Notes under the pieces: generated by a model
The model's input: the letters and a program-made list of their open reading frames with translations, nothing else
Database searches by the model: none
Told to the model about the DNA's origin: nothing
Made by a program: the position numbers and the translations under genes
Shown: positions 1-64,000 of the stretch, piece by piece
Layout: each line of letters opens with the position of its first letter
Position numbering within the stretch: position 1 is the stretch's first letter
Assembly: GCA_037367355.1 (NCBI GenBank)
Contig: CM074701.1
Location: forward strand, 1,984,001 to 2,048,000
Source of the DNA: Neoscytalidium dimidiatum
Taxonomy: Eukaryota; Ascomycota; Dothideomycetes; Botryosphaeriales; Botryosphaeriaceae
Direction of reading: 5' to 3'
Length of the DNA: 64,000 nt

Positions 1-351
1 GTTGCTTGCCCGTTATGCGACTTCGGCTTCGAGAGCGATGGTGGCGCCGACCCGTACCGGGCGTGGGAGGCGCGCATGAGCCATCTGGCGGCGCACATGC
101 GGCTGGGCCAGACGATGGGGACGGCGCGCCCGGATTTCAAGCTCTACCGGTATCTGTGGTCGAAGAGGATTATCGACGATGCCGAGTACAAGGAGTTGAG
201 TGGCGGCGCGACGCTATCGGCGGGCCCGAGGTCGGAGAGAAGGAGTGCGCCAGCCGTGACGACGCAGGGGAGGCATGTGGAGGGGAGGAGGGAGCGCGTA
301 CAGCATTATCCAATGCATAATCGGGTGCAAGGGTATCCGGGTTATTCTTGA
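1..351 (+). CDS. C2H2 zinc-finger protein, 3' end only
   Basis: The frame is open from base 1 and ends with TGA at 349-351, so only the last 116 codons of a gene that starts outside the window are present. The first residues carry a Cys-x2-Cys pair (C3 and C6). After an acidic and glycine-rich linker comes His-x3-His (HLAAH, about residues 27-31), which together make a C2H2 zinc finger with a longer than usual spacer. The zinc ligands are followed by a conserved-looking block (RPDFKLYRYLWSK) and a low-complexity tail rich in Arg, Gly and Tyr. A role as a nucleic-acid-binding or transcription factor is an inference from the finger alone. No intron is evident in the visible part. Confidence 0.5.
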   Translation, partial: VACPLCDFGFESDGGADPYRAWEARMSHLAAHMRLGQTMGTARPDFKLYRYLWSKRIIDDAEYKELSGGATLSAGPRSERRSAPAVTTQGRHVEGRRERVQHYPMHNRVQGYPGYS

Positions 352-1196
352 GCAGGGAGAGTTCGCGAGTGGGTTGGGGAGTGATGATTGGGAAGACTGC
401 TGTAAGCGGGAGAGCAAGAGAAGGAAAGAGGGGACAACAAAATCATGACGTCTCGGCTCGTTTCTTCCCCCCCCCCCCCCCTCACCACCACCACTTTCTT
501 CCCATCTTCAGATTTGTTTGGTTTCGTTTTCACCGTTTCCCTACTTTGTTTTAGTATGCTTTGCGACACGCTCCCATCAGAGACGGAGAGAAGCGCTATC
601 GATACCCAGATTGGCAGGCCTGCGCTACCGCTCGCCGTTTTCTATATCTCGTTAGTCTCGTCCTTGCTTCTTTTTTTCGGGAGAGAAAAAAGGGGAATTC
701 TTGGGATCCCTTCATGTCCATTTGGAATAACGAAAGCCTTGGTGTGTTTTGGCGTTTTTGGAAGGGAAGCGCCTGCCTCATCAGAGGTCACGAGAAAAAT
801 GTTACCTGGGGCCTTTACCGTTTTCTTTTTTGTTTTCTCCTCTTGTTTCTCTCGCCTCAATTACGTTTTGTTTCCAGGGTAACTACTGGGTTATTGTCTG
901 TTGTTCCCTTCGGAGATACTGGCGAAATGCCAAGCTCAAAGGAAGCAAATATACGTCATTCTGATCAGCAAGTCGCCACTGGAGAACGTATTGTGCCAAG
1001 GTGATCGTCACGGGCGCCACAGGGGGACGCAGAACGCGTGGCTCAGGGCTGAAGGAGCTCCTCCGTCTCGAGGCACCTTTGGTGTGGAGGCGGTTGGATG
1101 GAGGATGCGTGTGGCGTCAGCCCTGGGGTAGGGTTCCGAAAGGGTATCCATTGCCATTGCCGGTCTGATTTGCTGTCAGCTCCACTGTTAGGGCAT

Positions 1197-4100
1197 TTCG
1201 GACGTCGGCATGAATCGGCTGAGCAGTCCTGTGACAATGGATGGGTCCGCGTGCGTCCCATGATGTTATGTGTCCCGAAAGTGCTTCCTTCATGGGGGGG
1301 GGAAAGGACGTTGATGGTACGTGCCTACGGTGCACATCGGGAATGAAGCACGGAGAGCCAGCATTCGAACATCGGACGTCTGGACGAGTCGACGGCGGCA
1401 ACACGATGGCTGGGTTGAGGGCCTTCGGCTTCTCCGTGCTGTTAGCGTCCGGACGGCGCAAACGGTGTCACGGCGTGACCCAGCAATGCTGACGGAGCGT
1501 TTGCCCGGAAATGGAGGTTCGAGGAGCGAAGGGCGAACCTCGAAACGACTCGGACTAGAAGGCGTTACGGACATCGCTTGGGTCGTGCCGTTGGTGATCC
1601 TACAATTAGCCTCCGGTGTAGCGGGGGTTGACCGTTGGCAAAGGGAATGCACGAAGTGGATATCGAGGCATCAACCTCGAACGTCTGGACTGAATCGAGT
1701 GATGCAGACGAGCAGAACATTCGGGCCCGTAAGTTCTCCGTGAAGAGATACCGCGGTAGAAGGACGCACAAGTGACGAGGTGGGGCAGGAGGCGCCGGCG
1801 GGATGGTCAGGATTATTGCGGCGTGGAGGAGGCATGCAAGAGTGATCAACTTCGAACGTCTGAACTGAATCGACAGGTGGTTGTTTTGTCAACGGCTCGT
1901 GGCCCATCGGCCTTGTTCGGGGCAGTGCGCCGACAGGGCAAACGGATTGATGCTCCATGATTTGCGGGAAGGGGACAACCGCTGTCCAAGATCGAACGTC
2001 TGGCACGAATCGCTCTTGCAGCGCGACCGGACGATCGTGAAGGTCGGTTATTCTCTTTTTTATGGAGCCTGCGTGAAGGGATCCGATGGATGGAGGGGTG
2101 CAAGTTCAGACGTCGGATCTGAGTCGCCGGGATGGCACTCCCCTATGCACCTGCCATCCACTGGCACGCCGCTCTCCGCGGAGGCGCCTTGAAGGAGCAA
2201 TAGCAGCGTTGCCTCGAACGTCTGAAATGAATCGATCGTGGCGAACGACACGTGCCTCGGCACGCGGCGAGGCATGCCTGTAACGTCTGTGTTTGCCTCT
2301 TGGTGGAGCTTCTTTGGCGAGGAGCCAGCAAGGCCGCGGAGCTCGCAGTTCATCTCGAGATCTCTTTCTACTTTGGGAAGATTGAGGCACGCAGGGAACG
2401 GGCCGGTGCTCTTGTTTAGGCCAACATCGAACGTCGGGAATGATTCGAAGGCTGGCTGCTACAAGCGGCGTGAGTCGCGCGCTCCCCAACCGTCAGTTCC
2501 CGCCGCATGTTCGCGCTCTCGATCGGCCGCGCCTTGATGTTATTTTCTGCTCTGCGTGGTAGCAGCGCGCGGGTCAGGCACTCATTTGGGGCAGGCTCAA
2601 ACGGCGGACATGAGTCGAAGCCTCTCAGCAAGAGATGGGCCCTCCTCTCTCATGAGTCGTTATTTCCGACGCGATGACAAATTGATGATTACTCTACAGC
2701 ACACAGCTCACAGACATCGAAGGCATCTGCAGACGACAGCGGGTGGAGCTGGCAGCAAAGTGCGGCGCCGCCACCATATGGCACGCATCCAGGCCGGCGG
2801 AGCTGCGAGGCACAACTTCCAACGTCTGGACTGAATCGAAAGTAGCTTACCCGCGGCGCCGCGTCACAGTGCTAGCACCTGCAGAGTCTAGGGAAAGGGA
2901 CAAACAAGCATACCACGGCTGATTGACCCGTGAATCCGGCTGGTTCCTGCTTCTTGGCCTTTCCTTGCTCTGGGCACGCCAGTGGGCGGCAGAAGCGCCC
3001 AACTTCCAACGTCTGGGTCTGATTCGTATTCGCGAGAGGATGCCTCTCACGGCTCAGGTTTTCCAGGCGCGCCTTGTTTTGGGGCTACCCACACCACAGC
3101 TCCCCTTTGCATTCGACTCGTGGATCTCCCGAGAGCGCTTTCTCGAGAGGGGCGACCTTATGGGCGTCTCGGCAGATGACGCCATCCCGCCGAACGATCT
3201 GCCCGAGTTGGCCCCCTTTCGGGCGTGGTGTCTCTCGCTTTGCATTTCTACTTTGTTTGGACCTGCATTGCTAGCTGGCGAGGAACAGCAGCAGTGCTGG
3301 GATACGCCTATTGTTTTCCGGGAGCGCAGTGGCGCCTGGGCTGGCGCTGATAGTCTGGCCCTGCCCTTTTTTTATCTCGGCGAAGGATCGAAACGGGCGT
3401 GCTCGGCGCGTGTCGGGTGTCGGGGGGCGGAACATGCGTCGTAGGTGGTGGCTCATGGCGCTTAGAGAAGGAAATGATTCAGGGACGTGCGAACAGGCTC
3501 AGGCATTGAGTCGTCGGGCTGGGTGCGTGGGTCGACAGTCTCGGCGAACGAGCACACGACGGCGGCGACCCAGGAGTCGGCTGGGGCCTTGCCAGCGCTG
3601 TACAATATTTTTTTTTCTTTTTCTCACACCGAGGTGCGTTTCCGACGGCGTCGGTGCCACCAGCGTCTGCCGATGTGGATTCCTGTTAGGAAATTGGGCG
3701 AAGTTCCAACGTCTGGACATGATTCGAAGCGTGGTTAAGGGGAGCGGGAGGCATTGTGACTGAGTCGCTGATGCCCCGAAAGGTGAAGACCTTATATCCG
3801 CGTCGGACGTGAGCCAAATCCGACGACAATCCCTCTTTCGGAGCGCAGCAGGTGCGGACCGCTCCTCCTCTGCATATACCGTTGCTGCAACGCTCAACCC
3901 TAACTGCACGTCGCGGCTCTGCTACTCTACAACGTGGTGGTAGTCACAGCAGCCCCAGCGGGCCCAGCAGCGCGCCGCTGGGCGGCGCTCCTTCGCGCAG
4001 CGTCGGATCAGGTCTCAGCGGCGCCAACGGACCAGCTGTGGGCATGACACGTCACAGGGGCGGGTAGTGGTTGCGAATCGCCTTAGGGTGGTCTGAATCG

Positions 4101-4784
4101 CAAAGCGGCAGTGTGGTCTTCTCACAGACCGTGGGATGACGTCAGGGCAGGCGGCGGGCGGAAATAACGGCGTGAGGCGACGGGGCACTGACACTGGCAC
4201 TGGTGTGCTGGGGCCTGGGGGGCCCTGGGAGCAACGGCGAGGCTGCCGAGAGGGTCCCACGGCGTGTGCCAGTGTGCCAGTGTGCCAGTGTGCCAATGTG
4301 CCAGTGCAGGTCCGAGGGTCCCACGGTCCCGCGGTCCACAGCCCACGGTCCACGGTCCACGGTCCCCGGTCCCTTGCCGGGCGGCGGCGTGGAGCGCGTC
4401 GGGTGTGATGAGCGCGGAGACGGCTTCGAGCGCTGGTTCTGCTGATCAGATTGTCGACAGAAGGGCGTTTCCAGCCCATGATCCGATCGCATCGCTCGTC
4501 GGAGCTGGCCCCGACCGCCGCGCTGCCAGCCGAAACGTGCCAACTGCCCGATCCGGCATGGATTGCCTTCACCTCCAAGTGAACATGCCTCACGCAAACG
4601 AGCCAACGCCCATAACCAGCGACCACCTCCCAGCACCGCGACGCACGGCGCGCTTTTTGGGAGCAGATCCCCTCCCATACCTCCCCAGAGCCCACCGCCC
4701 ACGCCTCCAAACCATGCATTCCCCTGAAAGAGGGCAAGCCGTAGCTTATTTCCGCCCAACCTCGAACGTCGCACACGACTCGAC
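1197..4784 (+). repeat. Interspersed 22-23 bp motif array, 13 copies
   Basis: A degenerate motif, consensus TTCGAACGTCTGGACTGAAT followed by CGA, recurs in one orientation. Copies begin near 1197, 1371, 1677, 1851, 1991, 2105, 2212, 2426, 2596, 2817, 3004, 3704 and 4761. Copies at 1677, 1851 and 2817 are nearly identical; others differ at 3-8 positions. The ACGTC core and the GANTCG end are best kept. The ends form a short inverted repeat (TTCGA and TCGAA) in several copies. Spacers of about 85-280 bp within the main cluster show no clear similarity to one another, so this is not a simple tandem repeat. I saw no reverse-strand copy and no good copy elsewhere in the window. Function unknown. 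Confidence 0.75.
4265..4304 (+). repeat. 8-bp minisatellite
   Basis: Five head-to-tail copies of TGTGCCAG, the fourth ending in A instead of G. It is followed at 4321-4372 by a second cluster of the word CCACGGTC and variants. Both lie in non-coding DNA. Frames reading through them give low-complexity peptides, which explains long but meaningless open frames here. Confidence 0.8.
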
Positions 4785-6525
4785 TGAGTGAGCTATCGAG
4801 AGCTACGAGAGCTACGAGAGCCCGCCCCGACTGTTGTCCCAAACATCCCCACGGCCGTTTCGGGAAAGAGTGTGTGAGCTGTGGGAGCTGACGTCAGGCC
4901 TACCTGCCACGCTGCTCGCTTGCTTGCGCCTCGGCCTCGGCCCTGGCAACCGCGCGAGCCCACCGAAACTCTCATTTTGCTCAAGGCTCTATCGACCCCT
5001 ATTCTATCTCTCTCCCTTTGCTTCTCTGCAATCGCTCCTGGGAACATCTCCTCCGTCCTGCCTCGCATGTGGCGGCGCCTTCACGGCCAACCTTCCTCAT
5101 CCTTGGCACCGAGGATGTTCGGCAACTTTTTGTGGAGCTGCGCAAGAGCTTGGGAAAAAGATATCCGGCCAAAGGATCCATCATTTGGAGACGCGCGTCG
5201 CGGGAATGCTGCCCCGTCCTGTAAATTCCCTTCGCCTTGCCTTTAGCTTATTCTCTTCTCGAGAGCACGTCTTCTCAACCCTTGATATCGTCTGCCGTCT
5301 CCATCCTCCCGTCTCCATTTGATCAGCGCCTCCTCTCACTGTGAGAACACGGATCTAGAATCTACCTCGCCGATGATAAGAAGCAGCTGCCTGCATCTCC
5401 AGCTTGAGATCAAGCAGGTGCAAATCAGGGAAAGAACGTATGGTTCAGGCAGTAAAACCAGCCACATCTGCTACACGGGCAAACGGTCAGCAGTCACCAC
5501 GAGTCTGGGAGAGGCTTGCCTTCGATCTTCATAATATTACGCTGAGGCGATTTACGCGATAATCCCTCAGCTACTGGCTAGATGAACGATATGGAGCTTC
5601 GCCTTGTAGCAGAAGCCATATGGAGATCTCGACGACCTGTCGTCAGTTCCCAGATAAGATGATGTGCATACGAGCATGCCGATCATCGACCCGGGGGGCC
5701 AGATGATATGCACATGATGGGTGAAAACACCAGGAAAACTCCTCGATAATCTAAAAGCCCCCTCGATTGACGAAGTTGACTGGGCGAAAGGCCATCATAT
5801 GTGGTAGGCTCTTCAATGTCTTAACGACCGGCTGACAAGGGAGGCTCGTTGCGCTACGTAAAGGATTGTCACTGAGAAAAACAACTGGAGCCAATGACTG
5901 TACCGTCCCACTCTTCACATCCTTACTTCCCAGGACCACGCCAGTTCCATATGCTATATCACTTAATCGAGTCTTCAGATCTAGCTCAACGCTGCCTGGA
6001 CTCTCGGCGTATGTGATAGGCTACTCATATGCAACATCCCAAAACGAATCGGGGCGCCAAGTGCGTTAAAAAAAAATCTGCTGCAGACAATCATCGAGTG
6101 GACCGATAAGAAAGTGTCTTCTCAATCATAGCCCATTGTTCACCGCTTTTTGACCATAGTTTCCCGTTTTCTGCTGAGGCATCTGTTACGATTAGTTGGC
6201 TTCCGAGTTGTTCTTTATCCCATGATCAAACACCCGGGTGAAAGACTAGCACGGAATGCGTCCTCTTTCATCATTTCGCATTTCTCCTGAAAACTCTTTA
6301 CCATTCATACTTCGGGACTCGCAAAACGAGTCACCACGGCTGTCCGTAAGCAGTATTGACTCGAGCCTACGAATACGGTCACGTCCACAACGGTGCAAGA
6401 CCATAGGCCATCCTGCACATCAACACCTGTAGAATTATGATCAGAAAGACTCCCAGTTACTACCTAGTCACATGGTCACACTCTTGTTCAAGATAACATC
6501 CGCATATATTTAAGACGTGACGCTG

Positions 6526-8915
6526 CTAGATGACGCAGATATCGAAACGCGGAAATTCTTGTGGTACGTCTGTTTCCCAAAATGGGTCCTCTTCGGAATT
6601 ACTGCCTTTGCTTTGGCCCTCGAAAGGTTCTCGTGCAAAACCTTTCAAACTGAGCATCCCTGACTTCCGTGCGCCCGGTATGCAAAGGGTTTGCGTTGCA
6701 AGAAGTCTCAGAAGTCTACGAGCTTGGATCCTTCCAATCACCTCTCCATAACCAATCCTCCGAAATTGCCCCGGGCAGTCCTCTGCGGGCGCAAGTATTA
6801 GCCCGGGAATACATATCACTTTCCCAGATTCCCAGATAACCGGCATGAACAAGCATTCGGCCGGATGGATATTTTGACCGAAGCGGCAACCTTCATCCAT
6901 CTTCACGTTTTGCATGCAAAACGTAGCGTCTGCTTCCTGGGCCGCTGTTATGCGAAATCGGTGTAGGACTTCTTGTTGGTTGGTCGATCCGAAGTATCCC
7001 TCGTCAGACCCCCTTAGAACGTCTCTTATGGAGTTCACGATGTTATGGCTAGTACGTCTATGTGGAGAGTGTTCTAACACCGCTTCCAGCAGTAGCCCAG
7101 AGACGTGAAGTTTTCCCGATATTCTGGGCGCATAAGGATCTCCGTCTGAAATGACGTCGTTAACATTGATCATGACCTTATGATCATAACGGCGAGATCC
7201 ATACAGCGGGGTTATCCTTCCATCAACAGATGCCCAACTCCAGGATGGCGCTCTATATGCGTCTCCCACGGCACGAATGCCGTCATTTTTCGTTCTGACC
7301 GACCAACAGAGCTGTGGCGGAAGGTTATTACTCCAAATGCCGGCGATATATGACCCGGCAAGTTGACCGTACGCCTTGGAGACTGCCCGGGCAAGAGCGG
7401 AAATGGCTACCAACTTGTCGGCCGGCTTGGTGAGCTTACAAGCAGCGTAGCTGGACAAGATATCTCCCCATATTTCTAGAAAGTGCTGTGGGTCATTGGC
7501 TTGCTCTTCGGTCAAGGGTTGGAATGCCAGACGCTTAAATGGGTATACCGCGAAGGAGCGAGGCAGCTCCACGGGAAACATCTCTGCCGCTCGTTGTTCG
7601 CGGCATTCCCAGAAGACTTGGTCACGGCAAAAATGGACAACCCGGGGAGACAGGACGCGCTCTTGTAGCACCCATCCCCGGCTGTTCACAGGCCCGCGTT
7701 CTACTTGCGAATGCCATATGCCGTAGGGATAACAGACGTACTCCCCCTCGGAGAATCGTGGATGATTCGGCGGGATTTTGACAAAACATGAAGAAGCTAT
7801 CGATGCTCCCATCCTTTCCCGGAAGAGGCCTCCGGAGGAGTTCCTTGAGGCCGTCGCTGAGAGGTTGAGATGTGAATTGGCGTATATCTGCCACATCATG
7901 CCGGCCTGGTGAAGCCAGTCCTGCTCCGAATCTTGAATGATGCAGAGCGAGTCAATCCAGATGTAGTTAACACCAAGGGCTTTGGCAACCGTAATGGCAT
8001 CCACAAACGTTTTTGGAAGATTGTCAGTGGGAATCCCACACTTGAAAGAGCTCAGTGCACTCAGCGTCAGTAGGACATGTGTTCTCCCACCCCAGCAGTG
8101 GCTAAGAGTGAGATACTTGTCGGCAGGGTCTAGGTCCACACTCTCCACTATCCGTATGGGATCCTGAGCAGACACCAGCCGCGTAGGTAGAAAAGTTGGA
8201 GACTCCTGCTCATTGGTCAAGCATTTGTGAGAGCTTGTACAGGTATTGACCCACGAGGCAATTTGGTCCAGTGTCTGCTGGGAGCCAGAAGATGGGGTTA
8301 ATTTTGCGCAATAGCTCCTCGGAAATCCTTAGTAAATTAGTTCGGAGATATGTTGCATGGACCAAAAGAAAGCAACAAAGACCTACTGGCGACATCTAAG
8401 AGCTTGACCATTACGTTTGGAATCTTCACTGAGCTTCGACTGTCCCCGGAAACAAGCTCGCAGCTTCGATAGCACTTGATTGTGTACCTTTCCCTCTTTT
8501 CCAGACTCGCGGCCAGAACGCACCTCCCCGGCCCTTCTTCCACGGTTATCTCTTCTGCTGACTCGGATTCGCTCGTCAGAAGATGCACTTGTTTCCTGAT
8601 GTTTCCCCGTGGCTCGCGTATTTCGTTCCAAATTATGGCGCAAAGCGGGCACCCTTCGAGCGCTGATGACTCGAGCGAGTCTCCATCCCAATGCCTGTAC
8701 GGACCGGATTCGGAGGGAATTGGCGAACGCCGCGTTTGGATCCCGTCATCCTCCCAAGTCAGTGTAGCATCGTCCTTCGCTTCCTCCAGTATATATCGAC
8801 AATATTTGCAATATCCGGGGTTAAGTTCGCCCTCAGGAGTTGTTGAGCGATCCAGCGGTGGTCTGATGCCATTAAAAACTGCCGTAGCCTGAGGCACATA
8901 TGAAGTCGTCGGCAT
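6526..8915 (-). CDS. Heterokaryon incompatibility (HET) domain protein
   Basis: Two exons: 8915-8387 and 8327-6526, joined over a 59-bp intron (donor GTAGGT, acceptor TAAG), giving 776 residues. The N-terminal exon has Cys pairs typical of HET proteins (CKYC, then CPLC). After the splice the sequence reads TPSSGS, then WVNTCTSSHKC, the usual lead into the domain. The HET domain spans about residues 248-390, with LSHCWGG, then YIWIDSLCIIQD, then NLSATAS. HET proteins set off vegetative incompatibility and cell death after fusion of unlike mycelia; the partner and trigger of this one cannot be read from sequence. An upstream in-frame Met at 9041 would add 42 residues; 8915 is chosen as the Met nearest the conserved part. 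Stop codon at 6526-6528. Confidence 0.85.
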
Positions 8916-11255
8916 CGCAGTCACTCGTAAGTGTGATAGCGCTAAATGGCACCGTCTCGACGTAGATGAAATGAGATGGAGTGAGATGATGTTGAGCACT
9001 CGGGTTGCATGTGGAAGAAATGCGGGCCGAGTGGGGGCCAAACGCTTACACCGCCACGGAACAGCGAATGGTTGCTCTCAGCTACGTGTAATTATTGCTG
9101 AGCTCATGAAAAAGATGCTCAACTAGGAAGTGTACCAAAACGCGATGCCTACATCAGCGGGATTTCCACATTCTTCCCAGACGTGTCCCCGGGCTGCAAT
9201 ACCCGACGGATAGAAACGTTTCCCGACGATTCTGTGTGGAATCACTGCCGAGTTATTGCGGAGCCCCTCGAAGTGCGCCAACAAAAACTTGAATACTGCA
9301 AGATCTGACTGTGAATAACTCAGAGATGTACGCAGAGGTACCGTCTACGACTGCCTGCCGCATGGATTCGATCCCACCAGAGCAACCCCTCACTAGATCT
9401 TCTCACACTCTATGCTTTAATCCATTCATCCTGATGATCGAGATGTGCCCCACCATTGCCCGGTAACTCTCCCCGCCGAAGGTGGAGAAGCCACAGAGTA
9501 GTTTAGTGAGGTAATTCAGCCGTTACGTCCGTAAAGCACAGCGCAGTCGTCCGCGCTCTCACGCCTGCCGTTTTTCTTCTTTTTTTTCCCACCCCTTTTC
9601 CCTCTTTCTGAAACACTTTCTGCCTTCGAGACCACGGCCGCAGGCACCGCGCGGACCAATCATCGCGCTCTGCGCCTTTCTGTTAGTCCTTTCCCCGCAA
9701 TCCGGGGAGCCGCCCATCCGGGCGAGGATCGTCATTGTGCAGCCGTGCAGCTAAGCCTTTAAGTCCCCTCTTTGACCCCGCTGATACCACTGCGCCTCAT
9801 CGGCGCATCCAGGAACCATCACTGTCACTTAACGGCCGTAAGGCTAAAACACGATCCTGACCGTTGCATCTTCACTCGCCCATGCGCCAGCCCAGTCCTG
9901 GCATAGCGCGCCCGCTTTACTCTGAACTTGCTTCTGCCCCTCACCAGACACCTGCCACCAACGAGGGTATTTTTTTTTCATTCCCCCAAAACCCGCCGAA
10001 AAAAAAAAAGCAAGTCAAAAGGCCCTTGTTCCTTGCACCAACGTCACTGCGCGGCAGGGCTAGCGGCATCACCCATGCTCCGGACACCGCCCGCCAACCA
10101 TACGTCCCTCAGTCCTCCGTAGCAAGGACGCCCATCTGAAACGTGTGCCGGGCAAGAAGGGCGCAAAAGAGGCGGAAAGACGGGCCGTCGTCATTACTAC
10201 ATTCGGCTTTAACACCTGTGTTCTACGTCCGGAGAAATCCTCCAGAGCCCGGCGCTGTCAGGGATGGAGCATCAGGTATCAACACCGTGTAACACCTTCG
10301 GCATATAGATCGTGCAGGAATAGAACGTGGCAGCCAAAATTTGATTTGTTGCCTGCTCTGTCCAACCGTTGAATTTATGCAATGTTCGGGATCGCCTTGC
10401 TAACCAATCAGAGATAGCTTAATTCGCGCCCTCTTACCGGTTTCTTATTTTCCTTTGCCTGCTTTTTATTTTTAGCAGTTCCCTAAATGCGCGTTGTCTG
10501 TACACACAGTACCGACGCGCAGGCGCACCCTGTCGTACGACCGAGCGGGCAGCTTGACCATTTCCCAACCCTACACGGTATCATTCTCATCTAGACGGAG
10601 ATGGAGCAACCCTCCTGACGTGTTTGCGGCGGGCACAAAACTTCAGGCGCGTCGGAACGAGTACCGATCTGGATAAGGTTCGAGTGGAGGGTTCGTGTTC
10701 GGTTACTGCGGTCGCTAGATACGCTCTTTTCTTCCTTGCTGATTGGCCGATGCTCTCCGAAACGCCTATCGTGGCCAATCCGGCATGGTCATGTACCGAT
10801 GTGCTACGCCAATGTGTGGCTGTGTCCTCGACGTGAGTTGTGTGGCAACGCATATCTGAACGTCAACAATTTGAATTGCAGCCATCTCGATGCCTTGAAG
10901 TCCTCCCTTCATCTTCTATTTTTGACCTGTTGATCTTCACGTTCTCGAAGTTGTGGAGGGTTTCCGATAGAAGGGACGAATTGGGGAACTCACCGGCCAT
11001 CGAGACCGCTACACCACATATTCTCTCTCTCTCTCTCCCCCCCAGCTACCTTTCGAAGGTTGTCGGTCCGTAACAAGGGACATTGTTATAAAAAATAAAA
11101 AACATGACGGAAAAAGATATCCTCACCTGAAGACGCTCACTGAAGCTAATGCTATGATATCTCTCTAACAAGTTCCCGTGCAATGCAGCCACCATATGTC
11201 TACCTAACTCTACCTCTTCAACATTTCTGTAAGGATCACACTGTTGATACATGGG
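8916..11255. other. Intergenic, no gene seen
   Basis: This lies between the 5' end of the HET gene and the 3' end of the TMEM135-like gene. It contains T-rich and A-rich runs (about 9580-9600 and 9970-10010) and a short CT run near 11025-11040. Open frames are short and unlike known proteins. It probably holds the HET promoter and the 3' untranslated region of the next gene. Confidence 0.5.
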
Positions 11256-13192
11256 CTATGCCTTGGCATCAAGCACACTGCCTAGCAGCTTTCCAAAGAC
11301 ACCCCTGATTCTTTCAGGGCGTTCTTGAGCGGCGGTGATGACGACGGCGGCACTGATAGCGAACGCCACGTGCTCCCTCCATTGGTTCTGCCAAATATAG
11401 CGTCAGCCATTACCTTGCTTCTCAAGCGCGAAGACGCAAATGTAGTGGATATGCGGATAAATGCAGATCCGGTTGTATATGCTCACCACTTTCAGATATC
11501 TCCGCGGAAACCATACGGCCGCCGCCCTGGGAAGGACGAAGAATAGAATTTCGGTCCGTCTCTGGGCTTTCTCGAACAGCACACTCCAACCACAGAGCAA
11601 GCATCCGCTCAGGACGCACAAGCCACTGTCCCACATCTGAGGAGTGATCGTCCTGTAGGAAAAGAGGCGGGGCCCTAGCCGCGTACGTGCGAGGCAGACG
11701 CCGTAGTAGAAGAGCGCGACGAAAGAACCAAGGAAGGCGGACGATCTGCAGCCGTCCAGTAGAGCATGCAAAAGTTTCTCCACCGCATACGTCGCCGAAC
11801 CTGAGGCGCTGCGCAGTCTCTTGAGCAGAACAATGAGTTGCAGAGGGATGTACATGCGGGCTGCGAATAACCATGCACGAGCAAACCGTGTCAAGGCGTG
11901 CTTCTCGCAATTGGGTCCGCAGCCCATGTGCACCATCTCGCAAGGCACAGGGATAGTTTTCGCCGGATCACCCCATTCTTCTGGCCAGCCGTAATCCCGA
12001 CACATGCTGCCAAGTAGCGGTGATATTCCCGTGTCTTTTCCATAGACAAACTTTCCATACCGTGCGTGGCGCAGGGCGACTACGAGGCGCGGATCCACCT
12101 GTGCCGCCGAAGAGATCCAATCATTGTAAGACTGTGGCAGTCGATAGGGTGTGTAGAACCATGCATGCATTATTACGGCCGATGATAGAGCGAAGAGGAT
12201 TGGAGTGGACGTTTTGCCGATGAAACGGCTGGTGCGTGAGGCGCTGTTGATGATGCACGGGGCTATCAGAACGTCCAGAGCCCGGATCGTGGCGAAGAGC
12301 GTAAGATCCATCGTCCGGCCAGCCAGTGGCTCAAAGTGGCTCGATACATGTGTTGCACCCATTGCTTTGGGAGATGGGGGAGGCACGGGGGAATCGAGCT
12401 TAGCCGCAGCGGCGCGTGAGATGCCATCCTGCGCTTCAAGTCCTGTTGAGTCTTCCAATTGCTCTTCAGTCGCGGCTCCAGCGTCGTTGATGTTGGGAGC
12501 AGTTGAGGTCTGATATTTCAGGGGCTGGCTAGGCTTGGTGTTCAAAATCTCAAAGCTGATACTAGCAGCAAGCAGGGCGGCTAGAAACCTTGTAAGTAGC
12601 TCGACGCGGTCGCGGCTAGCGGGTACATGCCGGCGGTGGAGCCAGTGAACAAGGTATTCGGCGACGATCCGTAGCGGAATCTGGAAGTTAATTGAGCCAC
12701 CCACCAGGACAGCACAAAAGGCTGGAAAGCGGTTCCAGGCTGCGGATTGTTTCAGGGCCCGCCACACCTTAACTCGGAAGAGGCGCGTCAGCTTCTGGAA
12801 GTGGCAGCAAAGAGATACTCGAAATTGAAGGAGGGGCAGATATTGCTCAGCGCTGGCTGGAACGACAGGCGAAGTAACTGTGGTATGATAGGGGGCACTA
12901 ATTGAGATGGACGAAGGCTAACGCATGTGTGGGAGAGCACAACAAGCCAGACTTACCTTGGCCAGAGAGGCGCTTGCGTTGGTCTTGTGGCGGAGGCGGG
13001 CAAGCACAACGGCGACCAGGCGCGGGCCTGCAACTGAGACGTATGCTAGCAGATAGGCCTTCAGGGCTCTTGAGGCAGCGATCAGCCTGGGTCGGACAGA
13101 GTGCGGTCACAGGCTGGACGGAGGAGCACTCACGGGGCGACAAGTTGGCGGGGCGGGCGCCTCGGGCGAGCAAGCAAGCTCTTCCCCGCCAT
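11256..13192 (-). CDS. TMEM135-like integral membrane protein
   Basis: Four exons: 13192-13134, 13086-12957, 12794-11487, 11387-11256, giving 542 residues. Donors are GTGAGT, GTAAGT and GTGAGC, and all phases agree. Exon 2 encodes a membrane segment (YLLAYVSVAG onward) and exon 3 continues with WNRFPAFCAVLVGGS. The cysteine-rich signature follows (C348, H352, C355, C359), then several hydrophobic segments. The last exon gives the conserved tail QWREHVAFA, then QERPERIRG. Animal TMEM135 is linked to mitochondria, peroxisomes and fat storage; the fungal role is little known. Intron 2 (162 bp) is longer than the others, and the first exon rests only on frame and splice logic, so the N-terminus is the least certain part. 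It is divergent from the bHLH gene at 14677. Confidence 0.8.
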
Positions 13193-13936
13193 TGCCTAAT
13201 GTGGCAGGCTGCGATGCGGGGACGGACACGGTGACTGGGGCGAGCTGGTGAGACGGGGGGTGGTTCTTGTCACTGCTGGAGACGTAGGCCTGACAGGTCT
13301 GGGGGGGTGCAGGTACGCGGCGCCCTGGCAGGAGAAGCACACACTATGCTGCCGAGGCTCGGACGGACGCGCAGGCACCTCGTGGTGATGGGCGTTTCGC
13401 AACAAGGGCTGCTCGAGCCGGCAGGGCTGAGGACGGATCAATGAGGGCGCGGACGCAACGGCACATGAGGTCACTGGAGGCTAGCTGCGGACTGCGGGTT
13501 GGCAGGTGTGTGGTAGCTGGCGGCAGGCAGTACCGGGCGTGGTAGAGGAGCCTCGGCCGCAATTTCAATTAGCTACGGCGCGTCGACGATGTTGGATGGA
13601 GCTTATACCCCGCGGGGAACGGGAGGCTGGAGGAAGCGAGATTGACCGCAGCGAGATCGGCGCCACGAGGAAGAAACGGCGGTCGAGGGCTCAGCGGGCT
13701 CCTGAGGGCTGCATGCGGCAGCAACGCGACGTCGAGCGGACGGCGGCGGCGGCGACTGTGACGGCTGCGCTGCGAGCTGTGCCTGGACTAGAGGCTGGAG
13801 ATGGCGCGCGGAGCTGTGTCTGGCCGGCCTCGAGGTGAAACGCGCTGGCCGCGGGCTGCTCAGGGTCCGGCGACGGACGACGGACGGCGGGCGGGCAGCG
13901 GTTTTGGTTTCAAGGTCGACGGGCCGGATGGCGCTG

Positions 13937-13985
<49 letters not shown>

Positions 13986-14676
13986 CAGCAGAGCAACCTG
14001 CTGCTGCTGCTGGAGCGGCTGCATCGGGGGCCAAGCCGGCGCTGAGCGCTGAGCGCTGAGCGCTGAGGCAGCGTGCGCACGGATGCCGGCCGCGGACTGA
14101 CACCGCGCGCACGCTCGCAGATTTGCATGTGATCGCTCGCCGCAGCACGCTTGCAGGCGCGCCTCTCCGTTGGGGATGACATGCTGCATTGAAGACCATG
14201 CTCGCCTCTCCTCACTCCACGCTCTGCTCCACGACCGCACAGTCCTCGTCCCCGTCCCCCGCGAACAGGCCTGTTCGCGCTCGCAGGCCCCGCCGCCCCA
14301 GGACGCCTGCCTAGCGTGCGCTTAAGCTCCCGCCGTCCAGCCCACGACGTCCATGCGCGCTGTCCCTCCGCCCTCAGGTGCACCCTAGCTTTCCACCGCC
14401 AAATACAAGTCCACGCCTTATCGCCCCTCGCTCGAACCCTCACCGTCCGCCGTCCGCCGTCGTTCGCACCACCCTCTGCTGCCGCCGTCACTGCCTGCGA
14501 GCAGACGTCACCCCAAGCCCGCCCAGACCATGCTCTCTGGTCCCCGTCTGTCCACCTCAACCACGGCGCACTGCTAGCCTGCTCCCCGCTCCCCGCACCA
14601 ACACCTTCTGCAATCCTACCTTTCGACAGGACCCATGTTGGCCATAGGACGTCCGGCGCCAGCCAGTCATTTCGGA
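13193..14676. other. GC-rich divergent intergenic region
   Basis: Shared upstream region of the TMEM135-like (-) and Ino4-like (+) genes. It is strongly GC-rich, with overlapping low-complexity frames on both strands, none recognisable. It carries a CAG tract (13938-14012) and four tandem GAGCGCT units just after 14040. Long 5' untranslated regions are likely to lie here. Confidence 0.55.
13938..14012. repeat. CAG trinucleotide tract with inverted CTG tract
   Basis: Fourteen CAG units (13938-13979), two TAG units and two more CAG units. After a short spacer come five CTG units (13998-14012). The CAG and CTG arms are complementary and could fold into a hairpin. It is about 665 bp upstream of the bHLH start codon, and I see no reason to think it is translated. 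Confidence 0.9.
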
Positions 14677-16149
14677 ATGAGCTCGCATCACCTGCCGGGG
14701 AAGGATGAAAACCCATTCGGATGTGCGTGTCGTCTGACTTTTTGTTTACGCTGGCGCCTGCACTGACACCTTGCGCCAGATACTTTCACTACCGAAAACA
14801 TTGACCATGCCGCCGCCGAGGAGAACGTGACCGCCGCCGGTCCGCCGCTGCTGAACGACTTCCAGAACACCCAGCTGCAGAACTTCTTCGACCAGGGCCC
14901 CTTCAACGCCTTTACCAACAACTTCAGCTTCACCGATGCTGATTTCCAGGGCTCGAATGATCCCCCCGGTGGCTTCGGCTTTGACTTCTTCTCCGAAGCC
15001 CCCCCAACCTTCCACGGCGCAGTTTCCGACGCCGCTCAGGCCAACAGCATATTTGGAGGGCAGTTAGGTTCGGAATACGTCGCGCCAGTCAACAACGATG
15101 TACGTGGAGGCGCGTCGGAGGAAGTCATTGGCGCCGCGAACGCGCTTCTTTCGAGCGCGCAACCTCACCACGATCCCACGTATGCAGAGAAGGCATGGGG
15201 CACTTTCGTGGGCTTGCCGAGTCCCCCGGCATCAGCCGCGTTCACCTCTGGCTCCGACCAGCGCAACCTGACTGCGTCGGCAAGCACTGGCAACGACTCC
15301 AAACACCCCGTGCTCAATTTCTTCGATCCGGACGCTCTGACTGGTCTTGCGAGCTCTTCCTCTGAGTCTTCCCGCAAACGTCCAGTGAGACCTATCCCCA
15401 ATTTTGGCTCCGACACAAGCTTCCAGGGCAACGGCTTTATGGCACCCTCTAAGAATGACACCGAAGATGTCGTTTGGGGCCGTCTCTTGGGTGACATGGG
15501 AGTGCTACGACCTTCTGACAGCGGCCCGAATACTCGCCCTCCTACCCAACCATCGAGCCCAATCTTACAGAAGCAGCCATCACACGGGTTCGCCTCTTAC
15601 GATCAAGTTCCCCGCGTGAAGCAGCAACCCCGCAGTCCGAAGCGGCCTCGCCTTCCTCTGAACCTGATTCCCATCGAGCCCACACCTGCTGCTTCCGATG
15701 ATGAGTCTGGATCTGATGATGATGTCAGTCCAGGTGGTAGGGCCGTCAAGCGCCGCCGCACTCTCAACGAGAACGGTTTCCCATCCCGTAACCGATTGAG
15801 TGATGTGACTCCGGCTTCGGCTACTTCTCAACGCTCCTCTTCGTTTAGTGTCGCTTCGCGCCCGAAGAAGCAACGCGACTCTACCATTGAAACCCCAGCA
15901 AAGAAGAAGTCTGGAGCGAAGCAGCCACGCGAGAATCTATCCGAGGAGCAGAAGCGAAGTAACCATATCCTTAGCGAGCAGAAGCGTCGGAACCTCATCA
16001 AGCAGGGCTTCGATGAACTGAACGAGCTCGTTCCAGGTTTGAAGGCGGGTGGCTTCAGCAAGAGCAGTACTCTGATGGAAGGCGCCAAATTCTTGGAATC
16101 TCTGATTGTTGGAAATAAGATCCTGCGACAAGCACTTGGCGAGGTCTGA
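14677..16149 (+). CDS. bHLH transcription factor, Ino4-like
   Basis: Two exons: 14677-14722 and 14780-16149, 471 residues, with a 57-bp intron (donor GTGCGT, branch CACTGAC, acceptor CCAG). The acidic, Phe- and Asn-rich N-terminus looks like an activation domain. The middle holds Ser/Pro-rich sequence and basic clusters (KRRRT, RPKKQR, KKKSG). The bHLH is at the extreme C-terminus, about residues 403-471: basic region RSNHILSEQKRR, helix 1 GFDELNELVPGL, then a loop and STLMEGAKFLESL. The RxNHxxSExKRR basic region is typical of the yeast Ino4 class, which pairs with another bHLH protein on phospholipid gene promoters. The target genes here are inferred only. The frame before 14780 soon meets a stop, which supports the small first exon. 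Confidence 0.85.
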
Positions 16150-17288
16150 GGTCGAAGTTTGGTCAACCATGGCGGCGGACATAAGGAGATACTCATATCC
16201 GGATAGGACGAAACTATGAAGGGGAAACCACGCATCCGGCCAAGGAATACACCGCGCTGTAACGGACACCATACCAGCCCACTAATCGACTGGTTATCAG
16301 ATTCCGGGGAGAAGGACTTAACCTTCGGAGTACAACCGGTTCCCTGACTGTTTTTCGATCGCATAAAGAGGACAACGTCTGCTGGCCTCAGGTTCATGAC
16401 TTTGCAGACCCGACGCTAGTCACGCGTCTTGACGTTACATCGTAGTCACGGGCCTAAGTAGTTCAGCAGAACGTTACGCAGTCGATGGCGGCTTCACAGT
16501 CCCCCCTCATCTAGTAGGAAGCTTCGTGCAGCGCGATGCACCCACTCAGCTGATTTGCTCGAAGGATGCTTGACATCTTTTGGGCACGAGCATTCTTAGG
16601 GCCCTCTGCTGGTCTGATTTCCGTTTCCACACATACACGTTCGTTGGCATGAAGCTTGCAAGCGTTGGATGGAGCACTTTTTTTTTTCTTGGGTCAACAT
16701 TCCTGAAGCCAGGGCAAAGACAAGGCGTCCTGCGTTCAATTCTTTTCTGTCTATATTTCCCTTACTTCCCTCTTTTATAATGAACCGACCGCTGGATCGG
16801 GATAACCTAGGATAGTCTTTAAATCAAACGAAGGTCTCTAGAGGCCTTCCAAAGGATGCTGCCGGACGAGTGACGGCATTAGCTATTTAGCAGATTAACC
16901 GAAAATCTACTGCACAATCCACTGTTGGTAGAGTGATTTGAGTGTCCGACTGTCGTGGCCTACTCACCGGAGCCATTCCCATGCCGTGATATCATCGATA
17001 AACTAGATCTTCAAAAGGATGAACTGATTACATGGCTCAAGCCGCAAAATCTGTTACGTTGCCTTGCGCAGAGTATTCAGCCATGAGCAACCTCATTCCT
17101 TTGCGGGTTACCCGTCCCGGCCTTATCTCGAGGCCTCCCTCTGCAAACGGTCGAAGTACGGGGCAAGGAGGGGACCGGACCGCGCCACCTCAACAAAGTG
17201 AAAAGGCTGGCTAAAAAGCCAATCGGGACGCCGTTGCAACCAACGAACGCCACGCATTGCACCGGTGAAGGAAAATACCATGAGGTGT

Positions 17289-17315
17289 GAAGAGAGAGAG
17301 AGAGAGAGAGAGAGA

Positions 17316-17348
<33 letters not shown>

Positions 17349-17350
17349 CG
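17289..17350. repeat. Compound (AG)n(TG)n(CG)n microsatellite
   Basis: Fourteen AG units pass directly into twelve TG units and then five CG units, without interruption. The TG and CG parts alternate purine and pyrimidine, the type of sequence that can adopt left-handed DNA. Confidence 0.95.
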
Positions 17351-19119
17351 TATGGATGAGGGGAGGGGAAGCAGGGCATCCACGAGGGGGCAGTGGAGGA
17401 GATGGGGCTCGATGCTGCAAATCGCAGTCGTGCCTTTGGCAATACCGCTCCGGATCGCCCGTCGCATCTCCCGCGTGCTGCATGGGGAGGGCGGCGTCCC
17501 GAAACGGGCTCCCTTCTCTTCCGACCTTCTCGAACGTCTCGAATGGACGGGATTGGCAGGGGTTGAGCGGGTCCTGATGAGGGATGGAAAACCCTACGCC
17601 GGAGGATCGTGGTGGGATCTTCGCAGCGGAATTGCCATATTTGGTTGATGCTGATCACATCCCCCTGGTTGACTGGGGCGTGTTGGGAGTGGCTTTCAGG
17701 TTTGCGTCCGCTGTTCGAGGGATAACGGATACGGCCGTCACTGGCTAGAAGGCTTACACTCCGAGACTCGTAGTAGTTGCAGAGGGGCGGCCATAAGTGC
17801 CAGGTGTTCGTACAGATTCTTACTTCTTCTACAAGAACGACAAGGATATGCCGTTGTAAATGTTGCATGTAATCTCTGCTTTGACTTGTGTCTGGGGATT
17901 GGAGGAGCCGATGAAAAGGGGAGCTTACCCTGCCCTGCATCCGTTCATCAAAGCCGGGCAGAATAGTAGGTTGCGGTGACGGCGAACGGCTTGTCCCGCG
18001 ATCGAGACTAGGCGAAAATTGATTGCACGTAACGTATCTATTCCATGCAGCTCATTGCTTGCTCAGAGGTTGCATACCGAGGCGTTGCACTGAGTCGTTC
18101 ATTTATATTCAACAACGGTCGAGCGTTTGTTTTCGTTGTTCCGGATGGCTTTGCTTCAAGGCTTGGTGCCGCGGTTCGAGCTTGTCTGGGCAAGTGATCT
18201 GGCATAAAAATGGTTATAACGTTGCTGAACTTGGGCCGTTTATCCGCTCTGCGCTATTGAGGTCTGCGACGAATGACAGCTGAGTCTGTATCGAATACAC
18301 TGGACATCCTCCGGGAATGTAACGCCCTGCTCCTAAGACGGCAACAACTTATCAAGCTCCTTTTCCGATAAGCTTCTCGCTTACATGTCTCGATTGGGAA
18401 TTGTGCTTTTCGTGCGGGAGATCTACGGATCGTCGCCAGCCCACATTCCAGAGCTTCACGGTGTATTAAGGCTCGCCCGTGCTAATATTTCCAACATAAC
18501 CTCACCGGTCAAGACTTCGGATATTGGAAGCTGGTAGAGAGTTGCTGACCACCGCATCTTCAAAAGCTCTACGAGCTCTGCGTTGATGACTTGGCAATAG
18601 AGCATGTCAACGTCGAGGCATCGGCTTCTAAGAGTACTCCGGGAAGTGCCATTGGCTCCACCTCCTTGGCCAATTCCTTGACTTTGTCCTGGCTGTTCAA
18701 AATTACATATTTAAGAAACATGATCAGTTCGACCTTCTCGTTCCAGGACCGTTGCGGTTTACGGATAACGAGCATGCAGACGTCTTTGGCAGTTTAAAAG
18801 ATATTACTACAGAGATCGTGAGTATACTGGCGCTGTGAAATATAACCCCATTTGGAGTGAACGACCCGGAGTGAAAGCGGCTCTCGGCACCAGAATCGAG
18901 AGGAAATAAGAAGGGCACGCGGAGCCACTGGAGTTCCGACCCACATATTCCAAGCTGCATCACAATGCTCCACGGACAAACTGATGGAATGTTGGAGCCA
19001 TGGCTGATCGTCTATTTCACGGGCACATGTTGAATCTCGGTGACGCTGAACGAGACTGCTGACATGGAGAGAAATGAAACCAACATGCTTCCAACTGTGG
19101 ATCGCGACAAGTAAATTGT

Positions 19120-19121
<2 letters not shown>

Positions 19122-19153
<32 letters not shown>
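19122..19153. repeat. CT dinucleotide microsatellite
   Basis: About 16 CT units, followed at once by a short TATATA stretch. It lies in non-coding DNA. Confidence 0.95.
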
Positions 19154-19155
<2 letters not shown>

Positions 19156-20333
19156 ATATATATCTCTGTTTAGTTGTCCCGATTACGCATGAAGGCGGTA
19201 TTTCGCCTCCGCGCGCTGGCATCAACAGGGGCACTGTCTACAGTAAACACCTTAGCATCGATGGCGCTTGCAAGACACACTGTACAAAGAGTCCAATTCA
19301 GTCCGCGCAAGCTGCACGTTCCACCGCTTTCTCTACACTTTCGAATGTCTGCAAATATGGATAAGTGGGCGGATGGATAGAATGTGAATTACCGCGTGTG
19401 GTCTCAATTATCCCTCACTCCCCTCTGCCTCACCCACTTTCACCTCTTACCGGCTACGCTTATCAAGAGCCAGTCTACTCCACACGAGTTCCCTGGTGCG
19501 GTAATCTTTTCGCAGCTTCAAAATTCGGAGTATTTTCGCCACTGCGATGGCCTCGATTTTGTCAACTGGATGTGGAAGCGGAAGGATGCTCTCATCCTAA
19601 CAGGTGGATATTCAAGCCACACCCGTGTCACGAACGAGTAGCCAGCCAGCCTGTAAGAAGTATCTGGTAATGGAAGATCAGAAAGGAATTTGGACACGAG
19701 TCGGATGGTGATGAGTCTTGCGGCATCCGATGACGGGCCCCCAGGTGCTGCGTGTCCGTGTTGAGTCGACCTCTTGGATCGGCGTTCCACGCTAAAACGT
19801 GGCTGCATAGTGGTACTAAATAAATCATTCTCGTCTCAGGGTCACTGGGACCTAAGATCGGCGAGGACCATGCTCAGTCACCCAGATCATCAGCTGGATT
19901 CCCTTAGCTCGCGCGCCACAAAGCACCGTTCAACAGTGAGATCCAATCTCATGATAGTGAATACATTCGCTTTTTCTTGTGCCATTTTTCTGTGAGCGCA
20001 CGTCATTGCTACCATCCATCATTGCGTGGAAAGAGGTGCGTGGAGGAGGTATTTACAGAAGATTCAAAAACTCAGGTATGCAACCCTAAAGAACTCCGAC
20101 TTGTCGCCCAAAAAAAAAAAAAAACCAATAATACTGTCCGGAGGTGTCGTTTAGCCCTCACTCCTCTACGCGCTCAAGATTTTTGTGCGTTGTCTCCAAG
20201 TCGTTCTATCGGCAAGCCATTAAGCCATCGCATGCTTTTTTCCGGTTCCGTTGAACTTTGTTTTTTTCCCATAACCCGTAATCCCATTAGTAATCTGATC
20301 GGGATGGGCCGTTGCTTCTCAGTGAACTTGCAC

Positions 20334-22083
20334 TTAAGCAACAACCTCAGTCTTGGTCTTCTTGGCCGCGGGGACCTCAGCCTCCGCATCAGCCGTGGCA
20401 TCCAGTGCCCTCTTCTCCTTCTCGCCAGAAAGCTCCTTCTCAGCCTGCTCGAACTTGGCCTGCTCCTCGGCGGTCATGTCGGGCAGTAGAGGCTTCTCCT
20501 CCTTGGAATGCAGGTTCAAGTGGAAGGTACGGATGATCGAGTCCGCATCGTCAATAGCAATGGGCCTGACGTCAGCAAGTGCCTTGATCTTCTGGGTAAC
20601 GATTTTGACCTGAGCATCGCTCATCTCGAGGCCAAGCTGCTCCACACGGCTCTTGATGGCGTTCCAGCCAGTCAGCCTGGAGGCGAAGTGGACGTAACGG
20701 CTCATACCGAAGTCCGCAGGGTTGATGATCTCGTAAGTGCTAGGGTTGTTCAGAATGGCCTTAGCATGAATACCAGCCTTGTGGGTGAAGGCGCAGAAAC
20801 CGGTGATGTAGTTGTTGAAGGGGACATTGATCTCAACGGCCTCAGCAACCATATCCTCGATCTCCTTGAGCTTGTGCAGCTTGTACTTGGAGGTAACGTA
20901 GTCGTGGTCGGCAACAATCATGCGGGCCATGAGGCCACCCAGAGGGGTGATACCGTTGCGCTCGCCGATACCAATGACGGAGGTATCAACGTGGGTAGCA
21001 CCGGCTTCGAGAGCGCAGTAAGCGTTGGCTGTGAAAAATTGTTAGTCAAGAATCCACACCAGAATGGCCGAATCTTCTCACCAATAGCGCAACCAGTATC
21101 GTTGTGGAAGTGGGTCTCAATATCGCAGCTGACAACTCCGCGGAGAGTCCTGACCAGGTCATAAACCTGGCGGGGAGTAGCGCAGCCGACAGTGTCGGCT
21201 ATACCAACACGGTTGACACCAACCTTGTCGACAGCGCTGTAGATGGAAAGAAGGTCGACGAGGTCCGACCGGAAAGAGTCTTCAGACGAGAAACGGATCT
21301 CCAGGCCCTTGGACTTGACGAAGTTGATAACTTCAATGGCAGTCTAGGCCAGTTAGACGAAATTCAACCCGATACTAGTAACTACACTCACGTTCTTGAT
21401 GTAGGTCATGTCCTTTCCGTGAGAGTGCTCCCTCAGGTACGAGGAGGTGCCGATAACGACATCGACACCATCGACACCGGTCTCGACTGCGATTCTTGCG
21501 TCGTCCATGTGGCAACGGACGTGAGTGAGAATCTTGGCCTGTTTAACACGTTAGCCCTGGGTCCTTTAGAGGTGACTCGCGGCGCAATTCGGTCTGACCT
21601 TGAGGCCGAGCTTGCAGATTGCCTCGCAGTCGCGACGAGACTGCTCGGAGGCAGCGGGCGAGGTCAACTCGATGTAGTCAACACCGAAATCATCGAGAGC
21701 CTTGGCAATCTTGATCTTGGTCTCGGTGTCGAAGAAGGCGTTGGCGAACTGCTCGCCTTCTCTCAGGGTGCTCTCGATGATCTTGAAGCGCGAGACATTG
21801 CTGAGAAAGTCGCCAACGGGCTGGTAGGGATTCGAGGAGCGTGGGTGAGGGTTTTGGTTCGTCTGTCGTAGAAGTTAAGATTTAGTGTCGCAAAGCGTGA
21901 ATGCGCGAGAGGGAAGGCCTACGGTGATGCCAGTGAAACCCGGATGGGCTGCAAAGGAGATTAGCGGAGAGCCTAACTTGCAATGATAGTATTGAACGCA
22001 CCGTCGTTGCTGGTGCCATTGCTCTGGCCGTTCACGCCGTTGGTGTGGCCGTTGGTGGCCGGAGCGTCAGGAGTCGGGCACAT
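20334..22083 (-). CDS. LYS20: Homocitrate synthase
   Basis: Six exons: 22083-22002, 21948-21923, 21862-21599, 21538-21392, 21343-21082, 21028-20334, giving 491 residues with all phases consistent. The enzyme joins acetyl-CoA and 2-oxoglutarate, the first step of fungal alpha-aminoadipate lysine synthesis, and is normally feedback-inhibited by lysine. Visible motifs are HPGFTGIT near the N-terminus, [13 protein letters not shown] at the catalytic start, [21 protein letters not shown], the metal-binding HFHNDTGCA, and [11 protein letters not shown]. The N-terminal leader is rich in Asn, Gly and Thr. The last 40 residues are charged and end in [11 protein letters not shown]; the basic group may serve nuclear import, as yeast Lys20 is reported to be nuclear. 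The 26-bp second exon is unusually small. It resembles LYS20 and LYS21 equally. Confidence 0.95.
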
Positions 22084-22971
22084 GGTTGCGGTGAGGGGTG
22101 ATGGTGTGTTGTGAGAGAGAGTGAAGGGTGGCTGTAGGGAGGCTTAAGAACTTTTTGCTGGATGACTGGAAGGTGTCTCGGCAAGCGCACGAATGTTTGA
22201 TTCTGGGATCTGGGCCGATCTCGGCACGAACTTCGCTTTAGTCCGCCGTAATGCGGGGACACAATAAGCAGCCCACAATTTGCTGGTCCTGTCCGAGGCG
22301 CTCTTTCAGTTTGTCAGTGCTGCGGATGCTTCGGGACGGTAATTGCGTCGTTCAGGGACGCGCTGGTGGTCGAATGCTGCTCAATTGCTCTCACAAGGCG
22401 TTCTGAAAGAATTTGCGCCATGCACGTGTCCGCCTCCTGCCCTTGCCCGCACCCTCCGCTCACCGTCAAGCGAGTCAAGCCACTTTGACTCACTCAAGAG
22501 ACGATCAATTGGCCCGGCCCGCCTATCCTTTTGATGACTCTTCTGCTATCGCCGTAGTTCTGACAGCTATCAGGGACGCGCATCAGCTTTTCGAAACCTA
22601 GATCCCGCACAAGACATGTCTTCTGGCTCCCCGATAGCTGGACCGCGACCGCGTTGCACACGAAAAGCATCGTAAGATCCAGCAAGCCAAGCGAACGATC
22701 AATCTGTGGAGAAACCGGGGTAGTGTCAGATCCATTCCGACCTGCTCCATTGCGCAATCAAATTTTCTGGAGACCCTGATCACTATTCGAGCTAAGCTAT
22801 GCCTATGACTATAGCAGCATCGTTACGCCAATTAGACCCGCTGCTTTCTCTCTATTCCCTCGTGGTGATTCGCCAATGCCTCGTAAGATGATACAGGTCA
22901 TTGGCTGACCGAGCATAACCCGGAGCCGCTTTCACATGCCCTCCCCGGCGCCGGAGCTCACGCATTGGAGC
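22084..22971. other. Upstream region of homocitrate synthase
   Basis: No gene seen. It holds the presumed promoter of the lysine gene and the downstream flank of the decayed gene at 22972-23996. Open frames are short and unrecognisable. Confidence 0.5.
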
Positions 22972-23996
22972 TTACGGCCCATAAGGAGGGAGCGGCTCTT
23001 CCGACAGATCGTTCCACTCACACATTTCCGAATCGGGAAGGAGGCCACGCGCTGTTGTGGTGCCATGCTCATTCCTCATCGCCCCCATCCTTGATGTGTC
23101 ACCGAACTGATCCGGATCATGGACGTGCTCGCTACCATCTCGCTCAAGTTTGCCCACCTTCAAGGCCAATCGAAGTTCGCCATCAAATTCATCCCTCGTC
23201 TGAACTTCCTCTTTGCTGAGCTTCAAAGCCTGTTGCAGACGGGTCTCTTCATTGTGTGCTGGACGGGGTTCCTCTTCTCGGCACCAACGTGGCGTCCATC
23301 TATCTTGCTGCACCGAAGGGCTTCTGCAAGGTCGGCCTTGTAGCTTTCGTTAAGGCCAGATCCATTTTCTTCGTTGGTATGGCGTCCGCTTCCTCTGTGT
23401 CCAGCAGTCCACTCGTTTGCATCACGTTGGAGTGCCTAGAGCTGGCTTTCTTGCGCTGCTTTCAGCACGACATCGCCATTGGCGCTGGGACGCGTTAAGG
23501 TGGGAGGTGCAGAATGCTGGCAAGGGGGCCCCATGCGCTTCCTTCTGATCAGTTCACTGTCAGTCCATTCTGGTGGAGGTGAAGATGAGTCACTGCTACG
23601 CTCCTGCGGAATGCGCTCATATGGTGACAATACCTCCGCAACCTACGTATCCTCATCTGAATTTGTCTGTCTGTTGACGAGAGTGGCGTGATCAATCGGG
23701 CATGAGGTTTCGAATTGTGTTCGACGTGGAGTTGGTGATCCTCGACAGAAATTCTCTTCAGATGTGTCGGTAAATGTGCAAAAGTGTAGCTTCCACCACT
23801 CTAGCCATCTGGTTTCGGTATTCTCGTTGGATGGATGGCAGATGCGGGACTCCCGGGTCCTACCTTCTTCTTCCTCATCCAAACGCCGCTTTGTACGTCC
23901 CGACAAGCTCATCGAGCATGCATTCGGTGTTTCTTGCAGCCACGTTCCCTTGCCGGGTCGTAACTTGATATGGATTTGCAAGAGAAGCTGAAGCAT
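22972..23996 (-). pseudogene. Probable decayed gene with UIM-like motifs
   Basis: One reading frame on the minus strand starts with ATG at 23996 and keeps protein-like, acidic composition through two in-frame TAG codons (near 23643 and 23436). After a shift of frame near 23300 it continues to a stop at 22972. The distal part has motifs like ubiquitin-interacting motifs: ADLAEALRCSK, then ETRLQQALKLSKEE, and a weaker GELRLALKVGKLE. The first lies in one frame and the others in the next, which argues for a frameshift. Both TAG triplets could instead be intron acceptors, so a spliced gene is possible. It begins 92 bp beyond the ATE1 stop on the same strand. I recognise no full-length family. Confidence 0.35.
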
Positions 23997-24088
23997 GGTT
24001 TAATCTACACCGAAATCTCCTTGTTGTCTCTGTATCTAATTTTCTACTTATACCATATTTGAAAACCTCAGGGTGAGCAACTGCAAAC

Positions 24089-26037
24089 CTAGCCGCTCAA
24101 CTGAACGACCATCTGGCTCGCTACGTCCGGGCCGACGCATGCTGCCATTTCCGCAATATGGCCTTTAAGAGAACTCTTGTCTGTCGGTGATCCCTTGTCC
24201 CACGTGGCGAGATCCTGCATCGTTAATGAAAAGCGCGTGCACCGATGGCTGACTTCACTTACTTCCATATTGACAACAATGCCAGCGCTCGGGATGGCAA
24301 TCTTGATCTTATTGAGGTCGACTTGATCCAAAAGCTCTTCAAACGTCATCACACCTGGCATGCCCAACTCCAAGAGCGACAACCCGCCGTCTACGGCCAT
24401 AGAGGCGAGCACGGGAGACTCGAGATATTGCCCATCGTAATCATAGTCCGAACGCGTCTCTCGCATGGAAGTATCACCTCCGCTATCGGTGGTTAGTGCC
24501 TGTTCCTTCCGGCTTCGTCTCGACAGAGACACATATTTGTTGTCGTCCAACAACTTCCGCAGTCCGTCGTCAAGCAGATTCCATTCATAAGACTCAGGAT
24601 CGAGCACATATTGCGGATGATAGCTACCCTTGTACCGCATTTTCACGCAGCTGTGGATGTAGTAACCCATGTAGTAGAACTGCAGACCCGATTCTTTGGC
24701 CAGAGCGGCCTCTCTGAGCGCGCTTATCTTTCCGAAAGAATACTTCTCGAAGTCGGAATGATAGATGAAGTAAACCCCGCTAACGGCGTGTGGGAGAAGA
24801 TCGAGCACAGCAAAGGCAATCAGCCGGCCGTCCAGCCTGTAGCACTGATGGAAGGAACCGAGCTCGATTGAGGAACCATCAACAGTGCGACGTTCAAGTG
24901 GCGAGTCACACAAGAAGCGCCGGAAGCCTTCTCGCGTGACTTCATGTGGCTGTTCATGATGCACAGCTTGCTGGTAGTTCGAGAACAGCTGGAACTTCTC
25001 TTCGGTAAATTTATCAGGCTCCAGTGCCACTTCGAAGCGGTGGACAGGCTCGGGCGGCCTCTTCAAGTTGGAGTACTCGGCCTCATGTACAACCTCGCAG
25101 AGGTCAAAGCCATTGCGCTGCCAAGCTTTCTCCCTGGGGTGCGGGTTAGCTCACGGCAGAGGTTGCTACGTTTCGAACAGTTCTGACTCTTTCGTCTTGG
25201 GGTGCAGCTTTTTAGCGTCGCTGATGTAGGGCTCGCCTAGAACGAATCGATTCCAGCGATTGACAGCTTGCCGCTGATCTCTGGTTGGCTTGAACGAAGC
25301 AGCGGGGAGACTTTGGGGCCAGTCAGCTTAGGGTTTCCCTGTGTGACGCAACCGCAGGAGGCTAACCGAATAGTGTAATGTGGGCAACAAGCTCTCCGAA
25401 CATCAGGTTTGTAGAGGAGGGTGCCTGATCTACAGTGGAGTCAGATTTGGCGCCAGGCATTCTGCTAAGCAACGAATCCGTGGAGGAGCGTGTTGCCCTC
25501 CCACGTGGCAAGTGGAACTCGAGGACCTACCGTCGCCAGCCTCGGTCAATGAGCGCCTGGTAGTGCGCAACGTCCAGGGTTTTGCTCTTCACATAATAGG
25601 ACGCACCTGGAGGGCCATCAGATGTCAGCGCGATCGATTTTGGGCTCCGACTTGGCGGCGTCCGAGATGCAATCGAGAAGCAGGGCAACAACACGACAGG
25701 GATTCACAGGGCATCAAAGGACCAAACAACATGCAGCTGCAGAGCGCGTGGAGAGGGGACTGGGAAAGAAGCGAAACACGTGACACCCGTCGAAACAGAC
25801 GTAAGGCGCACTCGACGAGGCGGAAAAAATAAAAGTGGAAGCAAAACGGGCAGATGGGGACGAGGCGCATCCGTCGTGCGGTGACAACGCACGAGAATTG
25901 GGGGTTCTCTGACTCGTATCGTCGTGCTTGCAGTACCCGCATGAGCTTGTCTGATAGCCTGGATTGCTCGTAGTCAGCGTGAGACGCAACGGTTTCCGAC
26001 ATGGAGCGCAGCCCGCGCGGACGTTGAAGGGACCCAT
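24089..26037 (-). CDS. ATE1: Arginyl-tRNA-protein transferase
   Basis: Six exons: 26037-25914, 25606-25531, 25429-25367, 25310-25188, 25133-24263, 24214-24089, giving 460 residues. ATE1 transfers arginine from tRNA to proteins with N-terminal Asp, Glu or oxidised Cys, marking them for the N-degron pathway. The N-terminal cysteine motif SSCGYC is at residues 31-36 and the second pair (ACCPHYTIR) at 80-88. Between them lies YQALIDRGWRRSGTLLYK, then FKPTRDQRQAVNRWNRF. Exon 5 has HEAEYSNLKRP, RFLCDSPL and the conserved YYIHSCVKMRYKG. The last intron (48 bp, donor GTAAGT) is a multiple of three without stops, so it could be misread as coding. Intron 1 is long (307 bp). The start is the Met nearest the CGYC motif; another in-frame Met lies at 26166. 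Confidence 0.92.
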
Positions 26038-27274
26038 GGGGGCTGGGGGTGGAATCCCATCCAAACAGAGCTGCACGGGCTGCAATGCTGCCGGCTGAGT
26101 GGATTGCGACGCACCGAGCGGCGTTAGGAACGAGGCGGGCCCAGCGCCCGCGTCCGGGGCCTGCATGGCGGCAGCACAAGCGTGGGTGCGCGGGCAGGCA
26201 GTCGGCCGGCAGAGGGCGGTGGCCGGCGGGGGAGGCGCTGGGTCGGAGTCGAGAGAGCGCTGTGCGGTGCTGCGCGGGCGGGCCTTGGGCGTGGTTGGCA
26301 GAGATGCGTGCGTGTGCCGTCCGGCCAGCAGCGAGGGTCCAGGGCCACGGCGGGATCAATCGATCTCAGGACGACGGCTCGCGGTGAGGCTGGCTGGAGG
26401 GAGCCAGGAGCCAGGAGCCTGCGCTGCGCGGTGTGGCACGGCGGAGCGTGGACGTCGCGCCGGAGCTGCTGCTGCTGGAGCTGATGAGGTGCTGCTGCCA
26501 GGCGCGCGCCCACGTCACGGCACGTATGTTATGCAGCGGGCACGCACAACGGAAGACTGAGCTGCCTGCCCAGACAACCTGCGACCTGCCAGCGCGCGCC
26601 GCCGTCCTCCGGCTGCGCCTGCTGAGCTCCTGCTGGCCTCATGCTGCACGCTGCCCGCTGCCCGCTGCCCGCTGTCCGCTGCCCGCCGCGCGCAACCCGC
26701 GCTGCACTGCTTCGGCGCCTGGCGCCTGGCGCCTGCGTCTGCCTGTCTGCGTGCTGCTGCTACTGCCTCTGATGCCACTCTGGTGCTGCGACTGCTGCTG
26801 CTGCTGCTGCCGCCGCCGTCGCCGTGCCGCGTGCTGGGGCGCGGGCACAGGAGAGGCGATTCTGCTCGAGATGCATCTCGCAGATCATGGCTTCTTGGCG
26901 CCTATCTCACTTTTTTGGACCCTGCCCTGTCAAAGACCACGGCACGATGCGAAAGGGACTAACACTACCCACGATGCCTCTCTCCTTTCACCTCCCCAGG
27001 ACACTCACCTTCCCTCAGCCCCGTCCTCCGCGGGACTGAGCTCCAATCTCCTCCCCAACTCCCTCCTCCTTCCTGCACCCGCGCCTCCCCTTCGCCAACG
27101 CCGCCGGCGTCCGTGTTTGCTCGGCCTCAGCCTCTTCCTCTTTTGACCACCCGGCCTACTCTCGAGCCACGCGAGCCCAGTCCACTCGTTCTGCCCGCCT
27201 CAGCACCCTCTCACGAGCCCGGCCAGGCTCGACGTCATTGCCGTGCTCCGAACGGGTCCCTACAGTTGCAGACT
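26038..27274. other. GC-rich divergent promoter region
   Basis: Separates ATE1 (-) from the Nudix gene (+). It has CTG-rich stretches (about 26465-26500 and 26785-26812) and a 7-bp minisatellite of GCTGCCC (26650-26685). Open frames on both strands are low-complexity and not convincing as genes. Confidence 0.55.
26650..26685. repeat. 7-bp minisatellite GCTGCCC
   Basis: About five tandem copies of GCTGCCC, one with GCTGTCC, within the GC-rich region between ATE1 and the Nudix gene. Confidence 0.8.
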
Positions 27275-27867
27275 ATGGCCCAGCAGACTCTTTCCATGCA
27301 GGCCCGGACCGGCCGCAGCAACCAGCGTGAGTGCCCTCACGAGACACCCGCCGCCTTCCGCCGAGAGCGCGCGTGTCGCCGTGCCCGTCCGCCCGTTTGC
27401 GCGCCGCCGCGCTGACTTTTTCCTCTTTTCTGTTCGCAGGCTACGGCAGCAACGGAGAACGCCTCGTCGCCGGCATTGTGCCCCTCTCTGCCGACAAGTA
27501 CTACGTCCTTCTGATCCAATCCACCAGTCATAACAAGTGGGTCCTTCCCAAGGGCGGCTGGGAGACCGACGAAGCCACTGCGCAAGATGCAGCCTGCCGC
27601 GAGGCCTGGGAAGAGGCCGGCATTGTGTGCAAAGTTACCTACGACCTAGGCTCCATCGAAGAGCGACGCAATCCTACACAATTCACGAAGGAGGCGCCGC
27701 GCGCCAGCTACCACTTCTTCGAGGCGACCGTCGAGCGCATGGAGAACCAGTGGCCCGAGGCTCACAAGAGAAATCGCAAATGGTGTACCTACGCCGAAGC
27801 CGCCCAGGCGCTGAAGGACCGTCCGGAGCTGCTTGCTGCACTCAACAAGTGCACCATGCACCGGTAG
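27275..27867 (+). CDS. Nudix hydrolase, diphosphoinositol polyphosphate type
   Basis: Two exons: 27275-27326 and 27440-27867, 159 residues, over a 113-bp intron (donor GTGAGT, acceptor TTCGCAG). The protein is little more than a Nudix domain. After the N-terminal strand (RLVAGIVPLS) comes WVLPKGGWETDEAT, then the catalytic helix AACREAWEEAGI, so the Nudix box covers residues 56-79. The spacing between the glycines and the RE pair is one residue longer than the textbook pattern, as in yeast Ddp1. A Phe-rich part (YHFFEATVERM) and WCTYAEAAQAL follow, also as in that group. Such enzymes remove the beta-phosphate from inositol pyrophosphates and hydrolyse diadenosine polyphosphates. Which substrate dominates here is not visible. 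Confidence 0.9.
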
Positions 27868-29508
27868 CCAAGGTCGAAGAGGCTTCCGGCTTGCTTCTGA
27901 GCACTCCCAAAAAAAAAAAAGCACTGTTATTTCGTGCAGCCGGGTAGCCCCTTCGTGCATGCATAATCATATCCTCATATTGCATTTCCTTTTTTAAGCA
28001 TCCTGGTTTCGGTTTCTGGCTTGACATAAAAATTGGGGTACAGGTGGCATAGATTTGCTTTTCTTGTTCAGTTCGGCGTTTGTGACACGGCTGCAGATGC
28101 TAGAAAAGATCCACCTGTTCATTTTGGTGTGTCGTGGGAGCAGAGATTTGGTCACTCGGCTCTTCGCATCATCCAGCCAACTTTCGCCGAAGGCCATCTC
28201 TGCTCGATTGTCCAATCCAAGCGATGACCCACTGCCATCTCAGGGATTGCGTGACGTGACCTGATGTCTTCTATATCACGGCTCCCGGTTGACTGTCGAC
28301 CGCGTTCCGTGCGGCTCCCATCACACCGACCATAGTGCATCCGTTTGCGTAGGTTTCTACTCCCAATTCTCCTAGGTCCTGTCTTTCGGGTTATTCTCCT
28401 TCCCCTTTCCCTTTCGATTGACGTACTTCCATGCAGGCGCCACGAAACGGCAAAAGCAAATCTTAATCGTCGCTTCGCTCGCCTGATGATCAAACGCCCC
28501 TTATATTGATCAATTACGGTTCTCCGACGCGTGTAGATGAATTAGTAAAGCTTCGCTCACGCGCTGTCTCACTCATAACAGACAGCGCCAGAAACGGTAG
28601 GTATCAATTTGGCTGGTACTGGCGAATACGACGGTTAGGGGTCCTGAAAAGAAGCACACGAACATTAGAAAGAATAGGTATGGAGCATATGTAGACACCT
28701 GAAGACTATGAATCACATCTTGCGGAGGATGCATACGGTTTAAGGCACTCCCCTTACGGTCAAGAAAGGCATGTATATCGAAAAGTAGACACATTGGTGG
28801 GATGCCGATGAAACGTGACGATTCTGTGAGATGCAGCGATCGATTCTCAGCATGAATCAGCTAGAAACATAAGGGTGTACGTCGAATCAAACTCAATAGC
28901 TGCTTTAAATGAGAAAATCGACGTCGATAGAGCTTAGTTTTAAGTGCAAGATGCTTGCATTGTCACGGGGTCGCCAGGTCCCTTCCTTATCGGGGTAACT
29001 TCGGAAACGGCTTAGCGCGGTCATAGGCGAGCAACCCACAATCCGCTCAGAAAAGTTCGGAGCGCACTTCAAGGACGACAACCACGACATCGCCCAGCCG
29101 ACGCCCACCCCCTCCAAGGACGAAGATTCGACAGCTAGGTCAGTCTCCATCGCACCGCCTTCGCTTTTCTCTGCAGCGTACGAGGCACTGGATTTTCGAG
29201 CCGCCGATGAACGAGCGACCGTCCTCCGCACCCGCAACCCATACACGCGTATACCATTGGCCTTTGGCGAATTCCCGTCCTCAAGAACACGTCGATAGCC
29301 TACGTTGAAATGAGGATACGCGGATATTGCAGCACTGATTGCCAATGGTCCTGCGACGCGTGGCTGGGAGCGAGTGTGGAAGTTTACGATGGCTTCAATA
29401 TTCGGCCTCTGAAATTACCAGGGCCTGGCGCGCTCTGCCAAATCTCTGGATCTTCCTGAACATTCGCGCTAACATTGGGGTCTACAGTAATCTTCATCCT
29501 CAGCAACC
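27868..29508. other. Intergenic, no gene seen
   Basis: Begins with the 3' flank of the Nudix gene, including an A-run near 27908-27919. It ends with the promoter of eS8. The minus-strand frame over 28905-29345 has no recognisable motif and overlaps the expected eS8 promoter, so I do not call it. Confidence 0.5.
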
Positions 29509-30217
29509 ATGGGGTATTTGCAACCTTTCACTATTACCCTTATAGTGGCTTATGCTAATACGCTCGCAGTATCTCTCGTGATTCTCGTCACAAGCGCGCC
29601 GCTACCGGTGCTAAGAGAGCATACTACCGCAAGAAGAGGTATGCATAACCCGATAGCCCCTAGTAACCATGTCTGACATGGCAAACAGGGCTTTCGAGAA
29701 GGGCCGCCAGCCGGCTCAGACCCGTATCGGTGCCAAGCGCATCCACCTTGTCCGCACTCGTGGCGGCAACCGCAAGTTCCGTGCCCTCCGCCTCGATTCC
29801 GGCAACTTCTCCTGGGCCTCTGAGGGTATCGCCCGCAAGACCCGTGTCATCGTCGTCGCCTACCACCCTTCGAACAACGAACTCGTCCGCACCAACACCC
29901 TGACCAAGTCCGCCGTTGTCCAGATCGACGCTGCTCCCTTCAGGCAGTGGTACGAGGCCCACTACGGTGCCTCCCTGGGCCGCAGGAGGCAGCAGAAGAC
30001 TGAGCAGACCGAGGAGAAGAAGAGCAAGAGCGTCGAGAAGAAGCAGGCTGCCCGCGTCAAGGCTTCCGGCAAGGTCGAGTCTGCCCTCGAGAGGCAGTTC
30101 GAGGCTGGTCGCCTCTACGCCGTCGTCTCCTCCAGGCCCGGCCAGAGCGGCCGCGTTGACGGTTACATCCTTGAGGGTGAGGAGCTTGCCTTCTACCAGC
30201 GTGCCATCAGGAAGTAG
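29509..30217 (+). CDS. RPS8: Small subunit ribosomal protein eS8
   Basis: Three exons: 29509-29513, 29570-29638 and 29689-30217, 200 residues. The first coding exon is only ATGGG; its 56-bp intron has donor GTATTT and acceptor CTCGCAG. Exon 2 gives ISRDSRHKRAATGAKRAYYRKKR, cut here by a phase-2 intron (50 bp). Exon 3 starts AFEKGRQPAQTRIG and runs through VRTRGGNRKFRALRL, VVAYHPSNNELVRT and QIDAAPFRQWYEAHYG to the tail ELAFYQRAIRK. The length matches the family. eS8 is a structural protein of the 40S ribosomal subunit. Codon use is strongly biased to C-ending codons, as expected of a highly expressed gene. Confidence 0.97.
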
Positions 30218-32597
30218 AGGATTGGCTGCTAGGCTGCGGGTTCTTTACGGTTTATGCGGGGTCAAAATTCGGTCAATGGGCATGTGCACGGGCTGCATGC
30301 TTTTTGCAGCTAGAAATCAATATGGTATGAAAAATACCGCTTAAGATACCTGCCTTACTCTCATCAATTGCTTCGTGAACATTGTCATGTTACCGTCCAC
30401 GTTCATCCATTCCCAGGTACCCGAGTTACTCATCCAAAGCTCCGTCATTGAAGATACGTCCAAAACTCCTGGAAAAGGTGCTTGATTTACTGTTTGAAGT
30501 AAGTGGACCGTTCATCACTCGCCATACCCACCTATGACTACGACAATCCATTCTCCCAGAGCCGCATCAGCCTATCTTCGTAAGTTCCTTATTCATCTAC
30601 CAACATATACGGTACAATACAAGGCTTCAGCTCGCACAGAATTCCCACGTGTGACTTATATTGATCATTATTATTGCCCCTTTCTCTCCCTTCGTTTTCA
30701 ACCAGGTTTGACAATCACTTATTCTCTTCTTAGAATTTCACTTGAGGAAGTCCATACTCTTGGAGGCATGTTTTCACAAATCTCTACCTTCCGCTCATGG
30801 TCCCAGGCCTCATTCGTCGTGGGTGCCAAAATGTTTGCACCCTTCTTGCGATTCAGAATGGCGCAACAGTGCCTCGACTTTGACGTTACATTGTAATACG
30901 GTAATTGTGAACTTATCTTCTCGGTGCCGCCTCTCGCTCGATTTCTCAGGAATCTCCATATTTCATCAGTGTTCTGTTAATTGCGCACCTCAATCAATCC
31001 TCTATGGGGATCGACCAAGGTCGCTACGAGATTTCCGACATCTCCAATATCAGAAAGAAGCGCTTAGAGGACTCCTCAAGCATTGCTTGGAGCAAAGAGG
31101 AAGAAGAGTTATCTAGTACAGATAGCTTGATGTTTACAAGCTGGAACCTTAGTGTGGAATCAAATCAAGCAAATGACATGAGTGCTCAAACGGACGAACT
31201 TGCGGCCAATTCCACAACCCTTCGATTTACCTGGTCAAGTGACAATTGCACATGCTGGGAATTTTCTGCTTTAAGGATATGCCTCAGCAATCCAAACATG
31301 ACTAACCAAACGGAATGATACCTTAAGGCAATAATGAAAGCTAATGACAGACTATACATTTATGAGCCGCATAATGCATAAGTCACATTGGAATGTGTCG
31401 CTTCAGATGGACTCATCGATGATGCAAGGATAGACCTTCCTCTTCCCCGCTCGTTCGTCCCTCTCTATGAGCAATGGCCTCATCTAGTCGTTCTCTCATT
31501 CCGTTCATAATACTTGGTGGGCTTGTGCCATTTGCCAGTACTGATGTAATTCATATCTAAGTTCTAGAAGCTCCGGTTCCTATCTTGTTCCTAACCCCTG
31601 CGTCAACTGGAGTGCACCAGCTATGTGCTCTCTCACCGGTAATATCAGCCACGAGGCCCAGTTGCTGTGCCCCATTGTTTCCATCCACTTCACCTTCTAA
31701 ATACTACCAGTTTTCGGATGAATGAAGCGTGACTCAACATCAGCCCACAACGCGATTCAAAGCCATTGTCGATCAATTGAGTTTCAACCCTGGAGCGGGT
31801 TCTGACACAGAACATTGCCTTGCAGCTGTTTTACGGTGTCCGGAAGTAGCCCGGAAGTGTGCATTAATAATGTTGAAGCTATAACCCAGAAACTGTTCAA
31901 CGCCGCGGACAGCATAAAACAAATGGCACCATCTATGTGCACGAAGCTTTTTCAGAAGTCCGTTAGCTATGGATAATCTTTGCTATAACTGTAATTCTGG
32001 GACTTGCTTTCCTAGCGTCTAATGTGTGGGTCAGCAACCGGGAAGAAGTTTCTTGTGGAAGTCCAGCCGATCTGCCACGCTTACTGTATGGTTTGGAGGG
32101 GTGGAACCATAACATTCTTGATGTAGCTGAGCATCTTAACATGGCGGCCAAGGTAAAAAATACAGATGAAGCTGGAAATAAGTGAATCAGGTAGCACGGA
32201 GCTCATCATTGCATGAAATGTACGACCGAGAAACTGGCCTGGTCTCCTCTGCTCATTTCAATTTACTTGAAAAAGGACCCTTTATTTACATGAATTTTTG
32301 CCTAATTTCTTAGCAAACAGTAGAAGAGAGGAGTTTGAGGAAATTTTGCTGGCGGTGTCCTGACGGTGAGCTATGTTTAAAGGAAAGACGCTATTTTTGC
32401 GCACAAACGATCCTCTCTGAAGCATAGAGTTTGCCCTTACACCATCAACAAATGAAGCACGCAAAATGATCAGTGAAAACGAGAGTGCAACAGAGCCATG
32501 TCAATGGTCTCTATTTATCAAAATAGTTGAAGCTTGTATATACATTGAAACTTTTATTTGTTTATTTACAGATGAAGACGTAAGTCCCGGAAATGGT
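30218..32597. other. AT-richer intergenic region, no gene supported
   Basis: Contains a possible exon start at 30534 (ATG with donor GTAAGT at 30580) and an open frame at 31004-31318, but neither shows a known family or joins up with the other. The rest is AT-rich with many stops. A rapidly evolving gene or a degraded one could be hidden here. Confidence 0.4.
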
Positions 32598-33372
32598 TTA
32601 TGAGCTGCCAAAAGTGAACTCAGGGATCTGGATGGTGCTGACAGTCCAAGTCTTGCCACCGTCGCTGGTGGTCATGTCGCCAGTAACACCCTCGCCCTTG
32701 CCAAGGGTGTTGATGTAGTTGGGGTCAGCAGAGTCAAGGATGATCTTGGTGTCGATCCAAGCTAGAGGATTCATGTGTTAGCCAGCGTTCCCTTTCTCTG
32801 GCGATCAGGGCATGAACTTACAATGAGCACCAACGGTCCCGCAGTTGTTCTCTGCACACTCGACGGCGCTACCCCAACCCTGGGCCTGGCCGTCACTGGT
32901 GGAGAGCTCCGCAACCTGCTTGCCGTTGATGGAGACGAGCTGGGTGTAGTTACCAGAAGCGTCGTCGAACTTGTAGTGCATGGTGATCTTGTCACCTGCA
33001 ACCGCGGAAGTGCTCTCGGTCTGGACGGGCATTTGGGAGTTTTCTACAGATACATCAGCGAAGTCATTGGGAAACCCATCCGTTGAGCATACCACCAGTC
33101 TTCATGAGCGTGTAACCGTAAATGCTCCAGTTGTCGGACTGCCAGTTATCGGCAATGGACTGGATCAGGTCGCCGTTCGAAGTTCCCATACCAACCCAGA
33201 GGGAAGCGTCACCAGACGAACCGCTGGGAGCCTTGGGCAAGACGAGGGTGGAGGTAGCCTCGCGGATCCAAGAGCCGGAGCCAACGGGACCGGTGCTGAA
33301 GGCAGGGCCCATGGCAGCCTCAACAGAGGCGACGGCGGCGAAGACCGAGAGGAGCTGTAACGAGGAAGGCAT
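32598..33372 (-). CDS. Small secreted protein, beta-sandwich type
   Basis: Three exons: 33372-33093, 33043-32822, 32761-32598, 221 residues. Donors are GTATGC and GTAAGT, and all phases agree. Residues 1-19 form a typical signal peptide (LQLLSVFAAVASVEA), so the product should enter the secretory pathway. The mature part has alternating strand-like segments: STLVLPKAP, SLWVGMG, WSIYGYTLMK, DKITMHYKF, YTQLVSING. It also has a Cys pair (VECAENNCG) and N-glycosylation sequons (NWS, NYT). The layout recalls concanavalin-like or glutamic-peptidase folds, but I do not see the catalytic Gln/Glu of the latter, so I name no activity. It ends EFTFGSS. Confidence 0.75.
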
Positions 33373-35752
33373 TGCGGCAAGTTTGTTGGTGTTTGTCACT
33401 GCGATTGATACTGCAATTGATGCTGCTTTCGAAGTGCCAGCGCTTGGCTTTTGTATTGGAAGCTGGAAGCCCAAGGCCTGAGCGATGCCGGCAGTATCAT
33501 GGTGATCGGCGGAAACATGTAGCGGCCTCGCTTCATCTCCAGACGCAGGCGTTTACAGAGTCTTGTTCGAGACTTGTTTCGTTTGGCACAATGCCGTGCA
33601 AATCGCTTCCTAACAAGCAATGAGGCGCTCGCTTAGCGAGCGCCGAGATGAAAGGGACCGAATAGGGGAGGAATACGGTACTTGTTACAGATATAAGGCC
33701 CCAATGTGTCCACAAATCAGGATCGAACGCTCACGCTAGTGCTGAAACGTGCTATGTAAAGGTGCGGAATGAACCGTGTGATGGCCTGCTGCAAGCACCA
33801 ACTGCAACTTTCTCCGCCTCGCAAGGGACGTTTTACCCTCGCAACACGTCCCATGCACGCAGGGTGGAGAAGGTGCCTTGTACGGAAACGGTATGTTCGG
33901 CAATGCGCAAGGCCTCTTCTCCAAGGGATTCTTGAGCGCTTCTGGCTTTCCATGCGTTCCCGATGGGATGCCTCCTTAAACGCACTTACCCCGTTACCTC
34001 CTCTTCGGAGGCAGCTCGCACCGCCAGACGAGCACCGGACGGAACAATGTTTCACGACGCTGGACATGTTGCCAGACGCAGCGTAGCGACTCGCAACGGT
34101 TACTGACGGGGCCATTGAACGTACCCCGCACGGCACCGAAAACAACATCTGGTGAGAAGCCCCTTGGTCAACCCACCCTCCGTTAAGACCACAGAGTCCG
34201 GTGACCCGGCCCGCCGGCAGAACTTTGGAAATTATGCCGTGCGCATCTTCGAAGTGAACAATGGGACTGTGTACGAGTACGAGATAGAGAGACCTGAGGC
34301 GGCCACCTCACGACATGAGACTGCGTTAACGGTCCGAACATGTCAGTGGTAGGCCTCGCGCACTCTCAGACGAGGTAATTCAAGTGACCTACCGCTGCTT
34401 AATATGGCAAAGCTACCAATGTTAACCGTCCTATCGGTTTCCTTCGCATGGTAGCTACAGCGGGGAAGTCTACAGAATCTCTGATAATGGAATTGGTACT
34501 TCATCGCAAAAGGTTGGTTGCAAAGTACTTAACAATAAGAGTATAACTGTACAAATGTCTGGAAGATATGTTGCCCGTGTGCGCACTTGGTAGTCGATCA
34601 CCTGTATATCGTATTTAAACCCACCAGATTTGGATATGGTAAACGGAAGGTCGTCCCGCTCGGACCTATGTCCATCCAAATACACTAGTCATGTGGAAAG
34701 TATTATTCCGGTGGAATATTATTGAACAACTTCTGCTGTTGTACAATTTGACTTTCGATATGAAAACTTTGTTGGAACTTCTCGGCCCGAGTGGCCGTCG
34801 GTGCAGCTTCCGAGTCTCGGGCCGACGCCACTCCACCACCGTATTTACACACCCACATTTGAGGAGATAGCATAGCCTTGAATCCATCGCGTTTTAGTTA
34901 TTTTCCATCTTGTCTGTATGTATGAAAGGCTGTTTTTGACAGTTCAAGCCTAGTTTTTCTTGAATATGATGTCTTAATCATTCTTTAGCCAGGCAGGATT
35001 TTGCCGAATCTACTACCTCCCTCTTTCGTACTCGGGCATCAGGATCCAGCATAGCCGATTTTCCCCAACACGATATGCATGTCACTCTATACTACAACCC
35101 ACACTGGATGAGACTTTTTTTTTCGGGACCAGAAGGAGATACCATGCGATCAGCCAGTCGACTGGAGGGAGATAAGAGGCAAGTTCACCGTACATGGCGA
35201 ATGCATCTGAATCTAGTACGCAGAAATCATGTAAGCCCTCCATAATGGTTGCCTCACTACAGTACATACATCGCCAATAGCCACCATCTACAGATCACAT
35301 ATAATCAATTTGCAGGCAGGAATTGGTCGCACGGAAACTGAAACTTAGCGAAGTCTTACTGATTTGCAGAAATGCAACGGACGGGCTCACACAGCGTACT
35401 TTATCTCTCTACATGGAGAGATAAGCAACGGAATCCCTCACGGGCATACATTCAAAATGGTCAGCCGATCAAATTCAGAGCTTCATATTCGCTAGAAAGT
35501 GACTGCCGGGCGCTGCTGTATACATCTGGGGAATGCGGTTCAAGCAGTACGCTGGACTGAACAATTACCTTTAGTCCCTGTTGAATCACGCCTGTGGCAA
35601 ATTTTTCCATAGCTAAAGGCTGTAAAAATGTATTCTCAACACACACCTCCTCACTGCTCTACACTTTTGCGACATGATGGAACAAGGATGCTGGAATGCG
35701 GACATCGCGATCTGCCCACCCTCACCCCCAGAGCCCTGAACGCGAAGTTATC
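33373..35752. other. Intergenic region, no gene supported
   Basis: Upstream of the secreted-protein gene and downstream of the UV endonuclease. It holds a perfect inverted repeat at 33624-33644. At 33717-34148 both strands are open for more than 100 codons, but the peptides match nothing known and have no splice support. The rest is AT-rich. Confidence 0.45.
33624..33644. repeat. Perfect inverted repeat, 10-bp arms
   Basis: Arms GGCGCTCGCT and AGCGAGCGCC with a single T between them, about 250 bp upstream of the secreted-protein start codon. A shorter relative with arms GCTCGCT and AGCGAGC lies at 48279-48298. It could be a regulatory dyad or simply a hairpin. Confidence 0.7.
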
Positions 35753-38103
35753 TCACTCAGACATCTCCTCCTTGTAGCTCACCCTGCCCCTCCCGGATCT
35801 CCCACTCTTCCTCATACCCCGCTTTCCCCCAGAGCCCTTCCCAACGTTAAGCTCCTCCTCATCATCCAAGTCCGGCATCGGCACCCTGTCGTCTTCATCA
35901 TCAGACGTCGATGGCGTCGGTACACTCTTTACCACCTTCCTTACCCTCCCACTCGGAGCCCTCTTCGCTGCCGGCCTTTTCTTCCCCGCCCCTTCCGCGT
36001 CCCCATCCGGCCCACCCTCATCGGCCTCCGCAGCCGCAACTTCGGCCGCAATAATCTTCTTCTGCGCTAGCGTTAACTTCCCCATCCCACCATCATCCTT
36101 CTTCTTGACAACCCTCTTCGCTGGGCGGAGCCACTCCTCCATACCCGGGGGCCAATACACGCGGCGCTCAGGGCCACCCATGCCAACTTCCTCTTCCGGA
36201 ACGACCGGTGGCGGCGCGGCTTCCTCCAAATCCTCAGCCGCGGCCTCCACGGTCTCGTTCGAATCCGCGTTCTTCTTGCCCCTTTTCTTTGGCGTCGCCT
36301 TCTTTTTCACCGCACCGACCGGCTTGTTCTCGTCGTGGCGGACATGCGGGGTGATATCGTTGAACTTATCCCAGCCGGGTAACTTGAAGTTGCGCATCAA
36401 CTCGAAGACCGCTTGCTCCTTGTCCTTAGCCTCGATCATGAGATCCATATCGTTCGCGCACGGCGGCAGCGTGAAAGGCCGGGGATTGTGTTTGCGGCGC
36501 TGCATGGGCGTAATCGCTGCGGGCGTCGGCTCGGAGTAGTGCATCTTCTGTCTGATGCCCTTGCGATCCCACGTAGCCTTGATATCTGGGTAGAGGTTTA
36601 TGATGTCACGGGTACCCTCACGCAACTTGTCCGCGTCGAACAGGATGTTGTGGTGGTGGAAGTCGAGGACGAGGGGAATGTTGAGTTCCTGGCAGACCGG
36701 TAGGAGATCGTGGACTGTCCAGCTGACGTCGTCGTTCTCGAGGACAAGACGATTCTTGATCGAGGGGGTGAGCTTAGCGTAGTTCTCACGGAACCGGTCG
36801 AGGGTCGCGGCTTTGTCGCCGAAGGTGCCTCCCATATGTAAGATCATGACAGCGTCGCGATTTTGCTGCGGAGGTAGTTTCAGGAGGCTTAGCATCTCGT
36901 CATGATATTCGAGATCTCGGATGGCATTGTCAATGACTGACTTGCGGGGAGAACCAAGTTGGGTGAACTAATTGCACGTAAGTGTATGAATCAAATGGAA
37001 AAAGTGGGCGTCTGCTTACTTGCCCAGGATGAGTGGTAACCCTGTGGCCGAGCTCCGCAATGACCTTTCCAGCTTCCGCCAATGTATCGGTGGCGAATGG
37101 AGCCAATTTGTACCCATATTCTTCATGGCTGGCAAAAGGGAACATCTCGCTGCTGAGGCGCAAAAATTTGATTCCGTACTTCTCGTTCCACCGTACCATC
37201 TTTATTATGTCACGAGCATTGGCCAAACCAAGACTCTCGACAAACTCTTGGCCACGGCGAAGATCAGCTGGTTGTTCTTTGTCAGGCCTGTTCTTCGTTG
37301 CATGTTCGGGTTGAGTAGGATCCTTGAGTGGATGTCTGTGTTCGAGAATGGAGGATATTCGGCAAGTTCGTGAACTGAAGACTGGCGGAGTGGCGTTTCG
37401 TAGATAGGTGTTTAAACATGCCTAAAACTGTGTCAGTCTGACTTCCAGCCACGAGAATAGCTTCCACACTCACATAGCCTAATCTGCCTTTCCATGGCAA
37501 TGGCAAGTAGTCACTGTGTACCGGCGGGGGTCTTGATACAGCCTTCTTGACTTCTTCCTCGTCGGCCACGTCTTCCTCTTCTGCTTCAGGATCTGATATG
37601 AAAGCCTCCTCTTCCACCGCTTTAGCCTTTGACCCTCCTCCTTTTGGTGTTGCTGGCAGCTGCTCAGCTTTTGCTACATCTTTCTTTCCTTTCCTATCTT
37701 TCTTTGGCACATTTTCAAACTTAGGAATATCTGGCAATGGAGAATCCGGTTCATCGGCTCTATTTACGATTGGAGCAATTACGCTATTCACAGCGCTATC
37801 TGGAGATGCTCGCAAAGCGTTTGGAGCGTCGACAACCTCCTCATTGACATTGGGGTCGGTGCTCGATTTGATGGAATTTCGCGCTGATGATCTCCGCCGA
37901 AGGCCATTTGCTGGTGGCAAAGGGACTGGAGTTCTCTTCGGCGGTGGCACCATCTCCTCTGCTGCTGGTACGGCGGCTGCAGCGCGATTCCGTTTGGGCA
38001 TCGTTGAGAGTCGTGCTAGTGGCGTCAATAGAGAACGGCTTCGCAGAACACGTCGATTGAGGGAACGCGACACTACAGCTGGAGGAAAAATTGAGAATAA
38101 CAT
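35753..38103 (-). CDS. UVE1: UV damage endonuclease (UVDE)
   Basis: Three exons: 38103-37474, 37421-37020, 36967-35753, 748 residues, with introns of 52 bp and all in phase 0. The enzyme nicks DNA 5' of UV photoproducts and other lesions and starts an alternative excision repair. The UVDE core (about 205-500) shows LGYACLNTYLRN, KFLRLSSEMFPF, GHRVTTHPGQ, ILHMGGTFGDK, LVLENDD, VLDFHHHN and KMHYSEPTP, with the His, Glu and Asp ligands of the metal-binding barrel. The first 34 residues are rich in Arg, Leu and Ser without acidic residues, like a mitochondrial presequence. They are followed by an in-frame Met (38001) and basic clusters, suggesting two forms. The C-terminal 200 residues are Lys-rich and disordered (AKRVVKKK, KKRPAAKRAPSGR), likely nuclear-import and DNA contacts. 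Confidence 0.95.
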
Positions 38104-38298
38104 TCACGTCGCGAGAATGTTCGGATGAGAGGTCAGGGCAGAGAAGAGACAATGAATGACGGGGAACGGAGGTCAGCAACGAAGCTGAAGTTGAGATGAC
38201 AAGCGTCAAAGCAGGTTTGCGCTAAGGCCATGATGGAAGTGCGCGCTAGAGAGCTGAAAGTGCGTAAGATGGTGCCTGAGTCTATGATGCTGATGGCG

Positions 38299-38387
38299 GA
38301 TCTGCGGCGGCAACAGATCTTCCAGATCGGGGATCCCTCGCCAATCTTGGGATGACGTCAGCGCTTTGGGACGCGTCGCGACGCGTC
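38299..38387. promoter_or_regulatory. Composite upstream region of the UV endonuclease gene
   Basis: In order away from the gene: four GATC words within 37 bp (38299, 38316, 38325, 38332), then the octamer TGACGTCA (38353-38360). Next is an 18-bp perfect palindrome GACGCGTCGCGACGCGTC (38370-38387) containing two ACGCGT boxes. These lie 196-284 bp upstream of the start codon. By family knowledge GATC words occur in light-responsive elements, TGACGTCA binds ATF/CREB factors and ACGCGT binds the G1/S factor MBF. Use of any of them here is inferred. Confidence 0.5.
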
Positions 38388-40248
38388 ACCCGCGTGCGAC
38401 CGTCTGGAAGCAAAAACCACACAGAACAGGTCAGGGACTCGAGGGACCTTCAAAGCGTTGCTTTGTTGAACTAATCTTGCTAGAAAACCTTGATGGACGA
38501 CAGAAATCCCAACAGGGGAATACCTTAGGAAATGAGGACTTCCAACACCTACTGCCACATGTCACTTTAAAACCCACCGACGCGCGGAGTCGGCGAGTAC
38601 TCACTCGCACAACTTTATAGGCCTGCTCAGCACAACCTCTCAGTTAGCTTACATGATCTTGGGAGCATAACCATTCTTCCGTTCGTCATACAACATGGCC
38701 ATGCTAATATTTAGAGCATATTGAACGAGCATATCTCGTCCTTAAAATGCAGACTAGTAGCTAATCGAACCCGCCTAGTGTGGGATTTTCTTTCGATGAC
38801 GGATCACTTCTTACACAGGGTAGAAAGTCGCATTTTGATCGGATTCTGAAGTCCCTGCCCTGACCTAAGGGAGGATCTAGTGTGTAGTGAAAAGTGCATG
38901 TACTGGAGGCCCTGCTGAAAGGGTGATTTTAGTTGGATGACTGAATGTGAAAGGCCTCGAATTTCGCGGGCGTCAAAAGGTTTCTCACTACCCCCGTTCA
39001 GTCGCTGTTCATGAGGAGTGTCCCTGCGAAGTCCCACTGCAGTCCCGGCTCCGACCTTTATGGCAACTTTCTCCGACTCTTTTGTCCACCGGCTCATACT
39101 TCCGACTCATTATCTTTTCCGACTCCGAAGATGGAGCTGTTGGGATGTAACGTGCGATTTCGCTGTTGCACCGGTGGCTTCTCAACCCACTTTCAGGGGC
39201 TGCACACGGCGTGATCACTGCACACGTCACAACAAACCTGCAAACCAACACGCCGTGTACACTTGAATCTCTAAAGCAGGCTCTGTGGTCTTGAACTGAC
39301 GTCTTCTAGGAGGTGCGATAAGTTTCCGCAGGACTCCGTCGCCATCAAGTCAGTTTTTTTTTTTAATCCGTAACCGGACGTTGTGGAGTGATCTGAAGTT
39401 GCGGAACTTCCACGTTTCTGGCTGAACGCGAACGAATCGAGCGGCTGGAAACGGCTGCGGAAGGAAGACAGTGTCCACGTTGCTCTCCTTACGACCGTAA
39501 GCAATGTTGTAGCCTCGAGGTCCACTCCGCAGGAGAGACCGCGAGTGCCACAATCGTCCAAAAATGGCGTGACAGGATATCCGGACTCTGGGCAAACACT
39601 GGCACGCAGATGTGGAAACTCGGTCGCCGTAAAGCGACTTCGCAGTCGAGAATGGGCCCATCAAGAATCTTGATCTCAGATAGCGTTGGGTGGGTTTTGA
39701 CGAGACATCGGCTGACGCTGTGGCATGATTAGCCGTGATCACTTCATCTTATCTCTCCACCTAAGCACACCGGACGGCCCTGCACGGCTAAGACGTATTA
39801 GCCCGGTTTTAAGGGACTGGAGCAAAGACCATGTCCAATCATGAAGGGATTCACGGCAAATCTGACGCTAATGCGTATCATCCGCAGAGCTGCAAGGGTC
39901 ACCTATCCGCGCTCGGGTCGCAAATCATGCGGCTGTCACGCCACTGAAGGTCACTTCCAAATTTGGGGACAAGAACAATGCTGAGAGGGTGGAGTTCTGT
40001 ACATTTCGTACCGAGTGAGTACACTCGTATCCTATACCAGCGAGTAAATAACGCCGGAGCTATTATCGTAACAATGAAGAGAAAAGGAAATAATTCTAGC
40101 TAGTCTTTCCGGGTATCCAGCTTTTCCGGTAATTGGCACAAACACCTGTTAACGCCAGAGATGTTTTCGATGTTGTTTACATCTCTACAGTCATTAGTCA
40201 CTTTTCCTCCCAACTTCACCCCTTTCCCTTTCCCTTTCAATACACCTT
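38388..40248. other. Intergenic, no gene seen
   Basis: Between the UV endonuclease promoter and the 3' end of the SREBP-type gene. Frames on both strands (for example near 39018-39266 and 39350-39742) are short, overlap one another and resemble nothing known. Confidence 0.5.
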
Positions 40249-40910
40249 TCAGTTCACGAATCCCATCGGACCTCGCCTGGTCCAGGCCCAGCCTTCCTCT
40301 CGTCGCCTTCGCAGGCCCTCCAGCTCCCTCAGCTGCTCATTCTCATTGGCGAGCCTCTCGTGCTCGGACTCGAGGTACTTGATGTACTCGACGGCACCGG
40401 CGAGCACGGCGGCCTTGCTGGGCTTGGGGACGGCGGCGCTGTAGCCACCATACGAGTCATCATCTTCTTCAGAGGTGGAGCAGGAGCGAGGACGGGGCTG
40501 AGGCAGGGTGCGAACGGCGCGGCGGAGGCGCTCGAGCTCGTTGTTGAGGCCCTCGCGGTACTTCTTCTCGACCTGGTTGTGGGGCTGGCGGGTCTTGGTG
40601 GGACGGGACGAGGCGGGAGGCGAGGTGGAAGTGCTGTCGATCTGCTTCTGGCCCTGCAGCTGCTGGGGGGCACCCTGCGGCCGGTTGCGGAGCATGCGCT
40701 TGGGCGCAGGGGGGATGTCGTCCATAACCGGTGAAGAGGGAGCGGAGCGCTTGAGCGAGGATCGGCGCGGGGATGAGGCGGCTGTGGCGGTGCCAGAGGT
40801 GCAGGTGGTGGCGTCCATGTCGAGCTCGTGGTGGGAGAAGGGAGATTCAGGTCCAGACAGAGAAGGCGTGGGCGATACGGCCATATCAAACTCGAAGGCC
40901 GAGTTGTTGG

Positions 40911-40946
<36 letters not shown>

Positions 40947-41368
40947 ACGCGTGCTCGCCGGAGTTCAGCGAAGCGTTGTTGGCGGCTTGGTCCTGGAAGG
41001 AGAAGTCGTCGGGGATGGCAGGCAGGGTCGATGCAGGGCCGAAGGGATTGGCAGCAGCGAGGTTGGTTTGCCAGGGCTGGATCTGGGAGCTGTTCTGCTC
41101 TTTTGACAGCGGACGGCGGGCGTTATCGCTGAAGGCTGGCGTGACTATGGCATGATTGCGGGCCAAAAGGGGTGGCGTGGTGACGGATGATGTGGACGAC
41201 GGACCGCCTGGCAATTCAACAGTGCTGGTGGGGTAGTCCAGGCAATCGGAGTTGATCCAGTCGTCGAAGCTGTAGCTGTTTGCAGCAGGTTGATCAAAGG
41301 ATGCTGAAGCAAGGTCAGCCCTACGGCTAGGCTAGTTGCGGGAGGCGGCGTCGCGCACTCAGAGACAT
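40249..41368 (-). CDS. SREBP-type bHLH transcription factor
   Basis: Two exons: 41368-41359 (ten coding bases) and 41303-40249, 354 residues, over a 55-bp intron (donor GTGCGC, acceptor CTTCAG). The bHLH starts at about residue 244 with PHNQVEKKYREGLNNELERL. The Tyr in the basic region is the mark of sterol regulatory element binding proteins. The loop is acidic and Ser-rich, then PKPSKAAVLAGAVEYIKYLE and a short leucine-zipper-like stretch follow. There is no membrane anchor, so it resembles the soluble Aspergillus SrbB more than SrbA. Those factors control sterol, iron and low-oxygen genes; the role here is inferred. The N-terminal part has YSFDDWINSDCLDYP, similar to SrbB starts, and a run of 11 Asn. 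Ser/Pro-rich segments fill the middle. Confidence 0.85.
40912..40944. repeat. In-frame (GTT)11 encoding polyasparagine
   Basis: Eleven GTT units on the plus strand read as eleven AAC (Asn) codons in the SREBP-type factor. All codons are identical, which points to a slippage-prone, possibly length-variable tract. Confidence 0.95.
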
Positions 41369-44300
41369 GGCTTCCAGCCAATCACAGGTCATCCTCAGCA
41401 GAGGGCGGTCGGGAGCGTGTCGCAGGGGGCGGTGGTTTGATGTGCGGTGATGTCGTGCGTTGGGTTGGGGGCGCGGACAGTGTCTGCAATGCTGGCTTGT
41501 TGGTGTGATAAGATGAGGTCACGACAATGGCGCGTCTTCAGTGTTATTTATCCCAGCGTGCCTCTGAGTTTGGGCGTTGAGCGCGATGGATGCGGGCGCA
41601 CGCGCGCTGGCTTGGCTCTGGAGAGCCGGACTGGCGTGCTGATCAGGCCACTCTGCTGGACAAGCGAAACGCAGCCGCAGCCCTGCTGTTTTCTAGCGCG
41701 CACAAGTCAGCGTAGCCTCTCGCGATCGCCCTCGGCGCCCGCCCGCCCGCTGCCCCCCGGGCGTGTGCGCCGCCGCCAGCGCCCAGCCGGCACCGCCCGC
41801 CGCCGCCCGCCCGCACGTGCTGGTGGTGTGAGAATTGTTCGATTCTCAAGCCAAACGCCTCTCCACCGGTGACCCTCAAAATGCTGCCTCTGACACATCC
41901 AGCAGCTCGCAGTCAGCTGCCCTGGCTCCCGGCAAGCTCGAGGCCTCGCTGACAATCGCGCCATGTCCATTTCGGCCTCCCGAGCCTGCTGCGATGCTCG
42001 GCCGGCAGTGCGCTGCGATGGCTCTACAGTACGCGCGCCGTTGGGAGCCGCTCGCGCGATACCGGCCAGCTAGCCGCTGCCTGTTTCGGCGCTCAACCGC
42101 CCTGCTGCCAGCTTGCCGACCGCGCCGAACATCGGCAAGCAACGCTGCACCTCGCAAACAAGCCCCGCCATCCTGCCCGTTGCAGCTCCGTCACTGTGAG
42201 ATATGTGCTCTCCGCCTGCTTGCCTGCCTGTCGCCTGTGGCCTGTGGCCTGCCGCCTGCCGCTGCCGCCCATAGCCCATACAGCCCATCGCCCACCGCCC
42301 ACCGCCCACCGTCCGCCTGCCCTGCCGGGATCTCGTATCCGTGCGAGAGCACGCTGTCGACGGCCTCGCCCGACGCCGACCACGTCGCTCTAGATGCGGA
42401 AACGAGAATCCTGTTCCTGTCTATTTTCGGTCTGTCTTGGACGAACACCATCCCGGGCTCCATGTGCGGCTTTCACGGGCGGCAGTTCTCTGCTACACCT
42501 ACCCCAGACGCTGCCTCTCCGCATCCGCGAAATTGCATCTGCGGCAGGACATTTCGGTACCGCTGCCGCGTGGCTTGCATGCTCATATTGATGCCACGCG
42601 ACGCTTGCAGGGGCGTCCGCACGAAACATGTCTTGCTTGCCTCAGCGGCTTGCGAGAACTGCGGCTGGAAATTGCCCTACAAGACAGCCCTCCTCAAGGA
42701 CCACGGATACTTCAGAGACAACTCCTCACATCGATATGCATCTCTCGGAAGATCGGCGTGCAAGAACGCACGGTTCGAGAAAAGCAAAAAAAAAAAAGGA
42801 GGGCGAAGATCACTGCTGCAAGCGATGACTGCGGCATAGGCGATCTGTACAGCACATCCTTCCAGACCCTCAGAGTTTTCTGAGATGGCTGTGCAGCAAT
42901 ACTCTCTAGACCCTATTTTTCTGCTTGATAGCTGTCCAGGCCCGTTCATCCGCCAGTGCACGGTTTGTCGCCCTTGTGTCCGCCAATATTCCTGCACACT
43001 TGGGATTCGAGAAGCTACCTGCAGCGACTTGTTGGCACTCTCGCCCCTCGATCTCCGTGCCAACAATCTGCTCGATACGTACTTATGAGGCCCCCAGCAA
43101 TGCTGTCCGACGGACTGAAATGCGACGATGACGATTGTGTCTCTGGTAATCAGGAGCCCCCCACTTTCCGGTGCGACTCATGGGCTCTATCGGCGATTTC
43201 CCACGGCTGCAATTAAGCAAACCACCGAGAAACGTCATCGTCCAGGGAACACCGAGGAAGACGAAAGATTCAAGGAAATAGGTGAGCATGGTTCGACTAT
43301 TGGATCATAGTATCCTTGCGACGGGAAGATTCCGCAATTCTTTGGGCGACAGCTTGTATTTTCTTCACCTGCGGTAGATGCGCTGATATTTCCTAAAATG
43401 TCATCTGCCAAGAGCAGGATTCCGCCTTCCAACTTTCAGGGCTAAGCTCGAGGAAACGCCAACTCTTGCGAAACTCAGTATGAATGGGTATGCGATCTTC
43501 GCCAGCTCGCGCAAGTGGTGCTTGTCTGCAGCAGCCCAGCCGAATACCGCAATCAACGGTCAGCGACAGGAAGACATGAGGGGTTGAAAGACCTGTCGAC
43601 TGGCTACATGTGGGGTTGAGCCCTAGCTCCTGTCAAAGTCATCAACCCCTATGATGTCCTGAACTTGGGTGCCACCGGTCTGGCCGTGGAGAAGTTGTCT
43701 TCAGCGCCACTGCTTGAAAGCATTCATCACCTATTTCTTTCATCCGCTTGTAGCTTTCGAATCATTCTTTTCATTCTTTTCGCACAAGTGGCTACAAAGT
43801 CGTGATGAATACCGAAGTCAGCGACGTGTCTAGGCGTCTCGACGGGCCTTAAAACACCTGCCAAGTATTTCTTCCAGACATAGCCCGATCAATACCATCA
43901 CAGCCTGACCCTCCTTTAACGACGAGGACGGACCATTAGCGCACAACGGCTGCTCTAGTGACTCGGTTCTCCCACAAAGTCTGCAGAATGCACTGCAAGA
44001 GTCTCTACTTCCTTTTCTTTTTTGCATAAAAAAAATGAAAAATTGAAGTCTACTGATATTCGGTCATTTTGTAAAATGCCGCTGGCACGCTTCTGTGTCT
44101 ATGCTTCGTTCAATGCAGTCTTGCAACCTCGAAGCGACTCCCTAGCGAACATGTTAACAAGTCTGTAGAACCGTGTTCTGCTCGATGGTAATCCATCACA
44201 TCTTCCGCTTGAGGCGCCAGCGTCTTCACAGATATTGGGGAGCAGCACGATCTTGCGAGATCTATGATCTGGTTGGCACTCAATCTTGCAACACTGATGC

Positions 44301-45275
44301 TCTAGATCTAGACTGGACCCTGATCCTGCGGCGCAGTTCTCTCACCAACCGATACGGCAACTGACCGCCAATCAACGATGATCTACAGACAGGAGCCTAG
44401 ATTCCCCGGCGCCACCTTCCCGAAACAGCATAAAATTTCTTCCCCGTAGAATTCCGTGTTCCTCTCAACAGCCTGGACTCTGTCCGCCATTTCGATTTCT
44501 CTTCGGCCCAAATCCATCAGGCCATTCTGGAGGCACAACAAAGCGCCTCGTATTGGGGTCTACGCGCGTACACAGCTGTCTTACACGGATGACCGGCTCG
44601 CGGAACAGCCGCCCGACCCCTCCAACAATTGCCCTTCCATGCGCATGCAACAACTCCTGTTCGGCAAGAATGGGGAATACGAGGACAGTGCTTAACCCGC
44701 CGCCCGGGTAAACGACGGTCATCCTAAGTCGCCGTAGCTGGCTGCCACCAGTCGGCGATCTATGTCAACAGTTTGCATGAGTAAATCTAATGAATGGCAA
44801 GCGTCGAAACCTTGAGAAGTTGGAAGTCTCCAATTTGAACGGCGTTGCGATGACTGTTGAACGTTTTATTGCCCGGGCTCGTGTGCCTTCAGAGGCACAG
44901 ATACCGCTGCTGACAAAACAAATGAAAAAAAAAAAAAACACATGCAGAAGAGAGACAAGATAACACGGACATCGATGCCAGTTCTCATTTCAAAGGTGCA
45001 CTGTCTAAGCCACAACGCGGAAGCAGATTACAGCTGGATCCTAATCAGATTAGAAGAGAACAACAAGATAATTTTTTTTTTTTTAGCAGGGTAGCGGTAC
45101 TGATGGGTAGGCGCTTCAGCTCTCTCTTTTTTAAAGATGATGTTGTTTGCCCGTTAATCTTCTTCTTATTCTTCTTCTCTTCCTCTTTTTGTCGGTTGGT
45201 TACATCCCCTTCGTCACCCTTTGATTTTTACATACATCCAAAACTTCCGCCACCAGCCTCCCCCTCCAACACGCC
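41369..45275. other. Long intergenic region, GC-rich at one end
   Basis: 41400-42330 is very GC-rich and repetitive (CCGCCC and CCTGT words near 42225-42320) and forms the upstream region of the SREBP-type gene. The plus-strand frame over 41835-42839 has no ATG at its start and no known motif. From 42850 to 45275 the DNA is ordinary intergenic sequence with A or T runs near 44925-44939 and 45070-45083. I see no gene. Confidence 0.5.
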
Positions 45276-47678
45276 CTATCCCGCCCACTCATCCCGCTCA
45301 ACCCCAACGTTCAATGTCCCCTTCCCCCTCTCTTCAAGCTTATACCTCCTTCCCAGCCCCTCCACCGCGGCATCCCTCTCGCTCCTCCGCATCCCCACCA
45401 TTCCGCCCATCAAACCCACAACCTCATTCCCCGGGTCCGCAAGCAGAACAACAGTATCTGCAACGCTCGTCGGCGGCGCCACGACGCTGCCCCTGTAGCG
45501 ACGCAGCACGAAGGGCAGCGTGCCGGCCATGAGCGCGATGATGGCGACGCTGGTGATGACGGACGCGCGGAACGCGTCGATCAGGACCGTCAGGTTGAAC
45601 GGGATGGCCGACAGCGCGACGATCAGGATCTCGGCCAGCACCGCGAGCAGCGCGATCCACGCCGCGAAGCGGTGGCCCCGCCGCAGGGAGGTCGCGAGGG
45701 CGGACGCCGCGTGCAGGCCGGTCGAGGCGAGGATGCTCTCGTGCGCGGTGGCGTGGCCGGCGAGGAGGCGGCGGTAGGGTTCGAGAGTGTGGACGGCTGC
45801 GGATTCGGTGGAGTGTTAGCTGGGGAAACTTTTTTCTTCCCTTTATATATATATATATATTTGGAGTACGAAGATGCACGTACCGTTGGATATCTCGGCC
45901 CACCACAGTCGGATGACGATACCGAAGCAAGACATCATCAATTTGGGGCCGAAGGTCTGGCTATTCATGAAGTCCTCGAACGGGGAGGACTTGCCGTTGA
46001 ACCAGTAGTAAAGAATGAGGCCGAGCAGGATGAGGAGGAGGAGCTGGAAGGTGATGATGGCCCAGGGGCGGAGCAGCCACGGGAGCACGCTGCTGCCGGC
46101 CTTCCTCTTCCCCAAGTCCTCGTCGTCGAACAAGTGCGTCCTCTCGTCTTTTGCTCCCCCGTACTCGGACTCGGCGACGATGGCGAACCCGTACGTCCAG
46201 CCGGTGGCGTCGTCGTACGACTTGCCGATGCCGTACTTGGTGGTCCTGGCGTCGCTCCGCTTGTTGCGGTGGTTGCAGACCGACTCCCGGATGCGCGCCA
46301 CGACGGTCGGGTTCTGCATCAGGACGGCGATGCCGGCGACGCTGGTGACCTCGGCGTACACGCCGGTGCTCCTCCGGCGCCGGGCGAAGATGATCACCGC
46401 CACGATGAGCAGGACGGCCGCCAGCATGCCGCACTCGGCCCACGCGAGCGGGCGGTTCACGGCCAGGTAGCGGATGCAGTCGTTGCCCTTGCCGGTCTCC
46501 CTGCACGTGCCGCTGACGCCGATGTGGAACACCTGGGAGGCGAAGGCGATGGAGGCCGTGACGATGAGCGTGACCAGCGCGCCCGCGAAGACCAGGCCGT
46601 CCTTGTGCGAGATGCTGCTGGCGAGGAGGCGCCACAGACCGGCGTTGCGATACTCCAGGCACAGCGACTCGCTGACGGTCGCGCCGCCGGGCCGCGTCAG
46701 CTGGAAGAAGGGCGTGATCTCGGCGATGCCGGCGAAGATGGTGCTCCAGATGATGCCGTAGACGACCGCGAGCACGGTCGGCAGGTACGCGCCTATGAAG
46801 TAGTCCCCCACTGTGAAGCCGCCGTTGTAGGTTCCGAAGCTGTCGTCAGGGATATCGCTGAAGTTGAACGAGCTGCCCGACGAGCCTAGTTTGCCTGGCG
46901 CATTCGTGGCGTCGACCACGAGAGGGCCGGTCCTGGTGACGACCAACGATCCACCCGGGATGTTTGTTCCCGTTGCGGTAATGAGCAGAGGCTCGTCCGG
47001 GTTGTATGTGCCCGTGGCGGTCACGACCAGGGTTCCGCCCGGGATGTTCGCGCCGGTCGTGGTGACGACGAATGTCGCGGCGGTTGGCCTGGTGATTGTG
47101 ACTCCGGTTGCGCTGGGCCCCAGAGGCACGTATGCCTCCGGCGCTGTGGTGGACGTCCCTACATCGTCAGTCTTGCTGAGCGGTACGAATGCGTCTTCTG
47201 CAGTGGAAGCAGCTGATGTGATAACGGTAGCGGTGCTGGGATTTAGAGGAACATATGCGTCTGGATTCGTAGTCATTGTCATGCTGTCGTCATCGCTGGG
47301 AGTAGTGCTTGGGTCAAGTGGGACGTATGCGTCTGGATTTGTAGTCATGGTCACGCTATCGTCGTCTGTCGGCGTGCTGTCAAGGGGAACGAAGGCATCA
47401 GGGTTCGTGGTGCCAGGAGCTGGTGGTTCAGTGACCGAAGCGACTGCTTCGCTCACTGTCGTCGTTGCGCCGGCGTTGGAATCCGGTGTCATTGTAACCA
47501 CACTTTGACGGGGATAATGCAGATGTCGCCGTTGCATCTTCTGGCCGTTGTGTTGGTTCGAAGGAGCGGCAGACCACAGAAGTAGTGCTGTGAGGGACAC
47601 GGTGAGGACGCAGAATGCGGCAAGCGACACGGTCTTGACAGGTGCTGGGACATGATGTTTTTTGGACGGTTCTGGCGA
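45276..47678 (-). CDS. DUF3433 multi-pass membrane protein
   Basis: Main exon 47678-45884 and last exon 45796-45276, joined over an 87-bp intron (donor GTACGT, acceptor CGCAG) that contains a TA microsatellite. A hydrophobic segment near the start (SLAAFCVLTVSLTALLLW) is followed by a Thr/Ser-rich outer part. That part has five to six imperfect copies of NPDAYVPLDPS and then copies of TGTNIPGGTLVVT. The membrane part begins at YLPTVLAVVYGIIWSTIFAGI and carries the family signature TPFFQLTRPGGA with SLCLEYRN. Further membrane spans lie at VFAGALVTLIVTASIAFA, GMLAAVLLIVAVIIFA, FQLLLLILLGLILYYW and in the last exon (LAVLAEILIVALSAIPF). DUF3433 proteins are fungal and of unknown function. No good ATG opens the main exon; the true start lies further upstream, perhaps in 47685-48056. 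Confidence 0.82.
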
Positions 47679-47684
47679 CTGCAG

Positions 47685-48056
47685 TCAGAGAAAGTTGTTG
47701 GAGCTTGGGCGCGACTCGAGCATACGGGAATTGTGAGCATTTTCGTCTTGAGGGACACCGGCATACAAGCCGGTCGCGTGCATTCTTGATGATGCGCGCC
47801 TTTCGAGTGAAGAAGGCTCTACATCGAACCTGGCATTTCGACAATCACGGGAACGCAAGCAGCATTTTAACAATCCGGCCTTCCATTCTGGGTAGGATTG
47901 GACGCTCAGCCGTGGCTTCGTGGCTGTACCATCCGTGCAGGCCAAGCTTCCTTTCCCAGGGTTCGCGTTGGAGGGCGCAGCAGAAGCAGTGATTCCCAGC
48001 CACAGCAGGTAGATGCCAAGTCGACAAGCGCTTGAGGCTGGAACGTTAGTCTTCAT
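47685..48056 (-). CDS. Possible 5' exon of the DUF3433 gene, or small secreted protein
   Basis: An ATG at 48056 opens 123 codons to a TGA at 47685. The first 28 residues look like a signal peptide (CRLGIYLLWLGITASAAPS), and the rest has several Cys (LACTDG, LKCCLRSRDC). It either encodes a small secreted protein or forms the first exon of the DUF3433 gene. A GTATGC donor inside it and an acceptor CCAG about 54 bp later would join the two in frame. I cannot decide between these, and it may be neither. Confidence 0.25.
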   Translation of the reverse strand: MKTNVPASSACRLGIYLLWLGITASAAPSNANPGKGSLACTDGTATKPRLSVQSYPEWKAGLLKCCLRSRDCRNARFDVEPSSLERRASSRMHATGLYAGVPQDENAHNSRMLESRPSSNNFL

Positions 48057-48896
48057 TAGTCTTACTAGCCCTCAGCTAATCTACGCCCCATGGAACGCCA
48101 AAACTTACCAAGCGTTGTCAGTGAATCACCACGCCGTCATTGTGCTGGGGTTCGGGAATTCGCGAGCTCATATTGCTCGCCGTTCTCTACCTCGGGGAGT
48201 GATGGAACTGGAGGAACGACTTTGAGATATAATCACCAAGTGTGTTAATTTTCCGATGTTCGAGGGGCCCCCGCGAGAGCTCGCTCACGTCAGCGAGCGA
48301 ACAGCCGCCCCCCCCCCAGCCCGTTGCGGTAGCTTTGTTGTGCGAGTATTTTTAGAGTCGCGTGCTAAGCAATAAAAATCTCCGGCAACATTCAAAGCAT
48401 GAGGGCGTAGAAAACCTCACCCGGCTTGCATGATGAATTTTCTCAATCATGGAGGATAGAGATGATGGCCGCATGAAGGCGCGAAGGAAGGCATCGATGT
48501 GTCAGGGGTCCGGTAATGGGGTGAATGTCGCCCTGTTAGCTCTGCTAGATGAGCTAAGTTGTTGTGCACTGATTGCGGCTCGACAAGGATCTCACGACGC
48601 ATCAAGCGGCAAAGATGAGCGCTATTACTCGGTGCGGCAAGACACAAAAGTCGAAGCTCTATTAGCTGAACGCAATAACAACGAGGCATAGAAATCTCTT
48701 CTGGTGATGTGCTGATCAAGGATCAGAAGGGAAACGGAAACCGGAGGGCCAGTGACTTTGCCTCACGGAAATCGTTTCACCCCTCTCAGCTTCTTTGCTA
48801 TATTACAAAAGAAATTGGACAACGTTCTTTTTTTTTTCTCCCTCCCTGCAAATCGCATTCGCAATAGTCCATTCCGACTCCCCGTCAGTGTCCTTT
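48057..48896. other. Intergenic with an inverted repeat
   Basis: Holds the inverted repeat GCTCGCT-CACGTC-AGCGAGC (48279-48298), a C-run near 48308-48318 and a T-run near 48828-48838 just beyond the deacetylase stop. No gene seen. Confidence 0.5.
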
Positions 48897-50117
48897 CTAC
48901 AAGTTCCGCTCTCTGAAGATTCTAGCCACTTCCTTCGTCTGGCTGAACTCGACTGCCGGTCCCCACGACTGTAACCACTTTATCATCCTCTCAATCATCC
49001 CGATCACGTGTGCCATCCCGCTCGTGTCCGGATGCAAGAGTATGGGGAAGAGACACTCCTTGCCCTCTTCAGCCTCGTTTTCCCACAGCCACATGAATCG
49101 GTCCTTCCACATCTGCTCAATATGCCGGGTATCGACATAGCCATGTGAATTCGGCGCATGCGGCAGAAACTGCATGGGCGTCATGTCCTCCATGTACCAA
49201 TTGCACGGAACCTCCACCAGCGGTCGTCGATCCGCTGGATACGCCTGACCGCCATCCGTCTGCTCCGTAGCCAACGGATGCATCCACGTCGCTGCGGGCT
49301 GGTCGAAATCGATCGGCTTGATCGCCGGCCGCCGCGGCGCGAAGAACGCCTGGCTGTCATGGTCCGTCAAGGATGCGTCTTTTCTCGCCGGACCCAGCAA
49401 ACACCTGGTCAGCACGTGCTCTCAACCAATGGCAGAATACCACGCCGCACATTTTCCCCCCCAAGCCTATTCTCCACAAAAACAATAACATGAAAAAAAA
49501 AAAAAAGGACGACAACGCAGAAGGAGGAGACGGCAAGGGAAACCGGCGTGCCAAAGGATCGGATCGCACCCACCGTACTCGAACCCCAGCTCGGCCAGCA
49601 GATCCAGCGTGCCCTCCCGCACGCTGTACAGCGGGGCCCGCCAGCCGACGGGCCGCGGCGCGCCCGCCCTCTGCAGCACCTCGACGCACCGCGCCATCAC
49701 GTCGCGCTCCTGCCGCCCCGTCAGCCGCCCCGCGTCCTCGTGCGCGTACCCGTGGCACGCCACCTCCGCGCCCGACGCGACGATGCCGGCCATGGCCTCC
49801 GGGAACGACTCGGCGGAGTGGCCCGGCACGAACCAGGTGACGCGCGAGCCGATGCCGTGCTTGGCGAAGAGCCGGAGCAGGCGCGGGACCCCGACGTGCG
49901 CCGCGAAGAAGCCCGACGAGTAGTCCGCGAGGTTGTTGTCCGGGTGGGCGCCTGGATCATCGTTCAGCACGGTTTCGGAACAGGGGAGAAAGGTGAAGGG
50001 TGAGGACGAGGAAAGAGAGAAGAGAGGGGGGGGCAAACCTGTGCCCAGCCACCCGGATACGGCGTCGAAGTCGACGGATAAGGCGACACGGATTTTGGGT
50101 GCGGTCGGAGCGGCCAT
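48897..50117 (-). CDS. Polysaccharide deacetylase family protein (HpPgdA type)
   Basis: Three exons: 50117-50039, 49951-49574, 49378-48897, 312 residues, with introns of 87 and 195 bp. The NodB-like fold is clear: VALSVDFDAVSGWLG (D16, D18) at the start, then GVPRLLRLFAKH, RVTWFVPGHSAESFPE, and the metal-binding EVACHGYAHED with H93 and H97. Conserved distal blocks are RPVGWRAPLYS, LVEVPCNWYMEDMTPMQF, PNSHGYV and LFPILLHPDTSG. The whole pattern is that of the cyclic deacetylases around Helicobacter PgdA and related bacterial enzymes. There is no signal peptide or chitin-binding domain, so a cytosolic hydrolase of amides is more likely than a wall chitin deacetylase. The natural substrate is unknown. 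The second intron contains a long T-run. Confidence 0.88.
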
Positions 50118-52057
50118 GATGCGTCGTTTGCCTGTGGTCTAGCAGAGAGTGAAGAGAGGATTGGAGAACTCCACGATGGAGGATGAATGGTGTTGAAATA
50201 ACGCCTGGCTCTTGTAGCCTGTCGTTCTGGCCTATCCAGCTTTACAAACCAGCTTACCTATATACCTGATGATGCTATCAATCTTGACAAATGCGGGGTT
50301 ATCTGAAATGGGGCCCCACATCTTTTGGGATCGTGCAAAAGTGGGCTGCTCGCTGCCACAGCTCCAAAACACACGCAATTCGGCTTTTCAGAGTTGGCAC
50401 TCATCTCTCCAAAAAAGGAATTGCACTTTGCCGAATGCAGTAGTTTGTGGCGTTTGCGTGAGAGTTCAAGTTCAAATGACCATCGAGCGGAGCCAGCATC
50501 TTTGTCTCGGGTATCTATTTAATCTCGTGCACTGATCATCGGGGTTATCTAAGCACTCATAGACTGCGCGGAAAGAGCTGTGTAAGAGGACATTCATGGT
50601 GGATGCAGCCCAGTACCATTACAGTGCAATCAGCACCGACAAAGAATATATGTCTTTGACGTAGGCACTCGTAAATGGTGCTTGAAGCGAGCATGAGAAG
50701 CTTGTCAGCTTCATTCATCCCTTGTTGAGAGCTATGGCGTGATTTCCGAAAGAAAAAAAAAAAGATGTTAAGAGTGTAATATGGGATTTCGTGCAAAGTG
50801 TTCGGCGCGAATGCCATCAGCTTTTCCTATTGGAGCTCAATGGGGCAGGGAGGTTTCGACAAGCCGCACCAGCCACAGCAATAGAAGACCTACGTCTGGT
50901 TCTAAGCCTTGCGTGATTTTCCATATAAGTTCAAGTGGACAACAACGTCACTCTCTTTGCTTCGTTAGGCCGGGTGCATACGGATATTGGCGGAGCTTGC
51001 TACATCCAATAAAAGCATCTATACCGCTCCAAGCTCTGCAGACTTAACATCAGCCCACCCCGTCCGCGGTTATCCCCGCACAATCTCTGGTTTCACCCTT
51101 TACTGATCAGAACCACCGGAAATTCCGACCCGGCGTTGTATCTCGGCCAGGAGCTCGCACTCCACCAACTTAACCACCTTTACAATACACACTCGCTAAA
51201 TCTCCGCTCATCTACTCTTGTACGTCAAAAGAAGTAAGCTCTTTTGGTCCCAGCGACCGGTCAAACATGCCGTCAAGGCAGAGTCTCTTCCAATCATGCT
51301 TAGAGCAGCTTAACAAAATGGAGTGAAGAGAATTCCCTAGCTTTATTTCATGCCCGACGGTGCGGAGACCGGGCGCGTAAGGTTAAACCAAGCTCTGCGG
51401 GTCCCGTTCCGGGCATTCCGAGGACCGAGGGCCAGACCGACGTGGAGGAAGGCTTTGGGGTATGAACTCAAATAAAGAGAAACAAAAAAAAGTCAAGTTG
51501 AGTAAGCTAAGGGAACGTGATTGGTGTTCGTAGCACACGAAACGCTTGCACGCGACTCTGCGCCTTTTTCGTGCCGCGTCTGACGCGTCCACGGCAACGG
51601 CTTGGCGCATCTTCCGGATGCTAAGCGCTCGGGGTTTTTAGCGTTGGCAACGGCCGATGTGATAGGGGAGCTCAGGAACGGACGGAATGAGAGTCGGGAT
51701 GCTCCCGGTAAGATTGCTTATTGAGGTGTATTTGCGTTTTATAGAATTAGCACGAGTTAGTGGACGGGAGCCATGGATGATAATTTCAAGAGCTACCTGA
51801 AATATGAGTGTCCGAGAGACTGTACCAATGTGCTACCTAGCACTGAAACCATCACGAAGTTTGTCATCGCTCAAGCACACTCAACCCCCCTTTCCCCCCC
51901 ACTCTCTGGGCTATCATCAATCTCAACTAATCGCGCCAGCAAAGAAATTGCCAAAGCCAACTCCATGAAGCAAACCCTACAGAAAACTCGCATAAGCCGT
52001 CAAGGAGCCACAGAACCCGCTACCTCGAAAATCAAACTTACCCACTGCCCCAAGAAC
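50118..52057. other. Intergenic, no gene seen
   Basis: Between the deacetylase start and the Argonaute 3' end. There is a T-rich stretch (A-run on the plus strand) near 50751-50763. A plus-strand frame from 51773 runs into the antisense of the Argonaute end and is not a credible gene. Confidence 0.5.
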
Positions 52058-55000
52058 TCAAACCCAGAACATCTTGTCATTCAAGCTAGGGTGCCAGGGG
52101 TTCATCCTGCCCCTGAACTTTCCTGCCTCAGCTGTTTCCCAGACGTTGTAAGGCCTTGAATGGTTCAGGCGCCTTGCTTCACGCCTCTCAAACTCCTTTA
52201 TATCAATCCCAAGACCCCGGCGGTACTTCGTGATCAGCGATGAGGGGCCGGGACGTCCAAGCAACCAATCCCGGATGTAGCAGCGGCCACGCTCGCAAAG
52301 CCGGTCAGCGTGATAAGCTGGCGCACAGTACGATATACCTTTGGTGGCCGTGCCGTATGCGAAGCATAAGGAGTGTGTGAGGGCTTGGATTTGTTCCTCG
52401 TTCAGTTTGATGTCGTTGCGGATTAGAAAGTAGTGCGCGCTCCGCGCCGTCCCCTTGATGGCCGCGTGTGACTGAAGGAAGAAGTCGAAGCAGTAAGGGT
52501 GGGTGATGACTGAATCGACTACCAAGCCTGGCATAATATTTGTGGACCGGTCCTCGTCCTTCTTCTGCATGGGGTAGAATCTGGTGTTGTGACGCTTCCC
52601 CACAACCACGCAAGTAATTCTCACCTTGGAGACACTGGATGGTTTTTCGGACTGCTTCAGCGCCATCCACGCTTTTTCGATGGCCATAACTTCTTTATCG
52701 CGGACTGAGTCGTACTGGGATTCGCTCACGCCATCTCGATAGAATACAATGTTTGCCGGTAATCGTTTGTTCTTTCTGCCATACATGTTGAGTAGCTCCA
52801 GAGTCATCTCCTCCGTGTGCTCAATGAACTGAAGCTTGTCAGCATATAGTAATAATATGAAGGGTAGAAGATGCTTACTTCTTGGCGGCTCTTCTGAAGC
52901 CTCATAGACCCGAAATAATTCAGGGCATGCTCGTCCATGCTCGCAACAGCAGCGGAAATGGAGGGGCAATGCGGTGCAGCGCCTGATGTCGGGTGCGTAA
53001 CATCTGCCCCCATAATCATCGTGTCCGTGCCAACAGCATGAAGTGCACCTTCGACTTGATGTGGCCGTCCTCCAGTCTTCATCGAAAACTTCAAGGCAAT
53101 GTTGGACAACGTTTGCTCTGGAAGTAATTTCTTTGGAGGTGATGCCGAGCAGATGGTGAGAATCCCACGAGTATCGCAAACTGTCTTGATCGCGGAGTAC
53201 AGGTCGGCACCCTTATCAGGCAATAATACCACCGTGATTCTGTTCTTCCTCATTTCAGAATCCAAATCACTGATAATCTTCCTCACTGAAGCCAGGTAAC
53301 TGCCTTCTGAGTCGGGGCGAGGCGATACGATTCTGTGCCACGTCTGCTGCATGTCCGCGACTCGGATATCGTGATCGCAGAGTATCCGAGCCAGAACCCT
53401 GGAAAGGTCTTGAGCGCTCACTTCTGAATGCCCTAGAGTAAGGATACCCATCCTCGGTAAGGTAGAGGGTACAGCAAAGGGCTGTTTCCGCATCTTTTGG
53501 TCAACGAGCCTCCAGCTTGCCCCTTTTGGTTGCACGGTCTGGGGCTTTCCCTTGATTGCGCCGTACCTGAGAGTCGGTTGATCCAAAATTCGAGCAGGAA
53601 CGTTGACAAGTTTGTCATCAACGTCCAAGCCGATCTCTTCCTGGCTGAGGACCCTCGTGCCAGCAGTGGCGGAGGCCGTGTTGCCCTTCTTAATCCCGAG
53701 GTGGACTAAACCTTCATTGACGATCAAGTTGGCATTCTGTGCTGGAGTACGAAGAGCAGCTTTCATCATCCGATCCGTGAATACAGGGGGAAGAATGGCG
53801 TTGCACGGCTGTGGATAGTCGATTTCAAGCAGCTCCGCTGGAACCCACTGCTCTCTGCCCGGCAAGACTCCGCCAATATTGACGCACGGCACGTTAGAGT
53901 CCTTCTTCAGTGGACATCCATCCGACGTCTTGAAATAATCGTAAACGGTCATTCCGCCGTCGCACGTGGAAAAGGTCTGGTTTGATGGCGTCAGCCCAAA
54001 TCCAGCGACTACTCTCCTCCGACTCTCCTCCCTGTTGATCTCCTCAATAAATCTGTCGTACGTAATCCGGACGATCTTCTTGTTCAACATTCCAATTATT
54101 AACCAATCCTGAATCCTGTGCTGGCGCATGATTTCGAAAAATGTGGAAACTAGCATGGGCTTGAAGAAAGCAGAGGTCGTCGTGTTCACATTGAGGAGAA
54201 TGCGGTCATTACCTGGGCGAATAGAAGAGTAGTAGCCACGAATAGTGACGAATGGAGAGTCCGGACCCATGTCAGAGTAGGCGTCGGTCAGGAAGAAGCG
54301 GTTCGCGCCAATGTGCTGAATAGGTGTTGAAGTTGAGCAGCACATAAATCTTGAGATAAAGGCGTTCAAAGCTCTTGTCTTCTTTGAAACGTCAGTTCCA
54401 GTGGTGGTTTTGCCGCCCTCGAGTATGTCTAGGTGGCCGCGACTGAGGTCAAGGACACCGTTCAAATTGAGCGCGACCAGAGGAATCGTTTCGGAACGTC
54501 CATTGGGCTTGGTATAAGTAAGGTTTGTGATGAAGAACTGTTCTTCATGAAACAACTTCCCTACAGTCCAGATCTCATTGTTGCGTGTAGACCTGTGTCA
54601 TGTATGAATGGAAAGAATGACAAGCCTCGTGGAAGAAGCACATACCAATTGTTGGCGGAGATCAGTGGTTGGACAGTCTGCAAGCTGTCAACGATGCGTC
54701 TTGCATCGCTTCCCCGGACATCTTTGAGGTCCTTTGAAACAAGCTTTTCCTCATCGTCCTTGGCGAAGCTGCAGATGATGCTATATACAAATAGCTTCTC
54801 TGGTGCTTGCTTTACCACCACGTAATTAGTGATCACGCGTATTCGCCTTCCTGAAGTTCCGTAATTCCTTCGTAGACTGTTTGAGGTGACGTAATCCGCT
54901 GGTGCGCTCTTCGATGAATTAGCGTTGGCCGGAACTGCTTGTACTGTTTTGGTATTCTCGTTGAACTGATTAGCTGGATGAGCCAAGCGCTGCACGGCAG

Positions 55001-55466
55001 GCAGCTTGAGTGATGGGACGGGGAACGCTCGGACATTCGGTCCATTTCGAGGTGAAAGCATGGCACCTGGATGAGAAGCCATTCCTGTGCCAAAGAAGAG
55101 GTGGGAGTTTAGAAGCGCCGTTGGTTGAGTGGAGTCGGATGGTGTTGATTGTAGAGCTGAATCGGTAGAATTATATACCGTGGCATGTAGTTGAGTAGGT
55201 GCACGTGCATGTACGTGGGTAAGTGCCTGTGCAGACGCAGACGCAGGTGCAGGTGCAGATGCAGGGTCCGAAGAGAGCGGATCAGGCAGTCGTGCTCTGG
55301 TTACATTTGCTGGAAACTGTGATATGAAGTCGTGTTCTTTTTTCCTCTCGCGCATTATGCTCCTTGATATCGGCCCAGAATATTGTCTTCCGATTTCGGT
55401 ACGCTGGAGTTTGCAATGTTGCAGCTGATGCCTGCTCTGGCATCTCTCACCACGGTTATCGTCCAT
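52058..55466 (-). CDS. Argonaute protein
   Basis: Three exons: 55466-54646, 54592-52879, 52828-52058, 1101 residues, over introns of 53 and 50 bp (donors GTATGT and GTAAGC). Argonautes bind small RNAs and silence matching transcripts. A low-complexity N-terminus (Ala, Ser, Pro, Gln) is followed by an N domain (YGTSGRRIRVITNYVVVK). The PAZ domain includes MTVYDYFKTSDGCP, then NIGGVLPGREQWVPAELLEI. MID and PIWI follow. Catalytic residues are D804 (MIMGADVTHP), the glutamate finger E845 (SRQE, last codon of exon 2), D877 (VFYRDGVSESQY) and D1020 (APAYHADRLCERGR). This is a DEDD set, as in Kluyveromyces Argonaute, so slicing looks possible. The C-terminus ends in the usual hydrophobic tail (KMFWV). 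It is a QDE-2-type protein by family, with the exact clade undetermined. Confidence 0.95.
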
Positions 55467-56568
55467 ATTCACGGAAAAGTAGAATCTGGTCACGTCGAGC
55501 ACAGCAATAGTGATGAATAGTCAGGAGACACGGCTGAGATATGCAGAGTTTATGATCTGGGCGGTAAAAGAGTGCAACGGTTCAAGCTCACTGGCTTTAC
55601 GAAGCGTAAAGGTCGCAAGCCCTCAGCGATACGGATTGTAGACGAATCCGTTGCAGGAATCCGACAAACGCGCCCGAGCTTTTGCTACGAAAACGGGTTG
55701 ATTAGCCAAAAGAAAAAATAAAAAAAAAGCCAACGGGGAACAACAGCCCACAAATGAAAGTGTGAAAGTTTTAAACGGACTTCTGGCGAATGTGCCTGCG
55801 GTTGGGTGGGATTTGGTAAAACAGATATCCGTGTGTTTCTGTGTGGAAGCGGCAGGAATAGTAAACTTTTTTCGTGAAAGATGGAGCACATCAATTGAAA
55901 ATGACGATAGCGCGGCTCCGAGATATTGGGAACAGGCTGTTGGATGATTTATGGAGTAGATACGGCGATTGTGGTTAGCGATATAGTCGCGGCTGGGTGC
56001 CGTGGTTCTTGGCGCATCAAGGGGCCATGCAAGGAACCGGGTGAAATCGTGTGTACTACGGAAGGACGCGCCGAAACTGTCGGGCTCTTTCTCGGATGTC
56101 AGGGGCGGCCCTCGGGCGCGGGACTTGCTATGACGTGATCCGTCTCTAACTACGACAGGCTCGCGTACTTCCCTTTCCCGAAGATTACTCCTCACATAAG
56201 CCTGAATTACTATGCGCCCTCGGCATATTATTGCGTGCTCTGGTTTGGCACCTCTCTTCACCACACATGGAAGAGTGCTTGGAACGGGCTGTTCTGCTTA
56301 GTGTGGGGGTGGACTGGCTTCGAGAATGCACTAACCCGAGCGTCTTGGTGGATTATCAATCAACTTGATTTCCAACGCACTTGCAATGCTCGCCTTGCTG
56401 CTCTTATAAGCATCCACTTGCACGTCCGAAAAGCATATTCTTGATCCACCACTCAACAGCGCTCAATCAACATCCCGGGCCAGGCTATCGCTCCATAGAC
56501 TGGATTCACCATTACGCCCCGCACCAAAACTACCCCCACCATCACATCAGACATTGACGATCCTCGCC
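55467..56568. other. Divergent intergenic region, Argonaute and old yellow enzyme
   Basis: About 1.1 kb holding both promoters. An A-run lies near 55710-55728. No gene seen; the minus-strand frame over 55623-56264 has no known motif. Confidence 0.5.
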
Positions 56569-57687
56569 ATGGCCGCCAACAGCAAACTCTTTACTCCTTT
56601 CAAGGTTGGCTCGTCCCAGCTGGAGCACCGGGTCGTCATGGCGCCCCTAACCCGTTTCCGCGCCGACGACAACCACGTCCCTACGCAATTAATGGCCGAC
56701 TACTATGGCCAGCGTTCTAGCGTGCCGGGAACCCTTCTCATCACCGAAGCCACGTTTATCACGCAACGTGCCGGCGGTTATCCCAACGTTCCTGGCCTGT
56801 GGACAAAAGAGCAGATCGCCGGCTGGAAGAAGGTCACCGACGCGGTTCACGCGAAGAAATCCAAGATTTGGGTGCAGCTTTGGGCCCTCGGCCGCGCAGC
56901 CAATCCCCAGGTTCTTGAGAGCGAAGGTCTGAAGGACCAGTTCGTCAGCTCCAGCGACATTCCCCTGAGCGACAACTCTCCCAGGCCAAGGCCATTGACC
57001 GAGGACGAGATCCAGTCATACATTCAAGACTATGCCCAAGCCGCCAAGAACGCCGTTGAGGCCGGGTTTGACGGCGTCGAGATTCACGGCGCGAACGGTT
57101 ACTTGATCGATCAGTTCAATCAGGATACTGCCAACAAGAGGACGGACAGGTGGGGCGGCAGCGTGGAAAACCGAGCCCGTTTCGCTCTGGAAGTAGCCAA
57201 GGCAGTCTCGCAGGCCGTCGGGGCGGATAGGACGGGTATCAGGTTGAGCCCGTGGAGCACATTCCAGGGCATGAGGATGGAGGACCCCATCCCGCAGTTC
57301 ACGTACATCGTCAAGGGGCTGAAGGAGCTGGACCTCGCCTACGTTCACCTCGTTGAGTCCAGGATCTCCGGCAACGCAGACGTCGAGTCGTCGGATCGGC
57401 TGGACTTTGCGCTGGAAGCGTGGGGTAAGGAGAAGCCTGTGCTGATCGCCGGTGGTCTGAGGCCGGACTCGGCCAGGAGACTGGTGGACGAGGAGTACAA
57501 GGACCACAACGTCGGGGTGGTGTTCGGGCGGTACTTCATCTCGACGCCCGACATCGTGTACCGGATCAAGAAGGGCATCGAGCTGAACCCGTACGACCGG
57601 GACACGTTCTACAAGGCCAAGAGCCCGGATGGATACACAGACTACCCGTTTTCGAAGGAGTTCGAGGCGGAGCAGACGCGGTTGTAG
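56569..57687 (+). CDS. NADH:flavin oxidoreductase, old yellow enzyme family
   Basis: Single exon, 372 residues, starting at ATG 56569 in a good context (CGCCATGGCC). The protein is one FMN-binding TIM barrel. Visible active-site residues are T28 (MAPLTRFRA), a Trp in IWVQLWALGRAA, the H173/N176 pair and Y178 (VEIHGANGYLIDQF). These bind the substrate carbonyl and donate a proton. The phosphate-binding end is present (PVLIAGGL, then GVVFGRYFISTPDI). DRWGGSVENRARF is the usual conserved block. The enzyme reduces activated double bonds such as enones with NAD(P)H. The Tyr is kept, unlike the Phe form of some ergot-pathway enzymes. No biosynthetic cluster surrounds it, so a general detoxifying ene-reductase is the likely role. 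It is divergent from the Argonaute gene. Confidence 0.95.
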   Translation: MAANSKLFTPFKVGSSQLEHRVVMAPLTRFRADDNHVPTQLMADYYGQRSSVPGTLLITEATFITQRAGGYPNVPGLWTKEQIAGWKKVTDAVHAKKSKIWVQLWALGRAANPQVLESEGLKDQFVSSSDIPLSDNSPRPRPLTEDEIQSYIQDYAQAAKNAVEAGFDGVEIHGANGYLIDQFNQDTANKRTDRWGGSVENRARFALEVAKAVSQAVGADRTGIRLSPWSTFQGMRMEDPIPQFTYIVKGLKELDLAYVHLVESRISGNADVESSDRLDFALEAWGKEKPVLIAGGLRPDSARRLVDEEYKDHNVGVVFGRYFISTPDIVYRIKKGIELNPYDRDTFYKAKSPDGYTDYPFSKEFEAEQTRL

Positions 57688-58900
57688 GAAAGGCGGGAGG
57701 TGATTGGGCAGGGATTGAAATGATTTGCGGGATAGATGGGCTCAGAATAGAGTAGAGCAATAGAAATCACACGAATCGACAGCGTCTCCTGACTCGAAAA
57801 TGAAGAGTGATATGTCTGGTGTGCGCAGTGACGCGGGAGGCGCGCACAAGCGAGATGGGCGGATTAGCTCGCTGGATTCAGGGAGACGCGGTGCCTGGGC
57901 TGGCGCAGCCTCGCAGCAGGGCCGGCGGCGCGCTGGGAGCGCTGGGAGCACTGGGGCGCGCGGGAGGTCGCAGGAGGCAGGCGGCGTCCATGGGAGCACG
58001 CGCGCAGACAGCACGGCGGAGCGCTTGACTCGACAGGGCGGCGTGAAGGTGACGGACGACGGCGGTGGCCCCTGGCGGGTGGACTTGGCTCTGTCGCTCA
58101 ACGTCGATCGCGGCGGGCGAGATTCCACACGCGTGGTGGAGCTGAGGACGACGCGTTTCACGCTGGCGCGCTGATCCGGCGCTGGCAGCGACAGCCGGGT
58201 CGCCGGGTCAATTTCCATCCATCCCCAGCCTGGCGTGCCAGCTGCTCCCAGTGAGATGGCCCTGGGCGCGCTGGCGGATGGTGGCTAGCGGCTGGATGGA
58301 AATTGTATGGTTAAATAATCTTAATTGAGGACGGATCCGTAGCCGCGACGTGCATGGGGCGAGAAGCAGGCCGACGCGTCCAGTTTTTTGGGCTTGGCGT
58401 CTCGGGGCCGTTGGCCGTGTGCGAGGCCCTGGAGGGCAGGGCCTGGCAGGGCGACGGCCCACGGCCGTCGGGCCCTTGGTCGGGCACAGTGCAGCGCACC
58501 CCAGCTGCGGCAGTGGTGGACAGCGCACGCATCGCATCGCAAGACCGTCCCAAGCTCCTGAACCCTCTCTCACCACGTCCTCTCGCGGACCCAAGTCGCT
58601 CTCTCTGCCCAATTCCTCGACCGCACGCCTGCAACACCCACGCCCGCAAGGCCCGCCCGAGCCCGCTGCCCGCCTCCGTTCGCTCCTCCGCGCCTCCGCA
58701 TCCGCTCTCCAGCACCAGCACCAGCACCAGCACACCACGCTCCCGCCGCGACTGCGTCCTCAAATCCTGCGAGGCCACGGCACGCACCCACGCGGCCCCA
58801 TACCGCCTCCTCTCGGACCGCTCGCCATCCCCAGACCGCTCGTATCGCGCGTTATGCAATTCTTCCCCCGGTATCCCATATAGCGCCGCAAGACTGCGCC
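57688..58900. other. GC-rich intergenic region
   Basis: Between the old yellow enzyme gene and the DOCK gene. It contains a GCGCTGGGA minisatellite (about 57930-57955) and a CACCAG repeat (about 58705-58735). Open frames on both strands are low-complexity. The DOCK promoter and 5' untranslated region are expected here. Confidence 0.5.
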
Positions 58901-61900
58901 ATGCCCTGGCGGCCCCTCCCGCGGATTGCTTTTGCAATCTGCACCTTTCCCTTCCAGCCCTCGTCGCCCGCCGACCTCCCCCTCGAGATTGGCGACGAGC
59001 TGTACATCATAGAACAGGGTGGTAAGGATGGCTCCTGGTACCGCGGTTACCTTGTCGCCCCGCCGTCACTGCTCGCCGGCCTCACCTCGTCCAAGGGCAA
59101 GACCCTCGAAGCTCGCGTCTTTTCGGGGATTTTCCCGCGATGCTGCGTCGAGGTCCGCGAGGTCCTGGGAGAAGGCAAGCCGAGCACCGAGGCCGACGAG
59201 CGCCCTAAAGATTATTTCCAGGGACTCCTCAACACCGATGGTCAGGGGAGCGATGCTGAGCAGCCGGTGAACGGCGTGATCACCCCCGACGAGAGCACCT
59301 CAACAAGTCCTGCGACTGGCAAAGGCCAACCCTCCGCTGCGAACAACCTCGGTTTGGCTCTCACGCCTTCAGACAAGAAACGTGAGAGTGTGCTGCTGCG
59401 CCATGGCTCGTCCAAGGCGAACGGCGAACATTCGCCTAGTTTCTTCCTCCCTCTGTCTCCCGTTTCCGTTGCCTCTCGAGATCCCAATGCACCCCGGCCG
59501 CCGGCCCCTGTTCCAATGCTGAAAATAGGAGACGAGACGCCGACATCGCTTTCTGAGCCGCTCGTCGACGAAATCGCATCCTGCCTGCGCGAGTGGCACT
59601 CGACCAAGCTCCACGAACTCTTGCTGGGAAGGAGATACGGCACACTTGATAAAATGACAACGCTGGTTCAGAGGCTCGACTCGTCGCGGAGGCAGCTCTT
59701 GCACAAGGTTCTGACGAAAAAGGAGTTGGAAGCTGTGAGGGAAGCAACGGTTTGGGACCTCGTGAGCGGCAACAAAATGCTCTCAGGAGAAGTCATTGTA
59801 CGCAGCCCGTCGCAGAAAGGCCGCATTCTCACCTCGGAGGACTCTGCAATCGAAATCACGCGCTTGCAATCCATGATGAGTTTGTTGGATGAGCGGCCAG
59901 TGCAACCATTGGATGAGCATGTCCTGCACCACCTGGCGGTGACAATACGGCACTTCTCAGGAGAGATCAAGGCCCCGACCACAGTCTGCATGTACCTCTG
60001 CTCCAAGGCTCCCGGTGCTGCAGCCCAGCCTCTGTCAGAAGTCTTCTCCGTGGATCTTCTTAGCCAGGAGGCTGTGGTTGCAGCTGTCGCGGAGGAAAAG
60101 ATGAAGTCTTTGTTTGTCGACTTGAGCTCTTTCGACCTGGGCGAAGGCGCTGGCGCTGGGACGAACCTGTACGTGGTCATAAAGGTCCTTACCAACGAAG
60201 CTGTCCGGACTTCCACTCCCACTCAGAGCGCTACCAGTTCCCGGGAAACGTCACAAAGCCCAGCTCCAAACGGGCTTCAACATGCCAATAGTGTCAAGGG
60301 TGGGAGACGAAGTTTGATGTGGGGGACGAAGCGAAAAGAATCTGATCCTGGCGAGAAGCCTCCACGACTGAATGCTGCTGGCACTAATGCAGCAAGACCG
60401 TCCAGCGAGGGACAAAACGGTCGAGCAACTACCCCCAAAGAGTGCAAGACTGTAAAGAGGGCCATCGCAGTGGGCGTGCTGCGAGTGGAACAATTCGCCA
60501 AAGACCAGGCAGAGACGGAACAGGAAGTTACCCTCTGGTCCCCTAGTCAGCCGCTGGATGAGTTCGCGGAAGAGGCCGATTCTTGGGATGAACTAATCAC
60601 AGAGCTGAGCCCAAGCGTTACGGGAAGATACAAGAAGTACCCGTTCATGAACCGGCTGCATGTGCACATGAAGAGTTTCGCTCATGCGGATGCGGAAGCC
60701 TTGATCAAGAAAACGCCGACCTTACTGCACAACGTTAACCAAAGCAAGAAGATCGGCTTTTCAGGTGCACCTACCAAACCACGCAGCGATATTTATCTAA
60801 CGCTGAGCGAGCCGTTCTTGCCCCGCAACTGCTTCCTTGCACACCCAAAAAACGGATCGGTCACCATGAGCGCGACAAGCAACATGGCAAACCTCCAGCT
60901 TACCCTTGAGGTTAGGAAGTCAACAGGCGAAAGAATCGAAAACTGCATCTATCCATCAGGTAATAGTGCTGGACACACCGCCTGGAGGACCACTGCGATC
61001 GAAAGGGGCGAGGCGTGGAACACCACGATCCGTTTTGCGATCGCCCCTGAAGATGTCCCCGGTTCCCACGTTGTGATGAGTTTAGCGGATGCTCCTGGAT
61101 TTCCTTTTGCCCTCTGCTGGATGCCTTTGTGGACTGATGATGCTTTTGTGCGGGATGGCGACCATTCGCTTGCTTTGTACAAGTATGACGAATACACATC
61201 CAGCATGATCTCTGGCCGTGGGGCCTATTTGGCACTGCCTTGGAATGCTCAGAAGAAGGAAGAATCCGTGGCTGGGACCATGGCTGCCTTGAGGATACGG
61301 ACTTATTTGTGCAGCACGAAGTATTCCCAGGATCCTTATCTCCTCGGCCTGCTCAAGTGGAGAGACCAGGAGGCTGATGGAATTGCTGACCTGCTGAAGA
61401 GATTCATGTTCGTACCAGAGATCGAAATCGTCAAGCTTTTGCCTGACGTCTTGGATGCTCTTTTCGAGGTTCTCGTGGAATATGCCGGAACAGATGAGAT
61501 TGAAGACCTTGTTTTCAACACTCTAGTCATCGTACTAGGTATTGTCTATGACCGTCGGTTCAATCTCTCTCCAATCGTGGACCAATACGCGCAAAATCGT
61601 TTCAACTATCCCTTCGCAACCGCGTCTCTGATTCGGAGCTTCAACCGCCTGCTGTCAAAACCTACCAACCCAGACAGCTCTCGGAAGCTTCGTGCCACCT
61701 TCAAAGTTGGGGCACACATTTTCAAGTTCATTATGAAGGCCCGGGAACAGCAGAGGGAAAAGGAAGCTGGCATCGGCCTCACAAATCGGCAGACAAACTT
61801 TGCAAATGATATGCAAAAAATCTTCAAAGCCCTCGAGGATTTGATGGCCAATCCAGCTGCCGCTCTTGTGGGCACCAAGACTCTCCTCGTCCAACATATT

Positions 61901-64000
61901 CACCAATGGTTACCAGAATTGACCCTTTGTCTCGAACCAAAGGAAGTTCTCGAGCTTGCCAGCAATTTCATCGACTCCTGCTTCGAGGCTTCCGGTAAGT
62001 TGATCCTCTACAAGCTTATCCTCATTCTCCAGTTCTCGAAGATTCCGGCCTTCAAGGATCCCGAGACTCGGCCTACTCTCCTTTCGAATACCGTCCGGTG
62101 GCTGGCGCCGCACTGGGGTAAGACTGTTGCTGTTACAGCTCAGTGGAAAGACCAAGTACGGCTATGCTGCTCTGTGGTAGCTTCGCAGATCAACGAACTG
62201 GGGGCGGAGGCTGCTGAGTACATTCCCAAACTTGTGGATTCGTATCTCGCTATCTCTGCCACACCCAAACCCCAAAAGCAGACGTTGTCCTTACTTTTCC
62301 CATCGTCCTATCCATTCCCGTCGAAGCCGACAACGACTGATGCCGAATTTGACGAGGCGTTGGTGGAAATTCTTGGAGTTCTTGCAGCTATCACAAACCT
62401 CCCGATCAACATCACCCCTGATCTACCGAAACCAGAGCTTGCCACATTTCTCTTTGACATGTTGCAGGTCTATCTGTCATTTTTGGATGGCGAAGCTTTC
62501 CCGAGTTCGTGGTTAAGTGTCAATATCTATTACCACCGGGCAACGATGAAGGCTTTGGAGAAGATCTGCAGTATTCTTATCGACTCATTCCTTCCGGATC
62601 CTGACGAGGCCGATGAGTTCAATACAGATCTGTGGAGGTCCTTCTTTGATGCACTGTTAAAACTTGTTGGCAGTGACGCGTTGGCGCTAGAAACCTTTCC
62701 CGAGCAAAAGCGGCGCGCTGTATGGAAAATCGCTGGTGACGTTCGAGAACTCGGCGCCGAACTTCTCCGGAGGAGCTGGGAAACCATCGGATGGGAGACC
62801 ACACCTGAGGATCGGAAGCAGTATGGCTTGGAGAAGATGGGCGGCTACCAAGTGCAATACGTGCCAGGTCTTGTTGCACCCATTGTGGAGCTCTGCCTGA
62901 GCGTCCATCAAGGTCTACGCAGCGTCGCCATTCAGGTCTTGCAGACCATGATCATTAGCGAATGGACGCTGTCATCGGATCTGGCCCTCATACAAGCAGA
63001 GATGATCGATTGTCTCGACCGCCTATTCAAGTCCAAAGACATCACGGAAAGTATCCTTCAAAAGCTATTCATCAGCGAACTCATCGATCTTTTCGAGCCG
63101 TTGGCTCAGGATCCAGATGACCCTCTTTTCAATGCTGTGAAGGATTTGATTGGCACAATTGACGAGCTGCTCGACTTGTTGGTAGCAGTGCACGGCAGAG
63201 AGAATTCTGGTGAAATCTTTCACATCATGGACACCCTCCACTTGATGGAGTTCCTCAAAGATATGCAAAAGGAAGACATTTACATCCGATACGTACACCA
63301 GCTTGCGGATATCCAATCAGATGCTGGCAATTACACCGAGGCTGGTCTCGCATTGCGCCTCCATGCTGAGCTGTACGAGTGGGATCCCAACACCACTGTT
63401 CCTGCATTGGACGACCCACCATTCCCTGGCCAGTCGGCTTTTGAAAGGAAGGAGCAACTCTACTTCGAGATGATCAAGCAGTACGAAGAGGGCATGTCTT
63501 GGAATAACGCTCTGCAGGCCTATCATGAGCTCGCTGCGCAGTATGAGAGCAACGTCTTCGACTTCTCGAAGCTTGCACGGACGCAAAGAGCCATGGCCAC
63601 GGTTTATGAGAGCATTAACAAGGGTGATCGCCAAATTCCTCGTTACTTCCGGGTTGTCTACAAGGGGTTGGGATTTCCTGTTTCTCTAAGAGACAAGCAG
63701 TTCATCTTTGAAGGCTCGCCAACGGATAGTCGGGCCACGTTCACGGATCGCATGCAACAGCAACACCCTGCTGCTCAGATATCAAACGGTGCAGCGGAAG
63801 AGGATGTCGAAGGCCAGTATCTGCAGATCTACTCTGTCAGCGCACAAAAGGATCTGACACACCCAATTTACCAACGACCCAAGGTCGGCCAGGCCATTCG
63901 AGAGCATTACGTACTTTCGCGGCCGAACAAGTTCTCCACGACTTCCAGACGCCACGTGAGCGATACCAGCCTGAAAGAGCAGACGATTCGCAAGACAATC
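58901..64000 (+). CDS. DOCK-family guanine nucleotide exchange factor, 5' part
   Basis: An uninterrupted frame from ATG 58901 to the window end, 1700 codons without a stop and without any intron needed; the 3' end is outside. Residues 1-85 form an SH3 domain (FPFQPSSPADLPLEIGDELY, then GSWYRGYL and GIFPRCCVEV). A Ser/Pro-rich linker follows. The DHR-1 (C2-like, lipid-binding) domain lies at about 575-745 (YPFMNRLHVHMKSF, IYLTLSEPFLPRNCFL, then FALCWMPLW). An armadillo-like helical part runs to about 1430. The DHR-2 catalytic domain starts near 1440 (HLMEFLKDM, YVHQLADIQSDAGNYTEAGLAL) and is still open at the edge. It is the likely counterpart of yeast Dck1, which with Lmo1 activates Rho5. The target GTPase here is inferred (Rac or Rho5 type). 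Confidence 0.93.
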   Translation, partial: MPWRPLPRIAFAICTFPFQPSSPADLPLEIGDELYIIEQGGKDGSWYRGYLVAPPSLLAGLTSSKGKTLEARVFSGIFPRCCVEVREVLGEGKPSTEADERPKDYFQGLLNTDGQGSDAEQPVNGVITPDESTSTSPATGKGQPSAANNLGLALTPSDKKRESVLLRHGSSKANGEHSPSFFLPLSPVSVASRDPNAPRPPAPVPMLKIGDETPTSLSEPLVDEIASCLREWHSTKLHELLLGRRYGTLDKMTTLVQRLDSSRRQLLHKVLTKKELEAVREATVWDLVSGNKMLSGEVIVRSPSQKGRILTSEDSAIEITRLQSMMSLLDERPVQPLDEHVLHHLAVTIRHFSGEIKAPTTVCMYLCSKAPGAAAQPLSEVFSVDLLSQEAVVAAVAEEKMKSLFVDLSSFDLGEGAGAGTNLYVVIKVLTNEAVRTSTPTQSATSSRETSQSPAPNGLQHANSVKGGRRSLMWGTKRKESDPGEKPPRLNAAGTNAARPSSEGQNGRATTPKECKTVKRAIAVGVLRVEQFAKDQAETEQEVTLWSPSQPLDEFAEEADSWDELITELSPSVTGRYKKYPFMNRLHVHMKSFAHADAEALIKKTPTLLHNVNQSKKIGFSGAPTKPRSDIYLTLSEPFLPRNCFLAHPKNGSVTMSATSNMANLQLTLEVRKSTGERIENCIYPSGNSAGHTAWRTTAIERGEAWNTTIRFAIAPEDVPGSHVVMSLADAPGFPFALCWMPLWTDDAFVRDGDHSLALYKYDEYTSSMISGRGAYLALPWNAQKKEESVAGTMAALRIRTYLCSTKYSQDPYLLGLLKWRDQEADGIADLLKRFMFVPEIEIVKLLPDVLDALFEVLVEYAGTDEIEDLVFNTLVIVLGIVYDRRFNLSPIVDQYAQNRFNYPFATASLIRSFNRLLSKPTNPDSSRKLRATFKVGAHIFKFIMKAREQQREKEAGIGLTNRQTNFANDMQKIFKALEDLMANPAAALVGTKTLLVQHIHQWLPELTLCLEPKEVLELASNFIDSCFEASGKLILYKLILILQFSKIPAFKDPETRPTLLSNTVRWLAPHWGKTVAVTAQWKDQVRLCCSVVASQINELGAEAAEYIPKLVDSYLAISATPKPQKQTLSLLFPSSYPFPSKPTTTDAEFDEALVEILGVLAAITNLPINITPDLPKPELATFLFDMLQVYLSFLDGEAFPSSWLSVNIYYHRATMKALEKICSILIDSFLPDPDEADEFNTDLWRSFFDALLKLVGSDALALETFPEQKRRAVWKIAGDVRELGAELLRRSWETIGWETTPEDRKQYGLEKMGGYQVQYVPGLVAPIVELCLSVHQGLRSVAIQVLQTMIISEWTLSSDLALIQAEMIDCLDRLFKSKDITESILQKLFISELIDLFEPLAQDPDDPLFNAVKDLIGTIDELLDLLVAVHGRENSGEIFHIMDTLHLMEFLKDMQKEDIYIRYVHQLADIQSDAGNYTEAGLALRLHAELYEWDPNTTVPALDDPPFPGQSAFERKEQLYFEMIKQYEEGMSWNNALQAYHELAAQYESNVFDFSKLARTQRAMATVYESINKGDRQIPRYFRVVYKGLGFPVSLRDKQFIFEGSPTDSRATFTDRMQQQHPAAQISNGAAEEDVEGQYLQIYSVSAQKDLTHPIYQRPKVGQAIREHYVLSRPNKFSTTSRRHVSDTSLKEQTIRKTI

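Follow-up and report, generated by a model that had tools for sequence, protein, structure and literature searches.

Arrays of putative bipartite sites with a common left half and array-type-specific right halves in the genome of Neoscytalidium dimidiatum

Why should a motif of less than 30 bp recur many times, always in the same direction, in a stretch of fungal DNA that carries no gene? The question is raised by a locus in a 64,000-nucleotide stretch of the Neoscytalidium dimidiatum genome (C7:1984001-2048000; 43.76 Mb in 40 contigs), which we refer to as the window. The original prediction, made from these letters, described at least 13 same-direction copies of a 22-23 bp motif with an ACGTC core and a GANTCG end. 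A weight matrix iterated to convergence over the whole window recovered 13 copies in all, every one on the + strand and together spanning 1193-4784, with scores of 23.7-38.0 bits; the next-best site in the window reached only 12.6 bits. The ACGTC/GANTCG motif was thus confirmed, whereas its size had to be revised, since the motif starts with CAAC and its footprint is 27-29 bp. The architecture is bipartite, CAACNTCNAACGTCTG-N2..4-YGANTCGA, with a gap of 2-4 bp separating the left and right halves among the window copies, and a simple pattern search finds YGANTCG as the right half of 13/13 copies. The column frequencies allow the left half to be seen as composed of two 7-bp steps, CAACNTC followed by NAACGTC. 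The array and its copies are as follows (positions in the window).

1193 to 4784, + strand: whole array, non-coding DNA with 13 oriented copies, unrelated spacers and solitary right halves
1193 to 1219, + strand: copy 1, the weakest, GCATTTCGGACGTCGG-ca-TGAATCGGC, 23.7 bits (18.1 bits in leave-one-out)
1367 to 1393, + strand: copy 2, gap of 2, 29.0 bits
1672 to 1699, + strand: copy 3, CAACCTCGAACGTCTG-gac-TGAATCGAG, 35.3 bits
1847 to 1874, + strand: copy 4, the best, CAACTTCGAACGTCTG-aac-TGAATCGAC, 38.0 bits
1987 to 2014, + strand: copy 5, 31.2 bits
2101 to 2128, + strand: copy 6, 29.5 bits
2209 to 2236, + strand: copy 7, 28.4 bits
2422 to 2449, + strand: copy 8, 35.5 bits
2592 to 2619, + strand: copy 9, 27.2 bits
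2813 to 2840, + strand: copy 10, 37.0 bits
3000 to 3028, + strand: copy 11, gap of 4, 32.7 bits
3700 to 3728, + strand: copy 12, gap of 4, 33.1 bits
4757 to 4784, + strand: copy 13, 29.1 bits

Could so many copies be expected by chance? When each copy was scored with a matrix built from the other 12, no equal was found in the remaining 57.5 kb of the window (both strands), nor did the antisense strand of 1-6500 contain one. The same scoring over 3 Mb of third-order Markov sequence gave no equal for 11 of the 13 copies, one for the copy at 2592 and four for that at 1193. A simpler consensus allowing up to two mismatches gave 20 matches against 9.2 expected, a number reached by 1 of 100 shuffles, and these controls place the array well above chance. 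Right halves also occur alone: in 1101-4900, solitary TGANTCG is present five times on the + strand and never on the - strand, where the remainder of the window would predict about one on each strand. The edges of the footprint are sharp both here and in an array at C1:1399-1405 kb (L041/L064); the threshold behind this result was more permissive and let in a few overlapping false copies. The weak TTCGA/TCGAA dyad that had been noticed across both halves proved not to be meaningful, as the 13 copies have G, C or A as the pairing partner of the invariant right-half C.

Another important point is whether the copies are simply units of a repeat of a familiar kind. The spacing, previously given as about 85-280 bp in the main cluster, is 108-305 bp when counted from start to start, followed by distances of 700 and 1057 bp; a test for periodicity gave no significance (656 of 2000 nulls). 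With spacers cut at 300 nt and the 150 nt after the last copy taken as the thirteenth, none of the 78 spacer pairs reached z 4 (highest 3.1, mean 0.24), and a tandem-repeat search detected no repeat over the copies. A tandem or satellite repeat, which would have head-to-tail units, was rejected on these grounds, and the earlier description of mutually unrelated spacers in an array that is neither a satellite nor evenly spaced stands. CRISPR arrays have a near-constant spacer length, and a CRISPR-like array was rejected on the start-to-start distances of 108-1057 bp; integron-like attC sites and Helitron ends, like CRISPR, look improbable from the spacing and the gene content.

Is the motif confined to this locus? 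The statement that no good copy exists elsewhere is correct within the window, but the genome at large contains many. Searches with the left half CAACNTCNAACGTC returned 95 genome sites against 7 for the reversed pattern. Of these sites, 38 form 10 clusters and 57 stand more than 5 kb from any other; where 1.0 neighbour pairs would be expected at up to that distance, and 2000 simulations never gave more than 5, the genome has 28. The exact left 14-mer is present 41 times, and with one mismatch it gives 126 matches (100 of them listed individually) against 36 for the reversed pattern. Each of the 14 positions is 75-100% identical over 99 copies, a figure inflated by the choice of copies with at most three mismatches. 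Other arrays with the same left half are located on C1, C2, C5, C6 and C9, and the largest one seen, L041/L064, comprises ~26 copies over ~5.8 kb. A two-mismatch match on C1 in the whole-genome pattern search led to L011, where the surrounding 10 kb contain five full + strand copies and several left halves without a right half, some of them arranged as head-to-head inverted pairs. Some of the 57 lone sites have degenerate neighbours by eye (L057, L052), and L063 has none in 1.7 kb at up to three mismatches. Viral contigs gave no match to the full motif. At up to three mismatches, the copies lie on one strand in L041/L064 (19/19), L043 (9/9), L042 (6/6), L045 (4/4), L046 (3/3) and L048 (3/3), and on both strands in L011 (8 and 4), L044 (1 and 5), L040 (5 and 1), L049 (2 and 2) and L047 (1 and 1).

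These data raise a further question, one that goes beyond the original prediction: do both halves belong to the family? Ten multi-copy loci, the window included, were read, and the left half was found at all of them, together with one right half recurring in most copies of each array. The left half alone is general, and the right half is characteristic of the array. By simple patterns, the right half at C1:1399-1405 kb is TCCTT or a near variant (18/26 copies), at C2:876 kb (L043) it is CGGCCG (8/11), at C9:1952-1957 kb (L044) a YYCCG end (5/6), at C5:3711 kb GCCAAG..GTTGGC (6/6) and at C6:270 kb ATTTAYCCGG (3/3); at C1:4466 kb, 3/3 copies carry the right half of their array. In L042 (C1:3667 kb) the right half is loose, with weak identity (0.38 vs 0.35), and in L041/L064 all three copies with a perfect left half are without the right half.

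This impression was assessed on the 20 nt beginning 2 nt after the left 14-mer, in a set from which copies with more than three mismatches or close to a locus end were dropped (10/13 copies used for the window, 19 of ~26 for L041/L064 and 4/6 for L045). Right-half identity was 0.444 within loci and 0.344 between them, and 0 of 1000 label shuffles reached the observed value. The 20 nt preceding the left half carry no array signal (0.332 vs 0.328; 243/1000 shuffles), nor does a far upstream control (488/1000); a far downstream control is slightly raised (0.343 vs 0.328; 1/1000), which fits young duplications. No common right half is present in L049 (0.30 within the locus), and the value for L011 as a whole is low (0.37), a common right half being confined there to the five + strand copies at 4288-5558.

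Right halves can also be shared between arrays. The full bipartite pattern of the window type occurs at 19 genome sites against 7 for the control: 12 in the window, four at C1:1177.7-1179.0 kb and three elsewhere. The right halves of the window and of the C1:1177.7-1179.0 kb array agree at 0.52, as high as within the window, and the flanks of the two arrays do not align (mean z 0.14, highest 3.3, 130 comparisons). A trans-acting reader would give a common right half in unrelated flanks, and an old shared founder could give it too. Because two arrays have one right half in common, we call the right half array-type-specific rather than strictly locus-specific. A looser second type links L044, L048 and L042 (0.43-0.47), with other pairs mostly at 0.32-0.42 and L052 with L057 at 0.44. 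The right half of L045 is found in only three places outside its own array (reversed control 0; ~4 expected by a hand estimate). The sequence GGAGTCGAYTCCG occurs 10 times against once for its control; among three extra places that were read, L068 keeps ACGTAGC before it and two have no clear left half by eye, and this right-half type may therefore have a life outside arrays.

How did the arrays arise? L043, L044, L045 and L046 each contain one aligning spacer pair (z 6.1-9.5), always between adjacent copies, and since the spacers of adjacent copies still align at four arrays, arrays probably grew by tandem duplication. In L041/L064, with one too-short spacer omitted, 1 of 276 spacer pairs aligns (z 5.4) and is non-adjacent; the same comparison revealed no aligning pair in L042, L048 or L011. 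The array history suggested by these alignments is probably one of tandem duplication followed by decay of the spacers with the footprint kept. Tandem duplication would also explain the one-strand orientation without any need for RNA. Copies picked by hand have a coherent spacing of 162 bp in L041/L064 (7/2000 nulls) and of 80 bp in L043 (6/2000), periods that may reflect the original unit or nucleosome spacing. The original prediction had offered either selection on the motif as protein-binding or structural sites or a very short element inserting in a burst; the survival of the motif among diverged spacers favours selection on binding sites, whereas the aligning adjacent spacers at the four other arrays are traces of tandem duplication and speak against the burst.

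The surroundings of the arrays were also considered. In the window, two genes flank the array.

1 to 351, + strand: last part (3' end) of a gene for a C2H2-like zinc-finger protein, directed at the array, frame open to the stop at 349-351 (CPLC...H...H by eye)
6526 to 8220, - strand: HET-domain gene (PF06985, E 2.3e-30), its 3' end facing the array

The window array sits between two gene 3' ends and therefore in neither gene's promoter. The 3' end of the C2H2-like gene has no Pfam match; its upstream exon, used alone as the query, gave six significant homologs among 7991 scored candidates, from Botryosphaeria, Neofusicoccum, Diplodia and Lasiodiplodia; the best aligned over 66% of the query at 58% identity, and one bears the name 'zinc c2h2'. 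In six flanking genes the 3' end is the one turned to an array: the C2H2-like and HET genes, a metallo-beta-lactamase-fold gene (C5), an RRM gene (C2), an MFS gene (C1:1174 kb) and a protein kinase gene (C1:1398 kb; Pkinase match below the curated cut-off), with both flanks seen for the window alone and mostly one flank elsewhere. On C6 (L062), a weaker frame, for which no family was found, also ends towards the array, and the L040 sites adjoin the MFS gene on its opposite side, probably the 5' one. Most of the flanking genes seen have their 3' ends on the array side, so most arrays are unlikely to be simple promoters. Three arrays, those of the window, C5 and C1:1399-1405 kb, are directed at the 3' end of a gene that converges on them; L043 lies downstream of a same-strand RRM gene (L060) and L011 downstream of a same-strand MFS gene.

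Inside the window array, the top frame (2063-2458, - strand, 132 codons) has a coding score of 10.7 against 21.0 for the HET gene, and neither this frame nor two others matched Pfam. A coding role was rejected, as the gap variation of 2-4 bp keeps no reading frame and coding scores inside the array are low. A right half acting as a free-standing Zn2Cys6-like site was likewise rejected after a search for such a reader near the arrays: 0 of 150 scored Zn_clus matches (of 301 candidates) lay within 25 kb of any cluster, the nearest being 26 kb away on C8.

The next question is whether the motif could act as RNA. On either strand, 80-nt pieces from the copies fold no better than shuffles, and the mean sense-strand z in five arrays is -0.42 to 0.07 (20 of 26 copies taken for L041/L064). 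Intron-like signals show no sense excess (2 vs 2 over nine stretches). In Rfam, window positions 1-7000 gave six matches, all far below the gathering score, and 15 loci searched at the gathering score gave only U2 snRNA and tRNA, both away from the copies.

Right halves often look palindromic by eye (L045 GCCAAGNGGTTGGC, L042 GGAGTCGACTCC). The palindrome score per locus is 3.50 against 3.01 at random positions (0/200), and a control 30-48 nt downstream is also above the null (3.34; 0/200), which makes the test weak; an earlier version gave 3.61 against 3.21 for shuffles and 3.19 for distant stretches. The best of 283 dyad geometries has arms at +2..5 and +10..13 after GTC; its paired fraction is 36%, and the mean of all geometries is 24.4% (sd 3.6). 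This weak dyad shows no excess of G-U over A-C (0.09 vs 0.11) and is possibly that of a dimer rather than an RNA stem.

Several known RNA elements were tried and rejected. AACCCTAAC at ~3896 resembles a telomerase template by eye, and no Rfam telomerase family matched; for a snoRNA host gene, nothing came from Rfam. The tRNA B box consensus is GGTTCGANTCC, with an invariant T-loop C. Position 8 of the left half is G in 79%, C in 10%, A in 9% and T in 2% of cases, and the flanking GG/CC is absent, so a B box or extra TFIIIC site was not retained.

We favour, with a probability of roughly 0.55, the reading that these are arrays of putative bipartite protein-binding sites in DNA, occupied by a shared factor and an array-type-specific partner. 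A shared, highly sequence-specific factor would read the left half (CAACNTCNAACGT[CA]K), and a second reader, varying by array type, would read the right half 2-4 bp further on, here YGANTCG, as also at one C1 array. The arrays would probably have grown by local tandem duplication of a unit of ~80-200 bp, after which the spacers would have decayed while purifying selection kept a footprint of ~30 bp, and sites in series would provide high local occupancy. The arrays would most likely serve, in gene-free DNA, as a densely occupied platform for regulation or chromatin, acting as an enhancer, silencer, boundary or sink. Sites in DNA are favoured because both orientations occur at some loci, head-to-head pairs exist and RNA structure was not found; protein binding, selection and a regulatory role are what we infer from the sequences. 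Some observations fit DNA sites less well: by a simple pattern, 8/26 copies of L041/L064, 3/11 of L043 and 1/6 of L044 are without the right half of their array, none of the scored Zn2Cys6 matches lies within 25 kb of a cluster, the window spacing shows no significant period, the genes seen beside the arrays mostly have their 3' ends there, the rarity of the L045 right half outside its own array is odd for an ordinary factor site, and the one-strand orientation of most arrays could equally mean RNA.

That last observation leads to the possibility of a long non-coding RNA family, in which the arrays would be transcribed along the motif direction, with an RNA-binding protein on the left half and an array-specific partner or target on the right. 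The orientation (13/13 in the window, and likewise in L041/L064, L043, L042, L045, L046 and L048), the stretches of several kb without clear coding signal and the position of the window array between two 3' ends, in neither promoter, would all suit such RNAs. We nevertheless consider them unlikely, given the lack of sense-strand thermodynamic structure in five arrays, of a sense excess of intron-like signals and of any Rfam family on the copies, the both-strand sites at L011, L044, L040, L049 and L047, and an orientation already explained by tandem duplication. Quite unlikely, in our opinion, is that the arrays are functionless, decaying remains of local duplications or short insertions, with the left half a relic of one old repeat family. 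Duplication does happen, as the adjacent-copy spacer homology at four arrays demonstrates, and many copies are imperfect, some of them without a right half; however, neutral decay would erase everything together, whereas in the window and L041/L064 both halves can still be recognised among spacers that have ceased to align. The 75-100% identity of left-half positions, even if inflated by the way copies were chosen, and the absence of a full-motif match in viral contigs also argue against relics.

The arrays might alternatively serve as chromosomal address tags, with a common machine on the constant half and the array-specific half giving a region an identity that is matched in trans. We regard this as a long shot; if true, it would concern, for example, homolog pairing, locus clustering or locus-specific silencing, and would amount to a combinatorial address code in fungal DNA. 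Least probable of all, and very doubtful, are direction-dependent replication or transcription barriers between genes, of the kind represented by rDNA terminator boxes or RTS1 of fission yeast. A barrier might well show many copies facing one way and, as in three arrays (window, C5 and C1:1399-1405 kb), a direction towards a convergent gene's 3' end, but L043 and L011 lie downstream of same-strand genes, several arrays have sites on both strands, and the difference of the second half between arrays would be left without explanation.

If the preferred reading of shared and array-type-specific binding sites is correct, the general and array-specific halves would be a clean natural case of combinatorial DNA addressing, and a left half so specific should make its reader easy to fish out. 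The arrays could, moreover, account in part for why a fungal genome has stretches of 5 kb and more that contain no gene. In the titles and abstract openings of the top results covered by our literature search, with subscription journals and preprints outside its scope, no description of such arrays was found, and the papers retrieved with the core words of the motif were unrelated by title. An sme2-like pairing locus is marked by a meiotic lncRNA kept at its own locus and by the pairing of homologous loci. For the chromosome-associated lncRNA pairing loci of fission yeast, a common protein set and an identity residing in meiotic lncRNAs are described (PMC6898681). As there, a few chromosomal loci would share a common protein set and each have its own identity; here, by contrast, the loci are known from DNA alone and identity would lie in short repeated half-sites. 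The differing right halves represent a ready-made experiment on how a second half-site confers locus identity.

How do the arrays compare with other known systems? RTS1 of fission yeast, a polar fork barrier with Rtf1 as its factor, is a single locus with few repeats. It has repeated one-orientation motifs in intergenic DNA in common with our arrays, which differ in forming ten clusters plus 57 lone sites and in having several second halves. Vertebrate CTCF sites are long and bipartite, with a variable gap, and occur in arrays in one orientation, all of which is seen here as well; the array-specific second half is the difference, as to our knowledge CTCF sites have no such half and CTCF is absent from fungi. 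The closest kind appears to be the homotypic cluster of composite factor sites, with the sites in our case being putative. Homotypic clusters of transcription-factor sites and composite regulatory elements place many copies of one site in non-coding DNA, and the arrays resemble them in their many non-coding copies, the near-fixed spacing of the halves and a motif that is recognisable among diverged spacers. Copies above chance in a short stretch were found, as were sites kept while the intervening DNA diverges, here within one genome. The arrays depart from such clusters in the very long specificity of the left half (14-15 bp or more), in their mostly one-strand arrangement with ~26 copies over ~5.8 kb in the largest, in a position that is mostly not that of a simple promoter, and in a second half that changes between arrays while the first remains constant.

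In the largest array seen (C1:1399-1405 kb, approximately 26 copies), the right half of the array is absent from all three copies whose left half is perfect, and the pattern looks as if two site classes were mixed. Genome-wide, GGAGTCGAYTCCG occurred 10 times versus once for the reversed control, with copies located, for example, at C10:1530586 and C2:1534078. An isolated left-half site lies ~ 110 bp from the latter copy, which may be a member of a decayed array.

The 10-kb locus L011, which carries the array at C1:1177.7-1179.0 kb, also contains the left half as a perfect inverted pair, TGCGACGTTCGAAGTTG-TGATTAATTGT-CAACTTCGAACGTCGCA, at ~ 2396-2442 (C1:1175.79 kb). Further head-to-head pairs are found close by at 2988/3058 and, as read by eye, at ~ 3758/3843. 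The following features were recorded near the arrays and in the window:

L011 8037-8227, minus strand: U2 spliceosomal RNA gene, ~ 2.5 kb past the final complete copy in the C1 array
L060 2375-2464: gene for a tRNA, close to the array at C2:876 kb
Window 4264-4373: short tandem repeats GTGTGCCA and GGTCCCAC, within the last spacer of the array
Window 52804-54555, minus strand: piece of an Argonaute gene

The GTGTGCCA and GGTCCCAC repeats have no relation to the array motif. Among the domains of the Argonaute piece, ArgoL2 and PAZ fell under the cut-off, and Piwi and ArgoL1 scored above it.
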